Origin: Alphaproteobacteria bacterium
GTDB taxonomy: Bacteria; Pseudomonadota; Alphaproteobacteria; UBA9219
Direction of reading: 5' to 3'
NCBI GenBank assembly: GCA_031291435.1
Contig: JARLJC010000290.1
Span: forward strand, 1 to 64,000
DNA: 64,000 nt
Within the stretch, counting starts at the first letter, position 1; every line of letters begins with the position of its first letter. The notes beneath the pieces were generated by a model. The model ran no database searches and was not told the origin of the DNA. It saw only the letters and a program-made list of their open reading frames with translations. A program made the position numbers and the translations under genes. Below are positions 1 through 64,000 of the stretch, piece by piece.

Positions 1-180
1 ACAACCCCCCCCCCCCCCCCCCCCACCCCCCCCCCCGCCCCCCAACCCACCCAACCCACCCCCCCCCCCGCCCGGGCGCCCCCCCCGAGCGGACGCCCCG
101 CCGCCGGCTAAAAACAACACAAAAAAACACGCCGGGCGCGGGGCGGCCCCCCGCGCCCCGGGGGCCGGGACCCCCCCGCG
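1..180. other. Low-complexity poly-C/G sequence, probable assembly or contig-edge artefact
   Basis: Long C homopolymers interrupted by single A/G bases, then G/C-only blocks; normal coding sequence begins after about 190. Confidence 0.8.
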
Positions 181-203
181 GCGCGGACGGTGCTTAACTA
201 ATG

Positions 204-449
204 TCAGGGCTTGGGCGGTTCGCTGTTCTTTTCGACGGTATAACGCAGCGAGCGCAGATTGTCGTTAATATCGATCAGCAGGAACAGAAGCCCGAAAATC
301 ACCACGGCGGCGACGAAAGAAGCGATCAGGCAGGCAATCGCCACGAACGGGTTGCCGGTCAAAAGACCGACTAAAGTGCCCGAAACCACCAGCAAAAAGA
401 CGCCGATTTTGCAGAATAACTCTAATGAATTGATAATAAGGTCTTTCAT
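204..449 (-). CDS. Small membrane protein (81 aa)
   Basis: Two hydrophobic segments (FCKIGVFLLVVSGTLVGLL; IACLIASFVAAVVIFGLLFLLI). Confidence 0.55.
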   Translation of the reverse strand: MKDLIINSLELFCKIGVFLLVVSGTLVGLLTGNPFVAIACLIASFVAAVVIFGLLFLLIDINDNLRSLRYTVEKNSEPPKP

Positions 450-485
450 CGAATTCTCCTTTGTGCCGGGCCGTATCCTACACCC

Positions 486-1649
486 TTAGGGCACACGGCA
501 CAAATCCGAAGGGCCGGGTGCGGCGAAATCAACGGCGGCAAAATCTGCTTCCTGCAACCCATCGCGGTCAAGCGAAACCCAATGCATAAGGCCCTTTCCC
601 TTGGGGAGGCCGATGCTGCCTTCCTCGGCCCATGTAAAGGGCGAAGAGGCAACGCCGGTCAGAGTCAACGACGTCGGCGTGGCGTGGAGCTGCAGCATGC
701 GATCTTCGGCACCCGGCGTATAGGCATCGTCGCCGTCAATCGCGATACCGGCCTCGCGCACCGTGGCGGGCATGCAGAGCAAGGTCGCGGTGATCCGGCC
801 CAGCCTATCGACGAGATACCCGAACCCGCGTCCGTTTTTATTGGTGCCGAGAATAATAAATCGGTCGATGCGCGGCATATAGGCGGCGTTATAAGTGTAA
901 TACTGCAGATCCTCGCGCGGCATCTGTACCGGCGAAAGCTGCCCCGTGGCCGGGTCGAGCATGGTGAATTTCAGCGCCGCATAGGAAAATCCGCGCATGA
1001 ATTTCTGCCATACCAGCAAAGCGCGCTGCGGCGCGCCTGCGATCACCGGCCACCATTCGCGTTTGCGCGCCGCCACAGGAACGGCGCGCAGCAACCCGCC
1101 GTCGCTGTCGTAAATCTTGGCGTAAACGCCGTCGCCCGAACCGAGATCATCGACCCCGCCGCCCTCAACCCATTCGTGCGAATAAAAAACCACGAACAGA
1201 TCGCCGACCGCCGCCGTATGCCCGGAATGGCCGCCTTCCCTGACCAGATACCCGTAACGGCGCACCGGCTGAAGATCGTTTTTGTAAACGCCGTAACGCT
1301 GATCGACATCGTTTTCGGTATCGCCGCCATCTTCGGCGGTCACGAGAATATGGCCGTTCGTCATCGCGGCCACCGAAACCGGTTCCTGCGCGCCGGGGCG
1401 ATGAATGAACAAATGAGGGGCGAGGGCGCCGCTGTCTTTCGGCCCCCAGTTCGCCACATAGATATTATGTGTCCATTCTTCTTCGTCGCCGACTTCGCGC
1501 TTCGGATCGTCAACGGCGCTATAAAACACCCAGTAACGCCCGGCCCCATCCGGCACGAAACCGATGCCGTGATGATAGGCGCGCCAGTCGTCGGCCTGCG
1601 CGGCCCCTGCGCACAGAAGAAAGATAAGAGCGAGCGCAACCCGCATCAC
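486..1649 (-). CDS. Secreted protein of unknown function (387 aa)
   Basis: Signal peptide MMRVALALIFLLCAGAAQA; start overlaps the stop of the upstream pgeF-like gene. Confidence 0.7.
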   Translation of the reverse strand: MMRVALALIFLLCAGAAQADDWRAYHHGIGFVPDGAGRYWVFYSAVDDPKREVGDEEEWTHNIYVANWGPKDSGALAPHLFIHRPGAQEPVSVAAMTNGHILVTAEDGGDTENDVDQRYGVYKNDLQPVRRYGYLVREGGHSGHTAAVGDLFVVFYSHEWVEGGGVDDLGSGDGVYAKIYDSDGGLLRAVPVAARKREWWPVIAGAPQRALLVWQKFMRGFSYAALKFTMLDPATGQLSPVQMPREDLQYYTYNAAYMPRIDRFIILGTNKNGRGFGYLVDRLGRITATLLCMPATVREAGIAIDGDDAYTPGAEDRMLQLHATPTSLTLTGVASSPFTWAEEGSIGLPKGKGLMHWVSLDRDGLQEADFAAVDFAAPGPSDLCRVP

Positions 1650-2395
1650 GAAACCAGCGCAATCGCCGAGAGCAGATTGCCGTCGCGTTTCTCGCCGCGC
1701 AAAGTCGAATAACGGTGGCTGTAGAAATTTGCAGGATTGGCGCAGGTATCCCCCGGCGAAGATTCCACCGATGCGACGCCGAGAGCGCGCAACTTGGCCT
1801 CGACATAGCCCGGCAGATCGAACATCGCATGCCCGCTGCGAAAGGCCGGACGGAAAAATTTCTCATTCTCCGGTTTCTCGGCCAGAAACGGCGCCATGAA
1901 ATCGTCGCTCACTTCATAGGAACTCTGCCAGATGCAGGGGCCGATGGCGGTCTCTATCGACCCGCGCCGCGCGCCCAGTTTTTCCATCGCGGCCAAAGTA
2001 TTTTCGATGACGCCGCCGATAGCGCCCCGCCACCCAGCATGGGCCGCGCCAATAACGCCCGCTTTGGCATCAGCGAACAGCACAGGCACGCAATCGGCGG
2101 TCAGCACAGCCAAAGCAATGCCGGGAATATTGGTCACCAGCCCGTCGGCTTCGGGGCGCGCGGCGGGTTCCCAAATTTCGGTAACCGTGACGATATCGGG
2201 CGAGTGAATTTGATAGGCGCTCAACAAATGATCCGGCTCGACGCCCAGCTGCGCCGCCATACGCCCGCGATTTTGCGCCGCCCCCTGCTCGGTTTCCTGA
2301 CCCGAAAAACCGCCATTGCCCCATACCCGCGTGAAAAACGCATGGCGAATGCGGGGCAGCGTTGCAAGATTGTCGGCATGAAGCGGTTCGATCAT
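1646..2395 (-). CDS. pgeF: Laccase-domain / YfiH-family protein (polyphenol oxidase, PgeF-like)
   Basis: Motifs LTADCVPVLFAD, GAAHAGWRGAIGGV, AIGPCIWQSSYEV, NFYSHRYSTLRGEKRDGN. Confidence 0.9.
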   Translation of the reverse strand: MIEPLHADNLATLPRIRHAFFTRVWGNGGFSGQETEQGAAQNRGRMAAQLGVEPDHLLSAYQIHSPDIVTVTEIWEPAARPEADGLVTNIPGIALAVLTADCVPVLFADAKAGVIGAAHAGWRGAIGGVIENTLAAMEKLGARRGSIETAIGPCIWQSSYEVSDDFMAPFLAEKPENEKFFRPAFRSGHAMFDLPGYVEAKLRALGVASVESSPGDTCANPANFYSHRYSTLRGEKRDGNLLSAIALVS

Positions 2396-2510
2396 AAGAA
2401 CACCATAATCCCTCTTAACATATCCGGTAAACAGGGTAGTATGCCCCGCCCATCATCACCCAAGGGCCAACGTCACCAAGGAGGGTGTGCCTCGCGCGCT
2501 CTGAAAAATC

Positions 2511-5384
2511 ATGTCGCTCACGCAAAATTCGTTTCTTTACAGCGCCAACGCCGACTTTATCGCCGAGCTTTTTCAGCGTTACGCCAAAGACCCCGGTTCC
2601 GTCGATAACAGCTGGCGCAGCTTTTTCGAAGGGTTGCATGAGGATGCCCGCGCCGCTCTTTCCGAAATAAAGGGCGCGAGCTGGGCTCCCTCCAAAGCCG
2701 AAAAGATTATCGCTAACGAAAACGAGGCTTCGGCCTCAGCCGCAAAATTCGCGCAATCCGCCGCTTCCGGCCCCGCCCCCGACCAGAGCGTGATCGATTC
2801 CGTGCGCGCCATCTGGCTGATCCGCGTCTATCGCCAGCGCGGGCATCTGCTCGCCAATCTCGATCCGCTTGGCCTCACCGCAAGACCTTCGCCGGAAACG
2901 CTCCATCTCGACCCGCAGCGTTTCGGCTTCGGCGAAAGTGATTACGACCGCCCGATTTTCCTCGACGGCACGCTGGGCTTCCAGAACGCCACCTTGCGCG
3001 AGATTATGGCGCGGCTGAACGAGCTTTATTGCAGCACGGTCGGTTTCGAATATACCTATATTCAGGAACCGGAAGAAATCAAATTCCTGCAGGAACAAAT
3101 CGAAAGCGCCCCCTCTTACGACCGCGCCGCCAAGCACCAGATCCTCAGCCGCCTGACCGCGGGCGACGCGTTCGAAAAATTCCTCGCCACCAAATTCGTC
3201 GGCGTCAAGCGCTTCGGCCTTGAAGGCGGCGAAGCCATGATCCCGGCGCTTGAAGCCGCGATCACCACCGGCGCGAAAATGGGTTTGCGCGAAGTCGTGG
3301 TCGGCATGGCGCATCGCGGCCGCCTTAATACCCTCACCAACCTGCTCGGCAAATCCTTCACGGCGATGTTCTCGGAATTTCAGGGCACCTCGGCCTATCC
3401 CGAGAGCGTGCAGGGTTCGGGCGACGTCAAATACCATCTCGGCACCTCGATCGACCGCGATTTCGCCGGGCAGACCGTGCATCTGACGATGAATGCCAAC
3501 CCGTCGCATCTCGAATGGGTCAATCCTGTCGTCACCGGCCGCGTGCGCGCCAAGCAGCAGCAGCGTTCGGGCAATACTTCCGTCACCGATACCGCGCTTA
3601 AAGAAGTGATGGGCCTGCTTATTCACGGCGACGCGGCCTTCGCGGGGCAAGGGATCGTCGCGGAGACGCTGACGCTTTCGGCGCTGCGCGGTTACCGCAC
3701 CGGCGGCACCCTGCATTTCGTCATCAATAATCAGGTTGGTTTTACCACCAGCCCGCAATATTCGCGGTCCGGCGTTTACTGCACCGATGTCGCCAAGATG
3801 ATTCAGGCGCCGATTTTCCACGTCAATGGCGACGATGTGGAATCGGTGGTGCGCGTGTGCGAACTCGCCGCCTCCTATCGCCAGACTTTCGGGCGCGATG
3901 TCGTGGTGGACATGGTCTGCTATCGCCGTCACGGCCATAATGAAGGCGATGAACCGGCATTCACGCAACCGGTGATGTACCGCAAAATTAAAGACCAGCC
4001 CACGACGCGCGAAGTCTATGCCTCGCGTCTGGTGGCAGAAGGCTCGATCTCGCAGGCCGACGCCGACAAGATCAATGCCGATTTCCTCGCGCGTCTGGAA
4101 CAGGATTTTCAGGTCGCAACCAGCTACAAGCCCAACAAGGCCGACTGGCTGGAAGGCAAATGGCAGGGTTTGCAGGTGGCAAGCGGCGACGAGCGCGACG
4201 GCAAGACCGGCGTGGCGATCGACAAATTGCGCGAGATCGGCAATGCCCTCGCCCGCGTGCCGAACGGCTTCAACCTCAATCCGAAAATCGCCAAGCAGCT
4301 TGAAGCCAAGCGCGAGATGATGAGCTCAGGTCAGGGCGTCGACTGGGCCACGGCGGAAGCTTTGGCGTTCGGCTCCTTGCTGGTCGAAGGCACACCGGTG
4401 CGATTGTCGGGGCAGGATTCCGGGCGCGGCACTTTCTCGCAGCGCCATTCGGTTCTTGTCGATCAGACCGACGAACACCGCTACATCCCGCTCAACGGCA
4501 TCAGCAGCGATCAGGCCGCTTATGACGTGCATGACAGCCCGCTGTCCGAAGCGGCGGTGATGGGCTTCGATTACGGCTTCTCTCTCGCCGAACCCAACAC
4601 GCTGGTCTGCTGGGAAGGCCAGTTCGGCGATTTCTCGAACACGGCGCAGGTTTTCTTCGACCAGTTCATTTCCTCGGCGGAAACCAAATGGCTGCGCATG
4701 TCGGGCATCACCCTCTTGCTGCCACACAGCTATGAAGGGCAAGGGCCGGAACATTCTTCCGCTCGCCTCGAACGCTTCCTGCAAATGTGCGCCGAGGATA
4801 ACTGGCAGGTCGCCAACTGCTCGACCCCCGCCAATTATTTCCACATTCTGCGGCGGCAGATGCGGCGCAATTTCCGCAAGCCGCTTATCCTGATGACGCC
4901 GAAATCGCTGCTCCGCGCCAAGGCGTGCGTTTCGGAACTCAAGGACATGGCCGAGAATTCGACCTTCCTGAATGTGATTCCGGAAGTGATGAAGCTGGAC
5001 GAAAAGAAAGTCCGCCGCGTGCTGATTTGCAGCGGCAAGCTTTATTACGATCTGGCCGCGGCGCGCGAGGAACGCAAGATCACCGATGTCGCGATTGTGC
5101 GTCTGGAACAGTTCTATCCGTTCCCGCAGAAATATCTCGCATCCGAACTGGCGAAATACGGCAAGGCGTCGGAAATCGTCTGGTGCCAGGAAGAGCCGCA
5201 GAATATGGGCGGCTGGACTTTCGTCGACCGCCGCATCGAAGCGGCGCTGGGCGAGGCCAATCACAAGGTCTCGCGGCCTTCTTATACCGGGCGCAACCCA
5301 GGGGCCGCCACCGCCACCGGCTCGCTCAAGCGGCATAATAAGGAGCAGGCCGAGTTGATAGATAAGGCTTTTTCGGCCAATTGA
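2511..5384 (+). CDS. sucA: 2-oxoglutarate dehydrogenase E1 component
   Basis: 957 aa; N-terminal LYSANADFIAELFQRYAKDPGSVDNSWRSFF, VVGMAHRGRLNTLTN, YRRHGHNEGDEPAFTQPVMY, LPHSYEGQGPEHSSARLERFLQ. Confidence 0.97.
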   Translation: MSLTQNSFLYSANADFIAELFQRYAKDPGSVDNSWRSFFEGLHEDARAALSEIKGASWAPSKAEKIIANENEASASAAKFAQSAASGPAPDQSVIDSVRAIWLIRVYRQRGHLLANLDPLGLTARPSPETLHLDPQRFGFGESDYDRPIFLDGTLGFQNATLREIMARLNELYCSTVGFEYTYIQEPEEIKFLQEQIESAPSYDRAAKHQILSRLTAGDAFEKFLATKFVGVKRFGLEGGEAMIPALEAAITTGAKMGLREVVVGMAHRGRLNTLTNLLGKSFTAMFSEFQGTSAYPESVQGSGDVKYHLGTSIDRDFAGQTVHLTMNANPSHLEWVNPVVTGRVRAKQQQRSGNTSVTDTALKEVMGLLIHGDAAFAGQGIVAETLTLSALRGYRTGGTLHFVINNQVGFTTSPQYSRSGVYCTDVAKMIQAPIFHVNGDDVESVVRVCELAASYRQTFGRDVVVDMVCYRRHGHNEGDEPAFTQPVMYRKIKDQPTTREVYASRLVAEGSISQADADKINADFLARLEQDFQVATSYKPNKADWLEGKWQGLQVASGDERDGKTGVAIDKLREIGNALARVPNGFNLNPKIAKQLEAKREMMSSGQGVDWATAEALAFGSLLVEGTPVRLSGQDSGRGTFSQRHSVLVDQTDEHRYIPLNGISSDQAAYDVHDSPLSEAAVMGFDYGFSLAEPNTLVCWEGQFGDFSNTAQVFFDQFISSAETKWLRMSGITLLLPHSYEGQGPEHSSARLERFLQMCAEDNWQVANCSTPANYFHILRRQMRRNFRKPLILMTPKSLLRAKACVSELKDMAENSTFLNVIPEVMKLDEKKVRRVLICSGKLYYDLAAAREERKITDVAIVRLEQFYPFPQKYLASELAKYGKASEIVWCQEEPQNMGGWTFVDRRIEAALGEANHKVSRPSYTGRNPGAATATGSLKRHNKEQAELIDKAFSAN

Positions 5385-5405
5385 GGGCGATGGGGACAGG
5401 GCGAT

Positions 5406-5479
5406 GGGGACACAATAAAAGGGGCCGAATACCCTTGATTATCAAGTACGGACGCGCGGGCCCCTTTTATTGTGTCCCC
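5406..5479. repeat. 21-bp perfect inverted repeat with a nested palindrome (REP/RAYT-like element or terminator)
   Basis: GGGGACACAATAAAAGGGGCC (5406-5426) versus GGCCCCTTTTATTGTGTCCCC (5459-5479); the loop contains CTTGATTATCAAG. Confidence 0.85.
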
Positions 5480-5599
5480 CACGCTCTTGATTACACATTG
5501 AATAAACACACTAAATGTAATCAGGCTTCAATTAATCGGCTCTTAACCGTGAATCGTTAAACTTGCCTCATATTCAAGTGATTATGGGGCGAGTTTATT

Positions 5600-6775
5600 G
5601 TGGCGCAATTAAGCAACAAAGGTTTTCCGCCGGAGGTGGCGCGGATGATTCAGCTCAATCTCAAAATGAGAGGGCTGGATATCGGCGATTCCGGAATCAA
5701 TCACGACGGTATTGATAGCATCTTCGGCGCGCGCTCGAACGCTGCGTTCCTGAAAGTGCCGCGCGCCGAACGTCAGGCCATGATCGATCTGGCCCGCAAA
5801 CAGGTGGCCGAAGCCAAGGCCTCCGGGTTTCAGAAAGAAACGCAGACGGCCACTAATGCCGCCAAGGCACCTATCCCCCTGTCACCACCTGATCGCACGG
5901 CGGGTGGCGCGCCCGCTGCCGCTCCAGTCACGCCGCAAGTGGCGCAGACCGCGCCCGCACGCGCGGCGCGCGGTTCGCTGAAACCCGCGGGCGCCGCCTA
6001 TCCGGCGACAACGGACGCGGTTGCCAACACGCCTGCCTATCACGACACGCCGACAGGAGTGAAACCGGCATCGCTGCATACCGCGCCCGGCTGGCATAAC
6101 TTCAACCCCAACAGCATGCTGGCCACAGGTGGGCATATGGACGATCTGCAGAAAGCGTGGGCCGCCCATGAACGCGGTCCCAAGCCCGGCCTGACCTATG
6201 ACGGCAAGCATCTGTCATGGGAACAGATGGCCCAGGCTATTCACGATCAGTCCGACCCCGTCAAAAAACTGGCTATGGCGAACGACGCCATCAACCAGAC
6301 CATGCGTTACGGCGGCAGTTATACCGCGACCGAAGGCAGGCCGGGCAGTAACTGGATTTCGACACCGGCCCAGCAGGCCGATTTTATGCGAACCCATAAT
6401 CCTATGGAGCATGTGATCTGCGGCGACCTTGCCGCATCCAAGATGTTCCTGCTGCGCGATGCGGGATATCCCGCCGACAAATTGAGTCTGGTCACCATCG
6501 CGCCGAGCGCGAATGATCCGAACGCGCATGTGGTGGTCGGCGCCCAGACGCAGAACGGGCAGAATTATATTATGGAATTGAACCGCAAGAATGGCGGCGC
6601 TGGCTATGTCACCGCCGTGGGCGACACGCATGCCGACCGTTTCGGCACCTCGAACCGTCCCATCACGCGCATCTTTGCCGCCAGCGGCCTCGATGCATCG
6701 CCGGGCGGCATGAAGCTGGCGCAGACGGCCAAACCCGCGCTCAAAGGCATCGGCCTGTCGCCTCTCACTTTATAA
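5600..6775 (+). CDS. Transglutaminase-like cysteine peptidase-related protein (putative)
   Basis: MANDAINQTMRYGG...WISTPAQQADFMRTHNPMEHVICGDLAASKMFLLRDAGYPADKLSLVTI...AHVVVGAQTQNGQNYIMEL resembles the BTLCP family layout (C, then H, then N). Confidence 0.5.
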   Translation: MAQLSNKGFPPEVARMIQLNLKMRGLDIGDSGINHDGIDSIFGARSNAAFLKVPRAERQAMIDLARKQVAEAKASGFQKETQTATNAAKAPIPLSPPDRTAGGAPAAAPVTPQVAQTAPARAARGSLKPAGAAYPATTDAVANTPAYHDTPTGVKPASLHTAPGWHNFNPNSMLATGGHMDDLQKAWAAHERGPKPGLTYDGKHLSWEQMAQAIHDQSDPVKKLAMANDAINQTMRYGGSYTATEGRPGSNWISTPAQQADFMRTHNPMEHVICGDLAASKMFLLRDAGYPADKLSLVTIAPSANDPNAHVVVGAQTQNGQNYIMELNRKNGGAGYVTAVGDTHADRFGTSNRPITRIFAASGLDASPGGMKLAQTAKPALKGIGLSPLTL

Positions 6776-6856
6776 ATTCCACACTTTGACTTTAGGCCGA
6801 ATTAGGCTATCTATTGGCCCGTCTTTTCGTTTGTTTCCCCACCATTCGAGGCCTTC

Positions 6857-8068
6857 ATGTCCACGCAAATCGTCGTTCCGCCCATGGGCGAATCCGTTTC
6901 CGAAGCCACCGTCGCCAAATGGCTCAAAAAGGTCGGCGACGCGGTCAAGATGGACGAACCGCTGGTCGAACTGGAAACCGATAAGGTAACGCTCGAAGTT
7001 AACGCCACAACCAGCGGCGTTATCAGCGAAATCAAGGCCCCGCAGGGCAGCAATGTCGGCGTCGGCGCGATTTTGGGGCTGATTCAAGCGGGTGCAGCCG
7101 CTGTTTCATCTCCTACTTCATCGGCGACCACGGCGGCTCCGGCCAAGGCCCCCGCCCCCACGGCCAATACCTCGACCCCGCCCGTGATGCCTGCCGCCCT
7201 TAAACAGGCTGGTGATCGCGGCATCGACCCCAGTTCGATTCAGGGTTCGGGCAAAGATGGCCGCGTGATGAAAGAAGACGTTTTGAATTACCGCGCGCCC
7301 GCTTCGTCGCCTGCTCCAGCTCCGGCGGCACGCGCGCCCCAGGTTCCGTCCGGCCCGCGTCCGAATGCCGACCGCGAAGAACGCGTGCGTATGTCGCGTC
7401 TGCGCCAGCGCATCGCCGAACGTCTGAAGGAGGCGCAGAACACCGCCGCCATGCTGACCACTTTCAACGAAGTGGATATGAGCAACGTCATGGCCCTGCG
7501 CAATCAGCACAAGGAAGCCTTCGAGAAAAAGAACGGCGTCAAGCTCGGCTTCATGTCCTTCTTCGTCAAAGCCAGCATTCAGGCGCTGAAAGAACTGCCC
7601 AGCGTCAATGCCGAAATCGACGGCGAAGATCTGGTCTATAAAAACTACTATGACATCGGCATGGCCGTCGGCACGCCGAACGGCCTCGTCGTCCCCGTCG
7701 TGCGCGACGCCGACACGCTGAGCTTCGCGGGCATCGAAAAAGCCATCGGCGATCTCGGCAAGAAAGCCAAGGACGGCAAGCTGGCGATGTCCGATTTGTC
7801 AGGCGGCACCTTCACCATCACCAATGGCGGCATCTATGGCTCGCTGATGTCCACGCCGATTTTGAACCCGCCGCAGTCGGGCATTCTCGGCATGCATGCG
7901 ATCAAGGAACGGCCTGTGGTTGTGGATGGCAAGATTGAGATTCGCCCCATGATGTATCTGGCGCTGTCTTACGACCACCGCATCATCGATGGGCGCGAGG
8001 CCGTAACCTTCCTCGTGCGCGTTAAGGAATGCATCGAGGCCCCGGAACGGCTGCTGCTCGGGGTTTAA
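6857..8068 (+). CDS. sucB: Dihydrolipoamide succinyltransferase, 2-oxoglutarate dehydrogenase E2
   Basis: Lipoyl domain ([15 protein letters not shown]), E3-binding domain, catalytic [17 protein letters not shown]. Confidence 0.96.
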
Positions 8069-8071
8069 GGC

Positions 8072-9175
8072 CTACGGCACGAACGCCGCGACCGAGGCAT
8101 AAAGATCGGCAAAAGCACCGTCGCCACGACATTCGGGATGCTCCCCATAGGCGGTCGCAGCCTTACTGCCTAGCGGGCGGACGCTGTTTTTGTAATGTGC
8201 GAATGTCGGATACCGGCTCATATGGTTGGCGAAATCGCTCAGAGCGATACCGAATTCGGCGTATTTTCCGATCATCTGTTCATCAGTAAGATTTCGGCCA
8301 CTCTCCTCGGCTTTGACTTCCCGCTCGAAAGGCGAAGACTTCCCCAGCCGCTTGAAATTAAGCGTCCTGAATCCATTTCCTGTCGTCGCGACGATATCGC
8401 TGATTTTTATTTGCGGCGGCTGACGAGAGACACATTCATCGATGGCGACTTCGATACAGAGATACTCGCCGCTTTTCCTCATCTGCGCCGTAGGCTCCGG
8501 CGAAGGCCAATGATCGATGAAATTTACGGGTTTATTGGCGTCAATATAAAATAAAGTCCGTTCACGCGGCACGGTGGTCGTTACCTTCGGCCTGAGAACA
8601 AGGTCTTGCGAGCGTTTCATGTCGCCCATCCTGCCTTCGCCGATAAGCCAGGCGATGAGATTGCCGACGCCGGAATCCGGGCTCCCCCCTTTTTGATAGG
8701 GCAAGTCGGAAAAACGCAGCTCCATGGCATCGCGAGGCCAATCATGAGGCCCTTCGATCTCCCGGCGGATATAGGGATAGATACCGGCGTTGGATAAGTT
8801 CGGGTGCAGCCGGCCTGCGACTTCATCGGCGACGGCCTGAAATTCATAATGCCGGCCCTTGACGGCGATCTGGTTGGGGAAGATTTCGTCGGTAAGTTTT
8901 TCGCGGCGAAATTTTACCACCTTGGAAGCTGCGCCAAGCCTCACGCGCAAGGTATAGCCGTTGCGCAAAAGATCGAAACGGTCTGTATCGAGATAAAGGG
9001 AACTTGCGGTGTTTTCGCTGAACGGGAAACCTGCGCTCTTTGCATAACGCGTCAAGGCATCGGTAATTTTGCGAGGGATATAAGACGCGTTCTCGATTTC
9101 TATATGCGGGGTCTCCAGCAAAAGACGACTCCGGGCCGGATCGTAATTGGCGCGCACTAAAGAAGCATTTGTCAC
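8072..9175 (-). CDS. CYTH / triphosphate tunnel metalloenzyme-like domain protein
   Basis: SLYLDTDRFDLLRNGYTLRVRLGAASKVVKFRRE resembles CYTH substrate-tunnel strands. Confidence 0.55.
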   Translation of the reverse strand: MTNASLVRANYDPARSRLLLETPHIEIENASYIPRKITDALTRYAKSAGFPFSENTASSLYLDTDRFDLLRNGYTLRVRLGAASKVVKFRREKLTDEIFPNQIAVKGRHYEFQAVADEVAGRLHPNLSNAGIYPYIRREIEGPHDWPRDAMELRFSDLPYQKGGSPDSGVGNLIAWLIGEGRMGDMKRSQDLVLRPKVTTTVPRERTLFYIDANKPVNFIDHWPSPEPTAQMRKSGEYLCIEVAIDECVSRQPPQIKISDIVATTGNGFRTLNFKRLGKSSPFEREVKAEESGRNLTDEQMIGKYAEFGIALSDFANHMSRYPTFAHYKNSVRPLGSKAATAYGEHPECRGDGAFADLYASVAAFVP

Positions 9176-9249
9176 AAGAGACCCGCTTAAATATGTATGT
9201 TATTACTCTCATAGTAATGCCGTTTTATTTGCGCAATCGATTCGTTTGG

Positions 9250-9795
9250 TTAACGAGCGATTCGCTGCGCCTTAGGCTTAATAGCGGCCATTTTCTTATA
9301 AACCGGGCAGCCTTCCCAATGCGCGCCGGGCAACAGGCCGATGCTCATCAGGAATTCGCCGGTGATTTCGCCGCCGGTGAATTTAAACGTCTTTTTGAAC
9401 AGTTTGACCCATTCCGGTTTGCCGCGCGGATGGTGGGCATCCAGCCATTTGGCGAATCCGCCATGGGTTTTGCGCATATCGAGGATGATGCTGGCGTTAT
9501 GGATAATGGCCGCCACTTTCAGACGGTTGCGAATGATGTTTTCATCACCCAGCAGGCGCTTGATATCGGCGGCGCCATAGGCGGCGACTTTGGCCGTTTT
9601 GAAGTTGTGGAAAGCCTTATTGAGCCCTTTGCGCTTTTTAAGGACGATCTCCCAGGACAGGCCAGCCTGCATGATTTCAAGGGCGAGGCGCTCGAACAAA
9701 GCCTGTTCGTCGGCCACGGGAAACCCATATTCGGTGTCATGGTAAGGCCCATGAACGGGGTGGCTGGGGGCGATTTCGCAGTATGGACGGGACAT
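9250..9795 (-). CDS. tag: DNA-3-methyladenine glycosylase I
   Basis: YHDTEYGFPVADEQALFERLALEIMQAGLSWEIVLKKRKGLNKAF; MSIGLLPGAHWEGCPVYKKM. Confidence 0.93.
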   Translation of the reverse strand: MSRPYCEIAPSHPVHGPYHDTEYGFPVADEQALFERLALEIMQAGLSWEIVLKKRKGLNKAFHNFKTAKVAAYGAADIKRLLGDENIIRNRLKVAAIIHNASIILDMRKTHGGFAKWLDAHHPRGKPEWVKLFKKTFKFTGGEITGEFLMSIGLLPGAHWEGCPVYKKMAAIKPKAQRIAR

Positions 9796-9902
9796 GGACG
9801 GTTCCTAACAGCCTGATTTTACGATTTTTCTACGGTAATGCTTGCATTCGGGCGCTTCTTTTCCTAGAAGAAGGCCGCAATTGAAGCAAGAAAGTTAAGG
9901 CT

Positions 9903-10226
9903 ATGAAAGAAAATCTGCACCCCGATTATCACGATATCACCGTCGTTATGACCGACGGCACCGAATTCGCGACCCGCAGCACCTATGGCAAAGCGGGCGA
10001 CAAGCTGCATCTCGACATCGACCCCAAGACGCATCCGGCCTGGACCGGCCAGCATCGCATGGTCAATCGCGGCGGCCAGCTTGAGAAGTTCAACAAGCGT
10101 TTCGCCGGCATCACCAAGAAGGCCGAAGGCGGCGAAGAAGCCGCTGCCGCTCCGGCTGCGGCGCCTGCCGACAAGATCAAGCTCACCACTTCGGTGGCCG
10201 AAGCCAAGAAGAACAAGAAGGCGTAA
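9903..10226 (+). CDS. rpmE: 50S ribosomal protein L31 with an Ala/Lys-rich C-terminal extension
   Basis: [49 protein letters not shown]. Confidence 0.93.
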
Positions 10227-10245
10227 CAGCCCTCTTCTGAAAAAG

Positions 10246-10277
10246 AAAAAGCCGGTGAATTTCTTCACCGGCTTTTT
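10246..10277 (+). terminator. Rho-independent terminator of rpmE
   Basis: AAAAAGCCGGTGAA-TTTC-TTCACCGGCTTTTTTT. Confidence 0.9.
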
Positions 10278-10293
10278 TTGTTGGAAGAAAAGA

Positions 10294-10332
10294 TGGATCC
10301 CCGCCTTCGCCGGGATGACGCGGCACGGGTAG
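10294..10332. repeat. Dispersed palindromic intergenic repeat, copy 1
   Basis: tggatccccgccttcgccgggatgacgcggcacgggtag; related copy at 60975-61013. Confidence 0.8.
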
Positions 10333-10335
10333 TTC

Positions 10336-11319
10336 TCAATCGACGAACGGCTTGATGCGGAAATTATGGTGCGCTTCGATATAGCGCACGGTGCCGCTCT
10401 TGGAGCGCATCACGACCGTATGGGTGATCGCGCCGCCCGCGAAACGGCGCACGCCCTGCAGCATTGCGCCAGCGGTCACGCCGGTAGCCGAGAACATCAC
10501 GTCGCCATGGGCGAGATCGTTCAACCCATATTTGCGGTTGAGGTCTTTGATGCCCGCTTTGGCGGCGCGGGCTTTTTCATCGTCATTGCGGAACAGCAAC
10601 CGCCCCTGCATCTGGCCGCCAATGCATTGCAAAGCGGCGGCAGCCAATACACCTTCCGGCGCGCCACCGGTGCCGAGATACAAATCCACGCCGCTATCGG
10701 GCTGCGAGGTGGCGATCACGCCGGAAACGTCGCCGTCGCCGATCAGCATGATGCGCGCGCCGGTTTCGCGCACCTTGGCGATCAGTTCCTGATGGCGCGG
10801 GCGGTCGAGAATGCAGACCTGAATATCCGAGGCTTCGGCCCCCTTGGCCTTGGCGAGATTGCGGATATTTTCGGCCGGGCTAGCGTCGATATCGACCACA
10901 CCGTCGGGCAAGCCGCCGCCCACCGCGATCTTGTCCATGTAAACGTCAGGCGCGTGCAGGAATCCGCCCGCTTCGGCAAAAGCGATCACGGCGAGCGCGT
11001 TCGGCCCGCCGGTCGCGGTGATGGTGGTGCCTTCGAGGGGGTCGAGCGCGATATCGACCGCCGGGCCTTTGCCGGTGCCGACTTTCTCACCGATATAAAG
11101 CATCGGGGCCTCGTCGCGTTCGCCTTCGCCGATCACGACCGTGCCCTGAATATCGAGGATGTTCAGCGACCGGCGCATGGCGTTGACCGCCGCCTGATCG
11201 GCCTTCTTTTCGTCGCCGCGCCCGACAAGGAGCGAGGCGGACAAAGCGGCAGCTTCGCTGACGCGCACCATTTCCATGGCGAGGTTACGATCGGTATAGG
11301 AGGAATTCTGGGTGGGCAT
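10336..11319 (-). CDS. glpX: Class II fructose-1,6-bisphosphatase
   Basis: GEGERDEAPMLYIGEKVG, DIALDPLEGTTITATGGPNALAVIAFAE, YLGTGGAPEGVLAAAALQCIGGQMQGRL. Confidence 0.95.
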   Translation of the reverse strand: MPTQNSSYTDRNLAMEMVRVSEAAALSASLLVGRGDEKKADQAAVNAMRRSLNILDIQGTVVIGEGERDEAPMLYIGEKVGTGKGPAVDIALDPLEGTTITATGGPNALAVIAFAEAGGFLHAPDVYMDKIAVGGGLPDGVVDIDASPAENIRNLAKAKGAEASDIQVCILDRPRHQELIAKVRETGARIMLIGDGDVSGVIATSQPDSGVDLYLGTGGAPEGVLAAAALQCIGGQMQGRLLFRNDDEKARAAKAGIKDLNRKYGLNDLAHGDVMFSATGVTAGAMLQGVRRFAGGAITHTVVMRSKSGTVRYIEAHHNFRIKPFVD

Positions 11320-11356
11320 GGCGGCTCCTGCTGGGTGGAAAAAACGGTTCTTGGTA

Positions 11357-11857
11357 TCACATAGGCTGGGTTTTGCCTACCGGCACGAAGTCGGGAAGAT
11401 TAACGCTGTCACCGGCAACGATGCCCTCGCGCGCGGCCTCGCCGCCCTTGATTTCAATGACGGCGGCGACCGGCCCGCCCGAAGGAACCGGCGTCAGATC
11501 CCCCGGCCTGGCATTGACCGCAATACGGGTAATTTTCCCATCCGCGCCGACAAACAGCATATCGAGCGGGATCAAAGTATCCTTCATCCAGAACGCCACC
11601 ACGCGCGGCGGGTTATAGGGAAAAATCATGCCGGTGAGCGCCGGCAGCGAGGGACGCTTCATCAGCCCATAAGTCTGCTCGGCCATCGTGGCGGCTATCT
11701 CGACATTATAAGAAACACCCTTACCGTTGGCATGCGTAATAACCAGATTGCCGCGCGCCAGAGCGGCTTCATCCGCATGCAGCCTCTGCCAGCCGCCGGC
11801 CACACACAAGGCGGCCACGATAACCGCCGCCATCACGAAACCTGATTTTTGGGACAA
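11357..11857 (-). CDS. DUF192 family protein
   Basis: ATMAEQTYGLMKRPSLPALTGMIFPYNPPRVVAFWMKDTLIPLDMLFV. Confidence 0.85.
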   Translation of the reverse strand: MSQKSGFVMAAVIVAALCVAGGWQRLHADEAALARGNLVITHANGKGVSYNVEIAATMAEQTYGLMKRPSLPALTGMIFPYNPPRVVAFWMKDTLIPLDMLFVGADGKITRIAVNARPGDLTPVPSGGPVAAVIEIKGGEAAREGIVAGDSVNLPDFVPVGKTQPM

Positions 11858-11932
11858 GGGCTTTCTCCGATTGTTATTCTTTCTTTAACCAGATTTGGCC
11901 AATCTTTATAAGAGTAAAATACGGAGGTATAA

Positions 11933-12703
11933 ATGCGCCGCTTTTCTTATGCCGCCTGTTTGCTGGTTCTGCTGGCCCCCTGCGCCGCTCTGGCTGCGGC
12001 GGATGTGCTGTTGCCTTCGAGCAGCGGCAATTCCTCATCCCTGCCCAATCTTGGGCTCGGCGCATCATCGTCGGCACCGGCGGCTTCGACCCCTGCGCCT
12101 GTCGCTCCGGCACAACCCGCGCCCCCGCCTGCCGAAACACCCGCGCCCACCCCCGATGCCGCGCAGATTTCTACGCCCCCCGTGACCATCACGCCTTTGA
12201 AAGGCGACACCTCGCATCTGCCGCTCGGAACAATACCGACCCAGATCATTAACCTGCCGGATAATTCGGCGATGCTGGCGCAGGCTTACGGAAAATTGCC
12301 CTACGCCCTGACGATCGGCATCGGCAGCCAGTCCATCTTCGGCGCCAAGGACATCAAAACGATCGGCGATAAACTCGGCCTTTCGCGCGAGGACATCCCC
12401 TCGCATTGTATCCTGACCGTGCGCGGCCTTTTGCAGACCGATAAGGGCGGCTATGTCATCGATGGCGGCGCTTCGCCGCAACTGGTGGCCCGCTATGACG
12501 GCATGATCCAGAATTTCCTGATCTCGGGGCATGCCCTCTGTACCGCGGGGCAGTTGCCGATGGGCAGCGGATTTATCACCGAAACCGGCGGCCGCTACGA
12601 TGTCGGGCTGCAACCCATCACCTGCCCCGCGCCCAAGCGGCAGGCGGCGCGCCTTACCATCACCTATACCGGCGACGATCATTCGCAATGCAGCTATGAA
12701 TGA
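11933..12703 (+). CDS. Secreted protein with Pro/Ala-rich linker, unknown function
   Basis: Signal peptide MRRFSYAACLLVLLAPCAALA; low-complexity PAPVAPAQPAPPPAETPAPTP. Confidence 0.7.
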   Translation: MRRFSYAACLLVLLAPCAALAAADVLLPSSSGNSSSLPNLGLGASSSAPAASTPAPVAPAQPAPPPAETPAPTPDAAQISTPPVTITPLKGDTSHLPLGTIPTQIINLPDNSAMLAQAYGKLPYALTIGIGSQSIFGAKDIKTIGDKLGLSREDIPSHCILTVRGLLQTDKGGYVIDGGASPQLVARYDGMIQNFLISGHALCTAGQLPMGSGFITETGGRYDVGLQPITCPAPKRQAARLTITYTGDDHSQCSYE

Positions 12704-12704
12704 A

Positions 12705-12817
12705 AAGAAGAGGGAGATAGAGATAAGAAAGAAGGGGCTGGAGGGTAACCGGCAAATTCGCGCTTCCGGCTAGCCTCCAGCCCCTTCTTCCCCCTCTTCT
12801 TCTAACTCCCTCTTCTT
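12705..12817. terminator. Nested bidirectional terminator between convergent genes
   Basis: Inner 16-bp arms AAGAAGGGGCTGGAGG (12729-12744)/CCTCCAGCCCCTTCTT (12774-12789); outer arms AAGAAGAGGGAG (12705-12716)/CTCCCTCTTCTT (12806-12817). Confidence 0.75.
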
Positions 12818-13686
12818 CTAACTCCCTCTATTAAGCAGCGGATCGGTCGGCAGATCGGCGATGAAGTTCAGGATGATCTGCTGGACTTTCAGATTATAGA
12901 CATTGTTATGCCCGGCGTCGGGCGCCCAGTAAGACTGCTTGGGCTCATTGGCGGCGGCGAAAAGTTTCTTGCCGAATTTGACCGGCACCACTTCGTCGAG
13001 TTCTCCATGCAGGAGGAGAAGCGGCATATGCACATTCCCGATCTTGGCAAGGGAATCGTATTTGTCGCGCAACAACCAGCGCACCGGCACCAGCGGATAG
13101 CGGTCCGCGCCGACATCCGGGATCGACGTATAAGGCGATTCAAGAATAAGGGCAGCGGCGTTATATTCGGTGGCCATCTGCACGGCGACGCCTGTCCCCA
13201 TCGATTCCCCGTAAAAGACGATCCCCGCTTCGGGCACACCTCCTCCGGGCGCTGTCTTAGCCTTGATGGCGTCGATGGCGGCCTGCGCATCCATATAAAG
13301 CCCCTCCTCGGAAGGCGAGCCCGGATTGCCGAAACCGCGATAGCCCACCATCAGCACGCCATAGCCGGCGTCGAGCCATGGGCGGACTTTGTAATTACGG
13401 TAGCCGAGATGACCGGCATTGCCCTGAAAAAACACGATGGTCATTTTATCGCGCGCCTGCGCCGGGCGATACCAGCTGGTGATCCTGAGGCCGTCTTCCG
13501 CGGTGACTTCGAGCGGCTGCAATTCCGGCAACGCCCATTCGGCGGGCACGAAGCGCGCCTGATCGGGGAAATACATCAGGCTTTTCTGCATAACGAACAG
13601 CGAGCCGATGAACACGCCATAGACGAGGGCGAGGGTAAGAATCCAGCCCCCCGCGCGGCGATAGAAATGTTTTCTGACCAAAGCCT

Positions 13687-13690
<4 letters not shown>
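12818..13690 (-). CDS. Alpha/beta hydrolase (BEM46/Abhd13-like)
   Basis: FFQGNAGHLGYRN, YRGFGNPGSPSEEGLYMDAQAAID, YGESMGTGVAVQMA. Confidence 0.85.
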
Positions 13691-15486
<1,796 letters not shown>

Positions 15487-15562
15487 GGGGACGATTTTCT
15501 AAAGAAATGTTAAACAGTCGGCCCTATCATAAGGCCTGCGAGATAATTGAAAAGCCTATCTT

Positions 15563-16570
15563 TTGAGGTTCCCGATGAACCAGATAACGCCGCCTATCCG
15601 TCCGCCCGCCCCCCATCGGCGCCGGAAAATCGGCCTTGCGCTGAGCAGCGGCATGGCCAGAGGCTGGGCGCATATCGGGGCCATTCGCGCGCTCAATAAA
15701 CTCGGGTTCGAATTCGACGTCATCACCGGCTGCTCGGTCGGCGCGCTCGCGGGCGGGTGTTATCTCGCGGGGCGACTCGATTCCCTCGAGGAATGGGCCA
15801 AATCGCTCAACAAGCGGAAAATTCTCAGTTATATGGATATGCGCCTGCGCTCGGGCGGCCTCATCGGCGGCGGCAAGCTGGTCGATGAGATGCGCAAATA
15901 TATGGGCAATGCGAAAATCGAGGATTTCCCCATTCCCTTTGCCGCGATGACCACCGATCTCGTCACCGGTCACGAAATCTGGCTACAGACCGGCGATCTG
16001 GTCGAAGCGCTGCGGGCCTCGTTTTCCCTGCCCGGTATTTTCCCGCCGGTGAAAATCAACAACCGCTGGCTGGCCGATGGCGCGATGGTCAGCCCCCTGC
16101 CCGTCGCCGCCTGCCGCGCCATGGGCGCCGACATGGTGATCGCCATCAATCTGAACGCCGACATGATCGGCAAATCGCGGCGCAAGGATTCCAACATCGC
16201 CACCGCCGCCGGTTTCGACATGATGGATATGCTGAAGGAAACCGGGCAGGAAGAAAAAATCGGCTTGATGGACAGTTTGACGCGCCGCGTCTTCCGCCGC
16301 GATTATGACGGGCCCAGCGTATTCGGCGTGATGACCTCTTCGCTCAACATCATGCAGGATCGCATCACAAGGTCGCGTCTGGCGGGCGATCCGCCCGACG
16401 TCCATATCGCCCCGCGCCTCGGCCATTTCGGCTTGCTGGAATTCGACCGCGCCGAGGAAGCCATCAGGGAAGGCGAAGCCGCCGTGATGCGCAAGCAGCC
16501 CGAACTCGCCGATGCCATGCAGATTTTGAGTCAAACTCACAATATCGTCGGCGAGAACGAACCGATCTAA
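15563..16570 (+). CDS. Patatin-like phospholipase (RssA-like)
   Basis: GLALSSGMARGWAHIGAIRAL, GCSVGALAGG, LADGAMVSPLPVAACRAMGAD. Confidence 0.92.
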   Translation: MRFPMNQITPPIRPPAPHRRRKIGLALSSGMARGWAHIGAIRALNKLGFEFDVITGCSVGALAGGCYLAGRLDSLEEWAKSLNKRKILSYMDMRLRSGGLIGGGKLVDEMRKYMGNAKIEDFPIPFAAMTTDLVTGHEIWLQTGDLVEALRASFSLPGIFPPVKINNRWLADGAMVSPLPVAACRAMGADMVIAINLNADMIGKSRRKDSNIATAAGFDMMDMLKETGQEEKIGLMDSLTRRVFRRDYDGPSVFGVMTSSLNIMQDRITRSRLAGDPPDVHIAPRLGHFGLLEFDRAEEAIREGEAAVMRKQPELADAMQILSQTHNIVGENEPI

Positions 16571-16613
16571 AACACCGGCTTTACATTTTTTCCGCGGCGG
16601 CTAACTTCGGGGC

Positions 16614-17228
16614 ATGAGCAACGCCGCCACCATCATCGCCGATCTTGCCGCGGGCAACCGCCGCTTTCTGGACGGGCAATCCCTGACCCGTTCGCAGGAT
16701 TCTCTGGAAAAACTGAAGACTTACGCGAGGGTCGGGCAGACGCCCAAGGCCGTCATTCTGTGCTGTTCGGATTCGCGCGCGCCGGTCGAGATGATTTTCG
16801 ATCAGGATATCGGCGATCTGTTCGTCATTCGCGTTGCGGGCAATATCATCGCGCCTTCGCTGGTCGGCAGCGTGGAATTCGCCGCCGAGACTTTCGGCAC
16901 GCGGCTCGTCCTCGTCATGGGGCATAGCCAGTGCGGGGCGGTCGGCGCGACGCTCGACCATATCGAGCATGCCGAAATCCCGCGCTCGGAAAATATTCAC
17001 GACATCGTCAGCCGCATCAAGCCGCACATTTTCGCCATCGCGGCGATAAAGGATATTCCGCGCGGCGAGAAGATGAACCGCGCGGTCGAGGCCAATGTGC
17101 GCGCGTCCGTCGGGCAATTGGCGCATGCCAGCCGCATGATCGAATCCCTGACCATGCAGGGAAAAATAGAAATCCGGGGCGCTGTTCTCGATCTTTCAAC
17201 CGGCCGGGTCGTCTTCCTCGATCCTTGA
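16614..17228 (+). CDS. Beta-class carbonic anhydrase
   Basis: ILCCSDSRAPVEMIFDQDIGDLFVIRVAGN, LVLVMGHSQCGAVGATL. Confidence 0.95.
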   Translation: MSNAATIIADLAAGNRRFLDGQSLTRSQDSLEKLKTYARVGQTPKAVILCCSDSRAPVEMIFDQDIGDLFVIRVAGNIIAPSLVGSVEFAAETFGTRLVLVMGHSQCGAVGATLDHIEHAEIPRSENIHDIVSRIKPHIFAIAAIKDIPRGEKMNRAVEANVRASVGQLAHASRMIESLTMQGKIEIRGAVLDLSTGRVVFLDP

Positions 17229-17259
17229 GGCCGAGACCCGGCCGATGAAACCTGCCGAT

Positions 17260-17754
17260 TTAGGGGTTGATAGACGCAAGGCTCCGGGCGGCGGCGCGCG
17301 TGGCGGCACGGGCAGCCGGATTTTCACGGCGGCCTGCGAACCAGATTTCGTCGGCCGCGACGTTCGCCTTCAGCTTCTCGATGCCTGTAGCGCTTAAATC
17401 CAAAGTCGAGCCCCATGTACGTCCATGTTCATCGCAGGGTTCGCCTGCGCCGGAGGCCAGCGCATGCAGATCGTTGCCGCGCACGGCGATGGCATGCTGC
17501 AAGACCTTGAACTGCTCCGCGGAGAAGGGGATGCGAACATCTACTGCGGGCACGGCAGGAGACCCGGCATGTTCGGCATTATAGCGCGGCGCATGAGGAC
17601 GACTTTCACGACGCAGGGTAAGAATTTCGCTGCCGGTGTGATATTGCAACGTGAGGGGAGTCATGACATCTCCCCCGATAACACCGGTTTTATGTGAATT
17701 TTCCTGAGTTGGATAATGAATGGTGTTGACGGTATGTAATGTAAAGCGGTCCAT
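17260..17754 (-). CDS. Hypothetical protein (164 aa)
   Basis: Open frame; start codon uncertain. Confidence 0.45.
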   Translation of the reverse strand: MDRFTLHTVNTIHYPTQENSHKTGVIGGDVMTPLTLQYHTGSEILTLRRESRPHAPRYNAEHAGSPAVPAVDVRIPFSAEQFKVLQHAIAVRGNDLHALASGAGEPCDEHGRTWGSTLDLSATGIEKLKANVAADEIWFAGRRENPAARAATRAAARSLASINP

Positions 17755-17941
17755 ATATCTGTCTCCCGATTGGTTGAAAAACTTAGGCGCAGCTTAGACA
17801 GCGCAGGGCAAGATTCGATAGCCCCCAGTCTCGCGCCGCACCATTTGCCCAAAACCGCCCGAAACGCTTTCTAACCCTTTGAATTCAGGCGGAAACCGCA
17901 GATCACCTTTTTATTAAGCAAAAGCGTGCTATATATAAAGC

Positions 17942-18250
17942 GTCGGCTTGCCGACTATGGCGATAAACGCTTTGTGGAATAGACGCTACGGACCCGGGGG
18001 CGGTACCCGGCGCCTCCACCACAATGACCGGTACTGCGGGTCATTCTTTGGGGGCGAAACAGGATCGACGTGCGTAGTAAAGACAGAGTTTTTGCCGGGC
18101 ATGATACCGCCCTTATCGGGTCACTTTTATAAATGCCAACGACAATGTTGACATGAGCAATGTTGCTATCGCTGCTTAATATCCGCTTGCGGAAGTAGAG
18201 TAGTTAGCACTTGATCGCGGTCCGGGGGGTACCGGGCAACAGAAACCCCC
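17942..18250 (+). ncRNA. ssrA: Circularly permuted two-piece tmRNA (ssrA)
   Basis: Acceptor-piece end CGCCTCCACCA (18011-18021) precedes the 5' acceptor GGGGGCGAAACAGGATCGACG (from 18050). The 7-bp acceptor stem GGGGGCG/CGCCTCC forms with one G-U pair. The intervening segment holds an AATGACC/GGTCATT hairpin. Outer ends are approximate. Confidence 0.92.
18135..18179 (+). other. tmRNA-encoded proteolysis tag ANDNVDMSNVAIAA
   Basis: GCC AAC GAC AAT GTT GAC ATG AGC AAT GTT GCT ATC GCT GCT TAA; ANDN start and hydrophobic AIAA end are typical of alphaproteobacterial tags. Confidence 0.9.
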
Positions 18251-18410
18251 CAATCTTTAGAGACTAGAGATAAGAGCGAGAAGAAGACGAGAAAGCAGGC
18301 ATGCTTTTGCTCTTGGCTTTTAACTGTGCGCCCTCTAGTTTCAATCTGATGCCGGGACACGAAGTAGAGTTTTTCTCTCCTTCTTCCTCTAACCCCTAGC
18401 CCCTAATCCT

Positions 18411-18890
18411 ATGTCCGAAGACCTCCTGCGTTACGACCTGATGATCGAAGCCGCGCTGCGCGATGTCGTGCGCGAGACGATGGAAACCGTCGGCCGCGAC
18501 GGGTTGCCCGGCGATCACCATTTCTACATCACCTTTCTAACCAAATTCCCCGGCGTCAAGGTTCCGGATTACCTGCGCAAGCAGTATCCAGACGAAATGA
18601 CCATCGTCCTGCAATATCAGTTCTTCGGGCTGAAACTGGAAGACGACTGCATTCATGTCACGCTGAGCTTCAACAATGTGAAAGAAAGCCTGGTCGTTCC
18701 CATCGATTCCATCACCACTTTCGCCGATCCCTCGGTCAATTTCGCGCTGCAGTTCCAGAATAGCGGCGATGACGGCGACGACGGCGAAAGCGACGGCCCC
18801 GACAGCCCCGACAGCGGCGGTTCGAGCGACAAGGAAAAAGAAGAAAAACGCGGCGAAGTCATCAGCCTCGACAAGTTCCGCAAGAAGTGA
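18411..18890 (+). CDS. sspB: SspB-alpha family ClpXP adaptor
   Basis: LRYDLMIEAALRDVVRETMETVGRDGLPGDHHFYITFLTKFPGVKVPDYLRKQYPDEMTIVLQYQF; acidic linker; C-terminal RGEVISLDKFRKK. Confidence 0.9.
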   Translation: MSEDLLRYDLMIEAALRDVVRETMETVGRDGLPGDHHFYITFLTKFPGVKVPDYLRKQYPDEMTIVLQYQFFGLKLEDDCIHVTLSFNNVKESLVVPIDSITTFADPSVNFALQFQNSGDDGDDGESDGPDSPDSGGSSDKEKEEKRGEVISLDKFRKK

Positions 18891-18891
18891 T
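18834..18891 (+). repeat. Direct repeat copy 1: sspB 3' end
   Basis: 58 bp matching 20218-20275 with 2 mismatches. Confidence 0.9.
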
Positions 18892-18901
18892 CTGACCCGT
18901 T

Positions 18902-20053
18902 TTACGGCTGGCGTTTGCTGCCGCGCGGTTTGATCTTTATCGACGGCAAAGGCGCCTTGGGGTGAAGAAACAAGGCGCTGTGATTGAGACTTGAAGCGTC
19001 GCGCGCGCCGGTGCCCAATGTCTCCTCCTCGATGATCTGCCTGAGATCGGCATTGAGAGTAGAGACCGGATTGATTTTGTCGGGATCAATGGGTTCCAGC
19101 TTGCCGAACCGCGGACGATCGGCTTCATGCGCGCCGTTGCGTATCGATTCAATCAGCTCGCCATAATAATTTCCCAAAATGCGCCGCATCACATACGGAA
19201 CGCTGCCGACAGTCTTGATCCCCGGCACGCCTTTTTCGTGACAGGCCCGGTCAATGGCAGAATTAAAATAATATTCGTCCAGAGAGCGTGGGATTTTTTC
19301 AAGCACTTCGTACAAGACCTGTACCAGTTCCCGATCATTTTCGTTGGCGAAGAGGCCAATGCGCGGACACAACCCCCACCTGTCGATCAGACCGGCAACG
19401 GAGGCGCTATCGGCGGAAAGACCGGTTTCCTGGCAGAGGATTTTTACAATTTCCTCTCTTGTGCGCGCCGACGCATCCAGCCCGTCGGCTTTCTGGCCGA
19501 CCCGCTTCATCAACGCGATCATGCCGTCGCTGACGCCCCGCCCAATGGTCGCCGTTGGCGCGAAGAAGGTATAAAGCTGAAGGCTGTTGAATTTGTCCGG
19601 CGCCGGAATCTGATTCAGGCGACGCCTGTTGAGCAATTCGTTATAAGCCCTGCGTATCTCGGGCATCGGCGACGATTCCAGATTACGATAGCCTCGCCAG
19701 TTAAACCCATTATGCAGATAAAAATAAGGCCCATCTTGGAAAGAATGGCGGCTATAATAAACGCTCGCCCCGGAAAAGCCGGGACGATCTTCATAGGCAA
19801 ACATCTGATCGCTCCGATACGAACCTTTGTTGCTGCGATCGAAAACGACCAGCGGCACAGCCGAGAAAGCCGCGATATATTGGGGGAGCGGATAGGGAAG
19901 ATCATCCGCCTCAAATTGCAGCATGCCGTCGAAAAAAGCCGGTATATATTCCGCCTTGCCTCCCTGGGGCTGAAAACCGGGCGGCAGCCGCCGCAGCCGG
20001 TCTTCGACATCGGCGAACGCGCTTTCCACTATGTTCCGAAGAACGTTATTCAT
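18902..20053 (-). CDS. Protein of unknown function (about 383 aa from the ATG at 20053; 406-aa ORF to 20122)
   Basis: Long ORF MNNVLRNIVESAFADVEDRLRRLPPGFQPQGGKAEYIPAFFDGML; no recognised family. Confidence 0.65.
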   Translation of the reverse strand: MNNVLRNIVESAFADVEDRLRRLPPGFQPQGGKAEYIPAFFDGMLQFEADDLPYPLPQYIAAFSAVPLVVFDRSNKGSYRSDQMFAYEDRPGFSGASVYYSRHSFQDGPYFYLHNGFNWRGYRNLESSPMPEIRRAYNELLNRRRLNQIPAPDKFNSLQLYTFFAPTATIGRGVSDGMIALMKRVGQKADGLDASARTREEIVKILCQETGLSADSASVAGLIDRWGLCPRIGLFANENDRELVQVLYEVLEKIPRSLDEYYFNSAIDRACHEKGVPGIKTVGSVPYVMRRILGNYYGELIESIRNGAHEADRPRFGKLEPIDPDKINPVSTLNADLRQIIEEETLGTGARDASSLNHSALFLHPKAPLPSIKIKPRGSKRQP

Positions 20054-20153
20054 TATCAAACAGGTCCGGTTAAATTTGCTTTTGCATGACGGGACTATAC
20101 AAAACCGGCGCAATCGCCTCAATAAGCCCTCACAGCTTTTATTTTCATAGCGT

Positions 20154-20190
20154 AAAATAAGGGCAAAATAGCTTGGCCAACCCTTATTTT
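20154..20190. terminator. Bidirectional hairpin terminator
   Basis: AAAATAAGGG (20154-20163)/CCCTTATTTT (20181-20190) followed by TCTTTG. Confidence 0.65.
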
Positions 20191-20217
20191 TCTTTGTATT
20201 AGTTCCTTACCCGAGGC

Positions 20218-20275
20218 GAAAAAGACGAAAAACGCGGCGAAGTCATCAACCTCGACAAGTTCCGCAAGAAGTGAT
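20218..20275 (+). pseudogene. Orphan duplicate of the sspB 3' end (encodes EKDEKRGEVINLDKFRKK*)
   Basis: 58-bp match to 18834-18891; in-frame TAG at 20200-20202 and no start codon before the homology. Confidence 0.88.
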
Positions 20276-20309
20276 TTAAGCAGCAGCCGGTCTGCGCTGG
20301 CGGCCATTA

Positions 20310-20385
20310 GTCCCCTTCGTCTAGAGGCCTAGGACACCACCCTCTCACGGTGAGAACACGGGTTCAAATCCCGTAGGGGACGCCA
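20310..20385 (+). tRNA. tRNA-Glu (anticodon CTC), CCA encoded
   Basis: GTCCCCTTCGTCTAGAGGCCTAGGACACCACCCTCTCACGGTGAGAACACGGGTTCAAATCCCGTAGGGGACGCCA. Confidence 0.96.
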
Positions 20386-20432
20386 ACGATTTCAATGAGT
20401 TAGAAAGATATATCGCCCAAAATTAGGCTTCA

Positions 20433-20457
20433 TGGCTAATATTTGGCTAATATACAG
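20433..20457 (+). repeat. 25-bp direct repeat near left end of element 1
   Basis: TGGCTAATATTTGGCTAATATACAG, identical at 24533-24557. Confidence 0.9.
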
Positions 20458-20793
20458 CCTGAAACAACCTGAAACAGCCCCCTATTTTCTGATTCGTGGG
20501 CGAAGCTCCGAAATGGATCAAAACGGGTGCCAATGGGTGCCACCCCACACCTTGCGAAGCCTGCAACGGACATGAAGGTTTGGATCAATGCTCGATGTAA
20601 TCATAGCGCTGTGTTTTCCATCGGTTTGAACTACCAAGGATTCCTTAATAGTTGCCGCCGTGTTTGTTCCCCAGCCCTTGCAAAGATTCCCTCATGCAAC
20701 ATTTTCATGCTGTCACGGGTTGATGGGCAGCGCCCTCGCCAGTCGTGATGATGCCCCGCCCCTTCGGTGGGGTGACAGCACATTACTGGCAGC

Positions 20794-20847
20794 GTGTGAC
20801 AAAACACAAAGTGTGTGACAAACGCGGGGTGTGTGACAACGTCACAC
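20794..20847 (+). repeat. Iteron-like GTGTGACA array
   Basis: GTGTGACA at 20794, 20813 and 20831 (18-19-bp spacing) plus inverted GTCACAC at 20841. Confidence 0.6.
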
Positions 20848-21084
20848 GACCCACACCTTGCGAAGCCTGAAACGGCTCGGCCTTCCTGCCCCAAGCAGAA
20901 AAACGGGCATTCCTTGCTTGGCAAGCATCACCGCCATTGCCAGTGCGGAGCAGGAGTCGGTGGCATTCTTCTCGACAAAATCAGGGGTGTTTCGTGTAAC
21001 CATTAGGAATTTCCTTTGCGTAAGGGGATTGCAGAAAACGAAGGACAGCCCGCACCGCGCCAACGGTTAGCGGGCGTTTTCGTT

Positions 21085-21276
21085 TCAGGTGGATAGTTGG
21101 GCTGGTTTTTGGCTTAGGCTGGCGAGCCAGCGCTCAGCTTCGGTGCGCATCACGCCGGTACGTCGGCCACGCTTAATTATCGAAAGACGTTTTTCCTGTA
21201 TTTCTCTGTAAAATGCAGTCCGAGAAATTGCATAGCGTTGGCAAAACTCACTTACGGGATATACTTCTCTTTCCAT
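21085..21276 (-). CDS. AlpA/MerR-like helix-turn-helix protein (excisionase/regulator)
   Basis: MEREVYPVSEFCQRYAISRTAFYREIQEKRLSIIKRGRRTGVMRTEAERWLASL. Confidence 0.75.
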   Translation of the reverse strand: MEREVYPVSEFCQRYAISRTAFYREIQEKRLSIIKRGRRTGVMRTEAERWLASLSQKPAQLST

Positions 21277-21389
21277 GTTCTCCCCCTGTTGTTTTGCAGG
21301 ACATCCCTGCGTTCAGTGGGATAATCAGGGATTCAATACGGCGCTTAAACCGAAATAATATCGACCGTAACGAGAAAAGGCGGTAAATA

Positions 21390-22010
21390 TTATTTAGTCT
21401 TATTTGCCGTATCATCGGCAACGCCAAACAGACCCGACATGCCAGAAGTCAATGATGGGGCGTTTGCAAATAAGCTAAAGTCTGATTCATCATGAAGCAG
21501 GGAAAGTTTTGCAAGGGGAGACATGCCTTTCAAAGTTTTTCGATAGCGTGTTTCAATCGTTACTGCTGCTAGTTTTTTATATGCGGGGTTATTTTTATGC
21601 AGCCATTTGCTCGCTGACATTGGGCTAGCTTTACTTCTTTTCATTACCGACTGAACATCACGGATAAGCGTAAAAGCTTTATTGTATTCCCATTTCTTGG
21701 GTTTACCTGGACGGTTGCCCAATTGCAATCCCGGCACTACCTGTGCTGCAAAATACATAAGCATTATCAAATCATCTAAAGGATCAGACTTAGTAATATC
21801 AAATCCATAAGCAGCATATAGATCGGGAAGTTTTTTCCTCGCGTGATTAAGCCAATACTCAAATGGATCGACTCCATCTCCCGAATCTTTTTGAGGGAAA
21901 GGTATTGGCTCCCCTAATGCTTTCTTCCATTCCTTGCTTTTCCACTTTTTCAGTAGCGTGGGGTATTTTGGTGTTTTTTTCTGTTGTGTCATCCGCCCTC
22001 CGCAAGGCAT
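21390..22010 (-). CDS. Hypothetical protein (206 aa)
   Basis: ORF inside element 1; basic, no recognised motif. Confidence 0.55.
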   Translation of the reverse strand: MPCGGRMTQQKKTPKYPTLLKKWKSKEWKKALGEPIPFPQKDSGDGVDPFEYWLNHARKKLPDLYAAYGFDITKSDPLDDLIMLMYFAAQVVPGLQLGNRPGKPKKWEYNKAFTLIRDVQSVMKRSKASPMSASKWLHKNNPAYKKLAAVTIETRYRKTLKGMSPLAKLSLLHDESDFSLFANAPSLTSGMSGLFGVADDTANKTK

Positions 22011-22145
22011 CCGCAGAATAAAAGGCGCGGCGGTCTTGTGCGGAACAAGATTTTCGGGGATCAGCCTAGCCGTGCCAATAAAGACTATAATGCGTTCCGC
22101 AACAGGGGCAACTACCGAGGAATCCTTGGCAGTTCCTCCTCGTCG

Positions 22146-23048
22146 CTATTGCCATATCGGACGGGTCTGCCAGTCATCAGGGAAGCCCATTTCTTTTAGC
22201 CACTCCACATGGTTGATGAGCAAAGCCTTCAACTTGCCGCGCCAATGATGATTGGGCGACACACAGTCCATCAGGTGCAACAGGATCGTGAGCGTATTAT
22301 AAAGCTTGTGTGCTGAAACAAACTCTCCGACCAATGGTTTGGGCTTACTTATTGGGGCTTCGGGAGGCACACGGCTAAAATCCCTATCCCACAGGCGTGA
22401 ATGATGGGCGCATACGTTCCGCACGACAGACAGGTGATGCAACCACGATGCAAAAACAGACTCGTTGAGGCCGTACACGTTGGCAATCAATGATCGCGTG
22501 TGCATCGGCTTGAGATTAGCATACCACCGGGATAGAAGCCCCAGAGACATAACTTCGCACACAGCCCACACGGGCGGCAAATCTTCGGCATAGGTGGCCG
22601 TTAGATGTTGGATAAATACCTCGTCCGCGCGTTCCACCTCTTTGCGTAAATCGTCGAGATTTTTTTGCCAATGGAAATGCCTGACGGAAAGGCGTGAATC
22701 AAGGTGGGCGTGAGCGCCGTGCATATGACCAAGGCGATACGCCCACTGCGCTCTTGCAGAAACTTCGACACGTTCGATAGCATCTAAAAGCAGAAGCCGC
22801 AGCTCGCGATCAAAAACGTACAGATTCACAACATCTTCGAATCTTGCGCCTTCTCTAAACCGATGCCCGGCATGATCGCTCTCGAATGGCAGCCAGTAAG
22901 CGCCTAAGCGGTAATAATTGATGTGCTGGAGATAAATCTTTGCCGCTTCTTCGTCAGCAATCAGCATGCCGCGTTCGCGCAGCTTCCTGATTTGTTCGGC
23001 GTATGTTGTCGCTGGTTTGAGATAGGGGCGTTTCGTCATAACGCACAC
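22146..23048 (-). CDS. Abi_2 (AbiD/AbiF-like) abortive infection protein, HEPN-type
   Basis: INYYRLGAYWLPF..., YVFDRELRLLLLDAIERVEVSARAQWAYRLG, and RNVCAHHSRLWDR (R-x4-H HEPN motif). Confidence 0.85.
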   Translation of the reverse strand: MCVMTKRPYLKPATTYAEQIRKLRERGMLIADEEAAKIYLQHINYYRLGAYWLPFESDHAGHRFREGARFEDVVNLYVFDRELRLLLLDAIERVEVSARAQWAYRLGHMHGAHAHLDSRLSVRHFHWQKNLDDLRKEVERADEVFIQHLTATYAEDLPPVWAVCEVMSLGLLSRWYANLKPMHTRSLIANVYGLNESVFASWLHHLSVVRNVCAHHSRLWDRDFSRVPPEAPISKPKPLVGEFVSAHKLYNTLTILLHLMDCVSPNHHWRGKLKALLINHVEWLKEMGFPDDWQTRPIWQ

Positions 23049-23218
23049 CCCAGAAAAAAGTGACCCGCCGGTTTGAGGATACGCTTTCGCGCATAGCCTT
23101 GGCGGGTTCTATTGATGCCGATTATAAGCATATCGATCCTAACAGCAAGTTAAAATTTCTCCCGCACTCACACAGGGCGGTGGAAAGGGTGACTCTCTTT
23201 GCCTTGATTCTCAAGCAC

Positions 23219-24526
23219 TTATTTCTTACCTGTTAAAGCCGTCACATTGCTCTTTTCCGCAATCCCCAGCGTCGGGAAATTTTGCCGGATAGTGTCGGCA
23301 ACATAAGACGGCGACAGGTGGGCATAATGCTTTTCCGTCATGCGCGTATCAGCATGGCCTAACTGCTTGGCGATAACGGGCATCGGGACGCCTTTCATAG
23401 CCAACATGCTGCCGTGCGTATGGCGCAGGACGTGAAAGGAGATTGCGGGTTTAATCTTGGCGCGGCGGCAAGCCTCGATAAGCGGTCTTTTCTGGTGAGA
23501 TGTTTTCCATTCCTCGCTGTCTTCGCGGGTAAAGATAAACCCAGCCCCCTGTTTATTGGCCGTGATTGTTTCAAAGAATGTCTTGCCTTCATTCGTCAAA
23601 ACGACATGGCGGGCTTTGCCGCTTTTGCTCATGCGTACCGTCACGGTTCCCGCGTCGGGGTTAAAGTCGTTCTTTATCAAGGCGCACAATTCCCCATACC
23701 GGCATCCGGTCAGCAATGCGCCTTTGACAATAAGACGGAAATCATCCGGGCAGGTATTCACAAGGCGGGTGCATTCGGCCTCGGTCAGGTAACGCACCAC
23801 TGGAGCGTCAACATTGCGAAACGGCTTTACCTTGCGCCACGCCGTATCGCTTGCCACTTTGCCCTCTTTCCATGCGTAATTCAGCGCAGCCTTTAGAACG
23901 GTCAGAATACGGTTGGCGGTGGCGCGGCGTCGGCGCACGGCATCGGCGTCATCGGTGGCATGGGTGCGGGTATTGCGTTTTTCGGCACTCTTGCCCGTGC
24001 GCAGCATTGCCGCACTGGTCGCAATATCATGGTGCCAATTCGCTATTTTTTTCGTGTTGAGGCGGGCAAGCTGAATTTTACCCAAAGTCGGCTTGATATG
24101 CGTTTCTATGGTGGATGTGGTGAAGGCAACGCCCTTGCCCTCCACGCTGTAATATTTCAGGTAGTCCCGAAGGGCATCCTCTACCGTATAGGTGCCGTCA
24201 AACACCTCTTCCTCGCCGGAGTCCTTCCGCTTCTCCTCCTCAAACCATTTACGCGCCGCCCTCTGCGCTTGGTCAAAACTAAGCGCAGTCTTGCCGTCCG
24301 CATCCTGTGCATCGTCGGCAACGCCCAGGCGCACTTCCTTGTATTGCCGCGCCTCTGTAAATCGCCGCCCAACCCAAGCCCCGCCTTTGGGGGCTTTGCG
24401 ATAGCCAAGATGCAACCCGCTCTCCAGCAGCCGCCAATGCGGTTCTGAGCGCGTAGGGAGCTTCTTTCGAGCCTCCCTATCCTTCAGATTTTTTTCCTTC
24501 AGTTGCCGTCCCATTTTCGCCCCCAT
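23219..24526 (-). CDS. Tyrosine-type site-specific integrase
   Basis: TGCRYGELCALIKNDF, FHVLRHTHGSMLAM, KQLGHADTRMTEKHYAHL. Confidence 0.95.
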   Translation of the reverse strand: MGAKMGRQLKEKNLKDREARKKLPTRSEPHWRLLESGLHLGYRKAPKGGAWVGRRFTEARQYKEVRLGVADDAQDADGKTALSFDQAQRAARKWFEEEKRKDSGEEEVFDGTYTVEDALRDYLKYYSVEGKGVAFTTSTIETHIKPTLGKIQLARLNTKKIANWHHDIATSAAMLRTGKSAEKRNTRTHATDDADAVRRRRATANRILTVLKAALNYAWKEGKVASDTAWRKVKPFRNVDAPVVRYLTEAECTRLVNTCPDDFRLIVKGALLTGCRYGELCALIKNDFNPDAGTVTVRMSKSGKARHVVLTNEGKTFFETITANKQGAGFIFTREDSEEWKTSHQKRPLIEACRRAKIKPAISFHVLRHTHGSMLAMKGVPMPVIAKQLGHADTRMTEKHYAHLSPSYVADTIRQNFPTLGIAEKSNVTALTGKK

Positions 24527-24532
24527 AAGCCG

Positions 24533-24557
24533 TGGCTAATATTTGGCTAATATACAG
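24533..24557 (+). repeat. 25-bp direct repeat near right end of element 1
   Basis: Identical to 20433-20457. Confidence 0.9.
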
Positions 24558-24645
24558 TGAGGGTCAGTCAGGTTCAAGCTGGTTCGTGGAATGCCTTCTA
24601 TTATTGATTATTATTGATTATATTTAGTTTTGAAATCTGTGGGGG

Positions 24646-26289
24646 TCAGCCGGATACGCCTAAACCATCCCTCTCACGGTGAGAACACGGGTTCAAATCC
24701 CGTAGGGGACGCCAACACGGTATGAAACTGGGCACTTCGCCAGCGACAATGTTTCCGCCGTTTGCCACAAGAGCCACCAAAGACGAATTTGCGCCGGAAA
24801 TGACCATTTCCCGCCCCTTCACCCGTATTTCGCTCAAGACCGCCTTGAGATAGGCGCGGGAATAGGCTGTGGAAGCCGTCAGGCGGTCACGCAGGACGCG
24901 CGTTACCGCTTCAAGCCGCTTTGGGGTGATAACGCCCAAGGGCATTTGTTGCTTGCGCTTAAGCCCTGCCAGTTCAAGCAAGATGGATTGTTTTTTCGCG
25001 CTATGTTGCCGCGCCCTGTCGCTGATAAAGTCACGCTCAACAATGCCCTGCTCGATAGCGTCCAAAAGGCGATTTTGGGCTTGCTCGACCTCTTTTAATT
25101 CCGCTTCCAGTTGTTTAAGGCGCGGTTTTTCCTCGCCGCCTTTCTTGGCAAGTTCACGGCTCAAGGTTTTAACAATTTCCGCGATATGCTCCGGCGTACA
25201 GACTTTTTGCCGGAAAGCGTCCAGAACCAAGCCATCCAGTTTATCGGCGGGGATGTTGCCAGACGGACAGGCGGTGTTGCCCTTGCTCATCCGCGCCGTG
25301 CATTTGTAATAGCGATAACGCCCACCTTTGCCCGTCACGATAATCATGCTGGTGCCGCAGCATCCGCACTTCAAAAGTCCTGTTAAAAGCGTGGGTGAAG
25401 TCTCGCGGCGCGGGGCGCACATTTTGGGCGTGTTCGCTGCGCGTAATCTTGTCGCGGCATCGAATAAATCCTGCTCGACAATCACAGGAACAGGGACTTT
25501 GACCCATTCCGCCTCGTCTTTGATTTTCCGCGTTTTCGAGTCCAGCTTGTTGAACACATGAAGGCCGCAATAAGTTGTGCTGGATAAAACCTCGTAAACC
25601 TTCTGAACGCGCCATTTCTTGCCGCGCATGTAAATGCCGCGTTGATTGAGCGTTGACGCGATTTCTTTCATGCCGATGCGCGGCGCATTTTCGCCGTGGA
25701 CATAAAGGGTAAAAATCTTTCGCACAATCTCGGCTTCGGCTGGATTTATCGCCAGACGCTTCTTGATGCGCCCTCGCGTGCCTGTTTGTCCGGCATCGAC
25801 GGTTTTATAACCGAACGGCGCATTTGAACCGTTGAAATATCCTTGCCGTGCATTCTCATTCATCCCGCGCAAGGTATGCTTGGCGATTTCCTTGCTCTGA
25901 TATTCGTCAAACAGCATGAAAATTTGCCGTTGCATCTCGCCGGATGGGTCATTGCCTGTCTGTTGCGTGATGGAGACAAGTTCAACGCCGGATTTTTTCA
26001 GCGTCTTTTGATACATCGCCCCCATGACCAAATCGCGGAAGAAACGCGAAAGGCTATGAACGACGACCGCCTGAAACGGCGCGGGGTTAAGGCTGGCTTC
26101 ACTCATCATCCGTTGAAGTTCCGGCCTCTTATCGTCCGTAGCCGTTGCGCCATGTTCCACAAATTCTTGAACGACGACATGACCGTTACGCTCCGCCCAC
26201 GAGCGCATTTGTCGCAGTTGGTCGGGAATGGAAAGCCCGTTTTCCTCCTGCCTATCCGTAGAGACACGCGCATAAAGGGCAATCAGCAT
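24646..26289 (-). CDS. Large serine recombinase
   Basis: LIALYARVSTDRQEENGLSIPDQLRQMRSWA; zinc ribbon CGCCGTSMIIVTGKGGRYRYYKC; C-terminal WRPLRDLNPCSHRERDG encoded by the tRNA-Glu fragment. Confidence 0.94.
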   Translation of the reverse strand: MLIALYARVSTDRQEENGLSIPDQLRQMRSWAERNGHVVVQEFVEHGATATDDKRPELQRMMSEASLNPAPFQAVVVHSLSRFFRDLVMGAMYQKTLKKSGVELVSITQQTGNDPSGEMQRQIFMLFDEYQSKEIAKHTLRGMNENARQGYFNGSNAPFGYKTVDAGQTGTRGRIKKRLAINPAEAEIVRKIFTLYVHGENAPRIGMKEIASTLNQRGIYMRGKKWRVQKVYEVLSSTTYCGLHVFNKLDSKTRKIKDEAEWVKVPVPVIVEQDLFDAATRLRAANTPKMCAPRRETSPTLLTGLLKCGCCGTSMIIVTGKGGRYRYYKCTARMSKGNTACPSGNIPADKLDGLVLDAFRQKVCTPEHIAEIVKTLSRELAKKGGEEKPRLKQLEAELKEVEQAQNRLLDAIEQGIVERDFISDRARQHSAKKQSILLELAGLKRKQQMPLGVITPKRLEAVTRVLRDRLTASTAYSRAYLKAVLSEIRVKGREMVISGANSSLVALVANGGNIVAGEVPSFIPCWRPLRDLNPCSHRERDGLGVSG

Positions 26290-26435
26290 TGTTCCTCACT
26301 TTTGGCTTCCGATTCCTGAATTTCTTTCAGAATCTCCGCCATGTGAGCCAATAATAACTGAATCTCGGCGGGGCGCATCCCTTTTCCGCTTTCGTCCTGA
26401 AAAACGAGCTTCAACAAGAGTTCTTCTTCACTCAT
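26283..26435 (-). CDS. 50-aa small protein between rep and the recombinase (absent from the ORF track)
   Basis: MSEEELLLKLVFQDESGKGMRPAEIQLLLAHMAEILKEIQESEAKSEEQC*; overlaps both the upstream stop and the downstream start. Confidence 0.65.
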   Translation of the reverse strand: MSEEELLLKLVFQDESGKGMRPAEIQLLLAHMAEILKEIQESEAKSEEQC

Positions 26436-27507
26436 GATTGAACCTCATTTCATCAACACGCCACGCCACCTCATCTTGCCAATCAAGGCTGGAATGAAAA
26501 CGGGCAACGCCCGATCGCAGATAACGCATCGCCGTTTCGAGAGAAATATCCGCCGCATCCTGTTTCAGGCATTGTATGGCGGCGATGCGTTTCAAATACC
26601 CATACATGCTCAGATAGTAACGATGCAGCCGCTCATCAAAAACGATGTTTGGGTTGTATGTGCGAACCTCATCAGAGGACGGCATGAGAGAAACGCGCTC
26701 AAGATAATCTTGCCACAAGGGATGCAAAGGCCAGCGCGACTTGTTGCTGTCCTCCGATGGCAGACACAGGCGTGTGTGTTCTGTTGCAAGACCGCGCAGC
26801 AAGTTCCCTTGAATGTCGGTTAAATCCTTGACCGTGTGCAGCCCTACGGTTTTCAAATAATCTCTACGGGCTTGCCATTCAATGCGCCAAACATCGTCAA
26901 CAATTCCGTCCCATAAAGAATAGAACCAAATTTTATCGACGCTTTTTTCCTTAATCTCATCGCTTTTGTTATAGACGCGCAGCATTTTATCGCCGGAGCC
27001 AAAAGAAAAAGTTTGTGTCTTGCGATTTTTCCGGCGTTGATTGTCCTTCTCGGCTTGCGAAACAAAACTTTCCAAATCAAAATCGACGCAGGGCAGCAGA
27101 TAATCAAAGGCAATATCGACGCGCGAAATGACTTCCGGCTTGTACGGGTTCAAACCGACAGACCGCGCCCACGCCAAGAAACGGTTATGAAGATTTTGAA
27201 AGCCGCCATGCCACAAGGCTTCGCATTTGAACTTTACAAAAAAATTGGGCTGGACAAATTCGCCAAACGAAACCTCAAAAGCATCATTTTCCATGAAAAA
27301 CGAAAAGCCCGTGTTTGTGCCGTGGCAGGAAAGCAGAAATTCTTCACAGCCCAAAGAAATGACCTTGTTTTGCCGCCGTTTCTTGAGCCGCAGAGCTTCT
27401 TTGTCAGCCGCCAACGCCACAAAATTCAAGCCCTCGCCGCTTGGCGCAGCAAGATAATAGGACACTTCCAGCGTGTCGATGCCTTGAAGGAGATGGGTGA
27501 AACTCAC
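26428..27507 (-). CDS. Replication initiation protein, Rep_trans-like (GTG start at 27507)
   Basis: VSFTHLLQGIDTLEVSYYL...RFLAWARSVGLNPYKPEVISRVDIAFDY...RVYNKSDEIKEKS...WRIEWQARRDYLK; GAGG Shine-Dalgarno upstream of the GTG. Confidence 0.75.
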   Translation of the reverse strand: MSFTHLLQGIDTLEVSYYLAAPSGEGLNFVALAADKEALRLKKRRQNKVISLGCEEFLLSCHGTNTGFSFFMENDAFEVSFGEFVQPNFFVKFKCEALWHGGFQNLHNRFLAWARSVGLNPYKPEVISRVDIAFDYLLPCVDFDLESFVSQAEKDNQRRKNRKTQTFSFGSGDKMLRVYNKSDEIKEKSVDKIWFYSLWDGIVDDVWRIEWQARRDYLKTVGLHTVKDLTDIQGNLLRGLATEHTRLCLPSEDSNKSRWPLHPLWQDYLERVSLMPSSDEVRTYNPNIVFDERLHRYYLSMYGYLKRIAAIQCLKQDAADISLETAMRYLRSGVARFHSSLDWQDEVAWRVDEMRFNHE

Positions 27508-27586
27508 GAGAACCTCTATTTTGTGGTACGCATCGTAACACAAAATAGGGGAACACGAAATACCCCTATCGGGGTTTTTTGAAAAA

Positions 27587-27928
27587 TTATGCCTTCGCAA
27601 TCTTGGGAGAGCGAACATCGGGTATTTCTCCGCGCACAGCCTTCCAGAAATCTTGTGCGCGACGAAGCATAATGTACCCTATAGAACGCCCTGACATCCT
27701 GCCTTCCTTCGGCGCAATATCGCGGATGCTGATACCGAGAATTTTCTCGTAATTTTTAATGGTAGCGCGGCTATGAATAAGCATCATCGGCGCCCAGCCA
27801 AGGCGCACACAAAGGAAAAGCATCCCTATGGCGCTTTCTAATTGAGTGCTGTCGCCGCTAAAATCTTTGATAGCTTTGTTGATAATCGGCAACAGGTCTT
27901 TATCGGTCAGGAATTTTTCCGCAGCCAT
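27587..27928 (-). CDS. Hypothetical protein (113 aa), first gene of the rep operon
   Basis: MAAEKFLTDKDLLPIINKAIKDFSGDSTQLESAIGMLFLCVRLGWAPM. Confidence 0.6.
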   Translation of the reverse strand: MAAEKFLTDKDLLPIINKAIKDFSGDSTQLESAIGMLFLCVRLGWAPMMLIHSRATIKNYEKILGISIRDIAPKEGRMSGRSIGYIMLRRAQDFWKAVRGEIPDVRSPKIAKA

Positions 27929-27934
27929 TGGATA

Positions 27935-27981
27935 AACCTTTAAGGTTGCATTTGTGGTATATAAGATACCCCTTAAAGGTT
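27935..27981. promoter_or_regulatory. Putative operator/promoter of the rep operon
   Basis: Palindrome AACCTTTAAGGTT (27935-27947) and inverted half CCTTAAAGGTT (27971-27981), flanking TATATA on the minus strand. Confidence 0.5.
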
Positions 27982-28016
27982 AAAAAAGAAAGGGCGTTTT
28001 TCGCCCCCTGTATCCT

Positions 28017-28250
28017 TGTCCCCCCGTGTTACTCAATCGGGGGGACTTTCCGCCTTCTTACCCCTCGCTTGCGCCGTCCGCCGTCACGTCGCGCTGCGCG
28101 CGCCGGAGGCCGGACGGCGCAGCCCCAAAAATGAAGAAAGCCGGACAGAGCCAGCGTCAACAGCGTTCCGTCAAGGGCGTGGATAAAAAGCCTTTTGCTT
28201 TCGCTTCGCGTAGCTGTGGGGGCAGACTACGCAAAAGCAAAAGCCTTTTT
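28017..28250. other. Structured non-coding region with three strong hairpins (origin or terminator candidates)
   Basis: GTCCCCCC/GGGGGGAC (28017-28046); TGCGCCGTCCG/CGGACGGCGCA (28070-28121); AAAAGCCTTTTGCTTT...GCGTAG/CTACGC...AAAGCAAAAGCCTTTTT (about 28183-28247). Confidence 0.6.
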
Positions 28251-28281
28251 ACCCACCCCCACCCAACCGCCGGAGCAAGCG

Positions 28282-28473
28282 TCAGGCTTTTTTCGTGTTG
28301 GCTGCAATCTGGCGCAACGAATCTATAATCTCAGCATTCTGTTTTTGCAGTTCCCGAATCCGCCGATGATAATTGAGAGCCATGCAAGCCGCCGCCGCGA
28401 CAAAACACATGAGCATGATGTTTGTAAGCACAGGCGCGGCAAGAAACGCAGACAGATAAGGCATTGGCAGCAC
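28282..28473 (-). CDS. Small membrane/coiled-coil protein (63 aa)
   Basis: One hydrophobic segment then RRIRELQKQNAEIIDSLRQIAANTKKA; GGGGAG Shine-Dalgarno upstream; hairpin downstream. Confidence 0.55.
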   Translation of the reverse strand: MLPMPYLSAFLAAPVLTNIMLMCFVAAAACMALNYHRRIRELQKQNAEIIDSLRQIAANTKKA

Positions 28474-28493
28474 TCCCCAGTTTGAGAAAGCAA

Positions 28494-28652
28494 CCGACCA
28501 GAAGACAACCCTCTGGTGGTCGGGGAGTTTACAAACCTACTACAAGAGAGGTCGCACAAGTCTTTAGCCTTTCGGCCTGAACATGCACCTGCGCCTCCCC
28601 GACCATATGCCGAGGAGTGCTTTATGCGGTTGCACAAAAACCGCTTGTAGTA
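28494..28652. other. Nested and alternative inverted repeats (regulatory leader or origin candidate)
   Basis: TGGTCGGGGAG (28517-28527) pairs with CTCCCCGACCA (28595-28605) or with upstream CCGACCA (28494-28500); ACTACAAG/CTTGTAGT outer pair; GCGGTT/AACCGC hairpin. Confidence 0.55.
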
Positions 28653-28766
28653 AGGGTTGTAACGCCCCGAGGCGGGATTTACCGCCTACGCCAATACATT
28701 GACCCGAAAGAACGCCAAAGGCAACCGATAAAAGCCCGTCTTAGTGCCGTTTGGCTTGGCGGGGGG

Positions 28767-30008
28767 TTAGTAATAATCTTCCCGCCATTTCAAATTGGCG
28801 GGATTAACGAACGAGGGAATAGCTATCCGTTTTGGTAGTGGGGCATAATTCCTGCTGGCAAGCATAGCGTCGGAGTAATAAATCACGCCCGATGGAGAAA
28901 TTCTAAGATTTCCAGAGTCATACAATCTGTGAATATCTACACGGAGGCAAAAGCCATTATTTGGGTCGTCGGCTCCACCGTGTTTAACGGGAACGATATG
29001 TGCGGCTTCCAAAACGTCAGAAATAATATCCCCCGTCAAACAGCACTTTTGAGAGTATGCCTTGAAAATCTTGTTTCTGAATTTGGATTGTCCCGAGCGC
29101 ACCAAAACGGTTGAGGCGGTTCTTTGTCTTTCGACAATCGACGGAAGCGGAGAATGTCTTATTTCCTCAACGGCTCTCACCGCGCTTGATGTGTTTCCAA
29201 AGATAGAATGGTCTATGGGGGCGGTAACGGCATCCACATCAAACAATTCATCGAGATAGAATTTCCAGTCGTCTTTTAAACCAGTTTTTTCAAATCGGAG
29301 AATGCCAAAATTTGATAGAAAAAGGAGAAATTCTTGTGCAAGACGCTTGTCGTTATCCATAGGCGCACAATTTGGCCAACCCGAAACATCAAGCCTGTCA
29401 TTCCGATAAAGAAAGACATGTCGCGCAATCTCTGCTGCTGTCGCTTTAATCCCAGCGAGAGGAATGACAACTTTGACCAACTCACGATTGTTAAGAAAGG
29501 CTGATGACGCGCCGCCATGCTGACGCCCAAGTTCTTCAATAATTTCCAGTATCAGTTTGAATGGTCTGATTTCTAAATTAGCCGCCCGCCATTTTGCGAT
29601 TTCTTGCTGCTTGTAAGTCCAAGGATTGGGCAACACGGTCTGCTGAATCATGACCGCAACAAATTCACCTTTAGTAACTTGCCCTTTTGCTACTTGCTGT
29701 CCGAAAGGAGTGAGATGAATTCTCCCTTCGTCTGGAGCAAGTAGGCCAGTTCCCCGCCAATACTGCCCTGAGTTTCTAAAAAGATTTCGCGCCTCATCTC
29801 GCGCCAAAGTAACGCTCGATTGGGTTTCTTCCTGCACAACAGCAAGCGCGTTTTTCAGTTCAGGGGAACTAAAAGCGTTTCCTTCAAAAAGATTAAGTGC
29901 TCGCAACACCCCAAGAAACACAGGAACTTGTAACAGCCCTTCGCTTGGCTGAACGCTCAACCATCTCCATTTATATGTATCAAATGGTTTTTGAGGCGTG
30001 CCGATCAT
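28767..30008 (-). CDS. HNH-type restriction endonuclease (413 aa)
   Basis: C-terminal CCLTGDIISDVLEAAHIVPVKHGGADDPNNGFCLRVDIHRLYDSGNL (HNH_2-like); ATGA overlap with the methyltransferase stop. Confidence 0.85.
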   Translation of the reverse strand: MIGTPQKPFDTYKWRWLSVQPSEGLLQVPVFLGVLRALNLFEGNAFSSPELKNALAVVQEETQSSVTLARDEARNLFRNSGQYWRGTGLLAPDEGRIHLTPFGQQVAKGQVTKGEFVAVMIQQTVLPNPWTYKQQEIAKWRAANLEIRPFKLILEIIEELGRQHGGASSAFLNNRELVKVVIPLAGIKATAAEIARHVFLYRNDRLDVSGWPNCAPMDNDKRLAQEFLLFLSNFGILRFEKTGLKDDWKFYLDELFDVDAVTAPIDHSIFGNTSSAVRAVEEIRHSPLPSIVERQRTASTVLVRSGQSKFRNKIFKAYSQKCCLTGDIISDVLEAAHIVPVKHGGADDPNNGFCLRVDIHRLYDSGNLRISPSGVIYYSDAMLASRNYAPLPKRIAIPSFVNPANLKWREDYY

Positions 30009-30970
30009 GCGGCTTTTCTCTTCTTCAGTTTAACCGAGGCATTGGCTTTGGCGAGCATAAGTCCAATCGCTTTTCCGAGCAGAGGCGGGACGGCATTAGC
30101 AATTTGACGATATGCCGTGGTTTTTGCGCCAGAGAATACAAAGTCATCAGGAAAAGATTGAACTGCCGCCAACTCGCGTGCAGTCATACGCCTACGATTG
30201 TTGGGATGATGAAGAACAACTACGCCGCCGCGCTCATCTCCCCGACCCGTCACAGTTGGTGCTGGGCGATTGGGGTCAATGTACCTATGCCCCAAGTGAC
30301 CATTAAATCGTAATTTATATTGGGAGCATTGGTGATTGGGAATCTCGCCATCATCAGTCGGTTCAGGAAAGTGAGCGAGGGCTTCTCCAACAGTAATCCA
30401 CGGTTTCAGTTTTAACTTAAAAGCTATGGCTGGGTCGGCGTGTGTCTGTATCGGAAGAATGTCTGACACATTTGCAATATCTTCTCTTATCCCAATGATT
30501 AGGAGCCTCATGCGTGACTGGGGCACGCCATAGTCTGCCGCATTAACAACGTGGTGGTGAACTCGGTACCCAGCTTGTGCAAAATTGTGTTTGATTTCTT
30601 CAAGGGCTTTCCCTTTGCCGAGGGATAGAAGCCCCTTAACATTTTCCCCAACAAAAAAACGGGGTTGTTTTTCACGGACAATCCGTACCATTTGCCTGTA
30701 CAGTTGGTTCCTTGGGTCGCCTAGCGTTCGTCCCATGTTAGCCATAGAAAATCCTTGGCAGGGAAATCCACCGACAACAGCATCACAGTCGGGAATGCTG
30801 GACAGTTTAACTTTACATATATCTTGGTTGTTGATGTGGTCACCAATGTTCGCTTTATAGGTATCTATGGCGGCATCAAAAATATCATTTGCCCAGACAA
30901 TATCATGCCCCGCCCATTGCAACCCAAGGTCAAGCCCCCCAGCACCGGAGAAAAGTGATACGATTTTCAT
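30005..30970 (-). CDS. DNA (cytosine-5) methyltransferase A
   Basis: MKIVSLFSGAGGLDLGL, GGFPCQGFS, ENVKGLLSL, PQSRMRLL, ELAAVQSFPDDFVF, RQIANAVPP; start overlaps the upstream stop (TAATG). Confidence 0.95.
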   Translation of the reverse strand: MKIVSLFSGAGGLDLGLQWAGHDIVWANDIFDAAIDTYKANIGDHINNQDICKVKLSSIPDCDAVVGGFPCQGFSMANMGRTLGDPRNQLYRQMVRIVREKQPRFFVGENVKGLLSLGKGKALEEIKHNFAQAGYRVHHHVVNAADYGVPQSRMRLLIIGIREDIANVSDILPIQTHADPAIAFKLKLKPWITVGEALAHFPEPTDDGEIPNHQCSQYKLRFNGHLGHRYIDPNRPAPTVTGRGDERGGVVVLHHPNNRRRMTARELAAVQSFPDDFVFSGAKTTAYRQIANAVPPLLGKAIGLMLAKANASVKLKKRKAA

Positions 30971-31926
30971 TAAGCCGCCTCTTTCATGGACTGGTTTTGG
31001 GAGCCAAGCTGCAATCCCAAGTGATAGGCAAAAAGAACGGGAACCGCATTTCCAACTTGTCGATAACAAGAATTCATTTTGCCAACAAACTCGAAATCTA
31101 GGGGGAATGTTTGTATCGTTGCAGACTCACGAATGGACATCCTTCTATGATTATTGGGGTGTTGTATTGCACATACGCCGCCCTTGCCATTGCCCCGCGC
31201 AAGAATAGTTGGAGATGGTTTTTCTGCGTCCGTCCACCGATGCCCTGTAAAATTTCTGTTGGTTACCTTGTATTGTGAACAAACATGGTTAGGCAGAGAA
31301 TGCTTTTCATCAGGTTCTGGAATCTTAGCGAGGGCTTTGCCGATTTGTGACCATGCCTTTAGACCCATTTTTTTTGCTTTACTGGGATTGGTATGGGTTT
31401 CGACAGGAAAACAAAAATCTGCTGTTTCAGGCAAATCATTACGGGTTCCCGCGATAACAACCCTCCACCTGCTTTGTGGGACGCCAAAATTTGCGACATT
31501 AAAAAGTTTCTTTTTTACGCGATACCCTGCCGCCGCAAAATCCTTCTCGATTTTTTCGATTGCACGCCCGTTTGCAAGGCTAAGTATTCCGCGCACATTT
31601 TCTGCAAGAAAATACTTCGGTTTCTTGTCTGTGATTATCCGTTTGAATTCTAGGTAAAGGCGATTGCGTTTATCTTTTTCAAATCGCAACAGGTTGGCTT
31701 GAGAAAAACCTTGGCAGGGGAAACCGCCAACAACAACATCGCAGGAGGGAATTTGAGAAGAAGGAATATCCTCTATGCTTCCAAGAATTATATGATTCCC
31801 GATATTCTTTTTGTAAGTCGCAACAGCGTCAGCATCAAAATCATTCGCCCACACAACTTCGTGTCCCGCCTGAATGAGGCCAAGGTCTAATCCCCCAGCG
31901 CCGGAAAAAAGAGAAACTATCTTCAT
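30970..31926 (-). CDS. DNA (cytosine-5) methyltransferase B
   Basis: MKIVSLFSGAGGLDLGLIQAGHE, GGFPCQGFSQAN, ENVRGILSL, PQSRWRVV, RESATIQTFPLDFEFVG, RQVGNAVPV. Confidence 0.95.
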   Translation of the reverse strand: MKIVSLFSGAGGLDLGLIQAGHEVVWANDFDADAVATYKKNIGNHIILGSIEDIPSSQIPSCDVVVGGFPCQGFSQANLLRFEKDKRNRLYLEFKRIITDKKPKYFLAENVRGILSLANGRAIEKIEKDFAAAGYRVKKKLFNVANFGVPQSRWRVVIAGTRNDLPETADFCFPVETHTNPSKAKKMGLKAWSQIGKALAKIPEPDEKHSLPNHVCSQYKVTNRNFTGHRWTDAEKPSPTILARGNGKGGVCAIQHPNNHRRMSIRESATIQTFPLDFEFVGKMNSCYRQVGNAVPVLFAYHLGLQLGSQNQSMKEAA

Positions 31927-32302
31927 TCGGTGCGCCTTTCCTCGATTAGAACAAAATGAGAACATTTGGGTTTCTATGACGAACCCGCGTGTTCGGGCAA
32001 GAGAGAATCTTGGATAAAGAATTGATTAAGGACGATTAACATCTAGTTAACGATTGTGTGCCGATTCTGCAACGAGTAATGTGCTATCGGCGAGGGCGGC
32101 GGTGGCATCGTTACATCGGACGACGCAATCCCAAAACCTGCTCAAAACACCAACTTCATAGTTGCACTCGGTAGTTTGCCTGATTTTATCAAAGGACTTC
32201 ACCAATTCGTCCTTATAGACCAGTGCCCAGATTTATCCTGTGTGGCACGCCAGATTTCTTATGTGAACTTTCCAGAGCATTACTCACGCTTTCTCAGGTA
32301 AA

Positions 32303-32932
32303 GTGCGCGGCATGAACGACCCGAAGCCCACGGAAAAAAACCGTCTCTCCGATCTGCTCGCGAATTACGCGGCGGCGGCGCCAAATGACCGCGTATCGCT
32401 GGAGGATATCGTCCGGCTTCTTGAAAACCGCTCACTAGGTGCGTTGCTGCTCCTTTTCGCCTTGCCCATGGCATTGCCCGTGCCCACCCCCGGCCTTTCG
32501 GCGATTTTCGGCGTACCGCTTATTTTTATTTCGGCGCAGCTCATCATGGGGAATCGTCAAGTCTGGTTTCCCGCATGGCTTGCGCGCAAAACCATTTCCC
32601 GCGCCCAATTCGCAGCCATCGTGAGGCGCGTCGTCCCCATCCTGAAGCGCCTTGAGCTGATCCTCAAACCGCGCGCCGTGTGGTTATGTGGAAAATGGGC
32701 AGTCGTTCCGATAGGCATCGCCTGCACTATCATGGCAGCGATGATTGCGCTTCCTGTTCCTTTTGGAAATGTCGTTCCCGGCGTTGCCGTTTCCTTATTC
32801 GCGCTGGGGCTTATTCAGCATGACGGGTTGGCTGTCGCCCTTGGCTTTTTAGTGTCGGTTCTTGCCGTGGTCATTGTTTGGGCGGCAATACTCGGCGCTC
32901 ATGCCGTTATCCAGTCATCGTGGCCGTTCTGA
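32303..32932 (+). CDS. Exopolysaccharide synthesis protein, ExoD family
   Basis: LADLLANYAA...ALLLLFALPMALPVPTPGLSAIFGVPLIFISAQLIMG. Confidence 0.85.
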   Translation: MRGMNDPKPTEKNRLSDLLANYAAAAPNDRVSLEDIVRLLENRSLGALLLLFALPMALPVPTPGLSAIFGVPLIFISAQLIMGNRQVWFPAWLARKTISRAQFAAIVRRVVPILKRLELILKPRAVWLCGKWAVVPIGIACTIMAAMIALPVPFGNVVPGVAVSLFALGLIQHDGLAVALGFLVSVLAVVIVWAAILGAHAVIQSSWPF

Positions 32933-33091
32933 AAGAGCGCGCCTCCAACAAAAACGACACGCACACGATCGTGTGAACGGAAGCTCGACACCGCTTCAAA
33001 CAAAGAGCCCGAAGATTCTCGCAGTTAATTATTCATTCACGATCGCAAAGTAATGATCGACGCTTACTCTCGAATCTCCATGAGGATAGCG

Positions 33092-33601
33092 ATGGATAAA
33101 ACATTCAAGAACCGCCTGCTTCTGACCTGCGCCCTGCTGGGAATGGGCATGCCTCTGGCGTCCAACGCATCTCCTCCCGTATCGAATACATACTCGGCGA
33201 CGAGCACAACGGAAGTGCGGCCTTACGCGGGGCTCTCCTGGACATTTGGCGAAGGCTATGCGCCCTCTCTGGTCGCGGGCGTGGCGACGGCTGTTGTTCA
33301 TTCCGACGGCCAAACTCAGGGCGCCGATGTAGCCGCGACGTTCGGATTTGTCGACGGGTTTTCGTTCAAGAAAGTCTCAGTCAATTACCTCTACGGCAAC
33401 AGCCAGGTGCAGGGCGAAGCCGGCGGCGGATACAGCTTCGCGAAAGACAGCTTCCTCGCGGATGCGGGCGTCAACGTCGACTACTTTAACTTCTCCGCCG
33501 ATAATTATCTGGATGAAAGTTTTGTTCCCCAGATAACGATCCGCTCATTAGGCGCATTCACCAAACCGGCGGAAAATGTCGTGGCTCCCAGCCCCGGTTA
33601 A
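33092..33601 (+). CDS. Secreted/outer-membrane beta-rich hypothetical protein
   Basis: Signal peptide MDKTFKNRLLLTCALLGMGMPLASNA; alternating Gly/aromatic strands. Confidence 0.6.
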   Translation: MDKTFKNRLLLTCALLGMGMPLASNASPPVSNTYSATSTTEVRPYAGLSWTFGEGYAPSLVAGVATAVVHSDGQTQGADVAATFGFVDGFSFKKVSVNYLYGNSQVQGEAGGGYSFAKDSFLADAGVNVDYFNFSADNYLDESFVPQITIRSLGAFTKPAENVVAPSPG

Positions 33602-33624
33602 TCTGGTGGCCTGCGGCGCATCGA

Positions 33625-34209
33625 TTACTGACGGATAGAAGACGACGCCTCCGGCGCGAGCGACGATAAATGATCGGCGCGGATGCGCGGCAAAGCTGAG
33701 GCGGCGTCGAGCTGCTCGAAGGCCGGGTCGCGGCTGTTGCCAAGATAAATGGCGCCGCCGGCCATCACGCCGATCAATCCATAATTGCCGAAGCCCAGGC
33801 CGGTATCATGCAGAATGGGGCGCAGCATAAGCGTCTCGCCGGCGGTCACGTCAAACGCCTGCGATGTGGTGAAATAATCATCGACATCCGGTACAAAGCG
33901 GATGAACAATCTGCCGGGCACGGCATCGAAAGCGACAAACTGGCGGGCGGTGACTTCACCCGCGAGCGGCGCATTCTCCTGCGACGGGCCGGCGAAAACC
34001 TGGCCGCCATGATCTCCCTCGTTCAATAGCGCTTTATAATGTGCGGGTAATATGTAAATGCGCGCATAGCCCGGCGGCGGAGAGAGGCGCGCTTGATAGG
34101 CCTCTTCAACAGGTGCGGGACTGCGCGGCAAATGATCCGTGCTGCAGGCTGTGAGGAACGGGCAAAGAAGAACCGCAAGGGCAAGCGAACCGGGGCCAAT
34201 ATTTCGCAT
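33625..34209 (-). CDS. Lipoprotein (DUF2846-like)
   Basis: Lipobox LLCPFLTACSTD; ARIYILPAHYKALLNEGDHGGQVF...GRLFIRFVPD. Confidence 0.6.
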   Translation of the reverse strand: MRNIGPGSLALAVLLCPFLTACSTDHLPRSPAPVEEAYQARLSPPPGYARIYILPAHYKALLNEGDHGGQVFAGPSQENAPLAGEVTARQFVAFDAVPGRLFIRFVPDVDDYFTTSQAFDVTAGETLMLRPILHDTGLGFGNYGLIGVMAGGAIYLGNSRDPAFEQLDAASALPRIRADHLSSLAPEASSSIRQ

Positions 34210-34516
34210 GCGTGATTCTAATGCATCGCAGGCTTCAGAGCAACGCCGCCGCAATAATGCCTGTTCGGGTCGAAACGACTCTGTTTTTTGCACATCTTTT
34301 TTCCAAAAAATTTCGCGCCGCAAAAATTATTTTGCCCAACCATGCGGACATGCACGCTGCGGCCGCGGAAAATTGTGGCAAATCAAAGGGTATTTTTGCG
34401 ATTTATCTAAAATTTTAGACAATTAAGAGTGCAACTGTATGCATGATTAAAGGGCCGTTATCCTTACCAACCTAAGATGAACCCATTACGAGAAATTATT
34501 TTTCGGGTTCATCGAC

Positions 34517-35020
34517 ATGCATATTTTGAAATATAGTGCGGCTGTTCTTGGCCTTATCGCTTTGTGCGGCGGCGCGCGCGCCGAGGACGGCGACATTATC
34601 GACGCGGCGACGGTGACGCCGCTGGCGGGGTGGGTCGAGCATGCGACCGGCGTTCATATGCAGGCTTTGCCGCGCACCATCGCCAGCACGGAAAAACTGC
34701 AGTCCGCGCTGGCCATGGAAGGCGTGCAAAAAGCGCGCGCGGCGGCGGCCTATCTGCCCGGCCGCATTCTTATCAGTAACGCGGTGTGGGATCCCGATTC
34801 GATCCGGGCCCAGAGCTATCTGGTGCATGAGCTGGTGCATCACGCGCAATTAGTGAGTCGCCGGGTCTATCCGTGCGGCGCCGCCAAGGAACGCGAAGCC
34901 TATATGCTGCAAAATGAATGGCTTAAACAGCATGGCGAAGAGCCGCTGGTCACGCAGGAATGGATCGACAACATTTCCTCCTGCAGCAACGCCAATAGCG
35001 GCGACGGCGACGGCGATTGA
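34517..35020 (+). CDS. Secreted HExxH-containing protein (DUF6647-like)
   Basis: Signal peptide; SYLVHELVHHAQLVS...KEREAYMLQNEWL. Confidence 0.65.
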   Translation: MHILKYSAAVLGLIALCGGARAEDGDIIDAATVTPLAGWVEHATGVHMQALPRTIASTEKLQSALAMEGVQKARAAAAYLPGRILISNAVWDPDSIRAQSYLVHELVHHAQLVSRRVYPCGAAKEREAYMLQNEWLKQHGEEPLVTQEWIDNISSCSNANSGDGDGD

Positions 35021-35074
35021 TATTGCCCCTTTTGGGTAAAACTCCCTTGCGGTGATGTATTCGCGCATCACCCC

Positions 35075-35095
35075 TGCCCCCTTCGGGGCAAAAAA
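35075..35095 (+). terminator. Rho-independent terminator
   Basis: TGCCCC-CTTC-GGGGCA-AAAAAC, preceded by a second hairpin GGTGATG/CATCACC. Confidence 0.55.
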
Positions 35096-35304
35096 CAGTC
35101 ATATCAATCCCTTATATAATAAACGCCTGCCCTAAAACCGCCAAATTCGGCGTGCGGGGGCCGTAGAAATGTGTTTTTCCAGTATCATGAAACCATTACT
35201 GGCTAGCGCACCCATTTAAAATACCATATAAGAACGTCGCACCTGAATTGATGCCGATGGAGTCGTTGTGACGGACATCGTGCGTATGAATATGGAGCGG
35301 TAAC

Positions 35305-35889
35305 ATGAAAAAAACACTTCTTATGCTTGCGATTTCCGCCATTGTGGCGAGCCCCTCATTGGCGCGCGCCGACTGGTCGAGCGATTTGCAGGCAGCGATC
35401 AACTCGAACAACTTCGCTGAAATCAACGTCATCGCCGCGAATAACCCCAACGATCAGGGCGGCATCGCGCTGGCGCTGTTGACCGCCGCGAAGAATGACG
35501 TTGGTTCGCATGACGGCACGGCGATCAAGCTGTTCACGCTCGCGACGCCATTTGCCGATCAATTGTCGCCCAGCCAGGCTCTGCCTGCCAGCACGGCGAT
35601 TGTGGCTTTGGTTGGTCTTGCCGGCAACCCCGAACTCCAGCACAAGGATCCGAAGGGCGCGCATCAAGTGTTCACGGCCGCTTTGACCATGAGCAGCGAC
35701 AGCCCGATCGCCACCGTTCGTCCCGGCCTGCATAACTTTGTGGTCGCTGCGGCTGAAGATTTCGGCGACAAGTACGCCCAGAATGATCCCGACAAGAAGG
35801 ATCTGGATGACCATATCAATCTGGCCTTGCAGGTCGGCTCGCCGCCGCCGCTCGGCCCCCATGGCGTTCTGACCCCGAGCCCGGAATAA
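35305..35889 (+). CDS. Periplasmic hypothetical protein upstream of the EPS genes
   Basis: Signal peptide MKKTLLMLAISAIVASPSLARA. Confidence 0.65.
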   Translation: MKKTLLMLAISAIVASPSLARADWSSDLQAAINSNNFAEINVIAANNPNDQGGIALALLTAAKNDVGSHDGTAIKLFTLATPFADQLSPSQALPASTAIVALVGLAGNPELQHKDPKGAHQVFTAALTMSSDSPIATVRPGLHNFVVAAAEDFGDKYAQNDPDKKDLDDHINLALQVGSPPPLGPHGVLTPSPE

Positions 35890-35981
35890 GTTGAGAATGC
35901 TGCCGCTTGCAGTAGTTAGCTTGTGATTTCCAATGCCACGGCGGGTTCTCTGCCGTGGCAATTCCTTGAGAAAACCAGAGT

Positions 35982-37304
35982 TTGTGGAGATTGACGATGA
36001 AAAAAGGTGCTGTTATCGCGGCCGTTTTAACCGCGGGTTTGTGCGCTTCGACTTCCGCCCGAGCCGATGTCAGCCTGTTTGACGTCAACCAGCAACAGAT
36101 CGACGCCTCGCTCGCGATGCGCCGCTCAACCACCGAGCAGGACAACCCCATCCGCGGGCAGTCGGTTCTTGACCGAGCCCGCCCCGATTTCGATCCGGTT
36201 CCCGTTCCGGTCGGCTCGTTCCAGTTGTTCCCGGCCCTTAACCTCGGCGCCTATTACGACAGCAACATTTTCGCCACCCCCAGCAACGAGACCGACGATC
36301 TGGTGTGGAAAGTCAATCCGACCGCGACGCTGGCGTCGAACTGGGGCCGCAATGCCCTCGTCTTCACCGGCCTCGGCGATTTCAACTACAACACCAATCA
36401 GACCAAGCAGGATTACAACGCCGGCGCGTTGCAGGCCGAAGGCCGCTACGACATCGCCGAAGAAACCTGGCTGGCGGGCGTGGCCGGATACCAGCGCGTG
36501 GTCGAACCACGCGGCGGCCTCGACACCCCCGGCAATGCCATCGGGCCGAGCGCCTATGATCTGTTCACCGGCGGCGCTACCGCCTATCGCGGCGTCGGCA
36601 GGATCAAGATCACGGGCGATTTCAACACCCGTTACTATGACTACAAAAATATCGATCTGATCGGCGGCGGCGTCGACAGCCAGAGCAGCCGCGATCGCAC
36701 CGAAAACGAAACCGGGGCCAAGGTCGGCTATGAAGTCACCAAGAACTTCCAGCCTTATGTCAGCGGCCATTACAACTGGCGCAATTACTCGTCGAGCGGC
36801 GTGAATTCCTCGGAAGGTTATCAGGTCGATACCGGCGCGATGCTCGATTTCGGCGGCGTGACCACGGCCAATCTCTATGCCGGTTACATCGCGCAGAACT
36901 ATTTCAACTACGCCAATGGCACGACCGATGCGTTTGATTTCGGTGCCGATGTCCTGTGGAACGTGACGCCGCTGACCTCGGTCGAAGGCAAAGCGAGCCG
37001 CAGCATTCAGGAAACCGCGACCATCGGCCAGCCTTCGGCCTTGGCGAGCCAGGGTTCGGTGCAGGTTTCGCATGAACTCCGCCGCGACATCGTGCTGCAA
37101 GCGAGCGTGAACTACACCGCGTTCGACTTTCAACTCGTGCCGCGTCACGACGACCAATATGACGCGGGCACCGGCGTGCGTTACTACCTGAACCGCAACG
37201 TCTATACCGATCTGACCTATGACTTCCAGCGCCGCACGTCGAGCGATTCGAGCAATAACTTCGATCGCAACGTCGCTCTGGTCCGGGTCGGCCTGCAATA
37301 CTAA
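35982..37304 (+). CDS. Outer-membrane beta-barrel protein of the EPS export locus
   Basis: Signal peptide; FQLFPALNLGAYYDSNIFATPSNETDD; periodic amphipathic strands ending in ALVRVGLQY. Confidence 0.8.
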   Translation: MWRLTMKKGAVIAAVLTAGLCASTSARADVSLFDVNQQQIDASLAMRRSTTEQDNPIRGQSVLDRARPDFDPVPVPVGSFQLFPALNLGAYYDSNIFATPSNETDDLVWKVNPTATLASNWGRNALVFTGLGDFNYNTNQTKQDYNAGALQAEGRYDIAEETWLAGVAGYQRVVEPRGGLDTPGNAIGPSAYDLFTGGATAYRGVGRIKITGDFNTRYYDYKNIDLIGGGVDSQSSRDRTENETGAKVGYEVTKNFQPYVSGHYNWRNYSSSGVNSSEGYQVDTGAMLDFGGVTTANLYAGYIAQNYFNYANGTTDAFDFGADVLWNVTPLTSVEGKASRSIQETATIGQPSALASQGSVQVSHELRRDIVLQASVNYTAFDFQLVPRHDDQYDAGTGVRYYLNRNVYTDLTYDFQRRTSSDSSNNFDRNVALVRVGLQY

Positions 37305-37316
37305 CAGAGTAGCCCG

Positions 37317-38045
37317 ATGTTGACGTTCCCGCTGAAAAACAGCCCGGCCTTCGTGGCTGCATGCTTTGCCGTTCTCCTGCTGGCGACTCCGGTTTTTGCC
37401 GGTGCCGCCGGTTCGGCTCCGGCTGCGGAAAATGGCGCGAGCGTCGGCGTGGTGGCCCCTGATACCGGCAACGACGATGCGGACGCAACCGCCGACGTGC
37501 CGACCGGCGTGGCGCGTCCGTTGCCCGCTCCGGCCAAACCGGCACACGCGGCGGCGGCTTCCTCGGCGGCTATCGCCACTTCGGGCGTTCGCGATTACGT
37601 TCTGGGTGTCGGCGACAAACTGAACATCACCGTTTTCAATGAAAAAGATCTGTCGGGCGAGTTCGAAGTATCCTCAACCGGCATCGTTTCAATGCCGCTG
37701 ATCGGCGATGTGCAGGCCGCGCATCACACCGTGGCCGAAGTGCAGGACACCATCGCGCAGAAACTCGGCAACGGCTATATGCGTAACCCGCATGTCAGCG
37801 TCGAAGTCGCCAATTACCGGCCCTTCTTTATCCTCGGCGAAGTGATGAAGCCGGGCAGCTATAATTACGTCAATGGCATGAGTGTGATAACAGCGGTGGC
37901 GCTGGCGGGCGGTTACACCTATCGCGCCGACAAGGACGATATCAGCGTCAAGCATGCCGGTTCCGACGCCAAGGAAGAGACCGTGAAAGAAACCACGACC
38001 GTGTTGCCGGGCGATGTTATCAACGTGCCGGAACGCTATTTCTGA
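37317..38045 (+). CDS. Polysaccharide export protein, Wza-like
   Basis: DYVLGVGDKLNITVFNEKDLSGEFEVSSTGIVSMPLIGDVQ (Poly_export) then SLBB-like FFILGEVMKPGSYNYVNGMSVITAVALAGG. Confidence 0.92.
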   Translation: MLTFPLKNSPAFVAACFAVLLLATPVFAGAAGSAPAAENGASVGVVAPDTGNDDADATADVPTGVARPLPAPAKPAHAAAASSAAIATSGVRDYVLGVGDKLNITVFNEKDLSGEFEVSSTGIVSMPLIGDVQAAHHTVAEVQDTIAQKLGNGYMRNPHVSVEVANYRPFFILGEVMKPGSYNYVNGMSVITAVALAGGYTYRADKDDISVKHAGSDAKEETVKETTTVLPGDVINVPERYF

Positions 38046-38110
38046 TACGGGAGTAGCGGCATCACGATGCCGCGCCCGGCCTGTTCACTTTTGCCTGAAA
38101 AGCAGGATTC

Positions 38111-40276
38111 ATGACCCACTATCCGATCGCCCAGCCCCAGAACCAATCGACGGCGATGGACGAAGTCCGCAAGCTGTATCTGTTCGCGCGGCGCAATGCG
38201 CGACTGGTGGGCGGCGTGGCTCTGGCTGGCATGGCGCTGGCTTTCGTTCTCGCAATGACATTGCCCGCGCGTTTTTCGAGCGAAGCGCTGATCATGCTCG
38301 ACCCGCGCAAGACCAACGCCACCAATATGGAAGCCGTGCTGTCGAGCATGCCGTCGGAAAGCCCGGCCATCCGCAGCGAAATCGACATCATGCGTTCGCG
38401 CTCGGTGATCGACCGCGTCATCGACCAGTTGAACCTGCTGGACGACCCGCATTTCAATAACGGCCTGTCGGCCACCAACCGTTTCTTCGATCTGTTCAGC
38501 CGCGACACGCCGCAGACAAGGGAAATCAAGAAAATCGCGACGCGCGACAATATCGCGCGCAAGCTTCTGTCGGGCCTCGATGTCAGCAATGACGGCCGTT
38601 CTTACAGCATCGCCATCGTCTATCACAGCACTAACCCGGCCCAATCGGCGGAACTCGCCAACGCCTTCGCCGATCAATATCTGGCCGACCAGTATGAAGT
38701 GAAATTGGAACTGGCACGCCGCATCGATGAATGGCTGTCGCGGCGCATGGACGATCTGCGCGGCAAGGTCAAAATCGCCGAGGAAGCGGTCGAAAAATTC
38801 AAGAACGATCATAATCTGGTCGAAGTCGGCGACGAAACGCTGACCGAGCAGCAGCTCGGCGATATCAATGCGCAATTGATCGAAGCCCGCGCCAGCCTTT
38901 CGCAGACGCAGGCGCGGTTGCAAAGCGTGCAGGGCGTGACAGGATCACGACTTGAATCCGCCCCCATCGTCATTGCTTCGCCGCTCATTCAGCAACTCAA
39001 GCAGCAGGAAGCCGAAGTGCGGCGCAAGGAAGCCGATCTTTCCACCCGTTACGGCGATCGCCATCCTTTGATGATCGACGCGCGTAACGAGCTGCGCAGC
39101 ATCGAAGACAAAATCGGCGAGGAAGTCGCCAAGACCATCGCCGGCGTGCGCAACGATAACGATATCGCGCAAAGCAAGGTCGACAGCCTCGAAGACCAGT
39201 TGACCAAGCTCAAGGCCGAAGCCGGTCAGGGCAATCAGGATATGGTCACGCTGCGCCAGTTGCAGCGCGAAGCCGCGGCCGACCGCAGCCTCTATGAAAG
39301 TTTCCTCAACCGCTTCAAGGAAGTGGCGGCGCAGCAGGATCTGCAGATTTCGGATTCGCGCATCATCGCCCGCGCCACCCTCCCGGTCACACCCTATTTC
39401 CCCAATTTCAAAATGTTCCTGGCATTGGGCGCGGTACTGGGCGGGATTCTGGGTCTCGTTATCGCTTTGGTGCTGGAGCATCTCGACCGCGGCCTGCGTT
39501 CGCTCAGCACAGCGGAGCAGATTTACGGGATTTCGCCCCTCGGCATCACCCCCATCGCCGATGTGGCGCCGGGTCAGCTGGTGACCGATTATATTCTCGA
39601 AAAGCCCCTGTCGGTTTACGCGGAGTCGATCCGGTCGATCCGTGCCTCGATCCATTTTTCGAATGTCGATAACCCGCCCAAGGTGATTGCCGTCACCAGT
39701 TCCTTCCCCAACGAAGGCAAGACGATATTCTCGATCTCGCTGGCGCGATTGATGGCGGCCTCGGGCCACAAGGTCATGCTGATCGACGCCGATCTGCGGC
39801 GCCCGCGTGTCTATAGCACCCTCAGCCTCGATAAAACGAAACCCGGCCTTGCCGCGGTTCTGGCAGGCGAAGCGACTTTGGCCGAAGCCATTCAGAAAGA
39901 CGCCAGCGGCGCCGACGTGCTGATTTCTTACGCCAAGGCTCCCAATCCGCAGGACCTGCTGAACTCGCACCAGATGGAAAAACTGCTGGCCTCCTTGCGC
40001 GAAAAGTATGAAATGATCGTGATCGACACGCCGCCGATTATGGCGGTGGCCGACGCCGCCCTGATCGGGCAAAAAGCCGACACCACCGTTTATGTGGCGC
40101 GCTGGGCCTCGACGCCGCGCGAAGTCATCGGCGAAGGGCTCAAGCAGATGGCCAAGTTCAACGTCCGGATGGCGGGCATGGTACTGTCGCAGGTCGATCT
40201 CACCGACCATAAGCAATATGGCTTCGATGATTACAGCCATTATTATGGCCAATACAAAGCCTATTATGCCAACTGA
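38111..40276 (+). CDS. Polysaccharide co-polymerase / tyrosine autokinase, Wzc-like
   Basis: Wzz domain; Walker A-like SSFPNEGKTIFSISLARLMA; MLIDADLRRPRVY; Tyr-rich C-terminus YGFDDYSHYYGQYKAYYAN. Confidence 0.93.
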   Translation: MTHYPIAQPQNQSTAMDEVRKLYLFARRNARLVGGVALAGMALAFVLAMTLPARFSSEALIMLDPRKTNATNMEAVLSSMPSESPAIRSEIDIMRSRSVIDRVIDQLNLLDDPHFNNGLSATNRFFDLFSRDTPQTREIKKIATRDNIARKLLSGLDVSNDGRSYSIAIVYHSTNPAQSAELANAFADQYLADQYEVKLELARRIDEWLSRRMDDLRGKVKIAEEAVEKFKNDHNLVEVGDETLTEQQLGDINAQLIEARASLSQTQARLQSVQGVTGSRLESAPIVIASPLIQQLKQQEAEVRRKEADLSTRYGDRHPLMIDARNELRSIEDKIGEEVAKTIAGVRNDNDIAQSKVDSLEDQLTKLKAEAGQGNQDMVTLRQLQREAAADRSLYESFLNRFKEVAAQQDLQISDSRIIARATLPVTPYFPNFKMFLALGAVLGGILGLVIALVLEHLDRGLRSLSTAEQIYGISPLGITPIADVAPGQLVTDYILEKPLSVYAESIRSIRASIHFSNVDNPPKVIAVTSSFPNEGKTIFSISLARLMAASGHKVMLIDADLRRPRVYSTLSLDKTKPGLAAVLAGEATLAEAIQKDASGADVLISYAKAPNPQDLLNSHQMEKLLASLREKYEMIVIDTPPIMAVADAALIGQKADTTVYVARWASTPREVIGEGLKQMAKFNVRMAGMVLSQVDLTDHKQYGFDDYSHYYGQYKAYYAN

Positions 40277-41111
40277 GACGACAAAGGCCGCCGCAAAGGT
40301 GGCTTTTGGCGCGGCAGGCGCGATACTGGCGGTTATTGCCGCGATCAACCTGTTTTCGACTTTCACGCCCGTGGCGGCGCGCAACGAAAAAATTTACGCC
40401 GATCTGGACGGAGCCCAGAATTTGCCGCCCGCCAAACGCCTCGACACTTACAACGCCCTCGCTTATGCGCAGGCCAAGGCGCTGGCGCAAAAACCCTCGG
40501 AACCTTATGGCTGGGCGCGGCTGTCTTATCTGCGGCTCGCGGAAGGCAGCGACAAGCAAACGGCCTTCGCCGCTTTGCGCATGTCGGATCTGGTCAGCCC
40601 CTATGAAGCGCCGCAATTGCCCGAACGGGCTTACACATGGCGCAGTTTCCACGATGTCGAAACGCCGGCCCAGCAGGCCTATCAGGACGAGCTGTGGGCT
40701 AAAGCCTATATCCTCGAACCCGGCGATACTTGGGAAATGGCCATTCAGCACGGCATCGCGAAAGAGGTCGCGGAATCTCTCGCGGCCCGGGATATGACTT
40801 TGTATGGCGACTGGAAAATTCACATGGCCGAGGCCGGCATCAGCGATGCGCCGCCGCCCGCAGCACCACCTGCCCTACCTGCTGCGCCGCAGCCAGCACC
40901 GTTGTCCGCCTCGCCGCCCTCCGCCGTAGCTCCCACGGGGCCGCCCGCAGCCGCTCCTCCGGCTATACCGGTATCACCGCCCGCACCCAAACCGGCCTCC
41001 AAATCTGCCAGGGCTAAACATAAGCCAGCCGCTTCCTCTAAACCGGAAGCCGAGCCGGATTCAGATTCCGATGCGGATATGGATTCAGAGCCGGATCCGG
41101 AAACGCCTTAA
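40266..41111 (+). CDS. Membrane-anchored protein with Pro/Ala-rich and Asp/Glu-rich tail
   Basis: ATG at 40266 overlaps the wzc stop; one transmembrane segment; tail PPPAAPPALPAAPQPAP...EPDSDSDADMDSEPDPETP. Confidence 0.7.
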   Translation: MPTETTKAAAKVAFGAAGAILAVIAAINLFSTFTPVAARNEKIYADLDGAQNLPPAKRLDTYNALAYAQAKALAQKPSEPYGWARLSYLRLAEGSDKQTAFAALRMSDLVSPYEAPQLPERAYTWRSFHDVETPAQQAYQDELWAKAYILEPGDTWEMAIQHGIAKEVAESLAARDMTLYGDWKIHMAEAGISDAPPPAAPPALPAAPQPAPLSASPPSAVAPTGPPAAAPPAIPVSPPAPKPASKSARAKHKPAASSKPEAEPDSDSDADMDSEPDPETP

Positions 41112-42502
41112 AGCGCGCGTTTCTCCGCGCGCCGCCAGCTTTGGGCAAGACCGGTTCCCAGCAATGCCGTCCATGTCATCGCCACGCCCGGAATCTGCAG
41201 ATCGAAATCGACCAGCGCATGGGCGAGAACCATGAAACTGACCGTCAGCGCGAGGGTCGGATAGAGCCCGTTCTGGCGGCGGCGCATGATGCCGTGCCAC
41301 AGCCCCGAAAGCAGCAGCGCGACCGCCGCCCACAAAATAAGCCCGCCCGCCACGCCGAGATCGATCAGCGATTCCAGAATATCATTATGAAGATGGTTGA
41401 ATTCAGGCACCATGCCGGGCTGATACAGCCTGTACTCCGGTTCGAACCCGTTGAGGCCATATCCCAGCCACGGATTATCCTGCAGCACATGCCAGCCGAG
41501 ATCGTAAATCTTGGCGCGGTCGATCGAGGAACTGTCGGCGAACAGCGACGCGAAATGGTCGGAGACGCTGGCGGCGACAACGATGAACAGGACGATCACG
41601 GCCGTCATCGCAAGGCCGATCATCCAGGCGCGCCGCCACGCATGCAGATAGACCTGATAAAAGAAAAGATACAGCCCGACGCCGAACAGCGATATCACAA
41701 GGCCCGCGCGGGAATGGCTGAGGATGATCGCGGTTAGGATCAGCGCCAGCACGAAGAAACGCGGCAGCCCCTGCTTCAGCAGCCATTGGCGGATGAGGGC
41801 GACCTTCTGATGCGGGCGCGCGCCCACGATATGCTCGCGCCATGACTGCATAGTAAGGGCGAGACCGGAGACGAGGACAAGCCCGGCATAGATAGCGAAG
41901 TGATTATGATTGATGAAAGTGGCGGTGAGATCGCCGATATAGGCGGTCTTGGCGAACCATAAAACCCGGTCGATCCCGGCGGCTTGCACGATGAGCCCGT
42001 AAAGGCAGATCAGCGACCCCACGCCCCACAGCACCTCGACCAGACGCCGCGCCCGCAATGTTTCCTGCCCCAGCACATAGCCGAGCAACCCGGCCACGAT
42101 ATAAGTGAGAAGTCGCGTCAACCCCTTGAGACTGTCTTCGGGCGCAACGGAGATCGAACCATGCAGCGGCTGCCCCAGCGTGGCGGCGGTTTCCTGCCAA
42201 AGCGGATGCATCCACGAAACCGGAACGAAACCGAGCGTTTGCACAAAGGCCCAGACGAGGACGATGCCCAGCAGGCCGAGCGCCCAGCGAATGCGCGTGA
42301 AAAAAACCGTCTCGCGCCAGATGTCTTTATCGGCGGCCAGCAGGGCGCAACTGAGCGCGAGGCCGCATTGGCCGAGGCCCAGCGAAAAAGGACGGTCGCC
42401 GCCAAGGCCGATGGGCAGCAAAACAATGCTGGCGGCGAATAGCCAGAATGCCGCCCGCGGCAAATCGATGCGGGCCAAATTTATGCTGTTTGAATCAGCC
42501 AT
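41108..42502 (-). CDS. O-antigen ligase/polymerase-like membrane protein
   Basis: MADSNSINLARIDLPRAAFWLF start; polytopic; DNPWLGYGLNGFEPEYRLY...EFNHLHNDILESLIDLGVAG. Confidence 0.85.
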   Translation of the reverse strand: MADSNSINLARIDLPRAAFWLFAASIVLLPIGLGGDRPFSLGLGQCGLALSCALLAADKDIWRETVFFTRIRWALGLLGIVLVWAFVQTLGFVPVSWMHPLWQETAATLGQPLHGSISVAPEDSLKGLTRLLTYIVAGLLGYVLGQETLRARRLVEVLWGVGSLICLYGLIVQAAGIDRVLWFAKTAYIGDLTATFINHNHFAIYAGLVLVSGLALTMQSWREHIVGARPHQKVALIRQWLLKQGLPRFFVLALILTAIILSHSRAGLVISLFGVGLYLFFYQVYLHAWRRAWMIGLAMTAVIVLFIVVAASVSDHFASLFADSSSIDRAKIYDLGWHVLQDNPWLGYGLNGFEPEYRLYQPGMVPEFNHLHNDILESLIDLGVAGGLILWAAVALLLSGLWHGIMRRRQNGLYPTLALTVSFMVLAHALVDFDLQIPGVAMTWTALLGTGLAQSWRRAEKRAL

Positions 42503-43209
42503 CGTTTGTTTCCTTCCAGCGCCAGCGCCGTCAACCGGCCCGTGGCATAGGCCCCTGTATCGATGCCGATGCGGTTGGGATGAAAATCGACGTCGCGCCC
42601 TATAGTATGCCCGTGGACGACCATTTTGCCAAACCAGTCTTTGTGGCCGAGGAAAGCCTGCCTGATCCAGACCAGATCGGCCTCGGCCTGCGCGTCGAGC
42701 GTGACGCCGGGGCGCACTCCCGCATGACAAAAGAAATAATCGCCCGCGCTTTCCGACAGACGCAGATTGCGCAGAAAATCGCGATGCGCGGTAGGAACCT
42801 TGGCGGCGAGTTCGGCGATCAGTTCGGGTAAATCTTTGGCGAAAGCCGAAGGCGGCACGCCATAGCTCTGCATAGTTTCGCGGCCACCGAAACGCAGCCA
42901 GTCGGTCAGGGCCTCGGTATCCTCTTCGTCAAGAATGGCGCGCATGACCTGTTCGTGATTGCCGAGCAGAAAAACCGGGGCCACGGGTTCGCGAACAGCG
43001 TAATCGAGCAGAAAATCGATGGTCTGGCGGCTGTAAAGGCCGCGGTCGATATAATCGCCGAGGAAAATTTTACGCGCCGTCACATTGGCGGCGCGGCATT
43101 CGTCGTCGATTTTCTGCAGCAAATCTTTCAGCAGCGGCAGGCAGCCATGGATGTCGCCAATCGCATAGAGGCGGCTATCGGGCGGCAAACCGGGCTCGGG
43201 AAAAGCCAT
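42481..43209 (-). CDS. Metallophosphoesterase (serine/threonine protein phosphatase-like)
   Basis: YAIGDIHGCLPLL, FLGDYIDRGLYSRQTIDFLL, LLGNHEQVM, VVHGHTI. Confidence 0.92.
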   Translation of the reverse strand: MAFPEPGLPPDSRLYAIGDIHGCLPLLKDLLQKIDDECRAANVTARKIFLGDYIDRGLYSRQTIDFLLDYAVREPVAPVFLLGNHEQVMRAILDEEDTEALTDWLRFGGRETMQSYGVPPSAFAKDLPELIAELAAKVPTAHRDFLRNLRLSESAGDYFFCHAGVRPGVTLDAQAEADLVWIRQAFLGHKDWFGKMVVHGHTIGRDVDFHPNRIGIDTGAYATGRLTALALEGNKRWLIQTA

Positions 43210-43213
43210 CGCC

Positions 43214-44359
43214 TCACCCGCCTTTGCTGGGAACGCGACCGCTTAGATAGGCGCGCAGATGCCGGGTCTGCTTCTCGGTCGCCAGCGAAAAGACATAGCC
43301 GCCGACCAGCGCCACCGCAACCGTCGCGCCAAAAACCGCGAAAGTTCGCGGCGCAGGCGGCATTTTAACGGCGGGCAGGCCCAGTTTCTGGAAAAGGGCG
43401 ATGACCAGAAACAGGATTGGCAAATGGATGGCATAAAGCGAATAAGAAAAACCCGCCGCCCAATGGAAGAAACGCGGCAGCAGCCGAAGCGCGATAAGAG
43501 AACGGCATGAGACAGCCAGCGCCATGCCGAGCGCGATGACCGTATCGGTTTCCATAACCGGAAATATCTTGAAACGCGAAACCACCATCGCCGCAACCGC
43601 CAGCGCGCAGCCCGCCACGCCCGCAGCCAGCGGAAGACGCCGGGATTGCGCGATCTGCGACGCGGCGACGCCGAGAAACCACACCGAAAACCAGAACAGG
43701 CAATCGTCCCATTTGGCGGCAAGGCTGACGGCAAGGCCGATCACGAGAGCCAGGCCTATCGCCCGCGTCGCCACCGGCATGCGGCCCAGCACGAGGCCGA
43801 TCACCATCGGCGCGAACAGATAAAGAACCCATTCATAGCCCAGCGACCATAAAGGCGAATCCTCCGTCCAGGTCGCGCAGGCATAGCCCTGAATATTGAC
43901 GAGATGGCATAAAAGCGCCGCCCCGCCGAAATCCGTCTGGCGGTCAGAAAAAAGCGGGCGGATGATTTCTTCGCCGCCGCCCGGGTCGGCGAAGAACGTC
44001 GATCCCAGCCAGAAAATCAGCGCGGTCACCGCGAGCGCCGGAAGCAGCACCGGATAAATGCGGGCAAAGCGGGCGATCAGATAATCGCGCAGGTTAAACC
44101 GGCCTGCCCGCATCGCGTTGACGACGCTGCCGCCTACCAGAAAGCCGCTAAGGATGAAAAAGACCACCACCGCTTCGTGATGCAACACGGTGACAAACCA
44201 AAACAGTTTCAAGAGCGGCCCCGGGTGATCGAGCGATCCGATAGGGGCAAAGTAATAATTGCGGGCATGACCGATCAGGACGAGAAACGCCGCCACCGCG
44301 CGCAGAAGATCGAGAAACGGCCATTCGCCCTGCGGCGTCTTGCTCTTGGAAACGGTCAT
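43214..44359 (-). CDS. Acyltransferase family 3 (OafA/YrhL-like)
   Basis: FLDLLRAVAAFLVLIGHARNYYF; FFILSGFLVGGSVV; polytopic. Confidence 0.88.
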   Translation of the reverse strand: MTVSKSKTPQGEWPFLDLLRAVAAFLVLIGHARNYYFAPIGSLDHPGPLLKLFWFVTVLHHEAVVVFFILSGFLVGGSVVNAMRAGRFNLRDYLIARFARIYPVLLPALAVTALIFWLGSTFFADPGGGEEIIRPLFSDRQTDFGGAALLCHLVNIQGYACATWTEDSPLWSLGYEWVLYLFAPMVIGLVLGRMPVATRAIGLALVIGLAVSLAAKWDDCLFWFSVWFLGVAASQIAQSRRLPLAAGVAGCALAVAAMVVSRFKIFPVMETDTVIALGMALAVSCRSLIALRLLPRFFHWAAGFSYSLYAIHLPILFLVIALFQKLGLPAVKMPPAPRTFAVFGATVAVALVGGYVFSLATEKQTRHLRAYLSGRVPSKGG

Positions 44360-44592
44360 AAGTACATAGGTTGCTGTTACTGCCTGCCACGCGCGGCCTC
44401 ACGGCTTTCGGAGTATGCGCGAAAACGGCCCGCAGGAAACTTATCCCCCGCTAGCCAGAAAACCAAGAAATAAAAGAGAAAAGACACGTTTTATCCCCAT
44501 TCCCAGGGCTGGTTCACAAATTCTGCCGGCCCTGGACAGAGTGCGGGTTGCAATTCACCTGTCCGTAAATTACAGTCGGCGCCAGAAAGTTA

Positions 44593-45411
44593 ATGAACAG
44601 CGTCGGCATGCTTAACAAAGGCAAAAGATTCATCAAGGATGCGATCAAGTCCGTGATCGTGTTCGCCATTCAGGGCTGTTTTTACCTGCTGGGGCATGAC
44701 GATACGAACATCATCGCGACCGGCCCCATTCTGGTGATCGCCCCCCATCCCGACGACGAAACGCTGGGCTGCGGCGCCTCCATCGCCAAGGCGCGCGAAC
44801 TCGGGCAAAAAGTGCGCGTCGTCATCGTAACCGACGGCAGGGCCTCCGGATACAAACCACCGACGACCCCCGATCAGGTCGCGGCGATGCGCCGCGACGA
44901 AGCTTTGGCGGCGATTCAAATCCTGGGCGTCGGCGCGGAAGATGTCGTGTTTCTTGAAGTTCCGGACGGCAACGCGGCGCAACATATCGCGCAAATCGAG
45001 GAGGGTCTGGCACGGCAAATCGAAACCATACAGCCTCGCCTGATTTTCTCGCCTTACGGCATCGACGAGCATCCCGATCACCGCGCGGTGGCCGAAGCCA
45101 TGGAAAAAGCCTGCCGGAAAGTTCCGGGCACGCGGCGTATTTTCGAATATCCGGTCTGGTTCTGGCTGCATCACGCGCTGGCCATGATCACGCATCCCGA
45201 ACGTGCGCGCCAGTTGCGCTACGTCAAAACCAGAGCCTATACGCGCAGGAAGCGCGCGGCGATGGAAGCCTACCGGTCGCAGTTCCCCCATCTGGTCGGC
45301 GAAGATTGCACCTATAGCTATTTCCCGCCTTTTTCATTCCGCGCCCAGTATCTCAACGATTACGAAGTGTTTTTTGAAAAGCCGCCCGTCGCCGACAGAG
45401 CGGGCGCCTAA
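44593..45411 (+). CDS. PIG-L/LmbE-family deacetylase
   Basis: VIAPHPDDETLGCGASIAKA, VVIVTDGRASG, YGIDEHPDHRAV. Confidence 0.92.
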   Translation: MNSVGMLNKGKRFIKDAIKSVIVFAIQGCFYLLGHDDTNIIATGPILVIAPHPDDETLGCGASIAKARELGQKVRVVIVTDGRASGYKPPTTPDQVAAMRRDEALAAIQILGVGAEDVVFLEVPDGNAAQHIAQIEEGLARQIETIQPRLIFSPYGIDEHPDHRAVAEAMEKACRKVPGTRRIFEYPVWFWLHHALAMITHPERARQLRYVKTRAYTRRKRAAMEAYRSQFPHLVGEDCTYSYFPPFSFRAQYLNDYEVFFEKPPVADRAGA

Positions 45412-46391
45412 TGTCCCCCACCCCCGCTGTAAGCGTCATTATGAGCGCCTACAACGCCGAGGCTTTTATCGGCAGGGCGATTGCCAGCCTGCAGGCCCAG
45501 ACTTTCGGCGATTGGGAACTTATCGTTATTGATGATTGCTCCAGCGACGACACGCAAGGCGTAACCGAAGCCTTGGCGGCGCAGGATGCACGTATTCGCT
45601 ATCTCCGCGCCGACACAAATAGAGGCTGCGCCATCGCGCGGAATGCGGGGCTCGGCGAGGCGCGCGGCACATGGATAACGATCCTCGACGCCGACGACCA
45701 ATATACGCCCGACAGGCTGGAATTTTTATATAATGAAGCACAGGCGCGGCGGGCCGACATCGTTGCCGACAACCAGATTTATTTCGACGAGGCCCTGGGG
45801 CGCGTCGTGCGCGAAAAGGCCTATACGCTGGGTGGCATCGACTGCCTGCCGCTGACCGCCGAACGGATTACCGACAATGACGCGCCGCCGCGCCTTTTCA
45901 GCTGCGGACTCCTGAAACCTTTTATCCGGCGCGCCTTTATGACGCAAAGCGGCGTGACGATTTACGACCCGGCCTTCCGGCATGCCGAGGATTTCGGCCT
46001 GCTCTTCACGCTTTTGTTCAAAGGCGCGCGCGGATTCATGTTCGAAAAAACCGGCTACATCTACACCATCCCCTTCGGCGTCAAGGCACCCAAGGAAAAG
46101 CAAACCTCGCGCACCGATTACGGCAAAACCGGCTGGCTGGCGATCATCGAAGCGAACGGGATCCTGATGGAAATGGTGCGGCGCGAGGCCCACGGCGATG
46201 TGAAATTGCTGGCGGCGCTGCAACGGCGCAAGAGGCGCTGCAGCCGCGAGATCGTATGGAGGGAATTCCGCCAGCATCTGCGCGAAGGCCATATTCTGCA
46301 AGCGCTGAAAATGGCGCGGCACGCCAATCTGCTGACTTATGCCTGGGACGCCGGACGCAATAAATTCAGAGCCAGCGGATTGATGATGTGA
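45411..46391 (+). CDS. Glycosyltransferase family 2
   Basis: VSVIMSAYNAEAFIGRAIASLQAQTFGDWELIVIDDCSSDDT...LDADDQYTPDRLEF. Confidence 0.93.
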   Translation: MSPTPAVSVIMSAYNAEAFIGRAIASLQAQTFGDWELIVIDDCSSDDTQGVTEALAAQDARIRYLRADTNRGCAIARNAGLGEARGTWITILDADDQYTPDRLEFLYNEAQARRADIVADNQIYFDEALGRVVREKAYTLGGIDCLPLTAERITDNDAPPRLFSCGLLKPFIRRAFMTQSGVTIYDPAFRHAEDFGLLFTLLFKGARGFMFEKTGYIYTIPFGVKAPKEKQTSRTDYGKTGWLAIIEANGILMEMVRREAHGDVKLLAALQRRKRRCSREIVWREFRQHLREGHILQALKMARHANLLTYAWDAGRNKFRASGLMM

Positions 46392-46394
46392 GTG

Positions 46395-47153
46395 TCAGGC
46401 CCTGGCCGCGGCGCGCGCCTTTTGCGCCAGCGACTGCAGCACCCGGATATAAAAGAGCGGGTATTCGACCAGATAACGCCGCCAGAGACGCTTGGGTTCG
46501 CGGCATAAGCGATAGAGAAAATCAACGTGATAGCGCCGCATCCATGCGGGGCAACCGGCCTGCGCCCAGCCATTCGGGTAATGGCTGAAGAAATCGCCGG
46601 TCGCAATCGCGAAACCTTTGTACCCCGCCGCCCGCAGCGCCAGGAGGAAAGATTCCTGACGCGGCGATTCCATTCCGACCAGAATGACATCCGGCGCGGC
46701 CAGCATCAGTTTTTCGATCTTGGCAGCACTATCGCCATAACCATGCATGGTGGTGACGATCTTCAGGCCGGGATAGGCGGTCACCAGTTTATTCTGCACT
46801 TCCTCGTCATTGCCGGGCGGCCCGCCGACGAGGCCGACGGTCAGATTATTGTTCGCGATGGTTTCGAAGAAGGCGTTGAAAAAACCGACACTCTCAAACC
46901 CGATGGGGGCGCAGGCTTCGCCGCAGGCAAGGCGCGCGGCGACGGAAACACCACGCCCATCGGCAATAACCAGCGACATCTGGCCGAGCATCCCTGCATA
47001 AGAAGGATCTTTTTGCGCCAGTTCCCACGCGCGGGGCGCGGCAAAAGCAACCGACTGGGGGAAAACCCTGCCCTGCAGCAGCGCGCAAATAGCAGCGCTG
47101 TCAGCCACGACATCAAGCGGCAACGCCGCAAGAAAAAAACGTTTGAGCGTCAT
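46395..47153 (-). CDS. WecG/TagA/CpsF family glycosyltransferase
   Basis: IADGRGVSVAARL, VGLVGGPPGNDEEVQNKL, ILVGMESPRQESFLL, GWAQAGCPAWMRRYHVDFLYRLCREPKRLWRRYL. Confidence 0.9.
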   Translation of the reverse strand: MTLKRFFLAALPLDVVADSAAICALLQGRVFPQSVAFAAPRAWELAQKDPSYAGMLGQMSLVIADGRGVSVAARLACGEACAPIGFESVGFFNAFFETIANNNLTVGLVGGPPGNDEEVQNKLVTAYPGLKIVTTMHGYGDSAAKIEKLMLAAPDVILVGMESPRQESFLLALRAAGYKGFAIATGDFFSHYPNGWAQAGCPAWMRRYHVDFLYRLCREPKRLWRRYLVEYPLFYIRVLQSLAQKARAAARA

Positions 47154-47308
47154 TTTTAAGCAATTCCAGTAAGTAAGAAGGGAGTTTTAGCGATTTTCTG
47201 CCCGGATACAATGAAATTCCCCCGGACTATTCCGGTCCTCTTTCTTTACCATTTATAAGGCGGCTACATGCTTGAAATGCGGCTATAAGTGGCTTGTAGT
47301 CCATCCCA

Positions 47309-48649
47309 ATGGATGGCCTTCCCGAGATAAAACAGATGCTTAAAAAGATTTACAATCCCGGCTCCCTGATGCTGCCGGTCCTCAATGTGCTGGTGCGCGC
47401 CATATCCCTGGCCGGGCGTTTCGGCCTTTCGCTTTATCTCGCCAAATATCTGACGCTGGCCGACCTCGGCATGTTCGGGCTGATTACCGGCGTGACCAAC
47501 ATGATGCCGTCGCTGGCGGGATGGGGGCTGAGCTATTTCGTCAATCGCGAAATCATCGATAAATCCAAGTTGGTCAGCGGGCGATTGATCCGCGACCGGC
47601 TGGCTGTTACCTTTGTCAGCCTCGCCGTTTTGCTAGCGGTGGCGGCGCCGTTCGTGATCGGTTTCCATGTTCTGCCCAACGCCACTCTGGCCCTGCTGGC
47701 GCTGGCGATCATCATCCTCGAATGCGTGCTGTTCGATCTGCATGGCGCGCTAGTCAGCCTCGGGCATCCGCTAGCGGCCAACACGCTTTTGTTCGTGCGT
47801 TCGGCCCTGTGGGTTTTTCCGGCGGCGATTATCGGCATTCTTTACCCCGAGCACCGCACGCTCGCCTTTGTTTTCAGCTGGTGGCTGGGGGGATTGCTCA
47901 CCTCATTCGTCGCCATGATCTGGGTGCTGCGCGGATGGCCCATGGGCCGCATTATGACGATGCCCGTCGATATGAAATGGATGCTCAAAACCATTCGCCG
48001 GGGCTGGCTGGTTTATCTGAGCGATCTCGGCATCATCGGCACCATGTTCCTCGACCGCTATGTGGTCGATCATTTCCTCGGGCTGAGTTCGACCGGCGTG
48101 TTCACGCTTTACTGGTCGGTCGCCAATTCGATGTATCTGCTGGTCGATACCGGCATCATCCAGATTCTGTATCCGAAACTGGTGGCGGTGTTCAATCGCG
48201 GCGATCTGGCATCCGGGCGCAAGCTGGTGCGCGGCATGCGGATCAAAGCGGTATGCATGGGCGTTGGGCTGGCGGCGGTGACGGGGCTGTGCTTTCCGCC
48301 CGTTCTGACGCTGATGGGCAAGGCTGATATCGCCGCGCAGGCCCCTGTATTCTGGGTCATACTGGCGGGCGTATGTGTACGTATTTTAGGCGATTCCATC
48401 GATATCGAACTGACCTGCCGCAGGCTCGACAAGCCATGGGCGCTCATCAATATGGGCGGCATCGCGCTGGCCTTTGTGTTTAGCGTCGTCAGCATCCGTG
48501 CGATGGGGCTAGTGGGCGCGGGGGTCAGCGTTATCGTCACCCATTCCTGCCTGATCGCGATGCGGCTGTGGGTTCTGAAAACCGCCAAGCCGACGCAGGG
48601 CGGCGGCGATCTTCTGCGCCCCTCCTTCGACGCGGCGGAGGAAATATGA
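47309..48649 (+). CDS. Polysaccharide flippase (Wzx-like)
   Basis: Polytopic; LYLAKYLTLADLGMFGLITGVTNMM; FLDRYVVDHFLGLSSTGVFTLYWSVAN. Confidence 0.82.
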   Translation: MDGLPEIKQMLKKIYNPGSLMLPVLNVLVRAISLAGRFGLSLYLAKYLTLADLGMFGLITGVTNMMPSLAGWGLSYFVNREIIDKSKLVSGRLIRDRLAVTFVSLAVLLAVAAPFVIGFHVLPNATLALLALAIIILECVLFDLHGALVSLGHPLAANTLLFVRSALWVFPAAIIGILYPEHRTLAFVFSWWLGGLLTSFVAMIWVLRGWPMGRIMTMPVDMKWMLKTIRRGWLVYLSDLGIIGTMFLDRYVVDHFLGLSSTGVFTLYWSVANSMYLLVDTGIIQILYPKLVAVFNRGDLASGRKLVRGMRIKAVCMGVGLAAVTGLCFPPVLTLMGKADIAAQAPVFWVILAGVCVRILGDSIDIELTCRRLDKPWALINMGGIALAFVFSVVSIRAMGLVGAGVSVIVTHSCLIAMRLWVLKTAKPTQGGGDLLRPSFDAAEEI

Positions 48650-49890
48650 GCGCCGATGCGAATACAGCCGGATTTCTGCGCGGCAAAAAATTTCTGATCG
48701 TTTCTGCTTTGTTTCCCCCCGATGTGCTGGGCGGCGCGGAAATGACCGCCGCCGAACAGGCCCTGTGGCTCGCTAAAAACGGCGCGGAAGTCGGTGTATT
48801 GACCACAGCCAAAAACCGCGACGAAGTTTGCGCGGGCAAAATGGAAAACGGATTGAAAGTATGGCGGGTGTGGGCACCGCGCCCCTATCCCATGTTCTTT
48901 TTTGCCGCGGCGAAATTCTGGCAGAAACCGCTGTGGCATTTGCAGGATCATCTCGACCCGCGCAACCGGTGGCTGGCGGCGAAAGTGCTGGATGCCTTCC
49001 AGCCCGATTACGCGCTGGTGCATGTATTGCAGGGCCTCGGCTACAATGTGCTGAAGGAAATCGGGCGGCGGAATATTCCGGTCGTTTATTTCACCCATGA
49101 TTTAAGCCTTGCCTGCCTGCGCACGACAATGTTCAAGGGCGGCGCGGAATGTACGGCGCAATGCGGCGCATGCAAAATTTCATCGGCATACAAGGCAAGC
49201 GTGGCGGCAAAGATTCCGCATCTGGCTTATTGTGCGCCCTCGCGCACGCATCTGGAAAAACTCGTGCGCTATTTCCCGGTCAAGGCAAGACCGCATACGG
49301 CGATATTCAATGCCAATAAATATCCGGCGGCGACCGTCGCGCGGACGGAAAGCGATAGGTTGCGCATCCTTTATGTCGGGCGGCTACATCACACCAAGGG
49401 AATACAGGTGCTGCTGGCGGCGGCTGCGGAACTGGCGAAGACATCTCCCCTTACCGTGACCGTGGCGGGCGCGGGCCCGGACGAAGAGGCTTTGCGCGCC
49501 CAATATGGCGATGCCGAATGGTGCCATTTTGCCGGGTTCCTGCCGCAAACGGAAATCAGCAACCTGATGATCGGCAGCGATGTACTGGTCATGCCCTCGC
49601 TAGTGGCCGAGTCGCTGGGGGGATCTGCGGTGCATGCTTTGACGCTAGGTCTGCCGGTGATCGGCAGCGACATCGGCGGCATTCCCGAACTGGTGAGTGA
49701 CGGCAAAAACGGATTACTGGTCGCCCCCGGCGACCAGGAGGCCTTGCGCGCAGCCCTCGAAAAAGTGACGCGCGAACCAGCCCTGCTTGAAAACTGGCGC
49801 GCTTACGCGCTGGCGGACACAAGGCGGTTCGATCAGGATTATCTGGGCAAACAGATCGTCGATCTGGTCAGGAAACTGCCGGCGGCGTAA
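48646..49890 (+). CDS. Glycosyltransferase family 4
   Basis: FPPDVLGGAEMTAAEQALWLAKNGAEV...ILYVGRLHHTKGIQVLL...MPSLVAESLGGSAVHALTLGLPVIGSDIGGIPELV. Confidence 0.93.
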   Translation: MSADANTAGFLRGKKFLIVSALFPPDVLGGAEMTAAEQALWLAKNGAEVGVLTTAKNRDEVCAGKMENGLKVWRVWAPRPYPMFFFAAAKFWQKPLWHLQDHLDPRNRWLAAKVLDAFQPDYALVHVLQGLGYNVLKEIGRRNIPVVYFTHDLSLACLRTTMFKGGAECTAQCGACKISSAYKASVAAKIPHLAYCAPSRTHLEKLVRYFPVKARPHTAIFNANKYPAATVARTESDRLRILYVGRLHHTKGIQVLLAAAAELAKTSPLTVTVAGAGPDEEALRAQYGDAEWCHFAGFLPQTEISNLMIGSDVLVMPSLVAESLGGSAVHALTLGLPVIGSDIGGIPELVSDGKNGLLVAPGDQEALRAALEKVTREPALLENWRAYALADTRRFDQDYLGKQIVDLVRKLPAA

Positions 49891-51181
49891 GCGCGGCTTT
49901 GACGCGCGCGGTATAGGGCCGCACAAAACCGCGCGTGACGGCCATGCCGACGATAATCGCGAACAAAGAATCCTCGATCAGGCTGTCGGTAATGCCCACC
50001 GCCAGCGCGCAGAAATTGATCAGCGCCATGGGTTCGAAAGTCGCGGGATCGGTGAGATAGACCGGCTTCTGGCTGCGGAAAAAAGAGAAGAAGAACGGAA
50101 CGACCAGAAACAGCCCGCCGGTCACGAACAGATAGACGAAAAGATTGTCGGCGGGCGACCAGATCAGCGGCTCGCCCACCATCTGCCCCATGCCGACGCC
50201 GCCGATGCCGCGCCCGAACAGATCGTTGCCGCTTTGCTGCAGAAGCTGGAACGAAGCCGGCCACACATCGAGGATGCGATCGATGATCGAGCTGGAAGTA
50301 AAAAATCCGGCATCGGGAATGGCGAACAAAGCATGCGCGCCGAGCGTCAACGGCAAGAAAACAATCAGCACCGCCAGGGCCATCTGGCAGGCCTGCGCCC
50401 AGTAATAAGGCACGAGCGATTGCGGCGAAGATGCCTTCATGTAGGTATAGACGGCGACGATCATCGGCAGGACCGCCAGCGCGACGATTTCGGTTTTATT
50501 GGTAGTAAGATAAAGCGCCACACCGGAGACCACGAAACAGGCGGCTTTGACCGTCCAATGATAGCGGCGCGAAGCGAGGATATAGGCGTAGGAAAAGAGA
50601 ATGCCCCCCGCGACCGAATAACTGGCGCGGCTGAAACCCGGCAGACGGTCGACGCCGTTTGACGCCCACCATTGGATGCCCATGCTCATATGCAGGCCGT
50701 GCGCTTCGTAGCTGAGCCCCACCCACGGAAACGACACGACAGAATTGATGAAGATGCCGGTGACCGAACACAGCCAGATCAGCGGCATGAAACGGAGGAC
50801 GAAATCTTCCTGCTCATAAACGACGACCAGAGCCCCCAGCAGGAAGAACGCCCAGATATAAAAGCCGAACACACTCTGCATCGGTACAAAGGGACCGATG
50901 ACAGCGTGGAACAGGAACACGCCGATCCAGACCAGTAGAACCCCCATGAAAGGTTCGATGGGGCGGCGCGCGCCGAGGCGCGTCCAGTAAATAATAAAAT
51001 AAAACACCGCCAGAACGCTGGGGATATTGCTGACATAAAGCGCGCCAACATCGGCCAGCAGATAGCGCACGAGGCCGCCGAACACATTATAGAAAAACGC
51101 AAAAATGGCCGTCCATGCGACGATCCTGGCGATGGCATCGGGCGGAGCGGCATGAGGAGGCGTAGCGGCAGGCGCGTTCAT
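49868..51181 (-). CDS. Second O-antigen polymerase/ligase-like membrane protein
   Basis: Start MNAPAATPPHAAPPD at 51181; polytopic; NDLFGRGIGGVGMGQMVGEPLIWSPADNLFVYLFVTGG. Confidence 0.72.
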   Translation of the reverse strand: MNAPAATPPHAAPPDAIARIVAWTAIFAFFYNVFGGLVRYLLADVGALYVSNIPSVLAVFYFIIYWTRLGARRPIEPFMGVLLVWIGVFLFHAVIGPFVPMQSVFGFYIWAFFLLGALVVVYEQEDFVLRFMPLIWLCSVTGIFINSVVSFPWVGLSYEAHGLHMSMGIQWWASNGVDRLPGFSRASYSVAGGILFSYAYILASRRYHWTVKAACFVVSGVALYLTTNKTEIVALAVLPMIVAVYTYMKASSPQSLVPYYWAQACQMALAVLIVFLPLTLGAHALFAIPDAGFFTSSSIIDRILDVWPASFQLLQQSGNDLFGRGIGGVGMGQMVGEPLIWSPADNLFVYLFVTGGLFLVVPFFFSFFRSQKPVYLTDPATFEPMALINFCALAVGITDSLIEDSLFAIIVGMAVTRGFVRPYTARVKAALTPPAVS

Positions 51182-52467
51182 GGTCTTGCATTTCCCTGGG
51201 CGGCCGGTTTCACGATTGTCGGCATGATATCCGCCAGAATCGAGGTCGCGCGCCCTTTCGCTGATTGTACCTGTTCTGTGCCGCCCAGCAAGCGGGTCGC
51301 CGTCCACTTGCCCGGCGGCAGGGTTATATCGAGGGTGTGCTCGCCCTCGGCCGTCCACAGAACATAGGCTCGATCCGCCTTTCCTTTGAAAGCCAGAAAA
51401 ACATGATGATCGTCGCGGGCGATGACGGAATCGAAGCGATAGCCGCGCAGGAGCCCCGCTAACTCCTGGATCGCGAGGAAGGCGGGCTTTTCGATGTCTT
51501 CGGCCTCGGCGTCGGCCAGCGAACCCTGCCGCAGCAGGCCGAATTTAAATTCGCGGTCGAAAATATTGGGGCCGTCATCCTGCCAGTCGTACCAGATGGT
51601 AAAAGGCATGCGCGCCGCCGTTCCTTCGAGCAGAGCGCGGACGACATAGGCAGCCTGGGTTTCTTCGTCGACGCCGCGCAGCCAGGTGCTGTAGCCCCAT
51701 TCCCCGGCGATCAGCGGTATGCGGGCGGGGTCGATGCCGTCGCTTTGCATCATGCGGCGGATGGTTGCCAGCTGCGGCTCGATGCTTTCGGGCGCGTCGT
51801 TGCCGCGATAGGGATGGATGGTTATGGCGTTCCATTGATGCGCCGCGCGCGAATGCAGAACCTTGTCGAGGAAATCAAGGGCGGCGGGAACCAGCTTGGC
51901 GTCGCGCGTCGGCCCGGCCAGCGCAGGCCCCATGACAAGCGCGGCGGGATCGGCCTTGCGAATGGCGAATGTGGCGGCGTTGGCAAGGGCAATGTACTGA
52001 TCGACATTCGCTTCCGGCCGCCAGAAGCCCCAGTTGGGCTCGTTATAAATTTCCCACGCGACATTCTGCCCGGCGAAATGGTCGGCGGCAGCGGCAGCGA
52101 AGTCAGCGAAGGCGGCGCGGGCCTCGGGCGAAGCGGGCGACTGATCGTGATCGTAAAGCGGGTTGCTGTAATCAAGGATGAAAAGAACGCGGATATTGGC
52201 GGCCTGCGCCGCGGCGGCGAGGCGATCATAGGCGGAGAAATCGTAATCTCCCTGAATACGCTCGACCGTTTCCCAGAACATGTCCTGCCGCACCCAGCCA
52301 AAGCCCGCTTTTTTAAGATAGGCCATGTTGGCGTCGAGGTCTTTGTCGAGGAAATGGATATTGACGCCGAAAGATTGCGGGATCGGCGGTACCGGCAATG
52401 CGGGTTGCGCGGCGCGGGCCGAAGCTTCGGACAATAAAAGCAGGATGCAGAGAACGAGGATTTTCAT
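51178..52467 (-). CDS. Secreted glycoside hydrolase (clan GH-A-like)
   Basis: Signal peptide; FGWVRQDMFWETVERIQGDYDFSAYDRL; WEIYNEPNWGFWRPEA; LIAGEWGYSTW (paired Glu residues). Confidence 0.82.
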   Translation of the reverse strand: MKILVLCILLLLSEASARAAQPALPVPPIPQSFGVNIHFLDKDLDANMAYLKKAGFGWVRQDMFWETVERIQGDYDFSAYDRLAAAAQAANIRVLFILDYSNPLYDHDQSPASPEARAAFADFAAAAADHFAGQNVAWEIYNEPNWGFWRPEANVDQYIALANAATFAIRKADPAALVMGPALAGPTRDAKLVPAALDFLDKVLHSRAAHQWNAITIHPYRGNDAPESIEPQLATIRRMMQSDGIDPARIPLIAGEWGYSTWLRGVDEETQAAYVVRALLEGTAARMPFTIWYDWQDDGPNIFDREFKFGLLRQGSLADAEAEDIEKPAFLAIQELAGLLRGYRFDSVIARDDHHVFLAFKGKADRAYVLWTAEGEHTLDITLPPGKWTATRLLGGTEQVQSAKGRATSILADIMPTIVKPAAQGNARP

Positions 52468-53555
52468 GCGGGGCTCTTGCGCCGCGAAGCAGGTTTGAGT
52501 TTCCGCAAAATCGGTTTCTCGAACAGAAGATGAAAAACGATACCGGCCGCAACCGCAACCGCCGCCATGATGACAAAGATCAGTCCCGGCGGCAGGAAGT
52601 CCGGCAGATGCGCGGCAATGACGATTTTTGCCAGCAGGGAAAGCAGCGGGAAATGGATGAGATAAAGCCCATAGGAAGCATCCCCCAGAAGAATAAGGAA
52701 AGCCGGAACCTTGATGTGCCCGCTGCGTTCAAGCTCGATGAAACCGAGCAAAGCCAGCGCGCTGCCGAGGCCGTAAAGCTGGCTGCCCCACAAAGTCCAT
52801 TCCCCGTTGAGTGCGAAAGATTCATACATCCCGGTGGCAAGGAAGATGCCGATCCCCGCCAGCGCGGGCACCCACGGATGTTCGACGCGCCCATGCCTGA
52901 CCGCCCACGCGCAGAGCGCGCCATAGAGAAAGAGAAAATGCAGCGGGCTGAAAATCACCGGCAGCAGCGATACGGTGGGAACGCCGCCCTCGGGCGGAAG
53001 CACGCTATTGCCCGCGAAAACCCATGCCGCACCGAGAAGATCGACGGCCATCAAGGCGATGCCGAAGCGCGGTGCGGCGATCAGGCAGGCAAAGCCCGCA
53101 TAAAACAGGATTTCATGTTTCAAAGTCCAGGCGACGACCAGCGTGGTTCCGGTCGGCGTCGGCAAAAGGCTGAGATCGCCGAAGAGATGAATGAAGCCGT
53201 GCGGCGCATCCTTGGCAAAAGCAGGTACGAAAAAATAAATCGGCAGAAGGACAGCCAGCACCAGCCAGTAAACCGGATAAATGCGGACGAAACGCTTGGC
53301 AGCGAAAGAACGCAGGCGCGACGGCAGGCCGATATCCTTCCAATGAATATGGGCGATGATAAATCCGCTGAGGACGAAGAAATATTCGACCCCGGCATGG
53401 CCGAACATGAAGCCCTGCCAGATCTGCTGCGGGAAATATTTATCGAGCCCGAAGATCGAGCCGTTAAGGTGAAACAGCACGACGATGAGGGCGGCAAGGC
53501 CGCGCCCGGCTTGCAGGGTCTGGAGAGTCGGGGGAAGGGCTGCGGCTTTGCTCAT
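52464..53555 (-). CDS. Acyltransferase family 3
   Basis: LQTLQAGRGLAALIVVLFHLNGSIFG; GVEYFFVLSGFIIAHIHWKD. Confidence 0.9.
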   Translation of the reverse strand: MSKAAALPPTLQTLQAGRGLAALIVVLFHLNGSIFGLDKYFPQQIWQGFMFGHAGVEYFFVLSGFIIAHIHWKDIGLPSRLRSFAAKRFVRIYPVYWLVLAVLLPIYFFVPAFAKDAPHGFIHLFGDLSLLPTPTGTTLVVAWTLKHEILFYAGFACLIAAPRFGIALMAVDLLGAAWVFAGNSVLPPEGGVPTVSLLPVIFSPLHFLFLYGALCAWAVRHGRVEHPWVPALAGIGIFLATGMYESFALNGEWTLWGSQLYGLGSALALLGFIELERSGHIKVPAFLILLGDASYGLYLIHFPLLSLLAKIVIAAHLPDFLPPGLIFVIMAAVAVAAGIVFHLLFEKPILRKLKPASRRKSPA

Positions 53556-53661
53556 ACATGTTAAGACCTATCATGCTCCGCGGCTGGCGGGCAACGGGCG
53601 AATAGGACGTTTTTCTTTTGACGGCAGGGTGCTAGAGCTAGGAATGCAGATTCTTGCTTAA

Positions 53662-54723
53662 TTGGGACGGCTTTCCATGTTCATCAATGCCCGCTTCCTG
53701 ACCCAGCGCGTGACGGGGGTCCAACGCTTTGCGCGCGAGATTACCGGCGCAACGGCGAATATGGGGCTGCTAGGCAAGCCAGTTCTGCTGGCGCCACGCG
53801 ATGCCGCCCTGCCCCGCGATTTTCACGGGCTGGAAGTGCGGCAGACGGGATCGCGCCACGGCCATGTCTGGGAACAGATCGACCTGCCGCGTGCGGCGGC
53901 GGATGATTTTCTGATCAATCTTTGCAATACCGCCCCGGCTTTTAAGACGCAGCAACTGGTGGTTCTGCATGACGCCGCCGTGGCCGCCAACGCGCAGAAT
54001 TTCACTTTGGCGTTTCGCGCCTGGTACCAGGTTCTGATCCGCAGTTATGCGCGACGCGCGGCCAAACTGGCGACCGTTTCTACTTTCTCGGCGGATGAAA
54101 TGGCGCGCTGCTTCGGCATTCCGCGCGGGCATATCGAGATCATCCCCGAATCCGGCGAGCACATTCTGCGCCAGACGCCGGATTACAGTTTGCATGACAA
54201 ATTCGGGCTGGAACAAGACGGTTATTTCCTCGCCGTCAGCAGCCACGCGCCGACCAAGAATTTCTGCGGCATTCTGGAAGCCGTCGCGCAACTGCCGCCG
54301 CTGCCCTTCAAATTCGTGATTGTCGGCGGGCGCGATGCGCGGGTTTTCAACGCCGGGGCGCTCGACGCCAAAGGCGCCATTGAAACCGGCTATGTCAGCG
54401 ACGCGCAATTGCGGGCTCTCTATGAGCGCGCGGCGTGCTTCGTTTATCCTTCGCTCTATGAAGGATTTGGATTGCCGCCTCTCGAAGCGATGTCCTGCGG
54501 CTGTCCGGTTCTGACATCGAACACGACATCGTTGCCGGAGACTTGCGGCGCGGCTGCGGCTTACTGCAATCCGCATGACAGCGGCGATATTGCGCGGCAG
54601 CTCGCCACCCTGCTCGGCAGCCGCACGGCGCGTGATGAGCTGCGCGCGGCAGGGCTGAAACGCGCCAAGGCATGGACTTGGGCGCGGGCGGCCACGCGGC
54701 TCAACGACATCATTTCCGGTTGA
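53662..54723 (+). CDS. Glycosyltransferase family 4 (start probably 53674 or 53695)
   Basis: INARFLTQRVTGVQRFAREI...FVYPSLYEGFGLPPLEAMSCGCPVLTSNTTSLPE. Confidence 0.93.
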   Translation: MGRLSMFINARFLTQRVTGVQRFAREITGATANMGLLGKPVLLAPRDAALPRDFHGLEVRQTGSRHGHVWEQIDLPRAAADDFLINLCNTAPAFKTQQLVVLHDAAVAANAQNFTLAFRAWYQVLIRSYARRAAKLATVSTFSADEMARCFGIPRGHIEIIPESGEHILRQTPDYSLHDKFGLEQDGYFLAVSSHAPTKNFCGILEAVAQLPPLPFKFVIVGGRDARVFNAGALDAKGAIETGYVSDAQLRALYERAACFVYPSLYEGFGLPPLEAMSCGCPVLTSNTTSLPETCGAAAAYCNPHDSGDIARQLATLLGSRTARDELRAAGLKRAKAWTWARAATRLNDIISG

Positions 54724-54731
54724 GGGCCGCC

Positions 54732-55841
54732 ATGCGTATCTGCCACGTTCTCGAAACTTCCGGCGGCGGCAGCGCGCAAGTGGTACATGAACTGGTGCGC
54801 TATGGCCTTGAACAAGGCGACGCTGTCACCGTGATTTACGCGCCCGACCGCGCCGATGCCGGGACTATCGCGCGCCTGTCGGCTCTGCCGGGTGTGCGTA
54901 TGCTGGCCAGCCCGATGCAGCGCAAAATCGGGCCGCGCGATGTGGCCGACGGATGGAAACTCTACCGGCTGCTGAAACAGAACGGCCCGTTCGACATCAT
55001 CCACGGACATAGTTCCAAGGCGGGGGCTTTGACGCGCGTTGCCGGATTGTTCCTGCCCGGCAAGGTGATTTATACGCCGCACGGTTTTTATTCGATGATG
55101 CCGGGAACGCCCGCTTATTATGGCTGGATTGAATGGCTGCTGAGCTGGCTGGGCCCCGCCGTGGTCAGCGTATCGCTGGGCGAATTCCGGCATAGCGAGC
55201 AACTGGGCATCGCGTCGCGAAAACTGTTTCTCATTCCCAACGGCGCTTCGCCGCGTTTTACCGCGACGCGTGAGGAAGCACGGCGGAAACTTGGCGTCGA
55301 TGAAGAAACGGTTTTATTCGGCTTTATCGGACGCATGGAACCGCAGAAGAACCCTATGCGCGCCATTGACGCGTTTGCACAGGCCGCCGCCGATTTTCCC
55401 AACGCGCGTTTCGTCATGTTGGGCGATGGCAGTCTATTCGACGCGGCGAAAGCTGAGCGCGACAGGCTCGGCATGCAGACGCGTATCGATCTGCCGGGCA
55501 TGCGGCAAGCGCGCGACCTCATTCCCGGTTTCGACTGCCTGATTGGCAGCAGCGATTTCGAAACGCTGCCGATTTCGTTTCTCGAATGCCTGCATGCGGG
55601 CGTGCCGATCGTGACCACACCGATCGGCGGATGCGAGGAAGCAATCATCGAAGGACGCACCGGTTTCGCGGCGCGCGATTTTTCGACAGCGGCTCTGGCG
55701 ACCAAAATAAGGCATTATCTTGATGCGAATGCGGCGCAGCGGCGTCTGATGGCCGATGCCGCATTGCAGCAATCCTCCCTCTTCACGGCCGATATTATGG
55801 CGGCCAAATACCGCGATCTGTACCGCCGACTGGTAATATAA
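54732..55841 (+). CDS. Glycosyltransferase family 4
   Basis: MRICHVLETSGGGSAQVVHELVRY...IHGHSSKAGALTRVAG...FIGRMEPQKNPMRAIDAFA. Confidence 0.93.
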   Translation: MRICHVLETSGGGSAQVVHELVRYGLEQGDAVTVIYAPDRADAGTIARLSALPGVRMLASPMQRKIGPRDVADGWKLYRLLKQNGPFDIIHGHSSKAGALTRVAGLFLPGKVIYTPHGFYSMMPGTPAYYGWIEWLLSWLGPAVVSVSLGEFRHSEQLGIASRKLFLIPNGASPRFTATREEARRKLGVDEETVLFGFIGRMEPQKNPMRAIDAFAQAAADFPNARFVMLGDGSLFDAAKAERDRLGMQTRIDLPGMRQARDLIPGFDCLIGSSDFETLPISFLECLHAGVPIVTTPIGGCEEAIIEGRTGFAARDFSTAALATKIRHYLDANAAQRRLMADAALQQSSLFTADIMAAKYRDLYRRLVI

Positions 55842-56027
55842 AACCTCGGAAACAACCCGAAGATTGTATTTTATCCCTCTGTTTATTATAAATTTTTCAT
55901 TATGAAACTAATGGCCAGCTTTCGTTAACCAAAACAACTCTATACAGTTCGGCCTGATCGTTTATACACTCATGTCAAGCAAGAGCAGAATATAGCGGTT
56001 ACTTATATTTGGCAGCGAAGGATTATC

Positions 56028-57578
56028 ATGACGGCCCCGATACAAACGGCTGAAGAGCAAACGCTAAGCGCACCTATCCCGACCAAAAACGTGGAACAGG
56101 CGACGGCGCAGCTCGGTCATCTTCTCAACGAAATTCAAAGCGAACCAGATTTTTTCCCGCGCATTCTTCCTTTCCGTTACAGCGTCGCGCGCGTGTTGCG
56201 CGGTTATCGCATGACCGACGCGCTGGCTCTGGCGGTCGGCTTTTCCTGCGCGTGGATTCTGGCCATAACGATTAACGCCGTGTTTTTTGGGCGTCACGAT
56301 CTGGAGCATCATGCGACCACACGCTTCCTGATCAAAGCGAGCCAGATTATTCTGCTCGGCTCCTGCGTCATTGTCTGGTTCACGCATAAAGGCCATTACC
56401 GCATGCGCATGCCGTTCTGGACCGAGACCAAACAGATCGTCGAGGCCATGACTTTCGCCATGCTGGCCGATACCTTCTTTCATTCGCTCGCCAAGCAGGA
56501 TTTTTCGCGCCTGTGGCTAGTGTCGGGCTGGATGATCGGCGGGCTGGTCATGATCGGTTTTCGTTCCCTGTGGCGCCGCAATGCGAACAACAAGGGCAAA
56601 TGGAAAGTGCGCGCCCTGCTGGTCGGCAAAGGCGAAACCGCCAACGAAACGCGCCGCGCCGTAGCCGAGGAAACCGGCCTTGGCTTCGATATCGCCGCGC
56701 AGATCGACAATCTGCCCGCCGCGTTCGAGGCCGCCGGACGTTCGTGGCAGAATCTGTGCGCCCATTATGATACGGATTATGTGGTTATCGCCCTCGACGG
56801 CGCCGACCTGATGAAGGCCGAACAGGCCTTCGCGCAATTGATGCGCGAAGATGTGCCGTTCTCGGTTTCGCCGCCCATGCATAATGTGCCGGTGTTCGGG
56901 ATGGTGCCGCAGTATTTCTTCAATCACGACGTCATGCTGCTGACCCATAATCACGGGCTCAATCAGCGTTTCCCGCGCACCATGAAACGGACATTCGATA
57001 TCGTGGTGTCGTCGCTGGCCCTGCTGGCGCTGAGCCCGGTCTTGCTAACCGTCGCCTTTATTGTGCGGAAAGACGGCGGCCCGGCTTTGTTCGGACATCG
57101 CCGCCTCGGCATGCTCGGCAAATCATTCCCGTGCCTGAAATTCCGCTCCATGGCCGTCAACAGCGACGTGGCTTTGAAAAAATTACTGGAAGAAAGTGCG
57201 GAAGCCCGCGAAGAATGGGAACGCGATCACAAACTGCGCAACGATCCGCGCGTAACGCCGATCGGCAAATTCCTGCGCCGCACCAGCATCGATGAATTGC
57301 CGCAGCTTATCAACGTCCTGCGCGGCGATATGAGCATCGTCGGCCCGCGCCCGATCATTGTCGCCGAGACGCAGAAATACGACAACGACATCAGCCATTA
57401 TTACCGCGTGCGCCCCGGCATCACCGGGCTGTGGCAGGTCAGCGGCCGCAACGATGTTTCCTATGCCCAGCGCGTGCGCATGGATAGCTGGTATGTCCGC
57501 AACTGGTCGCTGTGGCACGATATCGCCATCATCTGCAAGACCATCCCTGCAGTATTCAAGCGCGACGGCGCTTACTAA
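56028..57578 (+). CDS. Undecaprenyl-phosphate sugar phosphotransferase (WbaP/WcaJ-like)
   Basis: [59 protein letters not shown]...[27 protein letters not shown]. Confidence 0.95.
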
Positions 57579-58999
57579 ACGGTTTCAACCGGCTTCACGC
57601 GGTCTTTCTTGACGTAATCCGCGATCAGGAACGCGAGTTCGAGCGCCTGCGTCGCATTGAGGCGCGGGTCGCAATGGGTTTCGTAACGCGCCGACAGGCC
57701 TGCATCGGTGACCGCCGAAACGCCGCCGGTGCATTCGGTCACTTCCTGCCCCGTCATTTCGAGATGCACACCGCCGGGATGCACGCCTTCGGCCCGACAG
57801 ACATCGAAGAAGCCGCGCACTTCGGCAAGGATACGGCTAAATTCGCGGGTCTTATAACCGCTGGCCGACACCTGCGTGTTGCCATGCATGGGGTCGCTGC
57901 ACCAGACCTCCATGCGTCCGGCTTTCTTCGTCACCCGCAAAAGAGGCGGCAAAGATTTGGCGATTTTATCGTCGCCCATGCGGGCAATCAGCGTCAAACG
58001 GCCCGGTTCGTTGGCGGGGTTGAGGATGTCGATGAGCCGCATGAGGTCGTCGGCGCTCATGTTCGGGCCGCACTTTAATCCCAGCGGATTTTTCACGCCG
58101 CGCAGGAATTCGACATGCGCGCCATCGGGTTGACGCGTGCGCTCTCCTATCCACAGCATATGGGCGGAGACGTCGTACCAGTCGCCGCTGGTGCTGTCGA
58201 TGCGCGTCATAGCCTGCTCGTAAGGCAATAAGAGCGCTTCGTGCGAGGTGTAGAATTCCGTCTCGCGGATTTGTGCCGAGGTTTCGGCGTTGATGTTGCA
58301 GGCGGCCATGAAGCCCAGCGTTTCGTCGATGCGCGAGGCGAGGTCGCGATATCGCTCGCCCTGCAAACTGCTGTCGACAAAGCCGAGATTCCATTGATGC
58401 ACTCGATGCAGGTCGGCATAGCCGCCCTGAATGAAAGCACGCAGGAGATTGAGCGTCGAGGCGGACTGGTTATAAACCTGAATCATACGGTCGGGGTCGG
58501 CACGGCGGGCTTCGGCGGTGAAGTCGATGCCGTTGATGATGTCGCCGCGATAGCTGGGCAGGGTCACGCCGTCGCGGGTTTCGGATTCATCGGAGCGCGG
58601 CTTGGCGAATTGTCCCGCCATGCGGCCGACCTTGACCACCGGGATGCCGCCGCCGAAGGTCAGGATGACGGCCATTTGCAGCATCATGCGGAAGGTATCG
58701 CGGATATTGTTGGCGGAGAATTCGGCGAAGCTTTCGGCACAGTCGCCGCCCTGAAACAGAAAGGCCTCGCCTGCCGCGACTTTGGCGAGCTTCTTTTGCA
58801 GCTTGCGCGCTTCGCCTGCAAAAACCAGCGGCGGGAGTTTGGCGAGGCGGGTTTCGGCTTCCTGCAATTTGGCGGCGTCGAGATAGGCCGGCATCTGTTT
58901 CGCCGGTTTGCTTCTCCAGCTTTCGGGAGTCCAGTTTTTCGTGTCGGTCATGTCTGCCGCCTTAATCATAAGTTGCGCCTCCGGTTCTGGCCGGGGCAA
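57575..58999 (-). CDS. Class II 3-deoxy-7-phosphoheptulonate synthase (start possibly 58951)
   Basis: [80 protein letters not shown]. Confidence 0.96.
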
Positions 59000-59196
59000 A
59001 GGGATATGTCAAATTGTGGGTGAGGTCGCGTGCAAATGTTCCGGGGTTACCGGAACCAGTAAAACCAACCGTAGGTAAACGCGACTGCGGGCGCAGCCGG
59101 GAAGGCGTTTCCATGGTTAATGCCGATCTTCATAGGGTGATTATACCGCGCCAGTCTCCCCAATCAATCAAATTACTTGCATAAAAGTCGAGTATA

Positions 59197-60321
59197 ATGA
59201 CGATTATGGCAACCACGAGCCAATCCAGCACCCGGCCCCCCAACGTTTCATCCGACCCGGATGATGGCGAAGCCGCCCCTGCGCCAAAAAGCAGCTCTGG
59301 CGGCTCTCCCGCAGGCTACATTCGGACTGCAGGCATGCTTATCGTCATGTGTTTGATAGGTACGGAGTATATCGAACGCAGGATAGCGCTCGGCAACAGT
59401 AATGACGCCGCGCCTCAGCCGCAGCCGCAGCCGCAGAACAGGATGCTCCTCATTTCCAAGGATTCAGACGGGTTCTGGGAAAAAATCGGGCGCACGCTCT
59501 ATTTCCACGATGCCAATGCCGTGGACGTAAGCAGCGATCAATTTGCAAGCGCCAAAAACCTTGCCTACTATGTCGCCGATCTTGCCCCGAAAACTTTCGA
59601 CGAACTCATTGTCACATCAACCGGTTCCGGCGGCGTTTTTTATCCGAATGGAGGCTCGGGCCTGAAGGTAAGGATCACGGATTTTCTCGACAAACTCCTT
59701 TCGATCCAGCAGGAAAACGGCCACCAGATTGCCAAGCGCATAACATTCGTCGGTTTTGATGCTTTCTCGAACCTGTCGCCGGATCAAACCGCTTATTACC
59801 GGAAAATGTCCGCCGCCCTGAATGCAGAAATCGCCGGCCCGACCAATATGGTCATGAATGTTTTCTTCTCGGCCGGCCGCTATGCCGAATTCATGCCGGA
59901 TGAGCGCATCCGGCGCGACCCTCTTGACATGCCGTACGACCCAATCACCCGCATTTTTGAATTCATCGGGAGCAATCAGGGCGTCACGACCGTCGGCACC
60001 CCCGATTACAGCGAATGGTTCGACCACGCGCAGCAGCAGGCGACGGCTTCGCAGCCCGTCATGCCGGTTTCTACAGCTCCGCTCTCTGCGCCGACGGCTC
60101 CTGCCATGCCCCAGACCGCCGTCGTCACCGCCGATCGCGTCAATCTGCGTAGCTGCGCCGATATAACGTGTGACGTCATCGCCAAAATGGATAAAGGCAC
60201 GCGCGTCACGCTTGATGGAGATGTCGTCAATAGCGACTGGCAAGGCGTGGAAATGACCCTTGACAATGGCCGCCCGCAACGGGGCTTTGCCTCGACACGC
60301 TACCTGGCACCGGCTTCCTGA
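59197..60321 (+). CDS. Membrane-anchored protein with C-terminal SH3b-like domain
   Basis: One transmembrane segment; PQPQPQPQ repeat; DRVNLRSCADITCDVIAKMDKGTRVTLDGDVVNSDWQGV. Confidence 0.72.
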   Translation: MTIMATTSQSSTRPPNVSSDPDDGEAAPAPKSSSGGSPAGYIRTAGMLIVMCLIGTEYIERRIALGNSNDAAPQPQPQPQNRMLLISKDSDGFWEKIGRTLYFHDANAVDVSSDQFASAKNLAYYVADLAPKTFDELIVTSTGSGGVFYPNGGSGLKVRITDFLDKLLSIQQENGHQIAKRITFVGFDAFSNLSPDQTAYYRKMSAALNAEIAGPTNMVMNVFFSAGRYAEFMPDERIRRDPLDMPYDPITRIFEFIGSNQGVTTVGTPDYSEWFDHAQQQATASQPVMPVSTAPLSAPTAPAMPQTAVVTADRVNLRSCADITCDVIAKMDKGTRVTLDGDVVNSDWQGVEMTLDNGRPQRGFASTRYLAPAS

Positions 60322-60384
60322 TATTTCCAAAACCGATTGAATTGCAGGAAGGCCGGTGGCATTCATTAAGCCCCTCCTCCGGCA

Positions 60385-60660
60385 TTGGGTACTCTTATGG
60401 GAATTCGTTTCCGCAAGTCTTTTTCGATTATTCCCGGCGTTAAGATCAATCTCAGCAAGTCCGGGCCCAGCGTTTCGGTGGGCGGGCCGGGCATGACTTA
60501 TAATATCGGGACCAAGGGTTCGCGCGAGACGGTCGGGTTGCCGGGCAGCGGGCTTTCCTATCAGGAGAAGTCGGGCAAGGCGGGCGGTAAGAATGGCTGG
60601 TTCGGGATTGTCGTGCTGATTGCAGCGATTGGGTATGCGGTTTTTAAGAATTTGAATTAG
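60385..60660 (+). CDS. DUF4236 protein
   Basis: MGIRFRKSFSIIPGVKINLSKSGPSVSVGGPGMTYNIGTKGSRETVGLPGSGLSYQ (start probably 60397). Confidence 0.88.
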   Translation: MGTLMGIRFRKSFSIIPGVKINLSKSGPSVSVGGPGMTYNIGTKGSRETVGLPGSGLSYQEKSGKAGGKNGWFGIVVLIAAIGYAVFKNLN

Positions 60661-60762
60661 GCCTAAAAAGGCGCCCAGCCTTTTAGCGTTCCGCTGTTTG
60701 TATGGGTTACAATTTCATGTTAGCAACAACTACTGACTTAACTTTTGCAGCGGAACAAACGC

Positions 60763-60948
60763 ATGCCTCACATTGATATATTCAAAGGCGATGCGGCACA
60801 TCTTGGGCCGCCACAACCCGAAGAGCCAAACTATTTTAAAAGACAGGCGCAGGTCGTTGCCGATCTGAAGAAAATTGCCGCTAATTTGCCGAAGACGCCC
60901 GAAGAAAAAATGAGATTACTTGAAATGGCTTCGCCGCATCCCTTATAG
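60763..60948 (+). CDS. Small hypothetical protein
   Basis: MPHIDIFKGDAAHLGPPQPEEPNYFKRQAQVVADLKKIAANLPKTPEEK. Confidence 0.45.
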   Translation: MPHIDIFKGDAAHLGPPQPEEPNYFKRQAQVVADLKKIAANLPKTPEEKMRLLEMASPHPL

Positions 60949-60974
60949 GGATGGATGCTTGCCCTGTTTGGCTC

Positions 60975-61013
60975 TGGATTCCCGCCTGCGCGGGAATGAC
61001 GCGGCACGGATAG
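60975..61013. repeat. Dispersed palindromic intergenic repeat, copy 2
   Basis: tggattcccgcctgcgcgggaatgacgcggcacggatag; related to 10294-10332. Confidence 0.85.
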
Positions 61014-61083
61014 CACCCAACTTGCAATGATGGGGCTTATTGGACTAAAACCCTCACGAACCCACAATCATCGGAAAATCGTC

Positions 61084-62769
61084 ATGGCCACGCATCACCA
61101 ATATATCTATGTCATGAAGGGCCTGTCGAAGGCGTGGCCAGGCGGGAAGAAAGTCCTCGACGATGTGTGGCTGTCCTTTTACCCGGATGCCAAGATCGGC
61201 GTGCTGGGGCCGAACGGCGCGGGCAAATCGACTTTGCTGAAAATCATGGCTGGCCTCGATACCGATTATTCCGGTGAAGCGTGGGTAGCAGACGGTGCTG
61301 TCGTCGGCTATCTGCCGCAGGAGCCGCAACTCGACCCCAAACTCACCGTCATGGGTAATGTCATGTCGGGGCTGGGCGAGAAAAAAGCCCTGCTCGACCG
61401 CTTCGACGAAGTGAATAACAAACTCGGCGAAGTTGAAGACCCCGATGAGATGCAGAAGCTGATCGACGAACAGGCGGTGCTGCAGGAAAAAATCGACGCC
61501 GGGAATCTATGGGATTTGCAACGGTCGATCGATATTGCGCTCGATGCGCTGCGCTGCCCGCCCGGCGATGCCGAGGTGACCAATCTTTCCGGCGGCGAAA
61601 AACGCCGCGTGGCTTTATGCCGGCTGCTGCTGCAAAAACCCGATCTTCTCCTGCTCGACGAGCCGACCAACCATCTCGATGCGGAATCGATTGCATGGCT
61701 GCAAACCTATCTCGCCGCTTACACCGGCGCGGTTGTGATGATCACCCATGATCGTTACTTCCTCGACAATGTCACCGGCTGGATTCTCGAACTCGACCGT
61801 TCCAAGGGCATTCCCTACGAAGGCAATTATTCGGCGTGGTTGGAGCAGAAACAGAAGCGGTTGATGCAGGAATCGCGCGAAGAAACCGGGCGGCAGAAAG
61901 TTCTGGCCAAGGAACTGGAATGGATCCGCCAGTCGCCCAAAGCCCGTCAGGCCAAGAGCAAGGCGCGCATCAATTCCTATGAACAATTGCTGGCGCAGAG
62001 CGGCGAGGAATTATCGGACGGCGCGCAAATCATCATCCCGGCCCCGCCGCGCCTCGGCAATATCGTCATCGAAGCCGACCATCTGAAGAAATCGTACGGC
62101 GAACGATTACTGATCGACGATCTGAACTTCAAACTGCCGCCGGGCGGCATTGTCGGCATTCTGGGCCCGAACGGCGCCGGTAAATCGACCTTGTTCCGCA
62201 TGATCACCGGGCAGGAAAAACCCGACAGCGGCGATATCAAAATCGGCGACACGGTGAAACTCGGCTATGTCGATCAAAGCCGCGACAGTCTCCATGCCGA
62301 AAAAACCGTGTGGGAGGAAATCTCCGACGGGCTCGACGTCATCGATCTCGGCAAAAAGACGATGCCGAGCCGCGCTTATGTCGCCGCCTTCGGATTCAAG
62401 GGCGTCGATCAACAGAAGAAAGTCGGCATTCTGTCAGGCGGCGAGCGCAACCGCGTGCATATGGCCAAGATGCTGAAATCGGGTGCGAATGTTCTGCTGC
62501 TCGATGAACCGTCGAACGATTTGGATGTCGATACCTTGCGCGCGCTCGAAGACGCGATTGTTGCGTTCCCCGGCTGCGTCGTGGTCATTACCCATGACCG
62601 CTGGTTCATGGATCGCGTCGCCACCCACATTCTGGCGTTCGAGGGCGATAGCCAGGTCGTGTGGTTCGAAGGCAATTATGCGGATTATGAAGCCGACCGC
62701 CATCGCCGTCTCGGCTCCGACGCCGATCAGCCGCATCGAATCAAATATAAACCGCTGGAACGCAGCTAG
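61084..62769 (+). CDS. ettA: Energy-dependent translational throttle protein, ABC-F family
   Basis: YIYVMKGLSKAWPGGKKVLDDVWLSFYPDAKIGVLGPNGAGKSTLLKIMAG; two ABC domains. Confidence 0.96.
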   Translation: MATHHQYIYVMKGLSKAWPGGKKVLDDVWLSFYPDAKIGVLGPNGAGKSTLLKIMAGLDTDYSGEAWVADGAVVGYLPQEPQLDPKLTVMGNVMSGLGEKKALLDRFDEVNNKLGEVEDPDEMQKLIDEQAVLQEKIDAGNLWDLQRSIDIALDALRCPPGDAEVTNLSGGEKRRVALCRLLLQKPDLLLLDEPTNHLDAESIAWLQTYLAAYTGAVVMITHDRYFLDNVTGWILELDRSKGIPYEGNYSAWLEQKQKRLMQESREETGRQKVLAKELEWIRQSPKARQAKSKARINSYEQLLAQSGEELSDGAQIIIPAPPRLGNIVIEADHLKKSYGERLLIDDLNFKLPPGGIVGILGPNGAGKSTLFRMITGQEKPDSGDIKIGDTVKLGYVDQSRDSLHAEKTVWEEISDGLDVIDLGKKTMPSRAYVAAFGFKGVDQQKKVGILSGGERNRVHMAKMLKSGANVLLLDEPSNDLDVDTLRALEDAIVAFPGCVVVITHDRWFMDRVATHILAFEGDSQVVWFEGNYADYEADRHRRLGSDADQPHRIKYKPLERS

Positions 62770-62874
62770 TTTCCAGTCGCGGTCACAACGCGCCGGATAG
62801 AGATATTCACCAATCGTTAACCGAATACACCTATATGATCAGGGCACAAGAGCAACCGCTTAGGTGCCCCCCGC

Positions 62875-64000
62875 ATGCCCACAAAGCCGCCTTCCTCCTC
62901 CCGCCTTCTGCACAGCCTTTCGTTCCGTTTGCAACTTACGACCATTGTGCTGTCGCTGGTTGGCGTTTCGTTCGGCGTGCGCGGCTATATCCATAATTAC
63001 GATCTGCTGGGCGCGGAAAAAAGCATGTCGCTGTTCTACGATCTGGAATGGCAGATCGCCATCGCTCTTATTTTTAATATCGGCGCGGCCTATATTATTT
63101 ATCAGATCGCCACGAAGCCGGTGCGGGTTCTGGGCGAAGTCATGCGCGCCCTGACCGAAGGCGACACCGCCATTGAGGTGCCCTATACGAAACAGGGCAC
63201 CGAAGTCGGCAGCATGGCGCGCAAGGTCGCCATCTTCAAACAGAACGCCATCGACAAGAAGCATCTTGAGGAACAGCAGAGCCGGTCGGCCGCGGAATCT
63301 CAGGAAGAAAAAAAGCGCACGATGCAGGACCTGGCCAAAAATTTTGAAGGCACCATTCTTTCGGTGGTCGAAATCGTGGCCTCCGCCGCGGGCGACATGC
63401 AGGCCAACGCCGAAAGTCTGGTCGCGATGGCAGGCAAGACCAGCCAGCAATCCGGCACCGTGGCCACCGCCACCGAGCAAACCATTTCAAGCGTGCAGAC
63501 CGTGGCCGCCGCCGTCGACGAATTGTCGCAGGCCATCGGCCAGATCAATGGACAGGTCGCCGAATCCGCCAAGATCAACAGCGAAGCGGTGGCCGAAGTT
63601 CGCAATGCCGACACCACCATTTCGACTCTTTCCGAAGCGGCGATGCAGATCGGCGACGTCGTCAAGCTGATTCAGGAAATCGCCGGACAGACCAATCTGC
63701 TGGCGCTCAACGCCACCATCGAGGCGGCGCGCGCGGGTGAAGCGGGCAAGGGTTTCGCCGTGGTCGCCAGCGAGGTCAAGAACCTGGCCACGCAGACCGC
63801 CAGCGCCACCGAGGAAATCGCCAGCAAGATCGCCACCATTCAAAGCGTCTCAGCCAATTCGGTTACCGCCATTCGCGGCATCGGCAGAACCATCGACCGC
63901 ACCAGCGAGATCGCCAGCACCATTTCGACCGCCATTGTGCAGCAGACCGCCGCGGCGCAGAAAATTTCCGCCAATGTGCAGCAGGCTTCGCTGGGCACCG
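62875..64000 (+). CDS. Methyl-accepting chemotaxis protein (HAMP + MA domains), truncated by the window end
   Basis: Open frame from ATG 62875: [34 protein letters not shown]...[28 protein letters not shown]...[38 protein letters not shown]. Confidence 0.9.

Follow-up and report, generated by a model that had tools for sequence, protein, structure and literature searches.

A single-gene insertion between sspB and tRNA-Glu is flanked by two copies of the sspB 3' end in an alphaproteobacterial genome

How does a single gene come to lie behind sspB with the last codons of sspB repeated on its far side? The question arises in the window analysed here, a 64-kb stretch of DNA from an alphaproteobacterial metagenome bin. 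The resident sspB is intact (18411..18890, plus strand, 159 aa, Pfam SspB E=9e-43). Its last 57 bp make up the first copy of a direct repeat (18834..18891, plus strand), identified by comparison of the repeats and of the congeners as the functional 3' end, with the tail ...EVISLDKFRKK*. The second copy (20218..20275, plus strand) follows at a spacing of 1384 bp and is identical at 56 of 58 bp; both terminate in TGA plus one T, one base past the stop codon. An in-frame TAG at 20200-20202 shuts the reading frame above copy 2, which has no start codon and lies 34 bp before tRNA-Glu (CTC, 20310..20385, plus strand), the native right neighbour of sspB according to congener gene order. The repeat, its shared TGA, the in-frame TAG and the distance to tRNA-Glu had been described in the original prediction and were all reproduced. 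Within a spacing of 9 kb the sspB repeat is the longest direct repeat of the window, and the only others are the attachment repeat of tRNA-Glu and a 25-bp repeat, both of which belong to an element at that tRNA gene; the sspB repeat is therefore not a product of chance. Directly upstream of sspB lies a permuted two-piece tmRNA gene (17929-18270), and the tmRNA-sspB neighbourhood is retained in many relatives.

The two copies enclose 1326 bp of foreign DNA (18892..20217, no strand assigned) with 53% G+C, against 57% for the window and 59% for the left flank; it is absent from the congeners and occupies a single locus in its own genome. No recombinase is encoded between the copies, as the prediction had stated and a Pfam search bore out. 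No repeats were found at the ends of the insert, and the junction of gene X with copy 2 has no repeat or inverted repeat. Nearly the whole insert is filled by one gene, here called gene X (18902..20053, minus strand), which is convergent with sspB; its stop codon is 10 bp from copy 1 and the region upstream of it measures 164 bp. One gene had indeed been predicted here, but at 406 aa, a length reached only from a TTG (20122), on the minus strand; the first ATG (20053) gives 383 aa. A promoter-like site, TTGAGG-17-TATAGT (20094..20122, minus strand), was recognised by consensus match only, and chance is expected to give such sites.

Gene X has no match in Pfam, PHROGs, PADLOC or NCBIfam, and searches of viral contigs, GTDB contigs, phages, plasmids and PDB sequences gave no relative. 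All congeners lack it. Its sole relative in 33 genomes of the order is a 331-aa protein in genome G032, a weak one with 26% identity in the alignment, placed in the unrelated context of a gcvP-like gene and a carbamoyltransferase; this locus was rejected as a second scar as it has no flanking repeats. A single-sequence AlphaFold model was uninformative (mean pLDDT 37.5). Sporadic occurrence and a promoter-like site of its own are consistent with gene X being an accessory gene.

Comparison with relatives settles what was added. In seven of nine congeners (G001, G004-G009) the sspB stop codon is followed 10-60 bp on by the same tRNA-Glu, with a single sspB 3' end; in the other two (G002 and G003) tRNA-Glu is not beside sspB. 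Each congener has exactly one sspB 3' end, and two were never seen elsewhere in the order. The sequence past copy 2 (TGATTTAA...) is similar to the native spacer of G007 (TGATTTAAAA). Because copy 1 is joined leftward to native sspB, copy 2 is joined rightward to native DNA, and the congeners show the empty site, about 1.38 kb has been added in this lineage. The insertion of that size between sspB and tRNA-Glu that had been predicted is thus confirmed, together with the duplication or rebuilding of the sspB 3' end; neither an intact second sspB-like gene in relatives nor gene X conserved at the locus without the repeat was found.

The same empty sites, where sspB directly adjoins tRNA-Glu, already contradict the idea that sspB was duplicated in tandem long ago and that its second copy decayed to the last 58 bp. 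Such a history would explain why copy 2 is a startless sspB fragment, but it would have to leave those 58 bp at 97% identity with no other trace of sspB in the insert, and no relative carries a second sspB 3' end nearby; we consider it extremely improbable. An assembly chimera is hardly more credible: the metagenome bin consists of 373 contigs with an estimated contamination of 6.5%, yet the junction between gene X and copy 2 offers no shared sequence for an assembler to cross, both flanks match the native congener order, and similar scars, described below, occur on several contigs and in another assembly, that of congener G003.

The prediction had further implied an element of the kind that targets gene 3' ends. 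The 1.38-kb unit would then be an integrase-less element, either mobilised in trans or a deletion remnant resembling a cis-mobilisable element (CIME), with an attP that imitates the end of sspB and reconstitutes the gene, and the two copies would be hybrid att sites. Several features agree with this. The 58-bp repeat places the target's 3' end on each side of the unit and stops at the stop codon, sspB is restored, and the unit is compact; in addition, 22 tyrosine-recombinase matches occur in the genome, and the adjoining tRNA-Glu holds a genuine integrase element. That element measures 4.3 kb (20340-24716) and is bounded by 48-bp att repeats (20340-20387 / 24669-24716), with 25-bp arm repeats just inside each end (20433-20457 / 24533-24557). 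On its minus strand it encodes a small HTH protein (21085-21276), a 206-aa protein without assignment (21390-22010), AbiD/Abi_2 (22146-23048) and a tyrosine integrase (23219-24526). Its att sequence is unrelated to the sspB repeat. A large serine recombinase of 547 aa (24646-26289) has a 3' end that overlaps the distal att repeat, which suggests a second element stacked behind the first. At a separate locus, a 5.1-kb stretch (L205:4232-9362) is framed by 51-bp att repeats at tRNA-Val, with a tyrosine recombinase on the same contig.

For sspB itself, neither a recombinase in the unit nor a partner element with the same att site was found. The genome has no third sspB 3'-end site at up to 3 mismatches, the neighbourhoods of its integrases share at most 14 nt with the sspB site, which is about chance level, and the 22 recombinase matches disclosed no further site. 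No other sspB-targeting element came to light: 80 fetched alphaproteobacterial sspB loci carry none, and viral contigs hold nothing matching the sspB 3'-end patterns. In a class-wide sample with 205 pattern-positive genomes, two matches occur, apart from this genome, only in G349 and G136, and there on separate contigs. G349 was rejected as a second occupied site: its bin combines two strains, one of which has vapBC between sspB and fumC, with no 3' duplication. In another alphaproteobacterial genus (L153 / L155) a VapBC-type toxin-antitoxin pair lies between sspB and fumC without a 3'-end duplication; elsewhere in that genus sspB stands immediately before fumC. An integrase-driven mobile element at sspB is not supported by these searches.

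The arrangement at sspB has counterparts. An intact gene A, one unrelated gene X and a displaced copy of the last 44-130 bp of A recur in this order at three other genes of the same genome. An acyl-CoA dehydrogenase (ACAD) gene is followed by a DUF817 gene and a 96-bp displaced end (L194); this case occupies a 2-kb contig, C14, which could be a contaminant in a bin with 6.5% contamination. A nitronate monooxygenase (NMO) gene is followed by a gene for a 198-aa RHH-domain protein and a 44-bp displaced end (L251, contig C218), and a BBP2 porin gene by a 177-aa orphan gene and a displaced end of about 130 bp with small deletions (L247, C214). At the NMO locus, gene A lies close to the next gene without an inserted gene in seven of nine congeners, and none of the 23 other family genomes searched has the 198-aa gene; at the porin locus an empty site is not verifiable. 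The polarity is constant, as it is always the 3' end that is repeated and the gene that is kept whole, and in all four cases of this genome the repeat ends no more than 4 nt from the stop codon of A. Congener G003 has a case of its own, with a helicase-like gene, a lipoprotein gene and a displaced 103-bp helicase 3' end at 86% nucleotide identity (L294:969-3530).

An automated scan returned four scars in 623 kb of this genome (about 22% of it) and one weak 32-bp match in 835 kb of other alphaproteobacterial DNA; the latter consists entirely of sspB neighbourhoods, which makes the enrichment indicative and not a rate. In G003 the same setting returned none in 369 kb, and a relaxed end rule returned one, the real case. 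Several direct repeats at control loci were rejected as scars, being paralogous genes, internal repeats or very short ORFs, and a mirror-image search for 5'-end duplications gave a few matches, which we took for att sites, paralogs or very short ORFs. A 48-bp repeat in L207 was also rejected: its two copies are IS ends that bracket a methyltransferase gene, which sits within a broken IS5-like element with 48-bp direct repeats of the IS end on both sides (L207:11216-12460). The porin locus additionally holds a palindromic dispersed repeat of about 200 bp (L247:17002-17207), MITE/REP-like, with dozens of copies in this genome and shorter pieces in some congeners.

That three unrelated genes of this genome bear the same scar argues for a sequence-independent process. 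With unrelated repeats at each of them, a site-specific origin would need a different lost integrase every time, and we regard an integrase-less element at sspB as an unlikely explanation, though one to be taken seriously.

The differences between the copies tell more about their origin. Compared codon by codon at four loci, they amount to 18 synonymous against 7 nonsynonymous changes (P = 2e-7), where a synonymous share of 18-25% is expected. Taken singly, the G003 case shows 11 to 3 (P = 1e-5) and the ACAD case 5 to 1. At sspB both differences are nonsynonymous (E to D and S to N) and none is synonymous; the signal is carried by the other loci, and sspB is silent in the test. The synonymous excess at the sister loci implies that both copies were marked by selection as coding sequence, and they look like two functional alleles, one of the donor and one of the recipient, rather than a copy and its drifted duplicate.

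This bears on another possibility, an in situ insertion at sspB with a long target duplication. In the pattern of Nobusato et al. 2000, as PMC1643837 describes it, single genes of Helicobacter pylori are inserted between long direct target repeats, with the empty site in a related strain. The overall anatomy at sspB is the same: relatives show an empty site, and a long direct repeat of the target surrounds a foreign gene. Such copies would first be identical and then drift neutrally, and the two nonsynonymous differences of sspB, with no synonymous one, are what an in situ copy that drifted later is expected to show. The sister loci do not fit. Their copies differ mainly at synonymous positions, and all four repeats of this genome end at stop codons; neither is expected if an arbitrary stretch of resident target is duplicated. 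A long target duplication therefore appears improbable.

We propose instead that the sspB 3' end was displaced by one-sided homology, that is, by homology-facilitated illegitimate recombination (HFIR). We judge it the best explanation, with slightly more than even confidence, and it is the simplest one to account for every locus. On the incoming fragment, possibly acquired by natural DNA uptake, the end of an sspB allele would have been followed by gene X. Homologous recombination would have taken place between this fragment and the resident sspB inside the shared 3' end, and the far end, past gene X, would have been joined illegitimately, with no homology, at a point some 57 bp before the stop codon of the resident gene. 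The outcome would be a full-length sspB, its last codons possibly donor-derived, with gene X behind it and, between gene X and tRNA-Glu, the displaced 3' end of the resident gene. Such an event would not require a dedicated recombinase. Every repeat would end at a stop codon because the DNA past the stop differs between donor and recipient, so that homology ends there. What is seen agrees on two counts: the repeat ends within 4 nt of the stop codon in four of four own-genome cases, and the copies resemble two alleles, by a synonymous excess that holds across four loci and not for sspB alone. Illegitimate recombination of this one-sided kind is known from experiments on competent bacteria and on E. 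coli conjugation (PMC3240628). Several points count against displacement. The differences at sspB itself are both nonsynonymous, and the donor arrangement, gene X straight after sspB with no scar, is hypothetical: searches of 33 genomes from the order, 386 from the class and the GTDB contigs gave none, and donors may be unsampled. The absence of the 198-aa gene of the NMO case from 23 other family genomes is of the same kind, and the small contig of the ACAD case and the unverifiable empty site of the porin case also weigh against it.

The recurrence at other genes raises a broader idea, that this lineage has a general, recombinase-free route by which single genes are added directly behind ordinary genes, the 3' end always being exchanged and the old end left as a scar. 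We offer it tentatively, as a possibility that is on balance doubtful. If it were true, the scars could be counted, giving a genome-wide record of one-gene acquisitions. The entry of single genes without a recombinase into bacterial chromosomes is usually inferred rather than seen; here it appears to have left a readable scar at housekeeping genes, recognisable by its polarity, by the empty sites in relatives and by the signs of donor and recipient alleles. How much gene gain one-sided recombination contributes thereby becomes something to be counted in Micavibrio-like Alphaproteobacteria, a natural and uncultured group. A caution also follows: not every 3'-end duplication should be read as an integrase attachment site.

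Several known systems share parts of this anatomy. CIMEs, described in the literature as att-flanked elements that lack an integrase, resemble the sspB unit in having repeats of a gene's 3' end on both sides and no recombinase; they differ in that no partner element sharing its att site was found for the sspB unit and that a single genome here holds several unrelated targets. In Neisseria, minimal mobile elements undergo exchange by way of the homology on either side of them, and a 3'-end duplication scar does not form part of their definition. They also place a non-core gene between two conserved neighbours without a recombinase, whereas the sspB locus has its 3'-end scar and no alternative cargo was seen there. 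The long target duplications of Helicobacter pylori, as PMC1643837 describes them, share the foreign gene between long target repeats and the empty site in relatives; the present case differs from them in its stop-codon repeat ends, its allele-like sister copies and a cargo that is not a restriction-modification system. The closest in proposed mechanism are the T6SS effector/immunity arrays and Rhs orphan tips, for which 3'-end displacement has been put forward as homology-facilitated illegitimate recombination (PMC5361080). In both settings a homology-anchored incoming module would replace the 3' end of a gene and leave the old end downstream, behind the new gene; there the event affects a polymorphic toxin gene, with a divergent toxin domain as the old end, whereas here it affects housekeeping genes, in which the displaced and the live end hardly differ.
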